Source: Fimbriimonadaceae bacterium
Lineage (GTDB): Bacteria > Armatimonadota > Fimbriimonadia > Fimbriimonadales > Fimbriimonadaceae
NCBI GenBank assembly: GCA_019638835.1
Contig: JAHBTC010000005.1
Span: forward strand, 1-49,315
Reading direction: 5' to 3'
Length of the DNA stretch: 49,315 nucleotides
Each line of letters opens with the position of its first letter. Position 1 is the stretch's first letter. The translations under genes and the position numbers were made by a program. Below the pieces are notes generated by a model, which saw only the letters and a program-made list of their open reading frames with translations, ran no database searches and was not told the origin of the DNA. This document shows, in pieces, positions 1 through 49,315 of this stretch.

Positions 1-46
1 CGGTCGGCGAAGTCTGGGTGAGAAACAGCAGACCGAGGCCGATCAT
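1..46 (-). CDS. 5' end of an exported small protein gene (partial)
   Basis: Only the first 15 codons lie in the window; the rest continues beyond base 1. The ATG overlaps the TGA stop of the MFS transporter gene as TGATG, the usual sign of translational coupling in an operon. The visible residues are MIGLGLLFLTQTSPT, a short hydrophobic run that looks like the start of a signal peptide or membrane segment. No function can be given. The alternative is that this ATG is chance and the MFS gene is the last of its operon; the tight overlap and the hydrophobic run favour a real gene. Confidence 0.4.
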   Translation of the reverse strand, partial: MIGLGLLFLTQTSPT

Positions 47-1383
47 CACGTTTCAGACGCATGGAGCTCGTCTCCGTGCCGCGTACCAACCGTTTCCGGC
101 AGAAGCATCGTTCCGATAACGACCGTAATCGCAGCGACTGCCAGCGGATAGATCAGGCCGGAAAGCTGGTTGCCCGTGTTCGCTACGACAGCCGTGCTGA
201 TGAGTGGCACAAGCCCGCCAAAAACGCCATTGCCAATGTGATACGGCAAAGACATGCTGGTGTAGCGAATCCGAGTGGGGAAGAGTTCGACAAGGAAGGC
301 GGCGATCGGGCCGTATACCATCGTGACGAACACAACTTGGAGGAAGACGATCCCTCCCGCCATCAGCCAGTTCGGATCCACTTTGTCCACACCTGCGGCC
401 TGTAAACCCATGAAGAGAGGCACATCTAGGAGCACAGCAAGACCGCAACCTAGCATCATTAGCTTCTTGCGTCCAATACGGTCGCTTAGATGACCGAAGA
501 CAACAAAGAGAGGAGTCGCAAGAAGCAGAGACACCATCATCACGGTCCAAACACCGTCTCTCGGGAGGCCAAGTGTCTTCTCCATAAAGCTCATGGCGTA
601 GAACTGCCCCGTGTACCAGACGACGCCTTGGCCAGCCGTTGCTCCGAAGAGGGCAAGCAATACGAGCCGTCGATTCTCCGGGTTAACGAAGCTTTCACGA
701 AGGGGGTTCTTGCTGACTTCGCCCTTCTCTTTTAGCTTGGCAAACAACGGCGACTCCTTCATTGAGAGCCGGATAAACAGCGAAACCACAAGCAACGCCG
801 CCGACAAAAGAAACGGTAGCCGCCACCACCACGCGTTAAACGCTTCGGTTCCGACACTTCGTTCAACGAGGAGAAGCACGATCAAGGACAACACGAGCCC
901 GAGAGTTGCGGTCGTTTGGATGAAACTGGTGTAGTAACCGCGACGTTCCGGGGGGCAGTGCTCGGCGACGTAGGTTGCGGCGCCGCCGTATTCTCCGCCT
1001 AAGGCAAGTCCTTGGATCATTCGGAGCGTGACGAGAATGATTGGGGCCGCGACGCCAATCTGCGCATAGCCCGGAAGAAGCCCAATGACGAACGTACTCC
1101 CTCCCATCAGGACAAGAGTGATGAGGAATGTGTACTTACGCCCGACCAGGTCACCAAGCCTCCCAAAGACGAGGGCCCCGAACGGGCGCACCACGAACCC
1201 GACCGCGAAGGTGGCGAGAGCCTTGAGGAATCCTACAATACTGTCCCCCTCGGCGAAGAACTGGCTACCGATGAGCGCGGCGAGTGCGCCAAAGATGTAA
1301 AAGTCGTACCACTCGATGAGGGTGCCGACGCTGGAAGCGACGATGACTTTGCGGAGGGTTTTGGGATCGGCGGTTTCAGCCAT
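46..1383 (-). CDS. MFS transporter, metabolite:H+ symporter (MHS) family
   Basis: A 445-residue integral membrane protein with about 12 hydrophobic helices, the usual MFS size. The N-terminus carries GTLIEWYDFYIFG, characteristic of the MHS branch (ProP, KgtP, ShiA and relatives). MFS motif A appears twice, as GRLGDLVGRK near residue 73 and GHLSDRIGRKK near residue 300, as expected from two six-helix halves. RMIQGLALGGEYGGA near residue 120 is also typical of this branch. Members import small organic acids, betaine, proline or shikimate with protons across the inner membrane; the substrate cannot be read from sequence. The gene starts with ATG about 30 bases beyond the terminator of the upstream gene. 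No clear Shine-Dalgarno sequence is seen. Confidence 0.9.
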   Translation of the reverse strand: MAETADPKTLRKVIVASSVGTLIEWYDFYIFGALAALIGSQFFAEGDSIVGFLKALATFAVGFVVRPFGALVFGRLGDLVGRKYTFLITLVLMGGSTFVIGLLPGYAQIGVAAPIILVTLRMIQGLALGGEYGGAATYVAEHCPPERRGYYTSFIQTTATLGLVLSLIVLLLVERSVGTEAFNAWWWRLPFLLSAALLVVSLFIRLSMKESPLFAKLKEKGEVSKNPLRESFVNPENRRLVLLALFGATAGQGVVWYTGQFYAMSFMEKTLGLPRDGVWTVMMVSLLLATPLFVVFGHLSDRIGRKKLMMLGCGLAVLLDVPLFMGLQAAGVDKVDPNWLMAGGIVFLQVVFVTMVYGPIAAFLVELFPTRIRYTSMSLPYHIGNGVFGGLVPLISTAVVANTGNQLSGLIYPLAVAAITVVIGTMLLPETVGTRHGDELHASET

Positions 1384-1413
1384 CGGATTCGGTTGACTTT
1401 ACCGCCGTGAGCA

Positions 1414-1452
1414 CGCAAAAACACTGGCTCTTCAAAGAGAGGAGCCAGTGTT
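1414..1452 (-). terminator. Rho-independent terminator after the PA14/DUF1080 gene
   Basis: On the minus strand an 11-bp stem, AACACTGGCTC paired with GAGCCAGTGTT, closes a loop of 11 bases and is followed by a run of T residues (GTTTTTGCG). It begins about 27 bases after the stop codon of the gene at 1479-4715 and lies before the MFS start. It therefore separates the two minus-strand units. Confidence 0.85.
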
Positions 1453-1478
1453 GATTGGATCGTGGTTCGATTCGGTGC

Positions 1479-4400
1479 TTACCACTCGCCCGAAAGTGGG
1501 CGAATGCGCAGATTCCGGAACTCCACCAAGTCACCGTGGTCTTGAAGGACAATGTAGCCCTTCAGGTTCTTGGCGAAGCCGGGCCAATCCCGGAACTTGC
1601 TCGCCGCCAGCCGCCGGGCAAAGTCCATGGTCGTGATGTCATATCGCGCGGTCAGGTTTCCGTTGAGATATTGCTCTACGACAGGGCCCCGAGCAACGAT
1701 GCGAACCGAGTTCCACATGCCAGCGGGGTGGGCTACGCGCGCAGGGGGCGCAATCAGTGCATAGAGTGAGCCCGCGCTCGTGAGCGGGTTTCCACCGTCG
1801 GCATGTCCCTCATCATCGAGGATCTGCATCTCCGGCCCGGTTTCGTACGCCATATTTCGATCCGTGCTTGCGCGGTAAATGATGCCGCTATTGCCGTTGG
1901 GGCTGACTTTCCAGTCGAGTCGGAGTTCGAAGTCGCCGTACTCGCCGAGGATCATCAAGTCACCTCCTTCGACGCCGGGCGTGAACGTCAGGATTCCGTC
2001 CTTTGCCGACCAGCCGGCCGGTACGTGATCTTTGTGCCATCCGATGAAGTTGCTAAGGCTGTTCCCGTCGAAAAGCAACTTAAAGCCTTCACTTGCTTCT
2101 TCGGCCGTCAATTGATTGATCGGCGCTGGAGGTGCCGGTATGACTTCGTGGGTTCGTTCCGGCATACGATTCAGCGTGTACCAGGCTTCGGTCGACCAAA
2201 TCGCGTGACCTAATGTGCTGATAAACGACGGCATCACCCGGACATAGAAGACGTGACCCGGTTTGAGATTGGCCACTTCAAGGAAGATCTTCTTACGATC
2301 ATGGCTGATCGTCACCGAATCAACGGCTAATCGTTCGGAATCAACCTTCGGGCCACCGTATTGGGCAGTCGGCACGTACTTCCACTGCTCGACTTGATAG
2401 AAGCTGGAGTCTTGACCCAGATTCTCCGCCAGTGGCTCAGTGAGTTCGATCCCAATGCCGTTTTGATACGGCATCACCTTGAGCATCTCGAAGGTAGATT
2501 CAAAGTTGTAGCTCAACTTCTGCAAGCCGAACCACTTCTTGCCCTCTTGCGCCCAGTTCCCCGTGCTACCGATCCCGCCGACGTAAAGGGCTCCGTCCGG
2601 CCCCCAGTCCATCCGGTTGATGCCCGCCATCAGTCCTTGGGTGAATCGAAACACGCATCCCTGCAGCACTCCATCCACTTCTTCGACGAAAACGCGCTTT
2701 AGGCCACCATGGGTAACGTCGCCATGCAACATTTGGCCTTTATACGGACCATTGTTGATGTATGTCATTTGGCTCGGTGAGTTACCGATCTCGTTTTGCG
2801 GTAGCCAAACAACGGGCGGGGTGTCTTCGAGGTTGGCCGTGCCTTCCGGATCAACGGATCGATTCCCGTAGAACGCGCCTTCAATCAGTGGAAGAATCTT
2901 GCTACTTGGGAGCCAGTCACCTTGGTTGTCCGAAATAAAGATTCGGTTTTGATATCCGATTCCTATGCCGTTTGGAGTCCGTAAACCGGCGGCGATGAAT
3001 CGGTAGCTTCCGTCGCGATCGTCAATCGCGACCACACGGCCACGATCCGGGTTTTGGGGCTGCGTGCTACTTCCTCCTGGATTGATTGCCGTGGCCAAGT
3101 TTGCGTAGAACGAATGTCCCCGATGGACGAGACCGAATGCGAACTCGTGGAAATTGTCCGTAACGCCCCACCCGTTTGCCAGAGCGTAGTATTCGTCAAT
3201 CACCTCGTCGCCGTCGTGGTCAATGAGCTTCGTTAGTTCTTGCTTCTGGAGAACGTAGATGTCTCCGTTCACTACCTTGAGTCCGAGAGGTTCGGCGAGT
3301 CCGGCCGCAATCCTTTTCACTCTAGGGTGCTCGGCGAGTCCGCGCACTCGATCAACAATGTAAACCCCGCCGACCTCGTCCCAAGTGCAAACGACAAGAC
3401 GTCCGTCCGGTAGGAAGTCCATTCCTCCAATTCTTGGTTCAAATCCGGGTACGTCAATTGTGCGAAGAGTGAAGGAAGGATGCACACCCGCGAGCGGTTC
3501 GCGGTCTCCCGGACGAGATCGTTCTCCGCCAAACAAGACCCGCTTTTCTCCGGGGGCAGTGACGCGCACTTCGCCACTTTGGGCGGCAAGAGATTCCGTT
3601 GGAATCACGGAAAAGTCAGCATCACCGGGCTTCTTCCATTCGAGCAATAGTCGGGCGTCGGCTTCGTTATTGAAGTACTCAACTTCTATTGGGTGTTCAC
3701 CAACCGCGAGGTCAAGGTAGCCGCTTCGTGCTTCGGTTCCATGTAGGCCATCGTTATCGACTACTCGCTCATCACGGATTGATAGCCGAGAGCCATCGTC
3801 GCTGGAGAGTCGGAACTGGTATCGCCCAGCGACGGGCGCCTTGAGAAATCCGGTGAAGATCGCAAGAAACTTTTCATGGGGGTCGGCGAAGAAATCATTG
3901 CCGAGATCGAGGTTAGGTACGACAACGGAAATGTTTGGTGTTTGTCCTGCAACCAAGCGAGGAATTCGATTGATGTTGCGGTTCACCCAGTAAAGTCGCA
4001 TTGCGATTCCGGGTTCTCGCGCTTGGCTTGTCTCTTGAGAGACCGGCGCAGGCGTCGGAGACGGGAAGTCCATGTCGTCTTCCGGCGCACCGTAACGTAC
4101 AGCCAGCGTGGAACTACCGTTTCTCAAGTGCATCTGATTGTTGATCAGGTTGTCGCCCGCGAATAAAGTATTAGGCGCGAGATACTCCGAGTTCAAATCG
4201 AGTCGTAACTTCGTTCCACGAGGCAGTCCCTCCACGAAGTACGTGCGTACGAGACCAACGCTGCTCAATCGTGGATCAAGGGATTCGGGGCGTTCGCTGA
4301 CCCTTGCCCGACGACCTCCGGGCAGGTCCATCTCGTAGTGAAGTTCCACCCCGGAACCGAGATACTGGTAACCACGGAACCGAGGCTTGATCGGTGTCGT

Positions 4401-4715
4401 GGTGCCATTGTTGTCAAAGAACCATATCTCTCGTTCCGGTCGGTCTTTCTCAAAGGTAAGGCCGCGCGAGGTCGGTTGGGGACCGTGCTGAGCGGTGTAC
4501 ACGGCACCTTGGAAGTTGACATCGCCTTCCCATGCTTTGTAGAAGCCGCAGTTGGTCGCATCGTAAGCCACCCACAGGTTACGGCTAAGAGCAAGCGTTA
4601 CCATGCGTGCCCTTTGGTCGAGTACGGAGCGGAAAACCCATGGATCACGGGGTCGCTCAACCGCCATACCGGTTGTTGTGAGAACAAGGGTCGCAAGCCA
4701 GACACCAGAACGCAT
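1479..4715 (-). CDS. Secreted PA14 / beta-propeller / DUF1080 multidomain protein
   Basis: A 1078-residue protein with a short signal peptide (MRSGVWLATLVLTTTGMA). Residues about 50-220 form a region seen in front of such proteins in other phyla (CGFYKAWEGDVNFQG). Residues about 235-380 are a PA14 domain (RYQFRLSSDDGSRLSI, then WKKPGDADF). About 420-810 is a PQQ/sorbosone-dehydrogenase-like propeller (GGMDFLPDGRLVVCTWDEVG, NGIGIGYQNRIFISDNQGDW). About 878-1078 is a DUF1080 (3-keto-glycoside hydrolase, concanavalin-like) domain starting GFKLLFDGNSL. Such fusions are common in Planctomycetota, Verrucomicrobiota and Armatimonadota and are thought to act on oxidised or complex glycans outside the cytoplasm; the exact reaction is inferred. 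No cytochrome c CXXCH is visible. It is transcribed divergently from the BNR gene. Confidence 0.85.
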   Translation of the reverse strand: MRSGVWLATLVLTTTGMAVERPRDPWVFRSVLDQRARMVTLALSRNLWVAYDATNCGFYKAWEGDVNFQGAVYTAQHGPQPTSRGLTFEKDRPEREIWFFDNNGTTTPIKPRFRGYQYLGSGVELHYEMDLPGGRRARVSERPESLDPRLSSVGLVRTYFVEGLPRGTKLRLDLNSEYLAPNTLFAGDNLINNQMHLRNGSSTLAVRYGAPEDDMDFPSPTPAPVSQETSQAREPGIAMRLYWVNRNINRIPRLVAGQTPNISVVVPNLDLGNDFFADPHEKFLAIFTGFLKAPVAGRYQFRLSSDDGSRLSIRDERVVDNDGLHGTEARSGYLDLAVGEHPIEVEYFNNEADARLLLEWKKPGDADFSVIPTESLAAQSGEVRVTAPGEKRVLFGGERSRPGDREPLAGVHPSFTLRTIDVPGFEPRIGGMDFLPDGRLVVCTWDEVGGVYIVDRVRGLAEHPRVKRIAAGLAEPLGLKVVNGDIYVLQKQELTKLIDHDGDEVIDEYYALANGWGVTDNFHEFAFGLVHRGHSFYANLATAINPGGSSTQPQNPDRGRVVAIDDRDGSYRFIAAGLRTPNGIGIGYQNRIFISDNQGDWLPSSKILPLIEGAFYGNRSVDPEGTANLEDTPPVVWLPQNEIGNSPSQMTYINNGPYKGQMLHGDVTHGGLKRVFVEEVDGVLQGCVFRFTQGLMAGINRMDWGPDGALYVGGIGSTGNWAQEGKKWFGLQKLSYNFESTFEMLKVMPYQNGIGIELTEPLAENLGQDSSFYQVEQWKYVPTAQYGGPKVDSERLAVDSVTISHDRKKIFLEVANLKPGHVFYVRVMPSFISTLGHAIWSTEAWYTLNRMPERTHEVIPAPPAPINQLTAEEASEGFKLLFDGNSLSNFIGWHKDHVPAGWSAKDGILTFTPGVEGGDLMILGEYGDFELRLDWKVSPNGNSGIIYRASTDRNMAYETGPEMQILDDEGHADGGNPLTSAGSLYALIAPPARVAHPAGMWNSVRIVARGPVVEQYLNGNLTARYDITTMDFARRLAASKFRDWPGFAKNLKGYIVLQDHGDLVEFRNLRIRPLSGEW

Positions 4716-4776
4716 CAGTTCGATTATCCCCTACCTGAGAAACAAACGGGACTATCTCGGTGTAGGATGGAGGCAC

Positions 4777-7437
4777 ATGGCCGAAAACTCTTCGCCCCGC
4801 GTCCTCACCGCCGATGACCTAAAGCGCCTCAAGTGGCGGAGTGTCGGCCCTGCAGTGATGGGCGGACGTGTCTCTGATATCGCCTTTGCGCCCGGCAACT
4901 CACGCACTTTCTTCGCCGGCTATGCTACTGGCGGACTCTTCCGCACCAAAAACAACGGAATCTCGTTCGACTCCCTGTTCGACTTTGAAGAGAACACGAG
5001 CATCGGCTCGGTTGCGGTTGCCGACTTGGCTCCCGATTCCAGTGCGTGGACGGACGAAGAAAAGGACGGCAAGTCCAAGAAAGAACTGAAAGAAGCGGGG
5101 AAGGCCCGTGTGATCTGGGTGGGGACCGGCGAAGGTAACGGCCGAAACAGCAGTAGTTGGGGCAACGGAGTCTATCGCAGTACCGACGGTGGAAAGAAGT
5201 GGAAACACTGCGGTCTTGAAGACTCCCACGACATCCCTTGCATCGTCGTCGACCCCCGTGACGCGGAAACGTGTTACGTCGCTGCTCTCGGTCATCTTTG
5301 GGGCGCAAACGAAATGCGCGGCGTGTACAAAACGACGGACGGTGGTGAATCTTGGGAGAAGGTGCTTGGCGTAGACGAAAACAATGGGTGTTGCTGGCTT
5401 GCGATGCACCCCGATGAGCCGGACACTTTGTTTGCCGTTATGTACGAACGTCGGCGAACGGCTTACTCATTCCGAAGTGGAGGCACGAAAGGAGGGCTCT
5501 TCAAGTCCACTGATGCCGGAAAGTCCTGGACAAAGATCACAAACGGCTTGCCGAAGACTGCGGGCAGGATGTGCGTAGATATTTTCCGCGCCAATCCAAA
5601 AATTGTTTACGCCTTGATTGAAAGCAGCGAAGGTGGTTCGAACAGCATTCGCGACGATCGCAGCAAGTCGGGCGGGCTGTTCCGAAGCGAAGACGGCGGC
5701 GAGAGTTGGGAGAGGATGAGCGTACGCGTTCCTCGCGGCTTCTACTTTTGCAAGGTAAAGATTCACCCGACCGACGATCAGAAGATCTATCTGCCGGGTT
5801 GGGACGTGGAGGTGAGCACCGATGGCGGTCGCACCTTCCGTGGCGGATGGGGTGACAAAGCGCACGTTGATATGCATGCCTTCGCATTCGATCCGAATGA
5901 CCCGGATCACATTGTCTTCGGTAGCGATGGAGGCATCTACCAAACGTTCGATGGCGGTGAAAAGTGGCAGTTCCTCAATACGCTCGCTACGGGGCAGTTC
6001 TACAACATTGTGTTGGATGACAGTGACCCCTATCGCATCGCAGGTGGCCTTCAAGACAACGGAAGTTGGGTTGGTCCTTCAGGAACAAATCGAGAAAGCG
6101 AGGAGTACACCGATGGCACTCCCCGAACTGGTATTACGAATGCCGATTGGCAGTTTATCAACTGGGGAGATGGTTTCCACTGTGCGTTTGACCCTACTGA
6201 CAAGAACGTTTTGTATGCGGAGTGGCAAGGCGGGAATGTTGTGCGAACTCATCTGGATACGGGTGAAAGGCTTCACCTGGCACCTCAGCAAGCCGAAGGG
6301 GGAGTTCGATTCCGATTCAATTGGAATAGCCCATTCTTCGTAAGTCATCACAATCCCACGACTCTTTACCTTGGGGGCAACTACGTCTTCAAACTCACCG
6401 ATCGGGGAGACAAGTGGACACGAATCAGTAACGATCTCAGCCACAACGATCCGGCAACGATCGAAACCGTGGGGTCGTCAGCCGAAACGTTCGCCACCGT
6501 TGTGGCACTATCGGAATCCTCACTGAAGAAGGGACACCTTTGGGCGGGAACTGATGACGGCCGAATTCATCGGACCACGAATGACGGTAAGGCGTGGAGC
6601 GAGATCACTCCCGATGCGGTGAGTGGCATGTACGTGTCTCGCATCGAGTCATCTCACTTCGATGTGGAACGAGCATATGCGAGCGTGGACGGACATCGTA
6701 GCGATTGGATGGATCCGATGATTCTGGCCACTCATGACGGGGGCGCAAACTGGCTGGAGGTTACGGGTGATCTTCCGTCCGGTCGCAGCGTGAAGGTCGT
6801 TCGCGAAGATATGTCGAATGAACAAGTGCTGTATTGCGGTACCGAGAACGGCGTTTACGTTAGCGTGGACCAAGGCCAATCCTGGATACGGATGAATGCG
6901 AAAACACTTCCGCATTGTCCGGTAGATGATATTCAGCAACACACGCGAGAGCGCGACCTTGTCCTCGGTACGCATGGTCGATCCATATACATCTTGGATG
7001 ACGCGGGCTTCCTTAGCGAATGTACTCCGGAAAACCTTGAAAAGCCGCTTCACGTCTTTTCATGTCGACCCGCAAAGCCGAAGTTTATGCTTTGGTATCA
7101 GGGCTTGTGGCAGGATCAAGTTTTTCGGGCGGAAAATCCTCCGAAGTTCTCAATCATCACGTATTGGCTTCGTGAGTCAGTTTCTGACCCGGTAAAGATC
7201 TCCATCAAGAACGACAAAGGGCTAGAGGTGTATGAGACTTCCGGGAGTGCCTTTGCGGGAGTCAATCGTGTGACTTGGGATTGTCAGCCAAAGGAGATTA
7301 TGAGGCGATTTGACCAAGGTGAAGAACCATGGCATCCGTTCTTCGTAGCTCCCGGCACTTACAAAGTCGACGTTACGTGCGGTGACCTGAAGTCCTTCAC
7401 GAGCCTAGAAGTTAGACCAGCTTTAGCAAAAGACTGA
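4777..7437 (+). CDS. BNR/Asp-box repeat (VPS10/sortilin-like propeller) protein
   Basis: An 886-residue protein rich in Asp-box turns: STDGGKKW, TTDGGESW, STDAGKSW, SEDGGESW, STDGGRTF, TFDGGEKW, THDGGANW and SVDQGQSW. These imply two consecutive beta-propellers like the VPS10/sortilin and exo-sialidase-like folds. The last ~100 residues look like a FlgD-type Ig domain (PFFVAPGTYKVDVTCGDLKS). The frame is open upstream to 4603, but those codons lie antisense to the start of the neighbouring gene. I chose ATG 4777 because GGAGG precedes it by 3 bases and protein-like sequence begins there. From this start there is no signal peptide, unusual for a family that is mostly exported. Likely role: binding of a protein or glycan, unknown partner. 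Confidence 0.8.
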   Translation: MAENSSPRVLTADDLKRLKWRSVGPAVMGGRVSDIAFAPGNSRTFFAGYATGGLFRTKNNGISFDSLFDFEENTSIGSVAVADLAPDSSAWTDEEKDGKSKKELKEAGKARVIWVGTGEGNGRNSSSWGNGVYRSTDGGKKWKHCGLEDSHDIPCIVVDPRDAETCYVAALGHLWGANEMRGVYKTTDGGESWEKVLGVDENNGCCWLAMHPDEPDTLFAVMYERRRTAYSFRSGGTKGGLFKSTDAGKSWTKITNGLPKTAGRMCVDIFRANPKIVYALIESSEGGSNSIRDDRSKSGGLFRSEDGGESWERMSVRVPRGFYFCKVKIHPTDDQKIYLPGWDVEVSTDGGRTFRGGWGDKAHVDMHAFAFDPNDPDHIVFGSDGGIYQTFDGGEKWQFLNTLATGQFYNIVLDDSDPYRIAGGLQDNGSWVGPSGTNRESEEYTDGTPRTGITNADWQFINWGDGFHCAFDPTDKNVLYAEWQGGNVVRTHLDTGERLHLAPQQAEGGVRFRFNWNSPFFVSHHNPTTLYLGGNYVFKLTDRGDKWTRISNDLSHNDPATIETVGSSAETFATVVALSESSLKKGHLWAGTDDGRIHRTTNDGKAWSEITPDAVSGMYVSRIESSHFDVERAYASVDGHRSDWMDPMILATHDGGANWLEVTGDLPSGRSVKVVREDMSNEQVLYCGTENGVYVSVDQGQSWIRMNAKTLPHCPVDDIQQHTRERDLVLGTHGRSIYILDDAGFLSECTPENLEKPLHVFSCRPAKPKFMLWYQGLWQDQVFRAENPPKFSIITYWLRESVSDPVKISIKNDKGLEVYETSGSAFAGVNRVTWDCQPKEIMRRFDQGEEPWHPFFVAPGTYKVDVTCGDLKSFTSLEVRPALAKD

Positions 7438-7451
7438 ATCTAACCGATACT

Positions 7452-7485
7452 CCTGGTACGTCTAACTATAGTTAGGCTATCCAGG
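7452..7485 (+). promoter_or_regulatory. 34-bp dyad overlapping the phoU ribosome-binding site
   Basis: A perfect 14-base palindrome, CTAACTATAGTTAG (7462-7475), is flanked symmetrically by CCTGG (7452-7456) and CCAGG (7481-7485), each 5 bases away. Twelve of 17 arm positions match. The right arm contains the CCAGGA that would serve as Shine-Dalgarno sequence for the ATG at 7487. It could be a repressor operator or an RNA hairpin that hides the ribosome-binding site. No T run follows, so it is not a terminator. Confidence 0.6.
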
Positions 7486-7486
7486 A

Positions 7487-8158
7487 ATGACGCGCCAGCA
7501 GTTCGACGACAACCTCGAGGAGATTCGAGCCCTCATTCACCGCATGGGAGACTGTGTGGTGGAGATGATCGATCTCGGGGTTCGTTGTGCCTTAGATCCG
7601 GACCCCCAGTTGGTGCAACGAGTCCGGAATCTGGATAACGTCGTGGATGATAGCGAGCGCCGAGCGATGGAACTCGTCGTCGAATCAATGCTCCGGCAGT
7701 CTCCCGTTGCTTCTGACTTGCGATTTCTCACCTCAACTTTGAGCATCATCGGTGAACTTGAGCAGGCGGGTGATGACGCCGAGAAGATGGCGAGTCGGGC
7801 ACACCGCATCCAGAGCGACTTGCCCGACCAGTTCCGCACTATCCTCTATGACTTGGCGCAGGAAGTAGCCGAGATTCTTCGGAGTGCGATCAGCCTTTAC
7901 GATCACTACACTGATGCCCTCGCCGACCGGATCCTCACCCTGGATGACAACGTAGATAGTACTTACAAGTCTGCGCGTCGGCAGTTCATCACGATTATGG
8001 ACGAGCAACCAGGCTCGGCGCGAACGCTTTTCCGTTGCATCAGCGTGTTCCATGCATTGGAACATGCGGCTGATCGAGCCGTCGAAATCACCAAACGGCT
8101 ACGGATTCACTATCGGGGATACGATGAACCGGTCCCGGATACCGAGCCCGACCTTTAA
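7487..8158 (+). CDS. phoU: PhoU-family phosphate signalling protein
   Basis: A 223-residue all-helical cytoplasmic protein with two PhoU repeats, the normal family size (about 220-240). Acidic metal-binding-type motifs recur in each half (NLDNVVDDSERRAMEL near residues 47-62, TLDDNVDSTYKSARRQ near 148-163), and SIIGELEQAGDDAEKMASRA is the family's typical helix. PhoU links the PstSCAB transporter to the PhoR-PhoB two-component system and keeps phosphate genes off when phosphate is plentiful. No pst or pho genes are next to it here. The ATG at 7487 follows CCAGGA closely and lies just beyond a strong dyad that may control it. Confidence 0.9.
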   Translation: MTRQQFDDNLEEIRALIHRMGDCVVEMIDLGVRCALDPDPQLVQRVRNLDNVVDDSERRAMELVVESMLRQSPVASDLRFLTSTLSIIGELEQAGDDAEKMASRAHRIQSDLPDQFRTILYDLAQEVAEILRSAISLYDHYTDALADRILTLDDNVDSTYKSARRQFITIMDEQPGSARTLFRCISVFHALEHAADRAVEITKRLRIHYRGYDEPVPDTEPDL

Positions 8159-8204
8159 GGCACCCGTAAAGGTAACAGGGTAAACCGCCGATAGTAGATA
8201 TAGA

Positions 8205-8225
8205 GCAGTGTCTTTGTCGCACTGC
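8205..8225 (+). promoter_or_regulatory. Small hairpin just before the Shine-Dalgarno of the four-repeat gene
   Basis: GCAGTG (8205-8210) and CACTGC (8220-8225) form a perfect 6-bp stem with a 9-base loop, ending directly against the GAGG ribosome-binding site (8226-8229) of the following gene. A stem this short can occur by chance. It is listed because several genes in this window have hairpins in the same place. Confidence 0.3.
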
Positions 8226-8235
8226 GAGGTTGAGA

Positions 8236-11022
8236 ATGCCTGAATCTGGGACGAAGTTAAGCGGAATCGCGGCGTGGGCCGAAGCATGGCGGGCGAGCGA
8301 TTCAGCAACGATTGCGGAACTGGGAGAGCAATTGGCTTCCGCGCCTGACCCTGACGAAGTCCGGAGAATGGCGCTGAAATGGGCATCTAGCGATGCGCGG
8401 AGCGAACGATTCCTTGGTCGCACTTTACTTCAGAACCTTGCGGATGATGCCGGAGATGAAGATGAACAAAGGCTGCGTTCCCTCGTACCCTGGCATGTAG
8501 CGCTCAATGCCGGAATCGTCCCAACGGCGCAAAGCGGCGACTTTATTGTCTGTCTGGCCGCACAGCAGTTGTCGAACGTCGGTTTCAGTCTCCTCATGGC
8601 TCACTCGCGATGCCCGGTGCAGATCGTCGACGTCAGCGAAAACCAGTTTTGGACGGCATTTGCCTCCCTGTACATCAGTGTCGTTCCTGCCCCTTTACGT
8701 GACCAACTAATCGCTTTCGGTGTAGCCGTACCTCAGGATGAAACGACTCCGGCGCTTTTCCCGCAGACACCGGCCGCCGATTCACCTGCTGAATCCGGGG
8801 AAGCCGAGTCGATCGAAAGGGGACAAGAAGAGGCCGATTCAACATTTGTTCAAACAGTCTGGGAAGCCCGGGACAAACCAATCGTTGTTGAAGACGAGAA
8901 CGATACAGAGTCAGCGGTTTCCAGCGACGAAATCGGTGCCGACTTTGAAGGTGACCCCGAATCGACCGCGACCGAAGACGAAGAAGGATTTGCCGAAGCC
9001 GTCGAGGACGAACCTACAATTCCGCTTTGGAACCGATTTTCTATTGAGGAAATGCGAACGCTTAGAGCGTGTCCCATCGGCGAGTCTGCCGATGGCGTCG
9101 AGTTCCTCGTTGCCGCGCCAGCCGAATCTACGGCGCTTGCTCGTCTCAGCGAACTCGTAGGTGGGGAGGCAAGAATCCGTGTTGTTGGATTAGAGATCGT
9201 CAATGATGCGTGGCGAGAGCAATTTGGCGAAGATATGGTTGCGCAGCAGATTATCGCGCAACTCGAGGAAACGGAGGCGCTAACTTCAATCGAAATTGCC
9301 GACGACGAAGAAGACATTAGCTCCTTGCTTGAAGAGATTTCTCAGGAACTTGAGTCAGAAGACGACGAAGAGATTGACGATCAGTTAGTCGAAGAAGTCG
9401 AAACGGCGATGACCGCTCAAGAAGAGCCACTAAAGTCTGAGCCTGAAAGTGAATTCGAACCGATCGAAACACCGTCGGGACCAGACCCCGCCGCTGTAGC
9501 ACTGGTGCCGAGTGGCCTCGCATGGTTTGCACGGGCATGCCCTTACCGCTTAGAAGGCGATACGCTTGTATGTTGGGTGCAGGAGCCGTACGACGAGACG
9601 TTACTCTCGGCGATTGAGCGACGTTCCGGGCACTCACTTGTAGTTGAGCCAATGCCGACTCCTGAAGTGATGGAGGCACTGCATCAAGCATACGGACAGG
9701 AACTGGCGGGCGTCATTGAACCACTGATGCCCCGTGCCGTCGCCCCGGCTAAACAGGAAGAACCAACAACAGATGCGAGTCCTGAAATTGAGGACCAAAC
9801 CGGGGCCATCAGTTCAGTTGAGAGCCAAGTCGATACGGAAAAGGCTTCAGAGGATGAACAAGTTGTCGAGTCTGAAGTGTCGAAGTTTGATCAAGATCCG
9901 TCAGGACTGGACGATCTAGTTGAGTCAGTTGACTCCGTGACGCTGACAGAGGAAGACTTTGAACCTGAAGCAGAGGGTGATTTTGACAACAGTAGTGAAT
10001 CCGCGCCGGCGATCGTATTCGCTGAACCGACACCTGAGGTGGAGATTGCAGGTACGCCGAAGTCATCGCTAGATCAGCTACTAGATGACCTTGATTTAGA
10101 CCCTCCGAAACCACCCATCGAAACGGAGTGGCGACCTAAACTTTCGGCTCCTGAACCAGAATTTCTTACGGAAGACTTTCAGCAACCTGAATCTCCGGCG
10201 GAAGAAGTAGTTCCTTCACCTGAGATTGAAGCCGAGCAACCGGCGGCAGAGTCAGTTTCCGAAGACGCAACCGAAATCGAAGCGGAGGTTCCGGAGATCG
10301 TTGAACCTGAGCCTGAACCAATTGTCTCAGTACAGCCAGACCTTCCTAAAGCGGAGCCACCGAATCCAAACGATCCGTTTACTACCGTTGCAACCGACGA
10401 AGCCCGACGGGCTTGGGACGAGTTCATGGCGACAAACGGAAACAAGGCGAACCGAGCAGAGGCGCAGGTGGATGCAGTGATGGGCCGCCTAAACCGAGAG
10501 ATTGCTCTTGATGAGGTGGCTGCAAAGGCCGTTGAAGGTTCTAACTCTGACGATGAGGATCCAAATGACGATTCACCAGTTTCGCAGGAAGAGACCGCTT
10601 GGTCCACTGAGGACGTGGAAGAGGCAAGGATCGGTCAAAGGCACGCTGACTCGGTACAACGTTTAATGGGGCACAGCACTCTCCCTGGTCCTGAAATCTT
10701 GCAGAAGGTAAGCCGCGAAATGGCGATTCAGAACCAAATTGTGCCGATTACGATTGAGGAGGGCACGCTCCACCTCATTGGATCGCAACCCATTGCGCCG
10801 ATTGATGTTCGAGAACTTTCGAACGAAATCGGAATGCCGTTACAACTCCATCTTGGAACGCCGGAAGCAGTAAACCGCCTGATCACAAAGGCGTATCCTG
10901 AAACGTCAGGGGAAGAGACGGTTGTTCACCAAATGCGGCTAGAAGAGGGTCGCAAACAGGAAGAAGCGGCTCAACAGTCGTGGCTTGACAAACTGATGAA
11001 CCGCGTCAATAAGAGCGGTTAG
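8236..11022 (+). CDS. Acidic protein with four T2SSE_N/MshEN-like repeats and no ATPase
   Basis: A 928-residue cytoplasmic protein without signal peptide or membrane segment. Four divergent copies of the fold found at the N-terminus of GspE/PilB-type ATPases can be seen, at about residues 80-152, 262-334, 419-490 and 817-890. The third is clearest: ALVPSGLAWFARACPY, then GDTLVCWVQEPYDETLLSAI, ending in an (A/E)xxxxYG helix. The repeats are joined by long, strongly acidic, Pro/Glu/Ser-rich linkers, the longest about 325 residues. No Walker A or B motif is present, so it is not a secretion ATPase. The RLG-type motif that binds c-di-GMP in MshEN is not evident. I chose ATG 8236 over the in-frame TTG 8230 because GAGG lies 6 bases upstream. 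Role unknown; a scaffold or regulator of type IV pilus or type II secretion is inferred. Confidence 0.75.
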   Translation: MPESGTKLSGIAAWAEAWRASDSATIAELGEQLASAPDPDEVRRMALKWASSDARSERFLGRTLLQNLADDAGDEDEQRLRSLVPWHVALNAGIVPTAQSGDFIVCLAAQQLSNVGFSLLMAHSRCPVQIVDVSENQFWTAFASLYISVVPAPLRDQLIAFGVAVPQDETTPALFPQTPAADSPAESGEAESIERGQEEADSTFVQTVWEARDKPIVVEDENDTESAVSSDEIGADFEGDPESTATEDEEGFAEAVEDEPTIPLWNRFSIEEMRTLRACPIGESADGVEFLVAAPAESTALARLSELVGGEARIRVVGLEIVNDAWREQFGEDMVAQQIIAQLEETEALTSIEIADDEEDISSLLEEISQELESEDDEEIDDQLVEEVETAMTAQEEPLKSEPESEFEPIETPSGPDPAAVALVPSGLAWFARACPYRLEGDTLVCWVQEPYDETLLSAIERRSGHSLVVEPMPTPEVMEALHQAYGQELAGVIEPLMPRAVAPAKQEEPTTDASPEIEDQTGAISSVESQVDTEKASEDEQVVESEVSKFDQDPSGLDDLVESVDSVTLTEEDFEPEAEGDFDNSSESAPAIVFAEPTPEVEIAGTPKSSLDQLLDDLDLDPPKPPIETEWRPKLSAPEPEFLTEDFQQPESPAEEVVPSPEIEAEQPAAESVSEDATEIEAEVPEIVEPEPEPIVSVQPDLPKAEPPNPNDPFTTVATDEARRAWDEFMATNGNKANRAEAQVDAVMGRLNREIALDEVAAKAVEGSNSDDEDPNDDSPVSQEETAWSTEDVEEARIGQRHADSVQRLMGHSTLPGPEILQKVSREMAIQNQIVPITIEEGTLHLIGSQPIAPIDVRELSNEIGMPLQLHLGTPEAVNRLITKAYPETSGEETVVHQMRLEEGRKQEEAAQQSWLDKLMNRVNKSG

Positions 11023-11035
11023 CGACTCTCTTGGC

Positions 11036-13612
11036 TTACTCTGAGCCGGGCTCCCATGTACAAAGTGGGAGTTCGGCCGGAATCTTTAGCTCGGTATCTC
11101 CCGGAACCACTCGCACCCGATAACCTCGAAGACCAGGCTGATCACACGGCACAACCCCGCGGAAAATGTGGTCTTCTCCCTCCGACTGCACAAACGTCAA
11201 GTCGAAGACTTGCAGATGGTCCAGCTCGCGGTTCATGCCGACATGGCCCACAAGAACTTGCGCCCGAACCTGTTCGGGGCGTAACGTTCCCAATCGAATC
11301 ATCGCCGTAACGTTGAAATCGGAACCGACGACATTTTTCTTGTCCACATCGTCCGTCACGCTCAAAATTTGAACTTGGGGCCACGCTTGTTCAAGTGAGT
11401 CCCTCCACTCCAGCAACTCCTTCGCTTTTGCCTGCTTATTTGCCACTCGATCGGAGTAGGCAAGCCCAGACGGCACATAGAAGCGCGTCGTGTACTCCCG
11501 TACCATGCGATTCGTAGAGAATCTCGGAGTGAGGTTGCGCATGCTAGCCCGCATCATTTCGATCCAACGCTTCGGCACACCTCCATCAAGTCGGTGATAG
11601 AAGACTGGACCAATCTCATTCTCAAGTAAGTAGTACAGCGACTGGCTGTCGATCTCGTCCTGCCGGTTTTCGTCGGCGTTGGTGCGTCCTTGGCCGATCG
11701 CCCAGCCCCAAGTTCGGTCGAATCCTTCCGCCCACCATCCATCAAGCACGGAGCAGTTCAATCCACCATTTGCAACAACCTTCATGCCGCTTGTGCCACT
11801 AGCCTCCATGGGTCGGCGCGGATTGTTGAGCCAGAGATCAACGCCCTGCACCATGTTCCGTGCCACATTGATGTCGTAGTCTTCGAGAAAAACGATGCGG
11901 CTACGTGCGCCTTCGGCCTGACTGAACTGCACGATCTCTTGGATTAGCCGCTTACCGCCTTCATCTCTAGGGTGCGATTTTCCGGCAAACACGAATTGCA
12001 TTGGGCGATCCGTGTGGTGCAGCAACCGCCGCAATCGATCTGGATCGCGGAAAAGCAAGCTAGCGCGTTTGTAGGTAGCAAATCTTCGTGCAAATCCGAT
12101 GGTCAGAATGCGAGGGTCGAGAACTTGATTGACCACGGTTTGGTCTGCCGGGGCCGCGTTGTTTCGCTCTTGGATTCGCCGCATATGTCTTCGCGCGAAC
12201 CGAACGAAGTCGCCACGGGCGTTTTCTCGCATGTCCCATAGATCCTGATCGGGAATGTCGGCTACCGCTGCCCAGACTTCGGGATTCGTAGGATCGTCTC
12301 GCCAAGATTGCCCGATGTGCCGATCCAAGAGGTGAACCATGCGGTCGCTAATCCAACTCATCATGTGGACTCCGTTGGTAATCGCTTCGATCGGTACCTC
12401 GTCCACGGGATAATCTGGGTGACGATCTTGGAACATGCCGCGCGAGACTTCGGCATGAAGTTTCGAAACGCCGTTTACATAATTCGCGTTCTCCATTGCG
12501 AGGACGGCCATGTTGAAAGGTTCGTCTGTGTCCGCAGATCGGATTCGGCCCATCTCCATCAGGCGATCGATCGGCATATCAAGCTCTTGGACCACCCGGC
12601 TGAGATACCGTTCCAATAAGGGACGCGCAAAGATGTCAAACCCAGCGGGGACTGGAGTGTGGGTCGTGAAAACGTTGCCTGCGACGACGGCTTGTCTAGC
12701 GGTTCGGAAGTCAGTCCCCGTTTCTTCAATGAAGTGTCGAATACGTTCTAGGCTCAAAAAGGCGGCGTGGCCCTCGTTCATATGACACACGGTGGGAGAC
12801 TTACCCATTGCGGTGAGTGCCTTGAAACCTCCGATGCCCAGAACCATCTCTTGGCGGATGCGCATCTCCTCATCGCCACCGTAAAGCGTGTCCGTGATTC
12901 CTTGGTCACGGGCGGCATTTTCTAGCAGATTTGAGTCTAAAAGGAAAAGTTCTAGCCGACCAACGATGGCTTTCCAAACTTGGCAGGTGACGGATTGATC
13001 CGGAAACTCAACGGAAATCCTCAACGGCGCGTCATCTTCGCCTCGCACGAGACTCAGTGGCATTCGGTAGAAGTCGTAGCCCGGATAGTGTTCTTGTTGC
13101 CAGCCGTCGTGAGTAAGAAACTGGCGGAAATAGCCACGGGCATACAGGAGCCCAACGCCGACGAGAGGAATTCCTAGATCGCTTGCCGCTTTCAGATGAT
13201 CGCCCGCAAGCAACCCTAAGCCACCCGAATAGATGGGAAGGCACTCATTGAGCCCGAACTCGGCGCAAAAATACGCAATGCGAACCTTGTCTCCCGCATC
13301 GGGGAAAGTCCGCTGATACCAAGTTTCGGAACCAAGGTAGTCATGGAGGTCGCGCAAGCAATTCTCAAGGCGGGCGATAAACAGTTCGTCGGTTTCGAGC
13401 CGCTTGAGCGCTTGCGGTGTCAACTGCGAGATCAGTTCGACGGGGTTGTGTTCGACGGCTTCCCACAGGTCGCGGTCAATGTCGTGGAAAAGGGCGCGCG
13501 TCTCTGGGTGCCATGTCCAGCGGAAGTTGTATGCCAGTGTGCGGAGGCCCTGAAGCGAAGTAGGCAGTTCTCGAACCACTTCGAAGGCGTGCGCGTATTT
13601 GAGCGTCCTCAT
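11036..13612 (-). CDS. glgP: Alpha-glucan (glycogen/maltodextrin) phosphorylase, GT35
   Basis: An 858-residue enzyme of the bacterial/archaeal short-type alpha-glucan phosphorylase branch. It has an N-terminal DUF3417 region (LAYNFRWTWHPETRALFHDI) followed by the GT35 core. The pyridoxal-phosphate lysine lies in EASGTSGMKVVANGG near residue 610, and the HTPVPAGFD and VCHMNEGHAAF motifs of the active site are intact. It releases glucose 1-phosphate from alpha-1,4-glucans. The ATG at 13612 is preceded by a G-rich stretch (GGGGGTGG). It lies 52 bases after the GH65-like gene on the same strand and may share its transcript. It converges with the four-repeat gene, with only 13 bases between the stops. 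Confidence 0.93.
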   Translation of the reverse strand: MRTLKYAHAFEVVRELPTSLQGLRTLAYNFRWTWHPETRALFHDIDRDLWEAVEHNPVELISQLTPQALKRLETDELFIARLENCLRDLHDYLGSETWYQRTFPDAGDKVRIAYFCAEFGLNECLPIYSGGLGLLAGDHLKAASDLGIPLVGVGLLYARGYFRQFLTHDGWQQEHYPGYDFYRMPLSLVRGEDDAPLRISVEFPDQSVTCQVWKAIVGRLELFLLDSNLLENAARDQGITDTLYGGDEEMRIRQEMVLGIGGFKALTAMGKSPTVCHMNEGHAAFLSLERIRHFIEETGTDFRTARQAVVAGNVFTTHTPVPAGFDIFARPLLERYLSRVVQELDMPIDRLMEMGRIRSADTDEPFNMAVLAMENANYVNGVSKLHAEVSRGMFQDRHPDYPVDEVPIEAITNGVHMMSWISDRMVHLLDRHIGQSWRDDPTNPEVWAAVADIPDQDLWDMRENARGDFVRFARRHMRRIQERNNAAPADQTVVNQVLDPRILTIGFARRFATYKRASLLFRDPDRLRRLLHHTDRPMQFVFAGKSHPRDEGGKRLIQEIVQFSQAEGARSRIVFLEDYDINVARNMVQGVDLWLNNPRRPMEASGTSGMKVVANGGLNCSVLDGWWAEGFDRTWGWAIGQGRTNADENRQDEIDSQSLYYLLENEIGPVFYHRLDGGVPKRWIEMMRASMRNLTPRFSTNRMVREYTTRFYVPSGLAYSDRVANKQAKAKELLEWRDSLEQAWPQVQILSVTDDVDKKNVVGSDFNVTAMIRLGTLRPEQVRAQVLVGHVGMNRELDHLQVFDLTFVQSEGEDHIFRGVVPCDQPGLRGYRVRVVPGDTELKIPAELPLCTWEPGSE

Positions 13613-13664
13613 CCACCCCCATTATCCCCCGAATTCGAAGGTGAAATCCGGCAGAAGTACGGCT

Positions 13665-15284
13665 TCAGAGAGCGGTAACAGTCACGCTTCTGCCGACAAT
13701 TTCCACACGGTAGGCGACGCCATCCAGCCAGATGCGCGTGAGGGTGATTCGCTTCCAGGCCCTTGGCAAGTTGGGACGGATGCTAACCCATGCTCCGGAC
13801 TTGAGTTGCTTTTTCCAAACTGCATCGGGCCACGGCTCCTTGTCGAGTCGTACTCCCGCGAAGCCATAAATTACTGCGTTTAGGCAACCCGCGATCCCGG
13901 TGAGGAACGGTCCGTCGGTGGATTGGGGGTTCTCGCAGAACAGTTTCAGCGGGCCTTTCTCGTAGGTTTCGAAACTCTCTCTCCACTTTTCGTAGGCTTC
14001 GTCGGCGTCACCGAAGCGGGCAAGTAGGAGGGCTTCGACGCTTTTGGTCATTGCGGGGCCATTCTTGGTTACGTGCGGGCCAAACCTGCGTACCATCGGA
14101 ACGGCAACGGCCTCGAATTCAGGGCGTTGCAACGGCCAAGCCGTAAGAATCGCATTTGCTTGTTGATAGTTTAGTAACGGGTCGCTTTCGAAGGCTAACA
14201 AGTTGCCATCACTATCTCTTGGGATAAAAGGTTGCAATCGAAAACTAGGGTCGCTCGCCGTAATTGCCAGGTGAGCCGCAACATTAGTATAGAGATCTCC
14301 GTTGACTCTATGAAACTCATCTGGTCCGTAAATGCCGTTAAAGGTCAAAGTTCCTCGATTTGCTATTAGCCGTCTCTTAAAAAACTCTGCAATTCCTTTT
14401 TGTACAGCCAGCACCGAATCGTTGTCGGAAAGACCGAGCCACAGTGCCCACTGAAGTCCTTGACTTACTGCAGCGCCCACATGGATTTGATCCACGTTCT
14501 TACTCTGCGTCAACTCCGTTCCACTCGCATCGGTTTCCCATGGAAAGCTCATACCTGCGTCACTCGACGCCCTGGCGTTGGCGGCTGCCTGCGAAGCTTG
14601 GGCCAGCCTCAAGTTCGGGATTGATTTTGCTGCCTCTGGGTCAAGAAACATTAGGGCGGGAAAGATCCATACATCGTGATCCCAAAAGATGTGATCCTTG
14701 TACTTTAGACTGCCTGTGCTGAAAACGCCAGGCACAAATCCGCCTCTTTGCGGCCCAAAAACGCGAAGGTAGAACAAGTGCCGCACTAATACAGCTCGAT
14801 CCTCTACTGGCCCGTCAATCTCGATGTCTGTCTTCCAAAAGTCTTGCGGCGAAAGGGAGTTGTCTTGTATCTTGTGGATCGCAGGAGTACTCAGTTGTGT
14901 CGCTTCGTCCTCTTCATACAGATGTCTTTTTTTGCGAAAAACAAATCTGGCAAAAGACATCTTGTCCTTGGGATCCAGCGTAAAGGAAATCTCACCTTTA
15001 GAAGTGTGGAGTACGCCAACCATTGCACGAAAATTAATGCGGACATTTTGGACATTGCCAAATTCCGTGACACTTGTGGGGGATAGGATTGGATTGTCGG
15101 GCTGAGATAGATCATACGTGATGATCGTTGGATCTAGATTCCCCGTTATAGACTGCGCGGCACTTCCAAGTACAAGTGGATCTTGTCTCGAGACGTCCCC
15201 TTCCAAGATAAACGGGTCTGCAGGCGCAGCCGATTTGCACCCCGGAACTACGAAGCAAACAAGGAAGAGGAGAAGTCGCTTCAT
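13665..15284 (-). CDS. GH65-like glycosidase lipoprotein (PGGHG/ATHL1-type)
   Basis: A 539-residue lipoprotein: the signal [16 protein letters not shown] ends in a lipobox with Cys16. The core matches the GH65 (alpha/alpha)6 barrel, especially the branch with protein-glucosylgalactosylhydroxylysine glucosidase: HIFWDHDVWIFPALMFLDP near residue 198, FPWETDASGTE near 248, and GIYGPDEFHRVNGDLYTN near 317, where Glu323 aligns with the GH65 general acid. A hydrolase or phosphorylase of an alpha-linked glucoside is likely; the substrate is unknown. I chose ATG 15284 rather than the in-frame GTG 15299 because GGAGAG precedes it and it forms an ATGA overlap with the upstream gene. Its DNA looks more AT-rich than its neighbours, which could mean recent gain. 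Confidence 0.75.
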   Translation of the reverse strand: MKRLLLFLVCFVVPGCKSAAPADPFILEGDVSRQDPLVLGSAAQSITGNLDPTIITYDLSQPDNPILSPTSVTEFGNVQNVRINFRAMVGVLHTSKGEISFTLDPKDKMSFARFVFRKKRHLYEEDEATQLSTPAIHKIQDNSLSPQDFWKTDIEIDGPVEDRAVLVRHLFYLRVFGPQRGGFVPGVFSTGSLKYKDHIFWDHDVWIFPALMFLDPEAAKSIPNLRLAQASQAAANARASSDAGMSFPWETDASGTELTQSKNVDQIHVGAAVSQGLQWALWLGLSDNDSVLAVQKGIAEFFKRRLIANRGTLTFNGIYGPDEFHRVNGDLYTNVAAHLAITASDPSFRLQPFIPRDSDGNLLAFESDPLLNYQQANAILTAWPLQRPEFEAVAVPMVRRFGPHVTKNGPAMTKSVEALLLARFGDADEAYEKWRESFETYEKGPLKLFCENPQSTDGPFLTGIAGCLNAVIYGFAGVRLDKEPWPDAVWKKQLKSGAWVSIRPNLPRAWKRITLTRIWLDGVAYRVEIVGRSVTVTAL

Positions 15285-15712
15285 GTCATTTCTCTCCACC
15301 GTTGTCTATGAGTTCGCATCTTGGCTCCGGTTGTCTTTTCCTTGATTGCTTCAATCAATTTTTCTGAAAGAGGAAAGTCCAACTTGACCTCAGAGAATGA
15401 GGTGGCTGCAAACTCCGCCCCAACTAATTCAGTGCTTGCACCGAGCAGCGATACGCCAAGTCCTCGCCATACCATTGAAGCTTCTTCCCATGAAACACCG
15501 GGCGTAACAGAGAGATCCACATCGTGCCCGTGATCAGCGCAGGCACGAACCAACTCCGGTAATGCCTTGGCGACCCCGATCGAAGCGTAAAACTGCAAGA
15601 CCCAACCATTTCTCGTCGCAAAATCGAGCAACTGCAGCACATCCGAGGTCATCATCTCGCCACCTACTTCCCAGGGCATGCGATCTAAATCAACTCGGAC
15701 GGTGAATGTCAC
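15281..15712 (-). CDS. Short NodB/polysaccharide deacetylase-like protein, probably inactive
   Basis: A 143-residue protein whose first ~75 residues follow the polysaccharide deacetylase fold: [13 protein letters not shown] in place of the metal-binding Asp motif, [20 protein letters not shown], then a Glu/Gly/His motif ([16 protein letters not shown]). In active enzymes the last motif continues to H-x3-H zinc ligands; here the second part is DVDLS, so the metal site looks lost. It is also shorter than the usual ~200-residue domain. It starts with GTG overlapping the pgk stop (GTGA) and ends overlapping the GH65 start (ATGA), so the three genes are probably translated together. Function unknown. 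Confidence 0.6.
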
Positions 15713-16896
15713 TTGTCCAAAAGTGCGGAGATGCCGGGAAGTTCCTTACCTTCGAGAAACTCAAGGCTCGCGCCGCCCCCGGTACTGACGTGAGTCATTG
15801 CGTCGGCAAGGTCCATCTGCTCCACTGCGGCCGCGCTATCTCCGCCGCCAACAACTGTTACGGCATCGCTTTCGGCCATCGCGTCAGCGACGGCTTTCGT
15901 TCCATGGGCAAAGTTTGGGAACTCGAATACCCCCATCGGGCCGTTCCATACGATCGTCCCTGCCCTGAGGAGAATTCCGGTGAACGTGGCCTGCGTTTGT
16001 GGCCCGATATCAAGTCCCATTTGATCAGCAGGGATGCTCTCGACGGGGACAACAGAAGCGATCGCGTCGGCTTTGAACTCAGAGGCAACGACGGTATCGG
16101 TCGGCAAAACGATCTTGTCACCCGCATCTGCCATCAGTTTCTTGGCAAAGTCAAGGCTTTCTTCATCTAAAAGGCTGTTCCCGATTTCTAATCCGTTCGC
16201 TTTCAGAAAGGTGTATGCCATTCCTCCGCCAATGATCAGGCGATCTACCTTGGGAAGCAGGCTCTCGATGACCTGAATCTTGTCCGCTACCTTCGCCCCG
16301 CCGAGCACCGCTACGAATGGTCGCTTTGGATTGTGAAGCGCGTCACCCAAGTACTTGAGTTCCTTCTCAATCAAGTAGCCGGCGTACGCGGGCAAATGGT
16401 GGGCAACCCCTTCGGTAGAGGCGTGAGCGCGATGAGCAGTTCCGAAAGCGTCGTTGACAAAAACATCCGCGAGGCTCGCGAGTGCAGAGGCGAACTCGGG
16501 ATCATTTTCTTCCTCCTCCGCGTGAAATCTCACATTTTCGAGAAGAATCGCATTGCCGGGACGGAGTTCACTTACCATTCCCTGAACTTCATCGCCGATG
16601 CAGTCAGGGGCAAGCGTAATTTTGGAGCCGATGAGTTCGCCGAGCCGTTTTGCTACCGGGGCAAGCGAGAACTCCGGCGCGGGTCCACCCTTCGGACGGC
16701 CCAGATGAGAGCAAAGCACTACCTTTGCTCCTTGCTCCATCAGTCTCTTCACGGTTGGCAATGAAGCAACGATTCGTCTGTCATCCGTAATCCGATCGCC
16801 ATCAAGCGGAACGTTGAAGTCACAACGCACTAATACCGTCTTGCCGCCGGCGTCAAGTTGATCTATCGTTTGCTTGGCGAATGACATCGACATCAT
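15709..16896 (-). CDS. pgk: Phosphoglycerate kinase
   Basis: A 395-residue glycolytic enzyme that transfers phosphate between 1,3-bisphosphoglycerate and ADP. All family motifs are intact: [22 protein letters not shown], the HRAHAS substrate-binding segment, [21 protein letters not shown] and the C-terminal nucleotide motif [11 protein letters not shown] with [18 protein letters not shown]. Three in-frame ATGs lie close together (16896, 16893, 16887) and none has a clear Shine-Dalgarno sequence; [12 protein letters not shown] at 16887 resembles the usual start. It lies 30 bases after the acyl-CoA carboxylase gene and overlaps the NodB-like gene by four bases. It is separate from gapA and tpiA, at least within this window. 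Confidence 0.97.
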
Positions 16897-16926
16897 TCTA
16901 CTGATGCCGCGTCATGGCCCGAGAGA

Positions 16927-18552
16927 CTACATCCGGTACATGCTGAACGATGGCTCGGCTACGGGCGCATTTCGGCACGCTTCCAGAGACATTGCAATCA
17001 CTCGCCGTGTGTCTACGGGATCGATGATTCCATCATCCCACAGCCTTGCGGAAGAGTAATAAGCGTCAGACTCTTCTTCGTACTTCTGAAGGATCGGTGC
17101 CATGAACTCCTTCTGTTCTGCGGCGCTCATGGATTGACCGCGACTCGCGAGTTGCTCTATCTTCACCGTGAGAAGCACATTCGCCGCCTGCTCGCCACCC
17201 ATGACACTGATTCGAGCGTTTGGCCACATCCAGAGGAATCGAGGTTGATACGCACGCCCACACATTCCATAGTTGCCCGCACCGTAACTGCCTCCGACAA
17301 TTACGGTGATCTTCGGAACGTTGGCGGTTGAGACGGCGGTCACCAACTTAGCGCCATTCTTGGCGATGCCTTCGTTCTCGTACTTGCGTCCGACCATGAA
17401 CCCCGTGATGTTCTGCAGGAAGAGTAGAGGAACACCGCGCTGGCAACAAAGTTCGATGAAGTGGGCACCTTTGAGCGCCGATTCGCTGAACAATATCCCG
17501 TCATTAGCGATGATGCCAACGTTGTGTCCCATCACACGAGCGAATCCGCAGATGAGGGTCGTCCCGTAATTCGCCTTGAACTCATGTAATCGGCTCCCGT
17601 CTAGGAGTCGTGCCAAAACGTCACGCATCGGCATCGGACGCTTGGTATCGCTTGGGATCAGCGAATACAACTCTTCCGCCGGGAAAAGCGGTTCTTCCAC
17701 TGATCCTGGCATGGGACGACCAAACCCTCCATCAGCAACAGGTTGCGCGGGTGGCAAGGATTCAAAGATGTTTCGAACAATCTCAAGCGCATGGTGATCA
17801 TCGTCGGCCAAGTGATCGGCTACTCCACTGAGACGGGTGTGGACGTCGCCGCCTCCCAAGTCCTCAACTGTCACCTCCTCTCCGGTGGCGGCTTTCACTA
17901 GTGGCGGTCCACCAAGAAAGATCGTGCCTTGGTTCTTTACGATGATTGTTTCATCGCTCATCGCCGGTACGTATGCACCACCTGCCGTACAGGAACCCAT
18001 GACGCTGGCAATTTGGGGAATTCCCGCCGCCGCAAGTTGCGCCTGGTTATAGAAGATTCGGCCGAAATGGTCGCGGTCTGGGAACACCTCACTCTGTAGG
18101 GGTAGGAATGCTCCACCTGAGTCCACCAAGTAAACGCAAGGCAATCGGTTTTCACGGGCAATCTCTTGGGCACGGAGGTGCTTTTTGACCGTGATTGGGA
18201 AGTAGGTGCCACCTTTCACCGTGGCGTCATTCGCGATGATCATCGCAAGACGACCTTGAATGCGCCCAATACCGGCCACAACGCCCGCGCTGGGTGCGTC
18301 ACCTCCGTACATCTCCCAAGCTGCGAAAGGCGCGACTTCGAGAAACGGTGAGCCGGGATCAAGAACGGCGTCAATGCGCTCTCTGGCGAGAAGCTTTCCG
18401 CGTTCCTTGTGTTTGGCCACGTACCTCTCACCGCCACCGGCCTGGACGATTGACTTGTTCGCGCGCCATCGATCCAAGTGAGACTGCATTGCCGACTTAT
18501 CCGCCTGCGCTTCTGGGGTGGAAATGTTGTAGCGAGAGGCAAGAATATCCAT
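16927..18552 (-). CDS. Acyl-CoA carboxylase carboxyltransferase (beta) subunit
   Basis: A 541-residue crotonase-fold carboxyltransferase with two homologous domains (about residues 50-270 and 300-530). Family motifs include [54 protein letters not shown] and [15 protein letters not shown]. The [17 protein letters not shown] stretch is typical of methylcrotonoyl-CoA carboxylase beta rather than propionyl-CoA carboxylase, so leucine breakdown is the best guess, though geranyl-CoA or another acyl-CoA is possible. The partner biotin carboxylase/BCCP subunit is not in the window. I chose ATG 18552; an in-frame TTG lies two codons earlier. The upstream region holds a strong terminator on the same strand, which suggests a controlled leader. 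Confidence 0.9.
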
Positions 18553-18601
18553 GCGCAATCCGTTCTACCCGAGCCAACTTCGGCTCTCTGGACAAATCGA
18601 C

Positions 18602-18642
18602 GAAAAAAATGGCCGGCTCCTCATAGGGGAAAGGAACCGACC
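18602..18642 (-). terminator. Strong minus-strand terminator upstream of the acyl-CoA carboxylase gene
   Basis: On the minus strand GGTCGGTTCC (18642-18633) pairs with GGAGCCGGCC (18620-18611) as a 10-bp stem with two G-U pairs. The loop is 12 bases, and ATTTTTTTC follows at once. This is a textbook intrinsic terminator. No minus-strand gene lies upstream of it within the 190 bases before the divergent metalloprotease start. It must end either a small RNA or a prematurely stopped leader of the gene that starts at 18552. Confidence 0.75.
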
Positions 18643-18663
18643 AATCGTCTTGTGCTTTTTCGC

Positions 18664-18693
18664 TTTGGCTTCGCTTATTGCGATGCGCTATCA
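18664..18693 (+). promoter_or_regulatory. Possible promoter of the metalloprotease gene
   Basis: TTGGCT and TATCAA are separated by 18 bases, a weak match to a sigma-70-type promoter, about 140 bases upstream of the metalloprotease ATG. The rest of the interval 18553-18830 holds no gene I can support. Treat this as a guess. Confidence 0.2.
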
Positions 18694-18830
18694 ATTGTTT
18701 AAACGTCAGTGTTCGTCTCGGTCCCACGAAAAGTCCCTAGTTGAAGCCAGTCCGCGACAATTCTGAAGCCGTAAGGCGCACGGTTCGGATAAAGTCTGGT
18801 GACTGCGAGCTACTCGGAGTTCCAAAGACT

Positions 18831-21800
18831 ATGCGCACGCGATCATCAATCTTGTTACGGGCCGCAATTGTTGGGATAGTTTCGGCCACAGCCCTTGCTC
18901 AGGCGCCCGTTGCCGTGATTTATCAACCAAACGTTGGCACGAAGTCCGTGATCAATCTAACCATTGACTCCAAGTTCGACATCGGTGGTCAGGCAATCAC
19001 GTTCCATGTGGAGCAAACTTCGGAAGAAACGGTCGCGAATGTGGAACCTGACGGGCGCGTCACGGTTAAGTCGAAGACTACGAAGTCTTCGACGGCGATC
19101 AACGGTGAAATCCAAGGAGAAGATCCGGTGGGGTCTACGTCTGAATACACCTACGCTTCGAATGGTGCCATGGTCGGTGCGAAACCCGCCAGCGACGATG
19201 ATGAAACTGGCCCGAGAATCAATCAGGCAACGGCAGTAGTGCTTCCTTCTGGTCAGATCGCTGCGGGCGCAACTTGGACTCACTCGTATGCCGGTGGCGG
19301 CAATCTCGTCAAGGGTGAGTTCTCCGGAAAGGCAGAGGCTTTTGAATCAAAAAATGGGGTGAATGCTGTTCGGATCGCCTCCACATATGCGGAGAAAGGG
19401 ACAGACGAAGAGATGACCGTGAAAGCGACTTCATGGGTTGAAGTCGAAGACGGCACTCTGGTCGCACAGACTTTTGAACTTGAAGGTCTACCAATTCCGA
19501 TTCCTGGGCGACCGATCTTCAAGGGACAAATGAATCGGGCCTCGAAGGCTGGTGGCTCCGCAACCGCCACCGAAGCTGTTTCCGATCAGGAAGCCCCTGA
19601 TCAGGAGATGGGCGAGATTGATGAAGCGGTTGAGGGTTACGAGAAGTTTGAAGGGGCTTTAACGCTCTATCGTATGCGCGAAGACGGCGATGATTCAGTG
19701 TACATGGAGATCCCCCGTGATCTGCTCGACGACTGGATGATGATGCAAGCGACGGCATCCACAGGAACAAGTCTGCAAGTCGTTACGGGTATGCCACTCA
19801 TGGACATCCTCTTCAAGTTTCAAGAGGTACAGCCTGGGCGAATCACCATGGTTGTCCCGAGTTATGCTTGGCGCGCCGACGAAGACTTGCCGATTGCTAC
19901 AACGCTGAATCGCTCTTTCTCGCGTTCATTTTTGCAGACGTTTGACATCGAGGCCGAACAAGACGGCAGGATCCTGATTGACGTCACTGACTTCTTCAAG
20001 AGCGACATTATTAGCCTCAACGCACTGATGATGGGCGGTGGCAACCCCTTCGGAGGCGGTGGCTCGTTTACCCCCGATCGCGATAACTCGTTCATTGATG
20101 AAGTCAAATCGTTCCCTGAGAACATCGCGGTGAAGTCCGTGTACGCGTACGAAGGGAACGGAGTTCGTGGGGGAGTTGAGGAGGGTGTATTCGGCCCCCC
20201 TGGGCTATCGGGAGATGCTCGAAGCGTCGTTATTGATGTCGTTTACAACATGTTCCCGCTCCCGCTGAACAACGGTTTTGTGCCGCGCATGTATGACGAA
20301 CGTGTTGGCTACTTCACGGTTGGATACGAGAATTTCAACGATAATCTTGCCGTCGATCGACGCGTCCGATACATTCTTCGCTGGAACCTCGAAAAGAAGA
20401 ATGCTTCTGCACGGATCAGTGATCCGGTAAAGCCAATTGTCTTCTACCTAGATAAAGGCATCCCGGAAGAGTTTAGAGAGTCCGTGGCCAACGGAATTCT
20501 GAGTTGGAATCCGGCGATGGAAGCGGCAGGATTCAGCAATGCGATTCAGGTTCGCCAGATGACCGAGGACGATGACTTCGATCACGCCGATATGCGATAC
20601 AACGTTATCCGGTGGGTCGCGTCACCCGGTGATGCGTACGCGGTCGCCCAGTTCCGATTCAATCCCCTTACGGGTGAAGCCTTGAATGCGAGCATCACGG
20701 TTGACCTGAATTACATCACGTATGAAGTCAATGCCGTTGAAGAACTGATCAAGTTCAATGATCGGCCAACGAACCGAAACACCGCGCGAAGCCTCTGCGA
20801 TATTTGCGATCTAGGACGACTAGACCGAGCGACTGCCGCAACCTTCTTGCAAGCAGAATCGGATGACGCGACGAAGGCTCGGTATCTCAGGGAGGCAATC
20901 GAGCACACCGTGGCTCATGAGTTCGGCCACATCCTCGGCCTACGCCATAATTTCATCGCGAGCACTCAATTGACGCTCGCTCAAATGGCGGATCCGGCGA
21001 TGGTAGGCCGGTACGGAACGACTTCTTCCGTCATGGACTACGTGCCGTTCAACCCCCACGCATTGAAGAACGACAAACTCCCGTTCTACACGCTTCCGGG
21101 TGATTACGATCGCTGGGCGGTCGCGTACGGATACACGTCGGTGCCAGGGACCGATCCGGTTCAGGTTCACAACTTACAACAAGGTCTTCTCAATCAAGCT
21201 GGCCAATCTGGTCTAGCCTACAGAACGGACCAGCACGCGGATTCCTTTGATCCATATGTGGCTCGATTTGATCTGAGCAAAGAGCCTCTCGACTACTACA
21301 CGTTCATGATTGACGAAGTCAATCGAGCCATGGGATCGTTACTGGAGAACGGGGTCGCTCGCGGAGAGTCATACTACGAACTCACCAAAGCCTTTGAGGC
21401 GTTGGTAAATCAGTACGCCGGTAGCGCAATCCGTGCTACCAACTCCGTTGGAGGCATCCAGGTTCGTCAAGGAATTCGAGGCACATCGATTGATCGGCCT
21501 ACGCAAGTCCCCGTCGCGGCGGCAACTCAGCGCCGCGCACTAAACTTCGTTGTGCAAAACGTCTTCAGCGAGAAGGCTTTCAACTTCCCGAAGGAGATCT
21601 ATCGATTCTTGGGTGAAGATCCGCGCGACGACTACGCCATCAGTGGCGCAGGCGGGCTCGCAGATTTCAATGTGCAAGCAATGTACTCGCGGCTTACTGG
21701 CCTCGTGTTTTCAAACCTCTTCGGGGCGCCGAATTTAACGCGCCTCAGTGGCATTGAATACAAGGCATTGCCGGGTGAGGACACGCTGACGGTCAACGAA

Positions 21801-22169
21801 CTGATGACCAGTGTCGGCAAACAGGTCTGGAGCGAATACAGCGAAGGAACAGCCGTAACCTCGTTGCGCAGAGAACTGCAACGAACCCACCTCGCCCGAC
21901 TCATCGATCTCGGCATTCGCGACGGAGCCGGGCCAAGCGATGCCAAGGTAATAGCGTTGGGAGAACTGCGACGAATCAAGTCTCTCCTTGAAGGTGCGGG
22001 CAGCCGCTATTCTGACCCGTACACCAAGATGCACATCGCTGACATGCTTTCTCGTGTGACTCGTGCTCTGCAGGCATCCGAGGTCATTGGAATGGGCGGC
22101 GGTGGCGGTTCAGTGGACCTCCTGCAGCTCCTTCTTGGTGGACGGGAAACAACGACGGCGCGACCGTAA
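18831..22169 (+). CDS. Exported zinc-dependent metalloprotease (DUF5117/DUF4953 type)
   Basis: An 1112-residue secreted protein with signal peptide (MRTRSSILLRAAIVGIVSA, cleavage after ALA near residue 23). The catalytic motif HEFGHILGLRH spans residues 696-706, giving three zinc ligands (His696, His700, His706) and the general base Glu697. A metzincin-like Met-turn SSVMDY follows at Met735. The layout matches the large DUF5117-DUF4953 metalloproteases of Bacteroidota and related phyla; the N-terminal ~300 residues are less conserved. It probably cleaves proteins in the periplasm or outside the cell. The frame is open back to 18741, but ATG 18831 starts the signal peptide and has GGAG 11 bases upstream. 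A strong terminator follows the stop. Confidence 0.88.
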   Translation: MRTRSSILLRAAIVGIVSATALAQAPVAVIYQPNVGTKSVINLTIDSKFDIGGQAITFHVEQTSEETVANVEPDGRVTVKSKTTKSSTAINGEIQGEDPVGSTSEYTYASNGAMVGAKPASDDDETGPRINQATAVVLPSGQIAAGATWTHSYAGGGNLVKGEFSGKAEAFESKNGVNAVRIASTYAEKGTDEEMTVKATSWVEVEDGTLVAQTFELEGLPIPIPGRPIFKGQMNRASKAGGSATATEAVSDQEAPDQEMGEIDEAVEGYEKFEGALTLYRMREDGDDSVYMEIPRDLLDDWMMMQATASTGTSLQVVTGMPLMDILFKFQEVQPGRITMVVPSYAWRADEDLPIATTLNRSFSRSFLQTFDIEAEQDGRILIDVTDFFKSDIISLNALMMGGGNPFGGGGSFTPDRDNSFIDEVKSFPENIAVKSVYAYEGNGVRGGVEEGVFGPPGLSGDARSVVIDVVYNMFPLPLNNGFVPRMYDERVGYFTVGYENFNDNLAVDRRVRYILRWNLEKKNASARISDPVKPIVFYLDKGIPEEFRESVANGILSWNPAMEAAGFSNAIQVRQMTEDDDFDHADMRYNVIRWVASPGDAYAVAQFRFNPLTGEALNASITVDLNYITYEVNAVEELIKFNDRPTNRNTARSLCDICDLGRLDRATAATFLQAESDDATKARYLREAIEHTVAHEFGHILGLRHNFIASTQLTLAQMADPAMVGRYGTTSSVMDYVPFNPHALKNDKLPFYTLPGDYDRWAVAYGYTSVPGTDPVQVHNLQQGLLNQAGQSGLAYRTDQHADSFDPYVARFDLSKEPLDYYTFMIDEVNRAMGSLLENGVARGESYYELTKAFEALVNQYAGSAIRATNSVGGIQVRQGIRGTSIDRPTQVPVAAATQRRALNFVVQNVFSEKAFNFPKEIYRFLGEDPRDDYAISGAGGLADFNVQAMYSRLTGLVFSNLFGAPNLTRLSGIEYKALPGEDTLTVNELMTSVGKQVWSEYSEGTAVTSLRRELQRTHLARLIDLGIRDGAGPSDAKVIALGELRRIKSLLEGAGSRYSDPYTKMHIADMLSRVTRALQASEVIGMGGGGGSVDLLQLLLGGRETTTARP

Positions 22170-22188
22170 GTCATTTCGGTAAACGAGA

Positions 22189-22225
22189 CACCTCAACCCA
22201 GATTGGGTTGAGGTGCTTTCATTTT
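22189..22225 (+). terminator. Strong intrinsic terminator, probably bidirectional
   Basis: CACCTCAACCCA (22189-22200) and TGGGTTGAGGTG (22204-22215) form a perfect 12-bp stem with a 3-base loop, followed on the plus strand by CTTTCATTTT. It ends the metalloprotease transcript. It also starts 4 bases beyond the stop of the convergent deacetylase gene, so it may stop that transcript too, though the T-rich tail is weaker on the minus side. Confidence 0.9.
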
Positions 22226-23274
22226 AGCGAACCGATTCGTTGACCGAAGTCGACAACGATGTCCTGCACTCGCAGTGCGTTTTGTCCGCGTCGAGGACTA
22301 GCGTCACTAAACGAATGAAGTCCCCATTCTTCCGGCGCAACCAAAAGTAACTCATCCTCAAGTTTTCGATCTAGTAGGGTCAAAATCGCACCGACCCACA
22401 TTCTTGGTACGTTCAAGATGTTGTATCCGCCGCCACCGGTCGCTACGATTGGAGTATGCAATGACTTCACTGCGCGGACGGCGCCAAGCCAATCTTGTGA
22501 TGACACCTCAAGGTGAGCTAGTGGATCGGTAAGGTGGGGATCCGTCCCCATCTGCAGAACGATTGCCGACGGCTGGACATGATCCACCACGAGATTGAGG
22601 GCTCGCTCGAATGCCTCCTTCCAGACATCGCCACTCGTGCCGGCTGGGATGGGAAGGTTGAAAGTGTTTTCGTCGCCCTCAGAGACGTGACCTGTTCCTG
22701 GCCAAAGACTTTCTGGATGCTCATGTATCGAAAACGTTGAAATGCGATCGTGTTCCAGCGCGATCTGCTGGACACCATCGCCGTGGTGCACGTCAATATC
22801 CACATAGAGGACGCGCTCAAAGTGGTCAGCAAGCAAGACGCAAGCGAGAGCCACATCATTGAAGATGCAGAATCCGGCAGCGAGCGAACGCATCGCATGG
22901 TGCAGACCTCCCGCAATGTTGAAGGCTAGAGGTTCACCTTCAACTATGGACTGTGCTGCGCAAACCGAACCTCCGGTGTATGCCCGGCTTGCTTCATCCA
23001 TGCCCTCGAAAGCCGGATTATCGCTACTGGAAAAGCCATACTCGAACTGCGATTTCGGTTCCACACTCAGTTGCCGAACTGCCTGTATATAGTCTGGAGA
23101 ATGAATGCGCAAAAGTTCGCTGTCTTCGGCTAAACCCGGATCGACGACTTTGAGTTCAGGTGCGATTCGCTCGAGGATGTCAATCGTTCGTCGTAACCGT
23201 TCTGGATTCAGAGGATGGCGACTGCCGAATGAGTACCGCAACATCCGTGGATGGTAGAAGAACGGAGTGGGCAC
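22219..23274 (-). CDS. Histone-deacetylase-family amidohydrolase (AcuC-like)
   Basis: A 351-residue cytoplasmic zinc hydrolase of the histone deacetylase superfamily. Catalytic features are intact: the His pair in AGGLHHA (His125-His126), GFCIFND, zinc ligands Asp161 and His163 in DIDVHHGDG, a third ligand Asp245 (MGTDPH), and the active-site Tyr284 in TGGGGYN. Bacterial members remove acetyl groups from lysines (AcuC acts on acetyl-CoA synthetase) or from acetylpolyamines; sequence alone does not decide. It starts with GTG at 23274. It is divergent from the aldo-keto reductase-like gene, 48 bases away, and ends against a bidirectional terminator. Confidence 0.9.
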   Translation of the reverse strand: MPTPFFYHPRMLRYSFGSRHPLNPERLRRTIDILERIAPELKVVDPGLAEDSELLRIHSPDYIQAVRQLSVEPKSQFEYGFSSSDNPAFEGMDEASRAYTGGSVCAAQSIVEGEPLAFNIAGGLHHAMRSLAAGFCIFNDVALACVLLADHFERVLYVDIDVHHGDGVQQIALEHDRISTFSIHEHPESLWPGTGHVSEGDENTFNLPIPAGTSGDVWKEAFERALNLVVDHVQPSAIVLQMGTDPHLTDPLAHLEVSSQDWLGAVRAVKSLHTPIVATGGGGYNILNVPRMWVGAILTLLDRKLEDELLLVAPEEWGLHSFSDASPRRGQNALRVQDIVVDFGQRIGSLK

Positions 23275-23322
23275 AACAAGGGAATCCTACCGGAGCGACT
23301 TGGAAACACGTAGACTGACAAT

Positions 23323-23946
23323 GTGCCGGAGATGTTGGGCCGAACAAACAAAGAGTTTCCCGAAGTTTGGCTGTCACTCATTTGGAATGGAAAGGAACCA
23401 GGCGAGTCACTTGTAGACCGTGCCCTCGAGTCCGGTTCACCGATTGAAGTCTCAGCGTCACCGGCGCTTTGGGGGGGTCATGGCGCGGGGAAAGCGACGA
23501 TCGTTCTTGCCACCGGCGGGCTCGAACTTGCGAATAACACAGAGCCAAGCCGCGCACCGGACTTGATCGGGGCCCGTCTTATTGAGGTTTTAAGTGGTTT
23601 GGGCAGGCCATGTCTAGACATTTTCGTCTTTCAGTATCGGACAGCCCTTGAAGAGTCTGTGTTAGACGGAGTGTTCACGGCACTCGAGTCGGCAAGAAGC
23701 GAGGGGCTCGTTCAGTTTGTGGCTTTGGAGCCAGTCGGGCCTGTACTTGCATCACGGGCGATGTGGCAGTTCCGGGACGCATTTGAACTTCTTGTTCTGC
23801 CTGACAGTCCCGCCTACGAATCCCTCATTCCTCTCGCCGAGCAGCGAAGAGTCGGTGTCGTCAAGCGTGGGAGCGCCGGGAATCCTCGACTCATGCGTGT
23901 CTCTACTTCTTCCGAGATTCAGGATGCGTTAGGTGTCTTCCGTTGA
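23323..23946 (+). CDS. Degenerate aldo-keto reductase-like protein
   Basis: A 207-residue protein starting with GTG. Residues about 60-150 follow part of the aldo-keto reductase barrel: IVLATGGLEL, LIEVLSGLGRPCLDIFVFQYR, then LDGVFTALESARSEGLVQFVAL, matching the pattern where a helix leads to a DxxDL(Y/F) strand and the LVKEGKV helix. The catalytic histidine that normally ends that strand is replaced (FVFQYR). The protein is about 100 residues shorter than real reductases, with no clear NADPH-binding C-terminus. It may be a binding or structural relic rather than an enzyme. Its TGA overlaps the TTG start of the amine oxidase gene, so the two are co-translated. Confidence 0.5.
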   Translation: MPEMLGRTNKEFPEVWLSLIWNGKEPGESLVDRALESGSPIEVSASPALWGGHGAGKATIVLATGGLELANNTEPSRAPDLIGARLIEVLSGLGRPCLDIFVFQYRTALEESVLDGVFTALESARSEGLVQFVALEPVGPVLASRAMWQFRDAFELLVLPDSPAYESLIPLAEQRRVGVVKRGSAGNPRLMRVSTSSEIQDALGVFR

Positions 23947-25223
23947 AAATAGGCGTCATCGGAGCGGGCATCTCGGGGTTGCGGACGGGGCAACTTCTTA
24001 GCCATCAAGGCCACGAGATTGTTATTTTTGAGGCTAGGGATCGAGTCGGTGGGAACTTGCTCACGATCCAGAGCGAGGATGGATTTCATGAAGCGGGCGG
24101 GGAATGGATTGACGCCGAACATAAGCGAACCATTGCGCTCGTTCGGGAATTGGGAGACGAACCTGTGCCCGCCGATGATCGCCCCTCTCGAGTGATGTTC
24201 CGAGGCTCTATCCGACAAGACGACGACCTTTGGATGGATGCCGCGAACGATCTGCGTGTTGTGCACGAAGAAGCAAAGCTGATTGCAGCAGCCATGGGTG
24301 AACGCCCTTGGCTGGACGGAAGATGGATGGCGGCAGACGGACGCACGGTTGGCCAGTTTGTGCAGGAGTTTGCTATTTCCGAAAGAGGTCACTGGCTCGT
24401 AGAATCTCAGCTACGGAGCGATGAGGGGACCGACATCGAGGAAGTCGGCCTCGCAGGCTGGCTCTACGCGTATCAGAACTATCTTGGGCGGGATTCAAAT
24501 CAGGGAGAGATGAGTGCTTATCGATTCCCGAGAGGAGCAGGAACACTCTGCGAACAATTAGCAGAAGGACAGGAGATCCATTTGAAGCACGCGATTCGTC
24601 AGGTCCAACACGATGAGAACCAAGTGACAGTTGTCTCCGAATCCGGAAGTCAAAGATTTGATCACGTCGTCGTCACGATCCCGCCCGCATTACTGCAGTC
24701 CAGTTTCTTCTCACCTGAACCAGGGAGAACCTTGCCACGAGCATGGGAGACGGCCCCCCGGAGCCCAACGGTAAAAGTTGCCCTGACGTTTAAAAACTGC
24801 TTCTGGGAAGATGGCTCTGATTGGTCTGGGGCATTTCTTTGCGACTTGCCGTACCAGCAAGTCTGGTCAGGAGGTCAAGGTCTCGAGTGCACCCTGCTTT
24901 GCTATGTGAATGGAGAGAGGGCGAGGTCATTGTCTGCCCATCCCGATAGTGCCGTCGAAAGAACTCTTCGTTCGATCGATGAGACGCATCCCGGAGCGGC
25001 TGACGCCTTTGAGAAGGGATTCTTTTACGATTGGATCAATGATCCATGGTCTGGAGGAGGGTTCACCTACTGCCGGCCAGGTTTTCTTTCTCACGGGGCG
25101 CCTTATCTTGGTCGTCCAATGGGGCGTGTGCACTTTGCGGGCGAGGGGACTTCTCAGTGGTTAGGTTTCATTGAGGGTGCATTGGAAAGTGCAGAGCGCG
25201 TAGCAGAGGAGATTGGAACATGA
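23943..25223 (+). CDS. FAD-dependent amine oxidase family protein
   Basis: A 426-residue flavoprotein. It opens with the dinucleotide-binding strand MKIGVIGAGISGLRTG (GxGxxG at residues 7-12) and the acidic FEARDRVGGN motif typical of monoamine/polyamine oxidases and phytoene-desaturase-like enzymes. The C-terminus has the matching flavin motif VHFAGEGTSQWLGFIEGA. No signal peptide is present. It probably oxidises an amine; the substrate is unknown. It starts with TTG overlapping the previous stop and ends in an ATGA overlap with the amidohydrolase gene, so the three plus-strand genes form one tight operon. Confidence 0.85.
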   Translation: MKIGVIGAGISGLRTGQLLSHQGHEIVIFEARDRVGGNLLTIQSEDGFHEAGGEWIDAEHKRTIALVRELGDEPVPADDRPSRVMFRGSIRQDDDLWMDAANDLRVVHEEAKLIAAAMGERPWLDGRWMAADGRTVGQFVQEFAISERGHWLVESQLRSDEGTDIEEVGLAGWLYAYQNYLGRDSNQGEMSAYRFPRGAGTLCEQLAEGQEIHLKHAIRQVQHDENQVTVVSESGSQRFDHVVVTIPPALLQSSFFSPEPGRTLPRAWETAPRSPTVKVALTFKNCFWEDGSDWSGAFLCDLPYQQVWSGGQGLECTLLCYVNGERARSLSAHPDSAVERTLRSIDETHPGAADAFEKGFFYDWINDPWSGGGFTYCRPGFLSHGAPYLGRPMGRVHFAGEGTSQWLGFIEGALESAERVAEEIGT

Positions 25224-26719
25224 AACGATTCACGAATGGGCGTTATTTGGGACAACCTTGGGAGAGAACGGTGCAAAGTGGTGTCTTCGTTGCGTCTTCT
25301 CGGTCAGACGCGGAAACGATTGACCTGGGAGGCAGGGAAGTTTTGCCCGGATTTATCGATGCCCACTCCCATATCCTGCCCACGGGCCTGGATCTCCTCA
25401 AACTAAACCTTTCGCGCTATCAATCGAAAGAGGAGGTGCTTGAGGCGGTGAGGATCTGGGATCGCGACCAACCTGGCCCGGGCTGGCTCCATGCAACTCA
25501 ATACGATCAAACGAAATTTCCCGGTGCCGCACACTTGACAAGGCACGATCTTGACTCGGTCGTTCCGGATCGGCCGGTGTTGCTCCGTCATTCCAATGGT
25601 CACGCGAGCGTTGCCAATACTGCGGCGTTGGAATCCGCACAAGTGGACCCCGGTGTTTCTGACCCCGAGGGTGGAACATTTGATCGAGACGGGAGTGGAG
25701 TCCTGACTGGAGTACTTCTTGAGGCTGCGCACGAAAGAGTTACGAACGCCGCCCCACATCCAGAACTAGAAGAGATGGTTGAAGCGATTCTTCGGGCGGG
25801 CCGTCATCTCGCTTCCATGGGGATAACTTGCTCCAGTGACATGATGACTGGTCGGTGGAATCTCCCGAGAGAATTGGAAGCCTATCGAATTGCTTCGGAA
25901 CGAGGTTGTGCCATACGAATGAGGTTATGGCTCCAGTTTGGTCGTGTGTATGGTGGGCGCGCGATGCCTGGAGAAGAACTCCGAGAGTCGGCGAAATCTA
26001 TGAACCACGATCGGTGCCGTATTGGAGGCATCAAGATCTTCGCTGACGGTGCGATAGGCAGTGCAACGGCCGCGATTTACGGTCAGTTTTTGACGACCGG
26101 TGGAGATGGCACACTCATGTACTCCCCTGATAAACTGAAGTCAATGGTCGCCGTAGCGGACGCGGATGACTGGCCGATCGCCATACATTCCATCGGTGAC
26201 CGTTCGACCGACCTCGTGATGGATGCTTATGAGGCGTGTGACACCCCTTCACGGCACCGAATCGAGCATGCGATGCTTCTAAGCGAAGAACAACGCGATC
26301 GCATAGCGTCAATCGGTTGCCACGTTACGATGCAGCCAGAGTTTCTTATCCGTTTCGGTCATGCGTACCGAGCCCAGTTGCCACCGGAGCGTGTCGGAGA
26401 ACTCAAACCAGTTCGATCCTTGCTTGATCGCGGAGTGCGCATGTCTTTCAACAGCGACCGGCCGATTGTTCCCGGCCATCCTTGGGATGGCATCTCTGCA
26501 GCCACGAACCGACCAGATGGATTCGACGAATCCCAAAACGTCACTCATGATCAAGCAATTGCCTTATGGACTACAGGTGGTGCCGACGCAAACAACGACA
26601 TTGGGCAGGGAAGACTGGAGATCGGATCGTGGGCTGACTTCCAAGTGTTCGATGGTTCGCCCGGTAAGAATGCTAGTGTGGAGACCTATTTGGGCGGAAA
26701 CCTGGTAACAGGACCATAA
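25220..26719 (+). CDS. Metal-dependent amidohydrolase, YtcJ/Amidohydro_3 type
   Basis: A 499-residue cytoplasmic enzyme of the amidohydrolase superfamily. The metal-binding HxH is GFIDAHSHIL (His49, His51). Further family signatures are GGIKIFADGAIGSATA, IHSIGDRSTD, RHRIEHAMLL and the late Asp motif FNSDRPIVPG. Members hydrolyse amide or imide bonds of varied small molecules; the substrate cannot be told. The ATG overlaps the amine oxidase stop (ATGA). The previous step in the operon is an amine oxidase, so a shared route for a nitrogen-containing compound is a fair inference. Confidence 0.88.
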   Translation: MKRFTNGRYLGQPWERTVQSGVFVASSRSDAETIDLGGREVLPGFIDAHSHILPTGLDLLKLNLSRYQSKEEVLEAVRIWDRDQPGPGWLHATQYDQTKFPGAAHLTRHDLDSVVPDRPVLLRHSNGHASVANTAALESAQVDPGVSDPEGGTFDRDGSGVLTGVLLEAAHERVTNAAPHPELEEMVEAILRAGRHLASMGITCSSDMMTGRWNLPRELEAYRIASERGCAIRMRLWLQFGRVYGGRAMPGEELRESAKSMNHDRCRIGGIKIFADGAIGSATAAIYGQFLTTGGDGTLMYSPDKLKSMVAVADADDWPIAIHSIGDRSTDLVMDAYEACDTPSRHRIEHAMLLSEEQRDRIASIGCHVTMQPEFLIRFGHAYRAQLPPERVGELKPVRSLLDRGVRMSFNSDRPIVPGHPWDGISAATNRPDGFDESQNVTHDQAIALWTTGGADANNDIGQGRLEIGSWADFQVFDGSPGKNASVETYLGGNLVTGP

Positions 26720-26829
26720 GATACCGGGGAACGACATCGATTGAAGTGGCGTTGAATTGGATGGACGCAGATCCTCCTCCCAACGCCAAGGGCGCATTCC
26801 AACCAACCCCCCGGAATCGCCCCTCGTCC

Positions 26830-26859
26830 CCGAGCCCCTAGCCCCGCTAGTGGGCTCGG
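26830..26859 (+). terminator. Probable terminator of the amidohydrolase operon
   Basis: CCGAGCCC-CTAG and CTAG-T-GGGCTCGG form a 12-bp stem with one bulged T and a 5-base loop. It lies about 110 bases after the amidohydrolase stop and before tRNA-Val. The tail (TCAATGTTTGG) is only weakly T-rich. The rest of 26720-26829 shows nothing I can name. Confidence 0.5.
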
Positions 26860-26877
26860 TCAATGTTTGGGGGCGGC

Positions 26878-26883
26878 TATAAT
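26878..26883 (+). promoter_or_regulatory. -10 box of the tRNA-Val promoter
   Basis: A perfect TATAAT stands 12 bases before the mature 5' end of the tRNA, which places the transcript start at or just before the tRNA. No good -35 hexamer is found 16-18 bases upstream; the GC-rich terminator-like hairpin occupies that spot. Confidence 0.55.
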
Positions 26884-26895
26884 CCTCATTCGTTC

Positions 26896-26970
26896 GGGCG
26901 ATTAACTCAGCGGTAGAGTGTCTCGTTTACACCGAGAGAGTCGGGGGTTCGAATCCCCCATCGCCCACCA
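26896..26970 (+). tRNA. tRNA-Val (UAC)
   Basis: A 75-base tRNA with encoded 3' CCA. The acceptor stem is GGGCGAT with ATCGCCC, the D arm is ACTC-AGCGGTA-GAGT, the anticodon arm is TCTCG-TTTACAC-CGAGA with anticodon TAC, and the T arm is GGGGG-TTCGAAT-CCCCC with the standard TTCGAAT loop. All stems pair fully. UAC reads valine codons ending in A or G, and probably U/C when modified. It stands alone, 33 bases before the GH20 gene. Confidence 0.97.
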
Positions 26971-27002
26971 CTTTATCAACTGCCTTCATCCTCCATAATC
27001 GG

Positions 27003-28550
27003 GTGGTGTTCGGGCTCGGCATTGCACTCTCCGTCTTCGCTGGTTCCTCTGCATATGAGCCGGTCGAGTTCAAAGGCGTCTTGATTGACGTTGCGCGAAA
27101 CTACCATTCGATTCAGTCGCTTGAGGAGATTGTTTTATGGTGCGACGCGGGCGAGGTGCCTTTCATCGTTTTGCACCTGACCGACGATCAGAACTGGATG
27201 CTCCCATCTCATGTGGTTCATACGGTGGATGCTAACAACGCGAATGGGAAGCCCGCGTACACCCGGTTAGAACTCCTACGTTTGCAAGAGTTTGCGCGCA
27301 GACGCGGAGTTACACTGATTCCGGAAGTTGATATGCCGGGACACAGCAGTTTGCTTGTCCGATCGGAGCCAGAACTCTTCCAAATTCAGGGTTCGGAATC
27401 TACAAACTGTATTGACTTCGCCTCACCAAAAGTTCGCGAACGGATGAACCTCTTGATTGCTGAAGTGAGTGAGTTGTTTTCGGATTCGCCTTACTTCCAT
27501 ATTGGAGGTGACGAGGCGTGGTATCCGAACGCTGAAAAGGATCCCGACTTCCAAAAAGCAATCGCAGACCTTGGGATAGGGGCCGACACCCACCGAGTCT
27601 TCGCCGAGTTTGTTGGCGAGATGTCAGATGCAGTGGTGACAAATGGAAAATTGCCCATGATCTGGGAAGGATTTGGGCGCGATCCATGGGTAAAGAATCG
27701 TTTGCCAAAGGAAGCCGTGATCATCGCGTGGGAAGGTAACTACTACCGTCCTCAGGACTTGCTGGCTGATGGATTTCAGGTGTTCAACGCTGGTTGGGAT
27801 CCCTTTTATGTCGTCAATCACTATCCGTTCGACTTGATGACCCTCGTTCCTTTAGAACGATTAGTGAACTACGATCCCCAGAAGTTTGGTCTGGTCCAGC
27901 GCACTGAAGGTTTCTTTGATCCGATATCAGCGCCAGCGTCAAACCCGTTTCGGGGCGTGTTGATGTGCTGGTGGGAGGGCCGAGAGTGGTATGTCCGTGA
28001 CGTCCTTGGCCCACGCATTTTGGCACTTGGTCTGGGGGGACCGGGTGGTCTGAGTTATGAGGAAATTGTCCGGCGTTCGGAACAGATTCAGGCCGGATTG
28101 GGTTCCGCTGTCTCGGCCCCAGAGTCGGACGTACGTGAATTGAAGAGTCTCACCACCGGAAAGCGAGTTATCGAATCCCACGAACGTGATCCACAGTACG
28201 GAGTGAATAACCTCACAGACGGATTCGTGAGAGACGATCGCTACTGGCTTGCATTTCCGGCCCCGATGTCCGCAACGATTGACCTGGATGTCATCGAGTC
28301 TGTGAGTCGCATTGAGGTTTCCGTACCGCTTCCGGGTCGGGGCGTACCCGCCTATACCGTTGAGTGGAGTTTGGATGGCGAGCGTTGGACACGATGCGTT
28401 GACCGATCGGCGAATGCCGAGTTTCGCGCTACTGGAGTGTATGAGGATTCTTTTGAGGCGATTCGCGCTCGCTACCTTCGGTTGAACTTGATCAAGAGTT
28501 CAATTCACCCGAGTTTTATGGTTCGAATCTGCGAGTTCTCGGCTTTTTGA
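27003..28550 (+). CDS. Exported GH20 beta-N-acetylhexosaminidase-like protein
   Basis: A 515-residue protein with a short signal sequence (GLGIALSVFAGSSA). The GH20 barrel starts by about residue 24 (GVLIDVARNYHS), continues with IPEVDMPGHSSLL and carries the catalytic Asp170-Glu171 pair in YFHIGGDEAWYP. The usual GH20b domain before the barrel is missing. The last ~140 residues look like a carbohydrate-binding F5/8-type sandwich (YTVEWSLDGERWTR). It should cleave terminal GlcNAc or GalNAc from glycans in the periplasm or outside. The start must be GTG 27003 or GTG 27006, because the frame runs back into the tRNA without another start; no Shine-Dalgarno sequence is visible. Confidence 0.85.
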   Translation: MVFGLGIALSVFAGSSAYEPVEFKGVLIDVARNYHSIQSLEEIVLWCDAGEVPFIVLHLTDDQNWMLPSHVVHTVDANNANGKPAYTRLELLRLQEFARRRGVTLIPEVDMPGHSSLLVRSEPELFQIQGSESTNCIDFASPKVRERMNLLIAEVSELFSDSPYFHIGGDEAWYPNAEKDPDFQKAIADLGIGADTHRVFAEFVGEMSDAVVTNGKLPMIWEGFGRDPWVKNRLPKEAVIIAWEGNYYRPQDLLADGFQVFNAGWDPFYVVNHYPFDLMTLVPLERLVNYDPQKFGLVQRTEGFFDPISAPASNPFRGVLMCWWEGREWYVRDVLGPRILALGLGGPGGLSYEEIVRRSEQIQAGLGSAVSAPESDVRELKSLTTGKRVIESHERDPQYGVNNLTDGFVRDDRYWLAFPAPMSATIDLDVIESVSRIEVSVPLPGRGVPAYTVEWSLDGERWTRCVDRSANAEFRATGVYEDSFEAIRARYLRLNLIKSSIHPSFMVRICEFSAF

Positions 28551-28566
28551 CCGCCCGAGAACTCGC
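28531..28566. terminator. Perfect 12-bp hairpin across the GH20 stop codon
   Basis: GCGAGTTCTCGG (28531-28542) and CCGAGAACTCGC (28555-28566) pair perfectly around a 12-base loop that contains the TGA stop of the GH20 gene. It lies between two convergent genes, where a bidirectional terminator is expected, but neither strand shows a T run after it. It may instead protect mRNA 3' ends. Confidence 0.5.
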
Positions 28567-28611
28567 GAATAGAATCGGTTATGAGTCGGTCGAACTATTC
28601 CAAGTATCCGC

Positions 28612-29709
28612 TCAATTCAGAGCCATCGGCATAATCACGCAGAACTGGTTCTCGCTCTTTTCAACCGGGCGGAAAACTGTCCCGCGCGAGGCTTCCGTAA
28701 TCTGTACCTTCACTCCATCCCCTGGCATCGAAGCCAGCGCATCCAAAATGTAGCGCACGTTGAAGGCGATATCCAAATCTCCGTTCTCGCTGATTACGTT
28801 TACTTCTTCACGCGCTTCGCCACGACCGCTTTGCGCCGTGATCACGACGCTGTCCCCGGAGCCAGTGAGTTTCACGCGATGAGAGTTGTCACGGGCCAAG
28901 ATCGTCATTCGTTTCAGGTTTTCCACGAACTGTTTGCGATCAAGCGTCCACTGCCTCGTGTACTCTTGAGGAACGACGCGCTCCCAATTCGGGAACTGGC
29001 CGTTGAGAAGCTGGCTGACTACCCCTGCGGTGCCGACATTGACGCTCAAGCGAACGTCGTCAAAGCGGAGCGTGATTTCTTCTTCGTCCCCGACGGGGAG
29101 AGCGCGGATAATCCGTAAGGCTTTCTCGGGCACAACAACGTTGATATCGCTGCCGACGCCCGGTTGCTCCACTCGGCAAACCGCCAAACGGTGCGTATCC
29201 GTTGCCACCACCGTCAGCATTTCACCATCATAGTGGAACAACACACCCGTGAGGAGTTCGCGCGTGTGGTCCTCGCTGACGGCGTAGGCAACCCCACCGA
29301 TGGCTTCTCGGAGCACGCTCATCGGGAGGCGTACCTCACTAGAGGCTGGAACTTCGGGCACCGGAGGGAACATGTCGGTGTCCATTGACATCAACTTCCA
29401 CTCCGAAGGTCCGCAGTAAAGGACTAGCGTCCCCGATGAGTGATCAAGCCGCACTTCGTCGTGACCCAGGGCGCCGACAATCTCCGCCAAGAAGCGTTGC
29501 TGAACGCAAACTTCGCCTTCTTCTCCCACTTGGGCCGGGATGCTCGCGTGGGCCCACATCTCTCCGTCGCAACCGACGAGTTCTAGTTTGCCGTCGCCAA
29601 CCCGAATTAGGATGGACATGTATGTCGGAAGTGAGGAACGGACGCTGCTCGCGCCGCCAGCAATGGCGAGGGCGTCTTGAAGTTCTTTGCGGGATACGGT
29701 CGCTTTCAT
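28612..29709 (-). CDS. dnaN: DNA polymerase III beta subunit (sliding clamp)
   Basis: A 365-residue clamp protein, the normal family size, with three repeated domains. Recognisable stretches include RKELQDALAIAGGA, LVGCDGEMWAHASIPA, VVATDTHRLAVCR in the middle and the C-terminal hydrophobic pocket segment ENQFCVIMPMALN. Two such proteins form the ring that holds polymerase III on DNA. I chose ATG 29709 (MKATVSRKEL) because it matches the family start; the frame is open for 27 more codons upstream, inside the previous gene. It lies 13 bases after a small anti-sigma-like gene and an ECF sigma gene rather than next to dnaA/recF. A 9-bp hairpin lies just upstream. Confidence 0.95.
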   Translation of the reverse strand: MKATVSRKELQDALAIAGGASSVRSSLPTYMSILIRVGDGKLELVGCDGEMWAHASIPAQVGEEGEVCVQQRFLAEIVGALGHDEVRLDHSSGTLVLYCGPSEWKLMSMDTDMFPPVPEVPASSEVRLPMSVLREAIGGVAYAVSEDHTRELLTGVLFHYDGEMLTVVATDTHRLAVCRVEQPGVGSDINVVVPEKALRIIRALPVGDEEEITLRFDDVRLSVNVGTAGVVSQLLNGQFPNWERVVPQEYTRQWTLDRKQFVENLKRMTILARDNSHRVKLTGSGDSVVITAQSGRGEAREEVNVISENGDLDIAFNVRYILDALASMPGDGVKVQITEASRGTVFRPVEKSENQFCVIMPMALN

Positions 29710-29722
29710 CGTGGGTACGTCG

Positions 29723-30007
29723 TCAGCCTTGCATTGGCAGTTGATACTGCCAATGGATCGGCGTGGGGGATTCAGTGCGGGGCTCAGCACCAGATTGGTA
29801 CAAGCGCATGAGCACGCGTTGGAAAGAGGTTTCGCCCATTTCGGGAGATTCTAGGGAGTGGAGAGCATCCACGGTCGCTTTGAGACTGAACATCTCTACG
29901 GCAAGTTCAGGATCGGTTAGAGCCTGTTGTTCCAGGGCAGTCTTGGCTTCCTGGCTGAGTTCGTCACTGGCGTATAAATCGACCAGTTGCTTTTGCAGTT
30001 CGTTCAT
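29723..30007 (-). CDS. Small putative anti-sigma factor
   Basis: A 94-residue acidic soluble protein that starts in a 4-base overlap with the end of the ECF sigma gene (30004-30007), the usual place for an anti-sigma factor. The N-terminal ~45 residues (LVDLYASDELSQEAKTALEQ, then PELAVEMFSLKATVDALHSL) resemble the helical zf-HC2-type anti-sigma fold. The zinc-binding HxxxCxxC is absent and there is no membrane segment. It would bind the sigma factor in the cytoplasm. This assignment rests on position and helix pattern only. Confidence 0.55.
   Translation of the reverse strand: MNELQKQLVDLYASDELSQEAKTALEQQALTDPELAVEMFSLKATVDALHSLESPEMGETSFQRVLMRLYQSGAEPRTESPTPIHWQYQLPMQG
29732..29755 (-). promoter_or_regulatory. 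9-bp hairpin just upstream of dnaN
   Basis: CATTGGCAG (29732-29740) and CTGCCAATG (29747-29755) pair perfectly with a 6-base loop. The element lies in the last codons of the anti-sigma-like gene and ends 22 bases before the dnaN ATG. No T run follows, so it is more likely an mRNA stability or translation element than a terminator. Confidence 0.5.
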
Positions 30008-30549
30008 TTCAAATGCACCTTCTTTTCCGTAAGTCGGTCTCGCAGTGCCCTCCGCCCCCGGTAAAGCCGGGATTTGAGCGCAGGAACTGTGATGTTGAGT
30101 ACTTCAGCCGCTTCCTTGGCCGAAATGTCTTCTAAGTCGCAAAGGATCAACGGTTCTCGGTATTCAATGGGCAACTCGTCGAGCGCCTGATGCACCGTTA
30201 CTTTCAACGCCGTTTTATCCTCTGTTCCTGAGTAGTGCGCGTCATGGGGAAGTTCCAGCAATTTGTGCTGGCGCATCCTGTCTACGCACAGGTTTCGGGC
30301 AATCCTGAACAACCAGGTGCGAAAGGCACCATCGGCGCGTAAATCCCGCGAGTGCTTGAGCACCCGCAGAAAAGTTTCCGCCGTAGCGTCTTCCGCATCC
30401 GTGCGGTTTCCGAGCATCCGATAAGCGAAACGAAAGATCTTCTCACTATAAAGTTCGTAGATCCCTCCAATCGCCGACTGATCCCCGTTAGCGAGGGCTG
30501 TGAGCCATCGCCTTTCGGCCGCAGAATCATCCGTGAGATTGCCTGACAT
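30004..30549 (-). CDS. ECF-type RNA polymerase sigma factor
   Basis: A 181-residue sigma-70 family protein with only regions 2 and 4. Region 2 spans about residues 25-95 (FRFAYRMLGNRTDAEDATAE, FRTWLFRIARNLCVDRMRQH) and region 4 spans about 120-172 (LDELPIEYREPLILCDLEDI, then SRLYRGRRALRDRL). It redirects RNA polymerase to a stress or envelope regulon that cannot be named. No Shine-Dalgarno sequence precedes the ATG; instead a UUCG-capped hairpin ends 9 bases upstream. The following small gene is the likely anti-sigma partner, and dnaN comes next on the same strand. Confidence 0.92.
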   Translation of the reverse strand: MSGNLTDDSAAERRWLTALANGDQSAIGGIYELYSEKIFRFAYRMLGNRTDAEDATAETFLRVLKHSRDLRADGAFRTWLFRIARNLCVDRMRQHKLLELPHDAHYSGTEDKTALKVTVHQALDELPIEYREPLILCDLEDISAKEAAEVLNITVPALKSRLYRGRRALRDRLTEKKVHLK

Positions 30550-30558
30550 AGAGACGAG

Positions 30559-30587
30559 AGAACCGTCCCGAAGGACGCAAAGGTTCT
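30559..30587 (-). promoter_or_regulatory. UUCG-capped hairpin in the leader of the ECF sigma gene
   Basis: Read on the minus strand: AGAACC, a 5-base bulge TTTGC, GTCC, loop TTCG, GGAC, GGTTCT. That gives 10 base pairs closed by a C(UUCG)G tetraloop, the most stable known RNA tetraloop. It ends 9 bases before the ATG at 30549, where a Shine-Dalgarno sequence would be expected. The short tail CTCGTCTCT is not a proper T run, though a role as terminator for the upstream lipoprotein gene is possible. Confidence 0.55.
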
Positions 30588-30625
30588 ACCCGATAGGGCA
30601 AAAATTATCCGGCGAATCGGGGCTC

Positions 30626-31375
30626 TCAGCGTGTGGTCAACTTGAGGAAAGTGATCTTCGGTTGCTCGTCCGGGTTCGCGGCGTCTTCTGTTCCGCTAAG
30701 AATCACCAGATAAAGTCCACCAGTTAGGTTCAAAGTCGTCGTCGCGTAGACAGCCTCACCATCGGAGCGCTTGATCACAAATGTTTGGTTGCCACTTGCG
30801 ACGTCAATTGTCGCGGTGCTGCCGTACGCGATGTTTGGCACGCGATAAACGGGGTTGTCTCCCGGATTCTGGAAGTTGACGTCAGGTGTCAGGTTGCCGG
30901 TACTACGGTTGAACCCTTGAAGGATGATGAGGCGACTGGTAGAACCACCAATCCCGGCTCGATCTACCTGGAAAATCACCTGTCGTAGTCGCTTGAGTTC
31001 TTCACCCGGTTGATAGTTTGCCTGACCGATCGCCGCGACAATCCAGTCTGTGTCTCGCGGGAAAGTGAAGACTGACTCGTCATAGACGAAAGATCGATCT
31101 TCGTTTGCCGTACCAACGTCGTAGCCCTCGTTTTCCTCACTAATGAAAGTAATGGCGCGGAAGTTCGCGGAGCCCTGAAGGTAGGCCAACACTGGCGGTT
31201 GGAAGTTATTGTTCAGAAGGAACGAAAGGTTTCCGGAGTCCGCCGACGCATTTACGAAGTAGACGTTCGGGTCTGGAAGGTTAACCGGGTTTGATTGCCC
31301 CGCACATCCAAAAAGCGCAACAGCGGCGATCCCTGCGGTCGCGGCGCGGATAACTGACTTCAAACCACCCTTCAT
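30626..31375 (-). CDS. DUF4397-domain lipoprotein
   Basis: A 249-residue lipoprotein: the signal peptide ends in a lipobox ALFGC with Cys24. The mature part has the DUF4397 pattern, beginning VYFVNASADSGNLSFLLNN near residue 39 and followed by a second Ig-like half (STATIDVASGNQTFVIKRSD, then GGLYLVILSGTED). DUF4397 proteins are surface or periplasmic beta-sandwich proteins of unknown role. It lies 8 bases after the McsA-like gene, so it is probably co-transcribed with ilvE and that gene. A hairpin separates it from the sigma factor gene. Confidence 0.8.
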   Translation of the reverse strand: MKGGLKSVIRAATAGIAAVALFGCAGQSNPVNLPDPNVYFVNASADSGNLSFLLNNNFQPPVLAYLQGSANFRAITFISEENEGYDVGTANEDRSFVYDESVFTFPRDTDWIVAAIGQANYQPGEELKRLRQVIFQVDRAGIGGSTSRLIILQGFNRSTGNLTPDVNFQNPGDNPVYRVPNIAYGSTATIDVASGNQTFVIKRSDGEAVYATTTLNLTGGLYLVILSGTEDAANPDEQPKITFLKLTTR

Positions 31376-31383
31376 TGGCCTGC

Positions 31384-31590
31384 CTAAGATACCAGATCGG
31401 TCGGCTGAGGCGAAGCCTGCAGAGCCTTTCCGTCGGAGTTCTGATGGTCAGGACGTTTGAGGGCGGTCACAAGTTCTGGTCCCAATGATTCGTAGCATGA
31501 CTCGCAACCCACCAAACCCTCTTCTTCAAATCGGTCGATCGTCCATCCACATCGAATGCAGGCGACCGATGTAGGGGGACGATCGTTCAT
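31384..31590 (-). CDS. Small McsA-like zinc-finger protein
   Basis: A 68-residue protein with two zinc-type cysteine pairs: CIRCGWTIDRFEEEGLVGC followed by ESCYESLGPELV. This is the same arrangement as the N-terminal zinc motif of McsA, the activator of the McsB arginine kinase in Firmicutes. The C-terminal UVR-type part of McsA is missing, and neither mcsB nor clpC is nearby. I chose ATG 31590 because AAGGA lies 7 bases upstream and the zinc motif begins soon after; the frame is open further upstream over the ilvE end. It lies 10 bases after ilvE and 8 before the DUF4397 gene. Confidence 0.7.
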   Translation of the reverse strand: MNDRPPTSVACIRCGWTIDRFEEEGLVGCESCYESLGPELVTALKRPDHQNSDGKALQASPQPTDLVS

Positions 31591-31600
31591 CGTGAGATCC

Positions 31601-32488
31601 TTAGACGGTGGTAGGTGTGAAAGGAGTGCCTTGCTGCGTAGCCAGTCTGAATCGCTCCGTAAGGCGACGTGTAATCGGCCCCATGTCGCCATCTCCTATG
31701 ATTCGTCCATCGAGGGATCGCATTCGGATGACTTCTGCCGCCGTGCCAGTGAGGAACGCCTCATCTGCCGACGTGATGTCGTAAATCGTGAAGAAATCTT
31801 CCTTGACGGGAATGCCGTCTTCCTTAGCCATCTCAATCACAGAATCTCTTGTGATTCCCTGAAGGATTCCGGCAGATGGATGGGGAGTGCGCAAGACTCC
31901 GTCTCGAATGATGAAAATATTATCCCCGGTGCATTCGGCAACCATGCCGGCTCCATTGAGCATCAATCCCTCACCTGCGTCCTTCATGTTCGCCTCTCTT
32001 TTGGCCATGATGTTCGACGCGTATCGGCCAATACATTTGAGTCTAGGGTCGAGGGCATCTGCAGGGATGACGCGGAAGGATGTGGTCACGACGTCCAAGC
32101 CGGCCTCGTACATTTCGGGGGTGTAGAGCGCTAGTGTGTTGATCATGATCATCACATTAGCGTCTGTTTTGACGGCGCGTGGATCAAGACCGAGCCCCGT
32201 TCCGCGCGTAACATTCAATCGAATGTAGCCGTCTTCAATGTCTGCCTTCATGCAGGTGTCAAGCAGAATCCGCTTGAGTTCAGGTTCACTCCACTTCATC
32301 GGAATGCCAAGGAATCGGCATCCGTCATACAGCCTCCGCAGGTGTTGGTCAAGTTTGAACACCTTGCGACCGTAAATGCGAATCCCTTCGAACAGACCGT
32401 CGCCATAGAGATGCGCATGGTCTGCCGCCGGAACAGTCGCGTTTTCAAGGGAGCTGATTTCGCCATTGAACCAGACGAGTTTGGGCAT
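31601..32488 (-). CDS. ilvE: Branched-chain amino acid aminotransferase (class IV)
   Basis: A 295-residue pyridoxal-phosphate enzyme of fold type IV that performs the last step of valine, leucine and isoleucine synthesis, or the first of their breakdown. Motifs: ADHAHLYGDGLFEGIRIY near residue 21, the lysine region LKCIGRYASNIMAKREAN, and the cofactor phosphate-binding segment MVAECTGDNIFIIRDGVL with GILQGITRDSVIEMA. The 295-residue size is normal for IlvE. I chose ATG 32488 (MPKLVWFNGE) over the longer open frame because it matches the family start. It is divergent from the VanW gene and first in its operon. Confidence 0.93.
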   Translation of the reverse strand: MPKLVWFNGEISSLENATVPAADHAHLYGDGLFEGIRIYGRKVFKLDQHLRRLYDGCRFLGIPMKWSEPELKRILLDTCMKADIEDGYIRLNVTRGTGLGLDPRAVKTDANVMIMINTLALYTPEMYEAGLDVVTTSFRVIPADALDPRLKCIGRYASNIMAKREANMKDAGEGLMLNGAGMVAECTGDNIFIIRDGVLRTPHPSAGILQGITRDSVIEMAKEDGIPVKEDFFTIYDITSADEAFLTGTAAEVIRMRSLDGRIIGDGDMGPITRRLTERFRLATQQGTPFTPTTV

Positions 32489-32567
32489 AGAAGTAGTGTA
32501 CCGATGCGTCCCGATCTTTGCTCGGCACGGATCATTGAGCCTGTAGGTCTCGTCATAATTGGTTAGC

Positions 32568-33986
32568 GTGCCGGGCAAAACCAAGACAAAGAAAGGATCA
32601 AAATGGCGATGGCCCGTTACCATCGCGGGTGTTTTGGGATTAGCCGGGCTCGGCGTTTCTGCTTACGAGCAATACGGACCGGTGACGATCGAACAAAACA
32701 CGACGTTCGAGGGACAAGAATTTGGCGGATTGACTAGAGAAGAAGCGCGCTCGAAGCTGGTCGATTGGCAAAAGACACACCTAGATTCTGTCTTGACGAT
32801 CAAGACGGAGAAGTTTGATCTCGGCGAGACCGTCACCCTTGCTGAGGCAGGCGTAGAACTAGATATTGAGGCAACGGTTCGTTCCATGCCTGTGCACGGG
32901 GCTGTCCGCGCTATCGTTGCCAGTCGCCAAGAACAAGAATCTACGACTATTGCGCCGATTTACCGAGTCGAAAAGGCTCCAGTTGAAGCGTGGAGTGCTT
33001 TAGTCAAGGAAAAGCGCCCAGAAGTTTCGCCGGCGCGTGCCTATTTTGAATCAGGTCGAGTGACCACGAAACAGGAAGTCGCCACTTGGGATTTGGACGA
33101 CTCCGGAGTTGATAAGGCAATTCTTGATGCCGTCAAAGGTGACCAGATCGTTCGGTTGCCGCTGAAGGGCGCAGCCCCACGAGTTAGTGATGCGCAACTG
33201 GCGGAGATCAAAACGGTCGTTTCGGAGTTCACTACGCGATTCAACGCCGGACAAGTTGCACGCTGCGCTAACATCAAACGAGCCTCCGAGATTATTGATG
33301 GCGTAGTTCTTCTTCCGGGTGAAACCTGGAGTTTCAACGACCGAGTCGAGAAGCGCACTGCTGCCCGTGGTTTCCAGACCGCAGGCGTGTACGTATCGGG
33401 CCGCCATGACTTTGATATTGGGGGCGGGATTTGCCAGGTCAGTACAACCCTCTACAACGCCGTGCTGTTAGGGGATTTCAAGGTGAAGTCGCGGAGTCCG
33501 CATAGTCTGCCAGTTCCGTATGTACCGCTTGGTCGTGATGCCGCAGTATCGTTCCCTCAACCGGATTTCTCCTTTGAGAATAACACGAATCATGCGATTG
33601 CGATCAGCGCAAACTACTCTCCAGGGCAACTCACTTTCCGCATCCTCGGGCCGAGCAAATCACCTTACGAGATGGAGTTCACAAGTCAGCATCTAGGTTC
33701 TTGGAGCAATGGCGTGAAGTACATCACGGACGCTTCTCTCGGCTACGGTGAAGAACGTGTCGAGGATCGTGGCGGCGCGGGCCAGAAAGTGAAGACGACA
33801 AGAATTGTGAGGCAGAACGGTGAGATTGTTCGCCGGGATGATTTAGGAATCAGCACCTATTCCGGCGGCCCAAGAATCGTGGCACGCAATCCGAATGCGC
33901 GACCTCCCCAAGCACCGGAAGGAAGTACAACCGCACCTACCGGAACACCGGTAGAGCAGAGTTCACCGCCAAACTCGTCCGATTGA
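32568..33986 (+). CDS. VanW-family membrane-anchored protein
   Basis: A 472-residue protein with a basic N-terminus and one membrane segment (WPVTIAGVLGLAGLGVSA). Residues about 45-225 look like peptidoglycan-binding repeats seen in front of VanW domains (EGQEFGGLTREEARSKLVDW, then the PRVSDAQ region). Residues about 225-400 are the VanW domain: VVLLPGETWSFNDRVEKRT, GGGICQVSTTLYNAVLL. The tail is Pro/Ser/Thr-rich. VanW occurs in some vancomycin-resistance clusters, but its biochemical role is unknown; a cell-wall function is inferred. I prefer GTG 32568; TTG 32559 in the same frame is possible. No resistance genes are nearby. Confidence 0.85.
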   Translation: MPGKTKTKKGSKWRWPVTIAGVLGLAGLGVSAYEQYGPVTIEQNTTFEGQEFGGLTREEARSKLVDWQKTHLDSVLTIKTEKFDLGETVTLAEAGVELDIEATVRSMPVHGAVRAIVASRQEQESTTIAPIYRVEKAPVEAWSALVKEKRPEVSPARAYFESGRVTTKQEVATWDLDDSGVDKAILDAVKGDQIVRLPLKGAAPRVSDAQLAEIKTVVSEFTTRFNAGQVARCANIKRASEIIDGVVLLPGETWSFNDRVEKRTAARGFQTAGVYVSGRHDFDIGGGICQVSTTLYNAVLLGDFKVKSRSPHSLPVPYVPLGRDAAVSFPQPDFSFENNTNHAIAISANYSPGQLTFRILGPSKSPYEMEFTSQHLGSWSNGVKYITDASLGYGEERVEDRGGAGQKVKTTRIVRQNGEIVRRDDLGISTYSGGPRIVARNPNARPPQAPEGSTTAPTGTPVEQSSPPNSSD

Positions 33987-33999
33987 TAGTGAACTTGTT

Positions 34000-35844
34000 T
34001 TATAGAATCAGGCGAATCATCTGATACTGGGTTGTGGTCTTCACGATCTCGTGGGGTGTCGTCCAAGGTCGCATCGGGATCGCAGGGAAGGTATCTCGAT
34101 TCGGGAGTACAACGAAAACTCTGGTTCCGCTGGTTACGTTCGCGAGGACGAAGTTCGCGTCAAGTTCACCACCGCTTTGAATGAACCGGCCCAACTGCTG
34201 TCTCCGCTCCATATAGTCTGGTGTCTCGCTCCAATGGCCAGCGTAGGTTTTTGCTCCAGCCAGCCCAACGAAAAATGGGTTGAGGTCGGGTAGATAGGGC
34301 GAAGCAAACTCTCCTGGAGAATCTGGAACAGGTGACGGGATTCCCGGCAGAGCCAGCACGATTGGGTTTCCGCCGACCGACTGGATTTCGGCAATCAGTT
34401 CGGTGGCGCTCGGGCTGAGTCGAACGGGGTGAACCGTGGTCGTGCTCACGTTGTCACGAAGCAGATACAGTTCACGCTGGAACCAAAAGATTCCCGTAAG
34501 ACTCGCGACGAAGACGCCGACAAGCATCCCCAGTTTTCGGTTCGAATCGTTCTGTTTCTGCAGAACGGCGATGAGTCCGATGCCCGCGAGTACGCCCCAC
34601 GGAAGCGACATACCCATTGCTAACTTCCGCTGGAAGAGTTGCGGAACATAAATCGCAATCGGAGCAACCCAGGCCCACGCCCACCAAATTCCTGAAGATT
34701 CTTCCTCCGCGAAATACGTTGCGAGACTGATCGCGGAAAGCAAAAGAAATCCGAAACCGGCCCAACCCACGAAGTAACCATCAGGGCTTGTCCAACCACT
34801 CGCATACGCAATACGGGAGATAACGAGAAGAGTGATGAGCGCTCCACCACCGACGATCACCTTCAGCCACTTTGTCATTCCCTTTGTGTGCCACGCAACT
34901 CCAAGGAGGCTAACAACGAGGAGAGAGATAAGTCCGAAAAAGACAGGAGTGAACGGCGGGGCAAATGTCTCGGTGGCCGCCCGTGCTTGGAAGACCTTGT
35001 CCTGTTGCAACACCCTGACAAACCATAGCGCGGCAGGAATGCACCCCGCAAGGATGGCTAGCACGCGCACGAGCCAACCAAAAGTGAGTGATTTGTGCCG
35101 TAGGGAAACCCCAAGCAAACCCAAGAGTACGAAGCCGATCAACAGGGCATCGTAACTGTGGATGTTCATGAGGATGCCAAAGGCAACGGCACCTTTCAGT
35201 ACCGATCCCCAACCATTTCGGGCTTCCACTACGGAACGGAATACAACGAGAATCAGCCACAGCGCGGCCATAAAAAGACCGTTGATCAAGGCGGAACTGA
35301 ACACAAAGGCTTCGGACTGCCAAACGTCGATTGGCAGGCGACCCATTAGGAGTTCGCTCACCGACTGGCGTGGGTCAATGAGAACGAGTCCAAACCGCTC
35401 CCAGAAAAGAAATCCGATACCGCCTCCGAAGCAAGCGAGCCCCGCTGAAAGTTTGATGCGGAGTTCATCCCACCCAGTCTTCTCAAGAAGAAGGATGAGG
35501 GCGAATACGAACAGAAGCGAGAAGATGCCCTTTGCCAAAAGCATTGTCGCCGGAATGCCAAGGAGTCGAGCAACGTTACCGAGCGCGAAGAAGTAAAGGT
35601 TGACCGTGAGTCCGGGTTGAGGATCAAGCGTGAATCGGTTCTCCATGAAGAACCGACCCTCCATTGCCTGTTTCATCCAAGCGGCATAAACGAGGTGATC
35701 GTCAATTGCGGTTTGCACCCCTATAGAAGTGGATCCGCTGGGGGTGCTTAATATGTTCGCAAGGCTTGGAAGCATCGCAAAGATTGCAAGTCCGATTCCC
35801 AATTGCCAAGCGAATCGCCTGAGCGCAGGCGACAGTTCCTTCAT
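34000..35844 (-). CDS. Polytopic membrane protein, GT-C glycosyltransferase-like
   Basis: A 614-residue protein with about 12 hydrophobic helices followed by a ~140-residue soluble C-terminus. The first external loop has paired acidic residues (QTAIDDHLVYAAWMKQAME), where GT-C enzymes (PMT, Alg, ArnT types) carry their catalytic Asp. This makes a lipid-linked sugar transferase plausible but not proven. The C-terminal part (YAGHWSETPDYMERRQQLGR, then TSGTRVFVVL) also resembles the tails of such proteins. Its ATG overlaps the stop of the DUF4350 gene (ATGA), so it ends a four-gene membrane operon. It converges with the VanW gene, 13 bases apart. Confidence 0.65.
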   Translation of the reverse strand: MKELSPALRRFAWQLGIGLAIFAMLPSLANILSTPSGSTSIGVQTAIDDHLVYAAWMKQAMEGRFFMENRFTLDPQPGLTVNLYFFALGNVARLLGIPATMLLAKGIFSLLFVFALILLLEKTGWDELRIKLSAGLACFGGGIGFLFWERFGLVLIDPRQSVSELLMGRLPIDVWQSEAFVFSSALINGLFMAALWLILVVFRSVVEARNGWGSVLKGAVAFGILMNIHSYDALLIGFVLLGLLGVSLRHKSLTFGWLVRVLAILAGCIPAALWFVRVLQQDKVFQARAATETFAPPFTPVFFGLISLLVVSLLGVAWHTKGMTKWLKVIVGGGALITLLVISRIAYASGWTSPDGYFVGWAGFGFLLLSAISLATYFAEEESSGIWWAWAWVAPIAIYVPQLFQRKLAMGMSLPWGVLAGIGLIAVLQKQNDSNRKLGMLVGVFVASLTGIFWFQRELYLLRDNVSTTTVHPVRLSPSATELIAEIQSVGGNPIVLALPGIPSPVPDSPGEFASPYLPDLNPFFVGLAGAKTYAGHWSETPDYMERRQQLGRFIQSGGELDANFVLANVTSGTRVFVVLPNRDTFPAIPMRPWTTPHEIVKTTTQYQMIRLIL

Positions 35845-36962
35845 GCGGAGCGTTCCGTCCTTGAATCTGATTCAAAGGCCTCGAGTTCCTGATGTAGCCG
35901 ATGCGTCAGTGCAAGTAACTGTGACTCATTAGCGATATTCCCGTGAAGCGTGTTCATTACATCTCGGAGTTCAGGGGGCACGGTTTTAGCGAGTGAACTC
36001 CATTCTGTGCGCGGATCTGAACCGGTTACTCTTAGGATTCTCTTCCGGGCATCTTCTCGTTCGCGGAAAGCAATCTCATAGTATTTGCGGCCCCGTTTCA
36101 GCACGTCGGCTACCGCGTCCACGAGGTCACGCGAAGAGCGAATTCGACTCGACTCACCTCTCGGCGGGCCAAAAATGACCGATGTTGCCGTGATCATGAC
36201 GGCAACTAGGAGAAGGACTTGCCATCGAGCAGCTACCGCCCAATTCCCGAGTGTAGCGAGGAGACCCTTCTCTTCTGCTCCGACAATGAGATTCTCCGCA
36301 AAAACGAGGCGTCCACTCGGTGCGGAAACAGAAACGATGTCCATGGCAAGGGCCGCATTTTGTGCCTTGTCGATGTTGCGGTTAGTCAAGAATGACCCAT
36401 CTCGAACGTACAAAGCTCGGCCTTGTTTGATTTGCACAAGGCGAGCAGAGATATCTGAGTTCTCGCTTCCGAGTACGGGAATGGATCGATCGTAGGGGCG
36501 CAGGAGAACCTCGTCTGTGTCGTACGCCTCTTGAAATGGGGTGACTTCATACGATTCTCCCCAAGAAGATTCAAGTGTCGCTTCACCCTCATAAGGAGTT
36601 CTTTCGGAGTCAAATGTCACGAAGACCACCATGCCACCGCTCTCCACGAACCCCCGAACTGATTGAAGATAGCGAGCGTCAGGATTCTTTGATGAATCAG
36701 ACCCTTTTCTAGGTTCTGCTTGATCCTGTCGCCGTGGAACAAATAAGACATCACCGGGCTTGGCCTTTACCTTCGCATCCCGCGCGGCGACTACTTCGCG
36801 ACCAGAGCTTTTGAGTAACTCTGTGAACACGGCCAATCCTTCTGGTCCATAGTCATCGGTCACGGGATAACTGCTGTTCTGGGATTGCCCGACCGATAGC
36901 AGCAAACCGATGATTAGCAGTGCGCCGACGGCACCATAAAACAACCATTTGAGCCGTTTCAT
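35841..36962 (-). CDS. DUF4350-domain membrane protein
   Basis: A 373-residue protein with an N-terminal membrane helix (GAVGALLIIGLLLSVG), a ~200-residue extracytoplasmic domain, a second helix (WQVLLLVAVMITATSVIFG) near residue 250, and a cytoplasmic tail. The extracytoplasmic part has the DUF4350 pattern: YGPEGLAVFTELLKSSGREV, then VRGFVESGGMVVFVTFD. This is a glutamine-amidotransferase-like fold with no clear catalytic triad. The family usually lies with DUF4129, MoxR ATPase and DUF58 genes. Here it follows the DUF4129 gene by one base and overlaps the GT-C-like gene. Function unknown. Confidence 0.8.
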   Translation of the reverse strand: MKRLKWLFYGAVGALLIIGLLLSVGQSQNSSYPVTDDYGPEGLAVFTELLKSSGREVVAARDAKVKAKPGDVLFVPRRQDQAEPRKGSDSSKNPDARYLQSVRGFVESGGMVVFVTFDSERTPYEGEATLESSWGESYEVTPFQEAYDTDEVLLRPYDRSIPVLGSENSDISARLVQIKQGRALYVRDGSFLTNRNIDKAQNAALAMDIVSVSAPSGRLVFAENLIVGAEEKGLLATLGNWAVAARWQVLLLVAVMITATSVIFGPPRGESSRIRSSRDLVDAVADVLKRGRKYYEIAFREREDARKRILRVTGSDPRTEWSSLAKTVPPELRDVMNTLHGNIANESQLLALTHRLHQELEAFESDSRTERSA

Positions 36963-36963
36963 C

Positions 36964-37896
36964 CTACGCCGCCTTGAGCCCAGCCAATTGGCTTTTCACT
37001 TTAAGATAGAAGTCACGCATCCAAGAGGCCTCACTTACAAAATCTCCGCGTTCCCCATACCAAACCAGATCAAACCGTTGCGTGGCATCGGTGAAACTCA
37101 TCGACTCAGGTTTTCGACGACTTCTCATAATCCGATCGTGATGCTCCCAGTTTGTTTGTTCACGCCGGAACTCCGCGACTCGATACTCATCGCATAAGGT
37201 AAGCGATCCGAGAAAGAGGCATCGGGTTGCGAGGCGATGCTCGCCAGAGGCAATCAGCGAGTCAGCCTTCGCCAACCATTCGTCGGAAGCCAGTGCTTCT
37301 TCGTCCTCATCCAAGAGTCCACCCGCCTTCACCCGTCGCTTCGGATCTTGCCTTGAGATTGCAAAATAGACGAGGTAACCGACGGCAACGATCAGTAATC
37401 CAATCACCGCGACGATGAACGCCTGTCCCAATGGGCCGAGAAAGCCAAGGTTCAAACCGGGTGCTAATCCGCCTCCATCTCTGCCTTCGAACAGTTTGCC
37501 GATGCGGCGAAAGAAGTCTTCGATGGTCGCACCGAGCCAGTTCTCATCCTGCGGAATCTCAACCGTACGGTAGACCGGATTCTGCTTGATCGCCCTCGCT
37601 TGCTCCGCGAGATCGTCCGGATTGCTTGCTTGTTCTAAACGGAATGTGTCACGGAACTCTAATGATTCGACTACCTCCTTCCGCTGGGTTTCAAATGATC
37701 CTGGCTTTGTATCAAGCCAAATCTTGGAATCGAAAGTTCGATCCTGAAAAAGGGACTCAAGTTGGGCCAAGTTGTCCGCGCTTCCGGCTTGCTCCGGTGT
37801 GACTCCTGAAGTCACGACCGTGAGTGCAAGACTAGCGGAGCAAACGAGTGCGGTGACCGCCCTCACGTAACTCCTCCGCCATGATGCGAATGTCAT
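36964..37896 (-). CDS. DUF4129-domain membrane protein
   Basis: A 310-residue protein with an N-terminal signal or anchor (AVTALVCSASLALTVVTSG), an extracytoplasmic stretch to about residue 150, a membrane helix (AFIVAVIGLLIVAVGYLVYF) and a cytoplasmic C-terminal DUF4129 domain (ALASDEWLAKADSLIASGEH, then RREQTNWEHHDRIM). DUF4129 is also found at the C-terminus of transglutaminase-like membrane proteins and is thought to work with MoxR/DUF58 systems. The gene overlaps its upstream neighbour by 65 bases if ATG 37896 is right; the in-frame GTG at codon 11 would still leave an overlap of about 35. Confidence 0.8.
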   Translation of the reverse strand: MTFASWRRSYVRAVTALVCSASLALTVVTSGVTPEQAGSADNLAQLESLFQDRTFDSKIWLDTKPGSFETQRKEVVESLEFRDTFRLEQASNPDDLAEQARAIKQNPVYRTVEIPQDENWLGATIEDFFRRIGKLFEGRDGGGLAPGLNLGFLGPLGQAFIVAVIGLLIVAVGYLVYFAISRQDPKRRVKAGGLLDEDEEALASDEWLAKADSLIASGEHRLATRCLFLGSLTLCDEYRVAEFRREQTNWEHHDRIMRSRRKPESMSFTDATQRFDLVWYGERGDFVSEASWMRDFYLKVKSQLAGLKAA

Positions 37897-38866
37897 AGGC
37901 TTCCAGACGGCAAACTCGATCGAAGTAGATCACCGTGCCAATCACTCCCCAAAGTGGCATCACAGCCCAAAAGCAGAAAAGGGAAGGTAGGACGGTGAGG
38001 AAACGACTGAACAGATCGCCTAGCGGGCCATTGAAAAGAGCAGGAGGCAAAGTGATCTCAAACATCATGCTCAATACGGTGCCGAGCGATCCAGAAAGAA
38101 GCAAGGCCACCAAACCCGAAGTAACGATCAGCGATACCACATTGGCGACGGGAACTTGATGCGCGAGTCTGTCCTTCATCAGGAACTTGCAACGGTCAGT
38201 GGCCTCTCGAAATCCTTTCCCTTCGAGGAGCATGACGGGGGCCATGACCAGTCGACTTCCGAAAAGCTGGCCGAGGCTAATTAACCCCCAGAACGAAAGA
38301 AATGACCCCACAATCATCGCCAGGAAAAAGAGAGTGGAGGAAAGCGGATCATCTTTGCCCGTGAAAGCATTGGCACCGAAAAATGCGGCGACAGCCGCAA
38401 ACGGGGGAAGCATTGCAACGGCAAGGGGTCGCAGATAGGCAAAGACGAACTGGGGAAGAGTCACTTTGGTCGATGCATGAACTGTCTCCCCAAGAATCAC
38501 CCCCGCAACGTGCCGGACCGCGAAAAACGTCGCCCCAGCTAACCCGGCTAGCATCAACGGAGCCGCAATCAACACACCTGCCGCGAGCGCTACGGAAACC
38601 TCAACGGCTTGAACCCTGAGGTCCGATACATTGCTCGTTACAAATAACCTCGGCACGACGACTAGAAACAGAAAAGTGATGCCAACAAACGTAGAGCAGG
38701 CCGGCAGAAAAGTCTCCGGTAGCAATCTCGTGATGAGTCGGCGGAAGAGCATGAGCGATCGTTCATTGATCGCGTCTACTTTGACAGGAGCGAGATAAGG
38801 TCTCCGTTCGCGAAGTTGGGCGCGGCCTTCGACGCGATTCGAAGATTCGCGAACCATAGGCTCCAT
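37832..38866 (-). CDS. Polytopic membrane protein of the DUF4129/DUF4350 operon
   Basis: A 344-residue protein with a ~45-residue basic cytoplasmic N-terminus and about six hydrophobic helices arranged like GPDP-type or related membrane domains (TFVGITFLFLVVVPRL, VSVALAAGVLIAAPLMLAG, VIVTSG and PSLFCFWAVMPLWG regions). The amphipathic stretch GKGFREATDRCKFLMKDR resembles the repeat seen in membrane proteins that accompany DUF4129 genes in other phyla. I prefer ATG 38866; ATG 38857 is also possible, and the frame is open to 38905. It is first in the four-gene minus-strand operon and divergent from the LolA-like gene by 30 bases. Function unknown. Confidence 0.65.
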   Translation of the reverse strand: MEPMVRESSNRVEGRAQLRERRPYLAPVKVDAINERSLMLFRRLITRLLPETFLPACSTFVGITFLFLVVVPRLFVTSNVSDLRVQAVEVSVALAAGVLIAAPLMLAGLAGATFFAVRHVAGVILGETVHASTKVTLPQFVFAYLRPLAVAMLPPFAAVAAFFGANAFTGKDDPLSSTLFFLAMIVGSFLSFWGLISLGQLFGSRLVMAPVMLLEGKGFREATDRCKFLMKDRLAHQVPVANVVSLIVTSGLVALLLSGSLGTVLSMMFEITLPPALFNGPLGDLFSRFLTVLPSLFCFWAVMPLWGVIGTVIYFDRVCRLEAYDIRIMAEELREGGHRTRLLR

Positions 38867-38896
38867 TCTACGGTATCGGGACGAGAAACCTAGCCC

Positions 38897-39658
38897 GTGA
38901 GCCACTCACCTTGGCTGAATCGTCTGAGAATCGTGAGTATGGCAATGATGGCGTTGTTGACGGGGACGGTTCTCGCTCAGAGCAACCCAACGATTGGGAG
39001 TGTCGCAGCCTCAAATCTAAGGGACGTCAAGTTCACTTGGGTTGTTGAGTCCGCCAATCAACGTGAACTGGCGAAGATCAACCGGGACTTCGCGAATTCG
39101 ATGCGATTCAAGACATCTCTCGTTGAAATGGAGGAGCCGTTCAAGCTTCGAATGGAATCCACCGTTGAGGATTCGACGGTTATCTTCATCGTCAACGGCC
39201 CCAAGAAGTTGATTCGAATTCCTCGGACGGGTCTCACCCAGCGAGAGGATGTGAGTGGAGCACCGGGGAAACGTCAAACGTTTTTTGACTTTGGATTGCT
39301 GACTCCTTCGCTGTTCCAGAACTACTTCACGGGCACTTTCGTTCGTAACGAGACTCGTGGCGACCTGAATGGACTCGCCGTTTTCGATGTCAAGTACGTG
39401 CCTTCGCTGAACGACAAGACTAGACACCGGATCTGGGTGGATAAGGCCAAAAAGGTTGTGATCAAGCGCGAATGGTACGGTCAGGATGGCGTTTTGAAGG
39501 CAACATTCCGACTTGGGGCTCACACGCAAAGCAATGGAGCGTGGATTCCGACGAGAATTACGGTCTACAACGCAGACAACGCCGTCGCGGGGTCTTCCCG
39601 ATTTGAAGGGGTCGTCGCGAACCGAGGAATTGATGATTCTCGGTTCAGTGTCAACTAA
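38897..39658 (+). CDS. Exported LolA/RseB-like outer-membrane lipoprotein-sorting protein
   Basis: A 253-residue protein with signal peptide (LRIVSMAMMALLTGTVLA, cleavage before QSNP). The mature part has the open beta-barrel pattern of the LolA/LppX/RseB N-terminal fold: repeated strands such as FKLRMESTVEDSTVIFIVNG, FDVKYVPSLNDKTRHRIWVD, KKVVIKREWY. Such proteins bind lipids or lipoproteins in the periplasm. GTG 38897 is taken as start since it gives basic residues before the hydrophobic core; ATG 38939 would remove them. Its TAA overlaps the TAG stop of convergent hrcA by four bases. Confidence 0.7.
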   Translation: MSHSPWLNRLRIVSMAMMALLTGTVLAQSNPTIGSVAASNLRDVKFTWVVESANQRELAKINRDFANSMRFKTSLVEMEEPFKLRMESTVEDSTVIFIVNGPKKLIRIPRTGLTQREDVSGAPGKRQTFFDFGLLTPSLFQNYFTGTFVRNETRGDLNGLAVFDVKYVPSLNDKTRHRIWVDKAKKVVIKREWYGQDGVLKATFRLGAHTQSNGAWIPTRITVYNADNAVAGSSRFEGVVANRGIDDSRFSVN

Positions 39659-40698
39659 CCATTGCTAGCTGATGAGGGGCCGACACCTCGGCCCAGGGTT
39701 TGCGCAATTCCGCGCGCTGCCATATCAAGGAGCGCGCGGACTCTCATGTAATCCATACGGGTTGGGCCAACGATCGCAAGAGTTCCGATCCTATCCTGTC
39801 CAATGTAGAGCGATTGGCGAACAATCGCAAGGGCACGCAAGTTCTCCTTGTCGTTTTCCCGACCAATCGTTATCTCCCTCACATTGGCTTGCGCAACCAA
39901 TTGCTTCAACTCCTCGCCCTCTTCTAAGGCGGCGAGAACGCGTTGCATAGCCTCGACATCGCGTTGAAACTCGGGCTGCGCAAGAATAAATTCTTCCCCT
40001 TCGGTGACCACTTGTAGTTTCGTTAGCTCTCTCGCGGCCGTGCGGATGGTGTTCGCCACACGTTTCAGAATCGCTTCAACCTGAGGTTTGATGCCGGTCG
40101 CCGGTTTCCATCGCAAGAGATCTTTGAGAGGACGTCCCACAAGGCTCGCGGCGAGCAATGCGTTCGCTTGGTAGACGTCTTCATTCGTTGTGTTTATGGG
40201 CAATTCCAAGAAGCGATTGTCTGTTGCGCCCGTGTCCAAGATGAGGACGAGGAGGGCCCGGTTGTTACCCAGGGAAGTCAAAACGGCGTTTCGCACAACA
40301 ATGGATCCGTTTTGTAGTGTCGTCGCCATGGACAGCAAATGAGTTACCCGGCTCAATGCGGTAGTCGTTGCTTGCAATAACTCCCGCAGAGGTTCCTCTT
40401 CGTCCATGGAGTCTGATATCTGTTGCCTTTCCGCGGCTCTCAACCGAATTGGCTCCGCGATGTTGTCGACAAAGTAGCGGTATCCGAAGTCGCTGGGAAT
40501 TCGTCCGGCGCTTGTGTGCGGTTGTTCAAGGAGACCCAAATCGGTAATCTCCGCCATCTCGTTTCGGATCGTCGCACTCCGAACACCCAAATCGTACTTG
40601 CTGGCTACAAGTTCACTTGACACGGGCTCCGCGCCAATCACGTATTCAACGATGATTGCGCGAAGGATCTGTTGTTTGCGTACATTCAGGTCCGCCAT
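39655..40698 (-). CDS. hrcA: Heat-shock repressor HrcA
   Basis: A 347-residue transcription factor, the normal HrcA length. The N-terminal winged helix (residues about 1-75) carries LNVRKQQILRAIIVEYV, GAEPVSSELVASKYDLGVRS and the wing PHTSAGRIPSDFGYRYFVD. The GAF-like middle and dimer domain follow, with the C-terminal RMDYMRVRALLDMAARGIAQ. HrcA represses groE/dnaK-type operons through CIRCE elements and depends on GroEL. No CIRCE sequence, groEL, dnaK or grpE is found in this window. The gene is divergent from the pafA-like gene; their shared upstream region holds two inverted repeats. Confidence 0.95.
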   Translation of the reverse strand: MADLNVRKQQILRAIIVEYVIGAEPVSSELVASKYDLGVRSATIRNEMAEITDLGLLEQPHTSAGRIPSDFGYRYFVDNIAEPIRLRAAERQQISDSMDEEEPLRELLQATTTALSRVTHLLSMATTLQNGSIVVRNAVLTSLGNNRALLVLILDTGATDNRFLELPINTTNEDVYQANALLAASLVGRPLKDLLRWKPATGIKPQVEAILKRVANTIRTAARELTKLQVVTEGEEFILAQPEFQRDVEAMQRVLAALEEGEELKQLVAQANVREITIGRENDKENLRALAIVRQSLYIGQDRIGTLAIVGPTRMDYMRVRALLDMAARGIAQTLGRGVGPSSASNG

Positions 40699-40724
40699 AG
40701 CAAGGTGATGGCCTCATTGTGCCG

Positions 40725-40755
40725 CCATTCGTATACGTCTTGCTACGTAGAATGG
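40725..40755. promoter_or_regulatory. Inverted repeat in the hrcA-pafA divergent region
   Basis: CCATTC-gta-TACGT (40725-40738) and ACGTA-GAATGG (40745-40755) are complementary over 11 positions with a 3-base bulge and a 6-base centre. The element lies 27 bases upstream of hrcA and 28 upstream of the preferred pafA start. It is unlike the CIRCE consensus. It could be an operator shared by both genes. Confidence 0.45.
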
Positions 40756-40781
40756 GCCATGGACAGGGATTCGGTGGCCCA
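40753..40781 (+). promoter_or_regulatory. Hairpin directly before the pafA start
   Basis: TGGGCC (40753-40758) and GGCCCA (40776-40781) pair perfectly. The 17-base loop and second arm include the GGTGG that best serves as ribosome-binding site for ATG 40783. It overlaps the right end of the neighbouring inverted repeat by three bases, so the two structures exclude each other. Six base pairs could be chance. Confidence 0.35.
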
Positions 40782-40782
40782 A

Positions 40783-42210
40783 ATGACGGAGCGTATCTTC
40801 GGCGTGGAAACCGAATTCGGATGCTACGTTGATCCGGAATATGGAATGCCGGAGCAGGCCGTCGCTGCCATCAAGGATCACGTGTTCCACGAGATGCGAT
40901 TGGGGGCAATTGACCGGCACGCCCGGGATGAGGTATTCGAACCTGCCGAGTCGGGCGGCTTCATGATGAATGGATCGCGTCTCTACATTGACGCGGTCGG
41001 ATCTCACTTAGAGTACGCAACGGCCGAATGCCGCAATCTGAAAGACCTTGTCGCTCAAGATCGGGCGGGTCATCGAATCATCAATCGGGCAATCAAAGAA
41101 CTCGGCCTGGAAGATGTCGTTGACGTCTATGCAAACTCCGTGGATCACTTCGGTGGCCATACGTTTGGCTGCCACGAGAACTATCTCGTGCCGATGGATG
41201 AAGATTTCTTTACTCGCCAAGTTACGCGACTCTATGGCTTTCTCGTAACGCGTCAGATCTTCGCCGGAGTCGGGCGAGTGGGAGGGCATCTGCTCGCTGA
41301 AGCAGAGCTTGACTACGAAAAGATTTCAAAGAACCCCATTGACTACATATGGGTCTCGAATGTTTACGGCGTGTATCCCGATCCAACGGTCTCATTTCAG
41401 CTTTCGCAACGGGCTGATCATATCTTGCGGACGGTGGCGAGCCGAGTGCGCTTTAACCGGGCAATGATTAACCCAAAGTGGGAGCATTATTACGCCAGCG
41501 AGGGTTCACATAGGCTTCATCTCTTGTTTGGAGAAGCAAATCCAAGTGACTACGCTTACGCGCTCAAAGTGGGGACGACCCACCTCGCGCTTCGCCTTCT
41601 AGAAGAAGGGAAGTTAGATCATTTGCCGCGCCTGGCATCGCCTTTGCTTGCTCTTCGGAGCATCAGTCGAGACCCCACCTACCGATGGGAGTTCACTTTA
41701 GAAGATGGTGAATCGATGCGCGCCATTGATTATCAACGTGAGTTTCTTGCGCTAGCACAAACATACCGTGGCGATACACCGGACACAGATTGGACCCTCG
41801 ATGAGTGGGAAAGGACACTGGACGACTTAGAAGCCGACCCCATGCGCTGTGTTGATCGAATTGATTGGGTTGCGAAGAAGGCGATGGTTTCCCGTTACAT
41901 CGAGGATGCCGGGTCCGACTGGAATGACGATACATTGCACTCGCTGGATCTCGAGTACCACAATATCAACCCCGATCGCTCACTCTCGAATCCCATGTTG
42001 ACCACTGGTTTCCTCGGTCCTTTCGATGCTATTGAAGCCGAAACAACGGCACCATTAGACACGAGAGCACATGGAAGGTCAAAATTAGTTCGCCGCGTCG
42101 TAGAAACCGGACGTCCCGTCGTTTACATGTTCGACTGGAGCGGTGTTGCCATGGGGCGACACGACTACATTGATCTCAGTGACCCATTTGACTCTTACGA
42201 TTCTGTTTAG
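40783..42210 (+). CDS. pafA: PafA-like ligase of Pup/UBact-type protein tagging
   Basis: A 475-residue member of the PafA/Dop carboxylate-amine ligase family, which attaches the small protein Pup (or the related UBact) to lysines, or removes it. The N-terminus MTERIFGVETEFG carries the ATP-Mg Glu motif. NGSRLYIDAVGSHLEYATAE holds the catalytic Asp; FGCHENYLV, LSQRADHI and LKVGTTHLALRLLEEG are also typical. The long loop that marks Dop is absent and GCHENY is the PafA form, so a ligase is more likely. I chose ATG 40783 because it matches the family start, with GGTGG 6 bases upstream; ATG 40759 in the same frame is possible. No Pup/UBact, proteasome or Mpa gene is in the window. Confidence 0.82.
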   Translation: MTERIFGVETEFGCYVDPEYGMPEQAVAAIKDHVFHEMRLGAIDRHARDEVFEPAESGGFMMNGSRLYIDAVGSHLEYATAECRNLKDLVAQDRAGHRIINRAIKELGLEDVVDVYANSVDHFGGHTFGCHENYLVPMDEDFFTRQVTRLYGFLVTRQIFAGVGRVGGHLLAEAELDYEKISKNPIDYIWVSNVYGVYPDPTVSFQLSQRADHILRTVASRVRFNRAMINPKWEHYYASEGSHRLHLLFGEANPSDYAYALKVGTTHLALRLLEEGKLDHLPRLASPLLALRSISRDPTYRWEFTLEDGESMRAIDYQREFLALAQTYRGDTPDTDWTLDEWERTLDDLEADPMRCVDRIDWVAKKAMVSRYIEDAGSDWNDDTLHSLDLEYHNINPDRSLSNPMLTTGFLGPFDAIEAETTAPLDTRAHGRSKLVRRVVETGRPVVYMFDWSGVAMGRHDYIDLSDPFDSYDSV

Positions 42211-42473
42211 GGGTTGACCCTCGTCATCAAGTAAGTGACGACTACGAATGCCATCACAATCCGTGAAACTCGTATCCAGTTCAATCCACTCTGTCTTTCG
42301 GGGCAAGGTGGGGTCATTGCAACAAGAAATCCACCGATCAGGTAGATCGCTCCGCCCAAGAACATCGGCCATGGAAGCGGGCCTGCAAAGCCCGGAATCA
42401 AGCACGTTGCGGCAACTAACGATCCGACGCCTGTCAAGGCGAGCCCCAGTCGGATTCGCTTGACTTTCTCCAC
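42207..42473 (-). CDS. Small membrane protein
   Basis: An 88-residue protein with a basic N-terminus (MEKVKRIRLG) and three hydrophobic stretches: about residues 9-33 (LALTGVGSLVAATCLIPGF), 36-54 (PMFLGGAIYLIGGFLVAM) and 68-84 (VSRIVMAFVVVTYLM). No known family is recognised. It converges with pafA and its TAA overlaps the pafA TAG by four bases. It starts 29 bases from the divergent rsmG gene. The run of proper helices with a basic start supports a real gene. Confidence 0.6.
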   Translation of the reverse strand: MEKVKRIRLGLALTGVGSLVAATCLIPGFAGPLPWPMFLGGAIYLIGGFLVAMTPPCPERQSGLNWIRVSRIVMAFVVVTYLMTRVNP

Positions 42474-42502
42474 CGGACGATCCTACCGGTATCCTCAAGA
42501 TA

Positions 42503-43192
42503 ATGTTTGACCTTCGTCCGTGGGAGGAGTACCTCACGGCCGAGGGCTTCCCCCCATCCTCGACGGCGTCTCGGGGTGTACTCTCCTTTCTAGAGGATCT
42601 GTATAAGCGAAATCAGGTGATGAACTTGACCCGCGTGCCAGAGCATGATGCCGTCGTCAAGCATCTCTTGGACTCCGTTCTCCCGGTGAGTATGTTTCAA
42701 GAGGGAAGTCATGTTCTCGATCTAGGAACCGGTCCGGGACTGCCCTCGGTGCCAATCGCGTTTGCTCGGCCTGATCTCTCCGTGGTGGCGATGGATAGTG
42801 GCGCGAAAGGACTCCGATTGATCCAAGATCACGCGCCTCAAAACCTAACGGTGCGTCAACATCGGGCAGAGGATGTCTCGCATCGGGAGCAGTTTGACCT
42901 TGTGATCGGACGCGCAATCGCTCCTTTTGCTATCCAGCTAGAACTAAGCGCGGCGTGGGTGCGGAAGGAGGGCTGGATCATTCCATACCGTACGCCGGCG
43001 GATCTTGCCGCCGTCGAGGCATTTCCGGCGCACGAACTTGGTCTTGAGTTAGAAGATATCCGGGAGATAACCTTGCCCGATACGGAGGTTGTCCGACTCT
43101 TTCCGGTATTTGTTAAGAGCCGAGCGACGCCGAGTCACTTCCCCCGGACGTGGGCGCAGATTCGGAACTCGCCGCTCGGGCCCGGCGGATGA
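42503..43192 (+). CDS. rsmG: 16S rRNA (guanine-N7) methyltransferase RsmG
   Basis: A 229-residue SAM-dependent methyltransferase that modifies G527 of 16S rRNA (E. coli numbering). Family motifs: NLTRVPEHDAVVKHLLDS near residue 41, the SAM-binding loop VLDLGTGPGLPSVPIA, the VIGRAIAPF segment and the C-terminal FPRTWAQIRNSPLG. The usual neighbours mnmG, parA and parB are not here. The last 80 bases overlap the end of the convergent TPR gene. Loss of this enzyme gives low-level streptomycin resistance in other species. Confidence 0.95.
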   Translation: MFDLRPWEEYLTAEGFPPSSTASRGVLSFLEDLYKRNQVMNLTRVPEHDAVVKHLLDSVLPVSMFQEGSHVLDLGTGPGLPSVPIAFARPDLSVVAMDSGAKGLRLIQDHAPQNLTVRQHRAEDVSHREQFDLVIGRAIAPFAIQLELSAAWVRKEGWIIPYRTPADLAAVEAFPAHELGLELEDIREITLPDTEVVRLFPVFVKSRATPSHFPRTWAQIRNSPLGPGG

Positions 43193-43814
43193 ATTCTATC
43201 AACTGGTCTGCGGCTTCCCCTTGTTCCGCATCGAGCCGTAGCGAGTTGAGGATCTCCATCGCCGCATCGTACGCCTGCTGTTGAACCAGGATGCGGGCCT
43301 TTAAGAGGTCGTACTTTGGATGAGGCACAAGGTTGATCGCTTGATTCAGTTGAGTTGCCGCGCGCTCGTATTCACCTAGTTGATAGCCAACTTCAGCGAA
43401 TCCATACTGGATTTCGGCAAACTCAGTCCTCTCGTTGTCCGGAATGCGAGTCGGGAGATTCAGTTCAGCTTGCCGGTAGGCAGCTTTCGCGCTTTCATCA
43501 TCGCCGAGGGCTAGGCGAATTCGCGAAAGAAGCACATAGGATCGGAAGTCATCCGGCCGAAACTTATTGACCTGATCGAGTTTGTCACCGGCTTCGTCCA
43601 AGGCTCTCAATTGAGCTTCCGAAAGGGCGACTCCGGAGTCAAGTACCTCCATCAGTGGGAGTGCTTGGTCTATGGCCTCCGCATAGACTTCTCGATATTT
43701 CTCTTCGTTCGTGATCGCGTTCGGATCAGGTGGTGGTGGCGCGAATACAGAGTACAGCCCCACGACCGCGACAACCGCGACCAATCCAACGAGAATCTTA
43801 GCTAGCCACGACAT
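43113..43814 (-). CDS. Membrane-anchored TPR-repeat protein
   Basis: A 233-residue protein with one N-terminal membrane helix (ILVGLVAVVAVVGLYSVF) followed by helical pairs of the TPR type (SYVLLSRIRLALGDDESAKA, IQYGFAEVGYQLGEYERAAT, LLKARILVQQQAYDAAMEIL) and a Ser-rich tail. TPR domains bind other proteins; the partner is unknown. I chose ATG 43814 (MSWLAKI); eight further in-frame codons upstream lie inside leuS. The gene start overlaps the leuS end by 17 bases, so it is probably co-transcribed with leuS. Its end overlaps rsmG by 80 bases on the opposite strand. Confidence 0.75.
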   Translation of the reverse strand: MSWLAKILVGLVAVVAVVGLYSVFAPPPPDPNAITNEEKYREVYAEAIDQALPLMEVLDSGVALSEAQLRALDEAGDKLDQVNKFRPDDFRSYVLLSRIRLALGDDESAKAAYRQAELNLPTRIPDNERTEFAEIQYGFAEVGYQLGEYERAATQLNQAINLVPHPKYDLLKARILVQQQAYDAAMEILNSLRLDAEQGEAADQLIEFIRRARAASSESAPTSGGSDSASLGS

Positions 43815-46458
43815 TGACGAGTTTTCCGGGGACCACAATCACCTTTCTAATAGTCACTCCCGAAAGATGAGACTGTACTTTCTCACTCGCTAACGCTGCT
43901 TCCTCCATGTCTTCTTTGGGTGCGCCAGCGGGCATTGCGATCGTATCGCGAAGCTTGCCATTGACTTGTACAGCGACCGTGATTTGATCGTCTGCCGCAA
44001 GAGAGGCATTGGATTGAGGCCATGTTGCTTCCAATGTGAATCCGAAGTGGCCCAACCCTTCCCACATTTCGTCTGCGGTGTGGGGTGCACCGGGGGATAA
44101 CACCAACGTAAACGATTCAAGGGCTTCGCTCCATGCAAGTCGCTCTGCGTCCGACATCTGCTCTGCGAATCCAAGTTCAGCGTAAGAATTCAGAGCAGTC
44201 ATCATGGCAGCGACGTAAGTGTTAAAGCTGAAACGATCAATGTCGGATTCGGCCTTGGCAATCAGTTGATGGGTTACCCTCCGTATACGCTTTGATCTTT
44301 CATCCGCAGGCGCCGAGTCAATGCGATTCGACCACTCACTTTCGAAGTGATTTCGTCCGTCCGATACCCACTTGAGTGAGCGGCTCAGGAATCTTGCAGT
44401 TCCGTTCATGCCCTCATTGGTCCAGTTGACCGATTGATCAAACGGGGCAACAAATAGCTCGTGAAGCCGCAACGCATCTGCGCCATATTGCTCCACTGCT
44501 TCATTGGGCGTGACTACATTGCCCTTGGATTTACTCATCCGAACCCATCTCCAAATGACATCTTCTGCCGGCAACACTTCGGCTTCTTGGTAAGAAATCA
44601 GGATTCCTTCTTCGCCAACCCCAAGCTTTTCACCTTCGCGGGGTGCCCGATATGGTGTGTGACCGAGGACTTGACCTTGGTTCTTGAGTCGCTGGAACGG
44701 TTCTTTCACCGAAACTAGGCCCGCATCGTACAGCACCTTCGTCCAGAAGCGCGCATACAGCAAGTGCATCACCGCATGTTCCGCACCACCGACATAGCAA
44801 TCAACCGGCATCCACTCAGCTACGGATTCGGGGCTAAACGGCTTGTCTTCGTTGAAAGGGTCGCAGAAGCGAAGAAAGTACCAACTACTACACGCGAAGC
44901 CGCCCAAGGTATCCGTTTCGCGTCGCCCCAGATTGCCATCGCGAGTCGTAACGTTGACAAACTCCTCCATGTGGGCGAGTGGGCTTGTGCCATCCCCGGA
45001 TGGCTCATAGGATTCAACATCCGGAAGCAGGACGGGCAAGGCATCATCCGGGACGGTTTCGGCATGACCCTCTTTGTCGTAGACGATAGGAATTGGGCAA
45101 CCCCAATATCGCTGGCGACTAATGAGCCAATCGCGAAGTTTGAAGTTGACTTTCCGTTCTCCGATCTCATTCGTCTCGAACCACTGTCCAAGCTCAGCTT
45201 GCGCATCGGCAACGGAACAACCGTCGAAATCTCCGGAATTGATCAGAACACCTTCTTTCAAAGAAAAGGGTAGGTCAGGCAACTCGTCCGCGCCTTCTGG
45301 CGCGATAACAGGTCGGACATCAAGGTCGTACTTCTCGGCAAACTCAAAGTCTCGATCGTCGTGACCGGGAACCGCCATGATGGCCCCTGTTCCGTACCCC
45401 ATAAGAACGTAGTCCGCGATAAACACCGGTACCGCTTCATTCGTGAGAGGATTGATCGCGAGTGCCCCGGTGCGGACACCCGACTTTTCGCGACCGACGG
45501 CTTGTCGGTCGATGTCACTCATCTCTCGGGCGGCTTGGCGATAAGCGTCGATTTCCGTCTTTCTTTGACTGTTTACACGCTTTAGGATCTGGTCCACGAC
45601 GGGATGCTCTGGGGCAAGAACGCAGAATGTCACTCCAAAGATCGTGTCAATGCGAGTTGTAAACACCCTAAACTTAAGGGGCTTCTCTAGAACTTCAATC
45701 TCAAGATCGCCATCATCTTCCTTCGGCCTGATCGATTCGGGGTCAATCACAACCTCCATCTCGAACTCCACGCCTTCACTCCGACCGATCCAGTTGCGCT
45801 GCATCTGCTTGATGCCTTCCGGCCAGTCAATATCGTCTAGATCGTCGAGCAGTCGCTGTGCGTAGTCTGTGATTCGGAAGAACCACTGGGGGATATATTT
45901 CTTTTCGACAAGGGCGCCTGAACGTTCGGCTCTGCCCGCAATTACTTCCTCGTCGGCCAGAACGGTCATGTCAACCGGATCCCAGTTCACCGCGGCCATT
46001 CGACGCTCGGCGAGTCCTCGCTCATAGAGCAATTTGAAGATCCACTGCGTCCATTTGTAGTAGTCAGGATCGGAACTCTTGAATGACCGAGACCAGTCGT
46101 AGGAGATCCCAATCAGATCCATCTGTGACCGGTAATTCGCGGCGTACTCCTCAATCATCTCACTCGGATGACGCTGACGCTTGATCGCTTCATTCTCGGC
46201 CGGGAGACCGAAGGCGTCAAACCCCATCGGATGAAGAACATTGAAGCCCTGCATCCGCTTCATGCGGCAAATGGCGTCAGTTGGCACGTAATTGCGACAA
46301 TGCCCAACACTGAGTCCCGCACCGCTGGGATACGGGAAGAAGTCAAGGCCGTAAAACTTAGGTCGGCCGGGCTCGATCTGAGTGAGGAATAGATCGGCTT
46401 CCTTCCATCGAGCCCGCCACTGGGGCTCAAAATCAGCGGGAAGGTACCGATCCAACAT
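43798..46458 (-). CDS. leuS: Leucyl-tRNA synthetase
   Basis: An 886-residue class I synthetase that charges tRNA-Leu. The HIGH-type motif is PYPSGAGLSVGHCRNY near residue 45, the CP1 editing domain spans roughly residues 225-420, and the KMSKS motif appears as RMSKSKGNVVTP near residue 640. The anticodon-binding domain and C-terminal extension (ITVAVQVNGKLRDTIAMP) complete it. The start MLDRYLPADFEPQWRARW matches the family. The ATG sits in the loop of a long hairpin whose stem takes in the likely ribosome-binding site and the first codons. No T-box features are seen upstream. It lies 61 bases after the STN-domain gene. Confidence 0.97.
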   Translation of the reverse strand: MLDRYLPADFEPQWRARWKEADLFLTQIEPGRPKFYGLDFFPYPSGAGLSVGHCRNYVPTDAICRMKRMQGFNVLHPMGFDAFGLPAENEAIKRQRHPSEMIEEYAANYRSQMDLIGISYDWSRSFKSSDPDYYKWTQWIFKLLYERGLAERRMAAVNWDPVDMTVLADEEVIAGRAERSGALVEKKYIPQWFFRITDYAQRLLDDLDDIDWPEGIKQMQRNWIGRSEGVEFEMEVVIDPESIRPKEDDGDLEIEVLEKPLKFRVFTTRIDTIFGVTFCVLAPEHPVVDQILKRVNSQRKTEIDAYRQAAREMSDIDRQAVGREKSGVRTGALAINPLTNEAVPVFIADYVLMGYGTGAIMAVPGHDDRDFEFAEKYDLDVRPVIAPEGADELPDLPFSLKEGVLINSGDFDGCSVADAQAELGQWFETNEIGERKVNFKLRDWLISRQRYWGCPIPIVYDKEGHAETVPDDALPVLLPDVESYEPSGDGTSPLAHMEEFVNVTTRDGNLGRRETDTLGGFACSSWYFLRFCDPFNEDKPFSPESVAEWMPVDCYVGGAEHAVMHLLYARFWTKVLYDAGLVSVKEPFQRLKNQGQVLGHTPYRAPREGEKLGVGEEGILISYQEAEVLPAEDVIWRWVRMSKSKGNVVTPNEAVEQYGADALRLHELFVAPFDQSVNWTNEGMNGTARFLSRSLKWVSDGRNHFESEWSNRIDSAPADERSKRIRRVTHQLIAKAESDIDRFSFNTYVAAMMTALNSYAELGFAEQMSDAERLAWSEALESFTLVLSPGAPHTADEMWEGLGHFGFTLEATWPQSNASLAADDQITVAVQVNGKLRDTIAMPAGAPKEDMEEAALASEKVQSHLSGVTIRKVIVVPGKLVNVVAS

Positions 46459-46483
46459 GCGATGGATTTTGTACCTTCCCGCT
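46435..46483 (-). promoter_or_regulatory. Hairpin with the leuS start codon in its loop
   Basis: Outer arms AGCGGGAAGGTAC (46435-46447) and GTACCTTCCCGCT (46471-46483) are a perfect 13-bp inverted repeat. Inside it ATCCA (46450-46454) and TGGAT (46463-46467) add 5 bp, leaving an 8-base apical loop that contains the leuS ATG (46458-46456). On the mRNA the 5' arm holds the only Shine-Dalgarno-like sequence (GGGAAGG) and the 3' arm is codons 4-8. This is a strong candidate for translational control; there is no T run, so it is not a terminator. Confidence 0.7.
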
Positions 46484-46519
46484 TCCTTGGCGTTAGGATT
46501 TGTCCCTTATGCGTCCCGA

Positions 46520-48799
46520 TTACGGCTGGGGGCCGTTCTGTTGATTCCTTCCACCTTGATTGAAGCGCATATTGCCATTCGCCATTTGCGTCTTCATCTC
46601 GTCATACGCTTTGCGATACTCTTCCTGCAAGTCACTCGGTAAGGCATTGAACGCCACCGCTCGGTTTGATCCGAAATCGTAATCCGTCAGAGTGCGACTC
46701 AGCGTCACGTTGTTCGCTAACTGATACGTGATCGTGTACCGAGTCGTTCGACCGGCAATGTATTGGGTGTATTCCGTCATGTTGCCAGCCCGTCGGCCTT
46801 GGGTGGCGGTTGCCATCATCTCGTTAATCGCCTTCATTCGACCGAACTGATCCATGGATGCGACGCGAGCCGAGCCGCCATTCGCAGTCATTCCTTTGAC
46901 CGAACTCTGCTCATTTGCGGTGAGTTGAACACCGGAGAAGGAATTCAATCCACGAGGAAGAGCTTCCGTTCGTTCCTGAAGCATGTTCTGATTGCCAAAC
47001 GAGAAGTTCATCCCATTTTGTCCCGCCATCACGACCCGCGTTTCTTCACGTTGCTGCTGGCCCCGCTGTTGTTGCAACTGCACGTTTGGTGCCGCCATCG
47101 AATTGAAGGTTTCCCAATCGAGATACTCGCGCGCTTCACCGGTGACTGAGTTAGCTCCAAGTGTCTTTGGATTACCATTGGTGGGCTTTTGCGTTCCGCT
47201 GAGGCGATTCCACATGAGATACGCCATACGGTTCGGTCCGTAGATATCGGCAAGTTGCTGGCCGACAAACGGATCGATTTTTCCTGCAATCGTCGTGTCG
47301 AGACGCGAAGCCTCAGAGGTCATTGGCGAGCTAATGGCGTACTGGGCCAATTCGTCCAACCGCAGATATCCCTTTTGATTTCCGGGTGCCAATACCTTTG
47401 CGAGTTCTTTCCGATCTACGGCACCATCGGCGGCTTGTGCGGCATCTTGGGGTCGCAAAATCCATGGGCCGGACTCCTTAGCCACCTCAAACAATGAGTC
47501 GGCGTCCTTCCACATTCCGGTGAGACCGCTCTTGGTGACGACTCCGTTGCTAAAGGCATTGGCCATACCACTAAGCGCACGGTCCGGAATCCACGCGACA
47601 TAGTCTTTGTCTCCGACAAATGCTCGCAGAATCGGGCCCGCAAACAAGTTGAGTGGCTCAAACTGCCGGGGGTCGGCGAGAATGTCTCGCCACTTCTTCT
47701 CCGTGGGAGTTGATTCGTCTCCGCCGAGAATTTCTGACACAAACGTGCCTGCTCCAGGGCCACTACCATCAGACGAGATCATGACGGTCTGAACCACTTC
47801 ACCAAGCATAGCCATCGCGTTGTCCCGCCCGAAAAGCTTGAGTGCGTCGGAGACTACAGGATCAACTTCAATCTTGTCGGACTCTTCTACCGGAGGGGGT
47901 TCGGGGGGCTGTTGACCGGAGAACTGCTGGATCGCGCGACCGACCATACCCATCATGTCACCCTCGAGCATCATCGGAAGAAATCCAGTTGCAAGGACGT
48001 CACCGGAGTTATTCGTAATGTTTGCCTGAATCTGGAGTGCGCTACCGCTTTCGGGGCGATGCACAATCAAAAATACTCGTGCCGCATTGCCTTGCCGCAG
48101 GGCATCAAGATTGCCGCCCATTCCCATCATTTGGAAGCGTCCTTGTTGGCCACCGCCTTGATTCGACGTTGATTCGGACTCGGTGAGGAATGTGCGAACG
48201 ATCTGCTGAATGTTGATACTGAGATTCCGCTGCATCGCTGTCGGGCGATTGGCAAATACACGTCGCTCCCCGGGCGTGAGATCACTAAGGTTCCTGAGGC
48301 CAACACTCTGGAGCAAGCGAATCGTCATCTTCGCACCAGGATTCCCCGCCATCATGCGGCGCATCGCTTCCGCTTGTTGTTGGGGAGTCATTCCTTGACT
48401 AGGTTGGGCAGGAGCACCACCCTCGAGCATTCCGGGGAATGCGTCGAATTGCTTCGCTAACAAGTCAGCGAACTTCTTCTGACGGGTTGCACGATCGGCA
48501 TTGAGGGCACTCGTATCCCGTGAAAGTAGTATTGTGTTTCCGTTGCGTTCCCAACGTCCGTGAGTTGCGGTCGCAATCGCGGCCATGGCATCCTCTAAAG
48601 AAACGTCGGTGAGTCGCATTCCTACAACATCACGTTCCATTGAATTCCTTGCCTCAAACTTGATACCGGTTTGTTCCGACATCTGGTCCAAGACGAAGGG
48701 AAGGGGGGCTGCTGTGACATCTAGTTTCACCGTTGCCGATGATTGGGCGAACCCCATTGAAGCCCAACAAAGAAGAGTCAAGAATGCAACACGTTTCAT
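46520..48799 (-). CDS. Exported protein with N-terminal STN/secretin-type domain
   Basis: A 759-residue protein with signal peptide (VAFLTLLCWASMGFA). Residues about 22-95 have the STN/secretin short N-terminal fold: VTAAPLPFVLDQMSEQTGIK and LEDAMAAIATATHGRW, like the first domain of secretins and TonB-dependent sensors. No secretin pore or beta-barrel follows. The remainder is a ~640-residue region of unknown fold, rich in Gln, Gly, Met and Asn, with low-complexity Gln runs near residues 600-612 and at the C-terminus. I do not recognise it further; it may be specific to this lineage. The start ATG 48799 is followed by a clean signal sequence. It lies just after the amidase gene on the same strand. 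Confidence 0.65.
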   Translation of the reverse strand: MKRVAFLTLLCWASMGFAQSSATVKLDVTAAPLPFVLDQMSEQTGIKFEARNSMERDVVGMRLTDVSLEDAMAAIATATHGRWERNGNTILLSRDTSALNADRATRQKKFADLLAKQFDAFPGMLEGGAPAQPSQGMTPQQQAEAMRRMMAGNPGAKMTIRLLQSVGLRNLSDLTPGERRVFANRPTAMQRNLSINIQQIVRTFLTESESTSNQGGGQQGRFQMMGMGGNLDALRQGNAARVFLIVHRPESGSALQIQANITNNSGDVLATGFLPMMLEGDMMGMVGRAIQQFSGQQPPEPPPVEESDKIEVDPVVSDALKLFGRDNAMAMLGEVVQTVMISSDGSGPGAGTFVSEILGGDESTPTEKKWRDILADPRQFEPLNLFAGPILRAFVGDKDYVAWIPDRALSGMANAFSNGVVTKSGLTGMWKDADSLFEVAKESGPWILRPQDAAQAADGAVDRKELAKVLAPGNQKGYLRLDELAQYAISSPMTSEASRLDTTIAGKIDPFVGQQLADIYGPNRMAYLMWNRLSGTQKPTNGNPKTLGANSVTGEAREYLDWETFNSMAAPNVQLQQQRGQQQREETRVVMAGQNGMNFSFGNQNMLQERTEALPRGLNSFSGVQLTANEQSSVKGMTANGGSARVASMDQFGRMKAINEMMATATQGRRAGNMTEYTQYIAGRTTRYTITYQLANNVTLSRTLTDYDFGSNRAVAFNALPSDLQEEYRKAYDEMKTQMANGNMRFNQGGRNQQNGPQP

Positions 48800-48818
48800 T
48801 TGGATGACCTGAGTGACC

Positions 48819-49315
48819 TTACAAGAGAGATACAGGATTGGTTCCCGCGTCCCACGTTGTTACCGTACCGTCATTCGGTGAACCTTCGACGGGAAGGTTC
48901 CTTAAATCAGGACGATTGAGGTGGACCTGTAGTTTCTCTTGCAACAATGTCCCCACTCCGAGTACGGTTTCATCGTCATAGAGGCGACCGACAAGGCTGA
49001 CGCCTCGTCCGCGAACGCCCTGCGCCCCGGTGGGGACATAAAGTTGGGGATGTCCAGTTAAGTTGGTGATAAAGAGTGTGAAGCCCCCCCGATCTGGAGC
49101 GACGAACAAGTCGAAATCGCCGAACTCTTCCTCAAACGTCCGCATCACTTTGGTCCTCACTCGCATTGCCTGGATGTAGTCGACTCCAGTGAGAAACATA
49201 GCTTGTCGGAAGATTGATGGCCAGAAACTGTTCTCCATTGTGTCGGCTTCTCCGCTACGCGTCAGTTGATCAAATGCGGCGGCGGCTTCCACTGTCAGGC
49301 AATCATCTACGCCGT
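48819..49315 (-). CDS. Amidase signature family enzyme, C-terminal part (partial)
   Basis: The last ~165 residues of an amidase; the frame stays open to the window edge, so the N-terminal part and the Ser-Ser-Lys catalytic triad lie outside. Visible family features are LTVEAAAAFDQLTRSGEA at the edge, FRQAMFLTGVDYIQAMRVR, then NLTGHPQLYVPTG and the terminal GVSLVGRLYDDETVLGVG. Similarity suggests an amidase or Asp/Glu-tRNA amidotransferase A-like enzyme; several Asp-tRNA-unrelated amidases end in this way. The stop is 19 bases upstream of the STN-domain gene start, so the two may form a unit. Confidence 0.8.
   Translation of the reverse strand, partial: GVDDCLTVEAAAAFDQLTRSGEADTMENSFWPSIFRQAMFLTGVDYIQAMRVRTKVMRTFEEEFGDFDLFVAPDRGGFTLFITNLTGHPQLYVPTGAQGVRGRGVSLVGRLYDDETVLGVGTLLQEKLQVHLNRPDLRNLPVEGSPNDGTVTTWDAGTNPVSLL

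Follow-up and report, generated by a model that had tools for sequence, protein, structure and literature searches.

The N-terminal domain of the motor ATPases PilB, GspE and MshE, called MshEN, GSPII or N1 (PF05157; structures 5htl, 8pdk, 2d28, 4pht, 2bh1 and 7lko), comprises a four-helix half, MshEN_N, and a C-half, MshEN_C. c-di-GMP is bound mainly by MshEN_N, through two 24-residue motifs (PMC5013675, PMC11731258), and N1 likely touches the stator, as in T2SS homologues (PMC11656802). The use of the domain away from a motor has already been described for NfrB and other motor-free fusions, with a glycosyltransferase, receiver, HD-GYP, CheA, CheX, cyclase and kinase listed as partners (PMC5013675). 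Multiple copies within one protein are also known, since Thermus PilF has three GSPII domains, together with its c-di-GMP-binding N-halves and its ATPase (PMC11731258). The landmark proteins HubP/FimV, a functional analogy to the protein described below and not its kin, are large, have a long cytoplasmic part that is poorly modelled by AlphaFold, and recruit motility machines (PMC11236974).

In this work we focused on one gene in a stretch of 49,315 nucleotides (contig JAHBTC010000005.1, positions 1 to 49,315, assembly GCA_019638835.1), hereafter the window, from a Fimbriimonadaceae bacterium of the phylum Armatimonadota. Its product holds several MshEN copies, as does Thermus PilF, and uses the domain apart from a traffic ATPase, as do NfrB and the other motor-free fusions. 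Unlike PilF it has neither the c-di-GMP-binding N-halves nor the ATPase, and unlike the fusions it is joined to nothing recognisable. Each copy has the same C-half fold as PilB, GspE and MshE, but MshEN_N is missing before the second, third and fourth copies, the T2SSE ATPase domain is missing altogether, and the four copies are spread along a disordered chain. HubP/FimV carry LysM and FimV/TPR domains, whereas Pfam finds no LysM or TPR in the window protein. In the NCBIfam scan a match to NfrB fell below the cut-off. In the open-licence literature we found neither four bare C-halves standing alone nor the MinD-linked relatives described below, and no co-mention of MshEN and an armatimonad. 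The features of the locus are as follows.

7487..8158, + strand: PhoU gene directly upstream of the target gene; the order PhoU-target is kept in both orthologous loci
8236..11022, + strand: whole gene, 928-residue protein with four predicted MshEN_C copies, net charge about -150
8257..8448, + strand: four predicted helices before D1 (residues 8-71), not recognisable as c-di-GMP-binding MshEN_N
8470..8691, + strand: D1 (residues 79-152), predicted MshEN_C fold; profile 23.8 bits; MshE 73-145, Z 9.7
8692..9018, + strand: acidic linker 1 (residues 153-261), net charge -28
9019..9243, + strand: D2 (residues 262-336), predicted MshEN_C fold, weakest by sequence; profile 12.7 bits; GspE 12-78, Z 8.7; XpsE 77-149, Z 8.0
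9244..9480, + strand: acidic linker 2 (residues 337-415), net charge -29; contains DDEEDISSLLEE from residue 356
9481..9708, + strand: D3 (residues 416-491), predicted MshEN_C fold; profile 67.0 bits
9709..10368, + strand: acidic proline-rich linker 3 (residues 492-711), net charge -53
10369..10539, + strand: conserved predicted helical stretch (residues 712-768)
10606..10665, + strand: conserved predicted helix preceding D4 (residues 791-810)
10684..10911, + strand: D4 (residues 817-892), predicted MshEN_C fold, best structural match; profile 41.8 bits; MshE 71-145, Z 10.7
10972..11019, + strand: conserved C-terminal tail (residues 913-928), amphipathic and containing basic residues; it may anchor the protein to a membrane

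The reading frame runs from an ATG at 8236, with a GAGG stretch a short way before it, to a stop codon ending at 11022, with 928 codons and no internal stop. Its G+C content is similar to that of the neighbouring genes, with a somewhat lower value at third positions (0.51 versus 0.59-0.65). A scan for promoters and terminators recognised nothing, a result of little weight. Pfam MshEN matched the protein over three stretches with 76.1 bits (curated cut-off 23.1), the best stretch beginning at profile position 12 of 90, and D3 and D4 each exceeded the cut-off on their own. Besides one insignificant row, the Pfam scan returned no other family. A search of solved structures by sequence, using a three-row alignment, gave a single chance row, an anti-CRISPR fragment with an E value of 0.72.

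Profile comparison and predicted structure confirmed that the GspE/PilB N-domain fold occurs four times, in divergent copies on acidic linkers, in a protein without an ATPase. An independent profile, built from 40 domains of other proteins and excluding the window protein and its orthologues, recovered all four copies with the scores given above; the best score in 200 shuffles of the window protein was 4.9 bits. Two AlphaFold models of low to middling confidence were used, one of the full length with three sequences (mean pLDDT 45) and one of residues 1-346 (mean pLDDT 58). The order helix-strand-strand-helix-strand-helix was predicted for D1, D3 and D4 in the former and for D1 and D2 in the latter, so that the four segments, which the earlier note had allowed might prove to be unrelated folds, share one predicted topology. 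By structural alignment D4 matched MshE 71-145 (2.5 Å over 74 residues), D1 matched MshE 73-145 (2.2 Å over 71) and D2 matched GspE 12-78 of the GspE-GspL complex (2.0 Å over 63). All fold matches of D1, D2 and D4 fall on the C-half of the N-domain; the count of four copies thus stands, but each is MshEN_C only and not the whole N-domain that had been proposed. D3, the highest-scoring copy by sequence, has no row of the PF05157 family aligned to it in the fold lists, and its assignment rests on sequence and modelled topology. Judging from structure titles, D2 and D4 align to GspE solved with GspL (4pht), and D1 and D4 to EpsE solved with EpsL (2bh1) and to PilB solved with PilZ (7lkm/7lko). 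In GspE the half-domain is the part solved with GspL, and in PilB it belongs to the fragment solved with PilZ. Since the GspE 12-78 rows are bare MshEN_C, the half-domain is able to stand alone.

The linkers are acidic and long, as had been noted, but the stretch of about 325 residues between D3 and D4 is not disordered throughout, being predicted as helical at 714-767 and 791-810, both conserved in the orthologues. At the C-terminus the conserved tail SWLDKLMNRVNKSG has look-alikes in some relatives and in several of the MinD-type neighbours, such as MLDRLKNRFSKS. The last 20 residues have a net charge of 0. In the orthologues no internal 20-mer is as amphipathic and basic as the tail, whereas 0.9% of the internal 20-mers of the window protein are, and such a tail is absent from C112, a single-copy MshEN_C protein of this genome, and from its G001 and G002 counterparts. 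Tethering to the membrane by this tail is therefore a guess, though one with some support.

To describe the distribution of the protein, three orthologues were used as query against 291 genomes of the phylum Armatimonadota, of which 65 matched. Matches over more than one quarter of the 997-position model were found in the genome of the window and in two genomes of the same genus, with no comparable match in the 288 other genomes; the remaining matched genomes showed one domain each, sometimes with adjoining linker. The two same-genus orthologues (1002 and 1025 residues; named copies in CP021424.1, Armatimonadetes bacterium Uphvl-Ar2, and in UBA2785) are syntenic and retain all four copies and their layout. 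Compared with G001, the window protein is 58% identical in D3, 45% in D2, 44% in D4 and 31% in D1, the three linkers having 23-36%. Between G001 and G002 dN/dS is 0.18 for the whole gene; linkers 1 and 3 have higher values (0.21-0.28) than D1-D3 (0.05-0.08), and there is no amino-acid change in D4 and the tail. Purifying selection is therefore stronger on D1-D3 than on linkers 1 and 3. Because the architecture is kept in both orthologues and the domains have a lower dN/dS than the linkers, a standing regulator or platform, as suggested in the earlier note, is plausible; what connects it with type IV pili or with type II secretion is the fold and not the neighbouring genes.

Pfam identifies PhoU and carbohydrate enzymes beside the gene, and among the eight window neighbours it recognised no gene for pili, secretion, flagella or MinD (window annotated to 18.6 kb). 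The frames around the orthologues were read by eye, in addition to a scan for a strict MinD motif, [STG]GKGGxGK[ST], which was found neither in the window nor in the two orthologous 20-kb loci; this pattern misses 5 of the 19 relatives described below, so that variants are possible. With orthologous neighbours matched by eye, the upstream order is conserved (MFS transporter, PA14/3-keto-disaccharide hydrolase protein, VPS10-like protein, PhoU), and the downstream genes differ between the loci.

The evidence of the protein and its contig speaks against two readings of the gene. The domain normally stands before a motor, and the gene might be what is left, after decay or truncation, of one for a motor ATPase. 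T2SSE (PF00437) has no match in the protein, and the 13 T2SSE matches of the genome all lie on contigs other than that of the target gene. With no such match on the contig, a frameshift cannot have cost the protein a motor, a case that the earlier note had raised against its own view of a standalone protein without an ATPase. With four copies in the protein, and both orthologues intact, of the same layout and under the overall constraint given above, a decayed motor gene is ruled out, its likelihood being negligible. The alternative offered in the earlier note, a receiver of a nucleotide signal, is in our opinion very improbable. In its favour, MshEN is established as a receptor domain for c-di-GMP (PMC5013675) and D1 is preceded by four predicted helices. 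However, the c-di-GMP-binding half is missing ahead of D2, D3 and D4, where only acidic disorder or a single helix was modelled and no four-helix bundle. Helices 8-71 align to no MshEN_N and only weakly, with Z under 5, to helical chains of unrelated proteins, although these lists name no family firmly for them and so are a poor test. The published relaxed c-di-GMP motif matched neither the protein nor either orthologue, a test that is weak alone because many of the ATPase controls scanned miss the motif too. Taken together, the absence of MshEN_N before D2-D4 and of the motif before D1 support a docking scaffold and not a nucleotide receiver.

Other ATPase-free MshEN_C proteins are encoded by relatives and by this genome. 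Nineteen single-copy proteins, a subset of the search matches, were read; in each the copy is situated towards the C-terminus of a long acidic chain, and that of this genome is C112 (L068:8887-9861). They are like the window protein in combining MshEN_C with long acidic disorder, and are closest in sequence to D3; they differ from it by having a single copy, FliM-like motifs and a MinD/ParA-type neighbour, the last two of which it lacks. A MinD/ParA-type ATPase gene adjoins all 19 genes. The strict motif occurs in 14 of these neighbours; the others show the variant P-loops NGKGGVGKT (L126) and SAKGGVGKT or NCKGGTGKS (L135, L137), or a changed lysine (SGKGGVGQS in L139, NQKGGVGRT in L075). As a control, the strict motif was present in 1 of 30 MshEN loci (L036-L065, mostly motor ATPases), in an open frame of 199 residues, and in none of 19 loci with a motor Walker A detected by script. 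Other relatives have MshEN_C and a MinD-like domain within one protein, a fusion recognised by Pfam in L077 and L079 and by eye in L130, L131, L141 and L143. The two separate ATPases and the one fusion that were scanned lie under the NCBIfam MinD cut-offs. These six fusions were counted outside the 19, as were four loci with a longer MshEN (L083, L084, L140, L142), G004 (L073), with one copy found at 138-210 and one FliM-like motif at 390, and G015 (L136), with two copies and no FliM-like motif. The strict MinD motif was absent within 20 kb at L073 and within 11 kb at L136.

At least one FliM-like motif (e.g. LSEDEIAALL) was found in 18 of the 19 single-copy proteins, with up to nine in G164 and none in G023. 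The background was about 0.02 per protein in shuffles and 11 of 518 other frames; since the pattern was shaped on these same proteins, the count describes them rather than tests them. FliM occurs in all but three of 41 genomes (38, this one among them), and its N-terminus resembles MSEILSQAEIEALL or MADILSPEEIEALL in five of six FliM loci of relatives, that of the sixth (L148) being hidden by the frame start. The EIDALL motif of FliM is bound by CheY-P (PMC9126983), its N-terminus is bound by FlhG, a MinD-type ATPase (PMC12826062), and the FlhG site for it is common to FlrA (PMC11236974). In the window protein DDEEDISSLLEE of linker 2 is FliM-like by eye and not significant, the best motif score having a p value of 0.14 there and of 0.25 and 0.21 in the orthologues.

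Two further explanations turn on these neighbours and relatives. The protein could serve a MinD-like ATPase, encoded at a distance, as a further client or landmark with several heads, within the MinD/FlhG-type placement module of its relatives, in which MshEN_C proteins would work with a MinD-like ATPase encoded next to them. The adjacency of a MinD/ParA-type P-loop gene in 19 of 19 cases, the MinD-like fusions, and the binding of the FliM N-terminus by FlhG (PMC12826062, PMC11236974) alongside FliM-like motifs in 18 of 19 proteins all speak for such a module, and outside the orthologues D3 has its top alignment scores against MshEN_C of MinD-linked proteins (142 for G005, 124 for C112). In a domain tree D1-D4 of the three orthologues each form their own firmly supported group; D3 lies nearest the MinD-linked rows by path, but no firm support joins it to them, the tree resting on 77 columns and having many open forks. 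Moreover, the strict motif reveals no MinD neighbour of the window protein, and its FliM-like motif is not significant, so that we can only infer its place in the MinD-linked network, and the two ATPases and one fusion scanned fall below the MinD cut-offs. We consider this explanation possible but on balance unlikely. A role as PhoU partner in phosphate signalling, with MshEN_C reused as a generic protein-binding domain, is more doubtful still and appears improbable. In all three loci, that of the window and those of the two orthologues, the next gene upstream on the same strand is PhoU. Synteny, however, extends over the entire block, MFS, PA14 and VPS10-like genes included, and may by itself account for this closeness. 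Furthermore, none of 13 PhoU neighbourhoods outside the genus contained an MshEN_C-like frame, in a scan of all frames of at least 60 residues (in L190 and L191 a longer overlapping frame was kept over the PhoU frame). To our knowledge, no PhoU partner has the MshEN_C fold.

Having no motor and no signal-binding half, the protein is probably neither an engine nor a sensor but a scaffold. Our best explanation, which we hold tentatively and at somewhat less than an even chance, is a non-enzymatic, multivalent docking scaffold, perhaps membrane-tethered, for pilus, secretion or flagellar machinery. By analogy with the GspE head, which binds the cytoplasmic domain of GspL, and the PilB head, which binds PilZ, each of D1-D4 may act as a protein-docking head on pilus or secretion partners. 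The heads would capture parts of inner-membrane machines, such as stators of the GspL/PilM type and PilZ-like adaptors, or else MinD-type ATPases. The linkers, being flexible and acidic, would allow one molecule to hold several partners simultaneously, and the C-tail may anchor the scaffold to the membrane. Such a scaffold would recruit motor ATPases or compete with them and drive nothing itself; its likely job would be to collect or position the pili, secretion machines or flagella of the cell, or to restrict how many there are. As candidate docking partners the genome encodes four MshEN-type motor ATPases and FliM, and has PilM matches above the cut-off on four contigs.

A broader and speculative proposal, which we rate as rather unlikely in its entirety, is that in Armatimonadota bare MshEN_C is a general docking module of a MinD/FlhG-type placement system common to pili, secretion machines and flagella. 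The single-headed proteins with FliM-like peptides would then be the direct partners of the ATPase, and the four-headed window protein would be a membrane-tethered hub gathering the machines.

Armatimonadota are a poorly studied phylum with very little cell biology. MshEN is usually read as a c-di-GMP receptor ahead of a motor, whereas here its C-half is used four times without either, and the window protein is thus a natural test of what the MshEN_C half binds. The MinD-linked relatives and their FliM-like motifs suggest that several surface machines could share a single logic of placement.

Apart from the four-copy protein, a second ATPase-free MshEN_C family was found, in which an acidic disordered chain carries one MshEN_C close to the C-terminus. 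The window's own genome holds one such pair:

L068:8887-10689, contig C112: single-copy MshEN_C family, own-genome pair

Nineteen members were read (loci L068, L070-L072, L074, L075, L078, L080, L126-L129, L132-L135 and L137-L139). A MinD/ParA-type ATPase gene adjoins the single-copy gene in all 19 cases, and FliM-like LSxxEIxALL motifs lie on the acidic chain of 18 of the proteins. The single-copy protein and its neighbouring ATPase are possibly an FlhG-like placement pair.

On C112, a cluster encoding MoxR-type AAA, DUF58, BatA/vWA and vWA/GATase-like proteins (Pfam) lies 5' of the pair (L068:2294-8835), and several relatives have a comparable large gene ahead of theirs. FliM of the same-genus genome G001 spans two frames (C1:1971952-1972517), reflecting either a frameshift or a sequencing error.

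Outside the genus, the layout closest to that of the window protein was seen in the Armatimonadota genome G015, where a 394-aa protein (L136:4883-6067) bears two MshEN_C copies on a linker rich in acidic residues and ends in a basic tail. Two large divergent genes lie in the window, their longest frames overlapping at 4603-4715:

1479-4715: PA14/3-keto-disaccharide hydrolase protein
4603-7437: VPS10/sortilin-like protein

MshEN_C and MshEN-like domains also occur joined to other domains:

L130:3204-6433 and L131:6252-9481: N-terminal MshEN_C with a MinD-like part

The P-loop of this MinD-like part is altered (GAKGGVGTT). A flagellin gene (Pfam) lies near the fusion in L130, and a gene resembling it near that in L131. 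In the own genome, a vWA-domain protein ends in an MshEN-like domain (contig C122, L069:8322-9812).

A further ATPase-free branch has a longer MshEN domain, and MinD-type P-loop genes adjoin its four genes as well:

L083:9289-10596
L140:4534-5841
L142:5803-6366
L084:9786-10337

Since a motif scan gave two relaxed c-di-GMP motifs in the L084 protein and one in that of L142, this branch may, judging from sequence, truly sense c-di-GMP.
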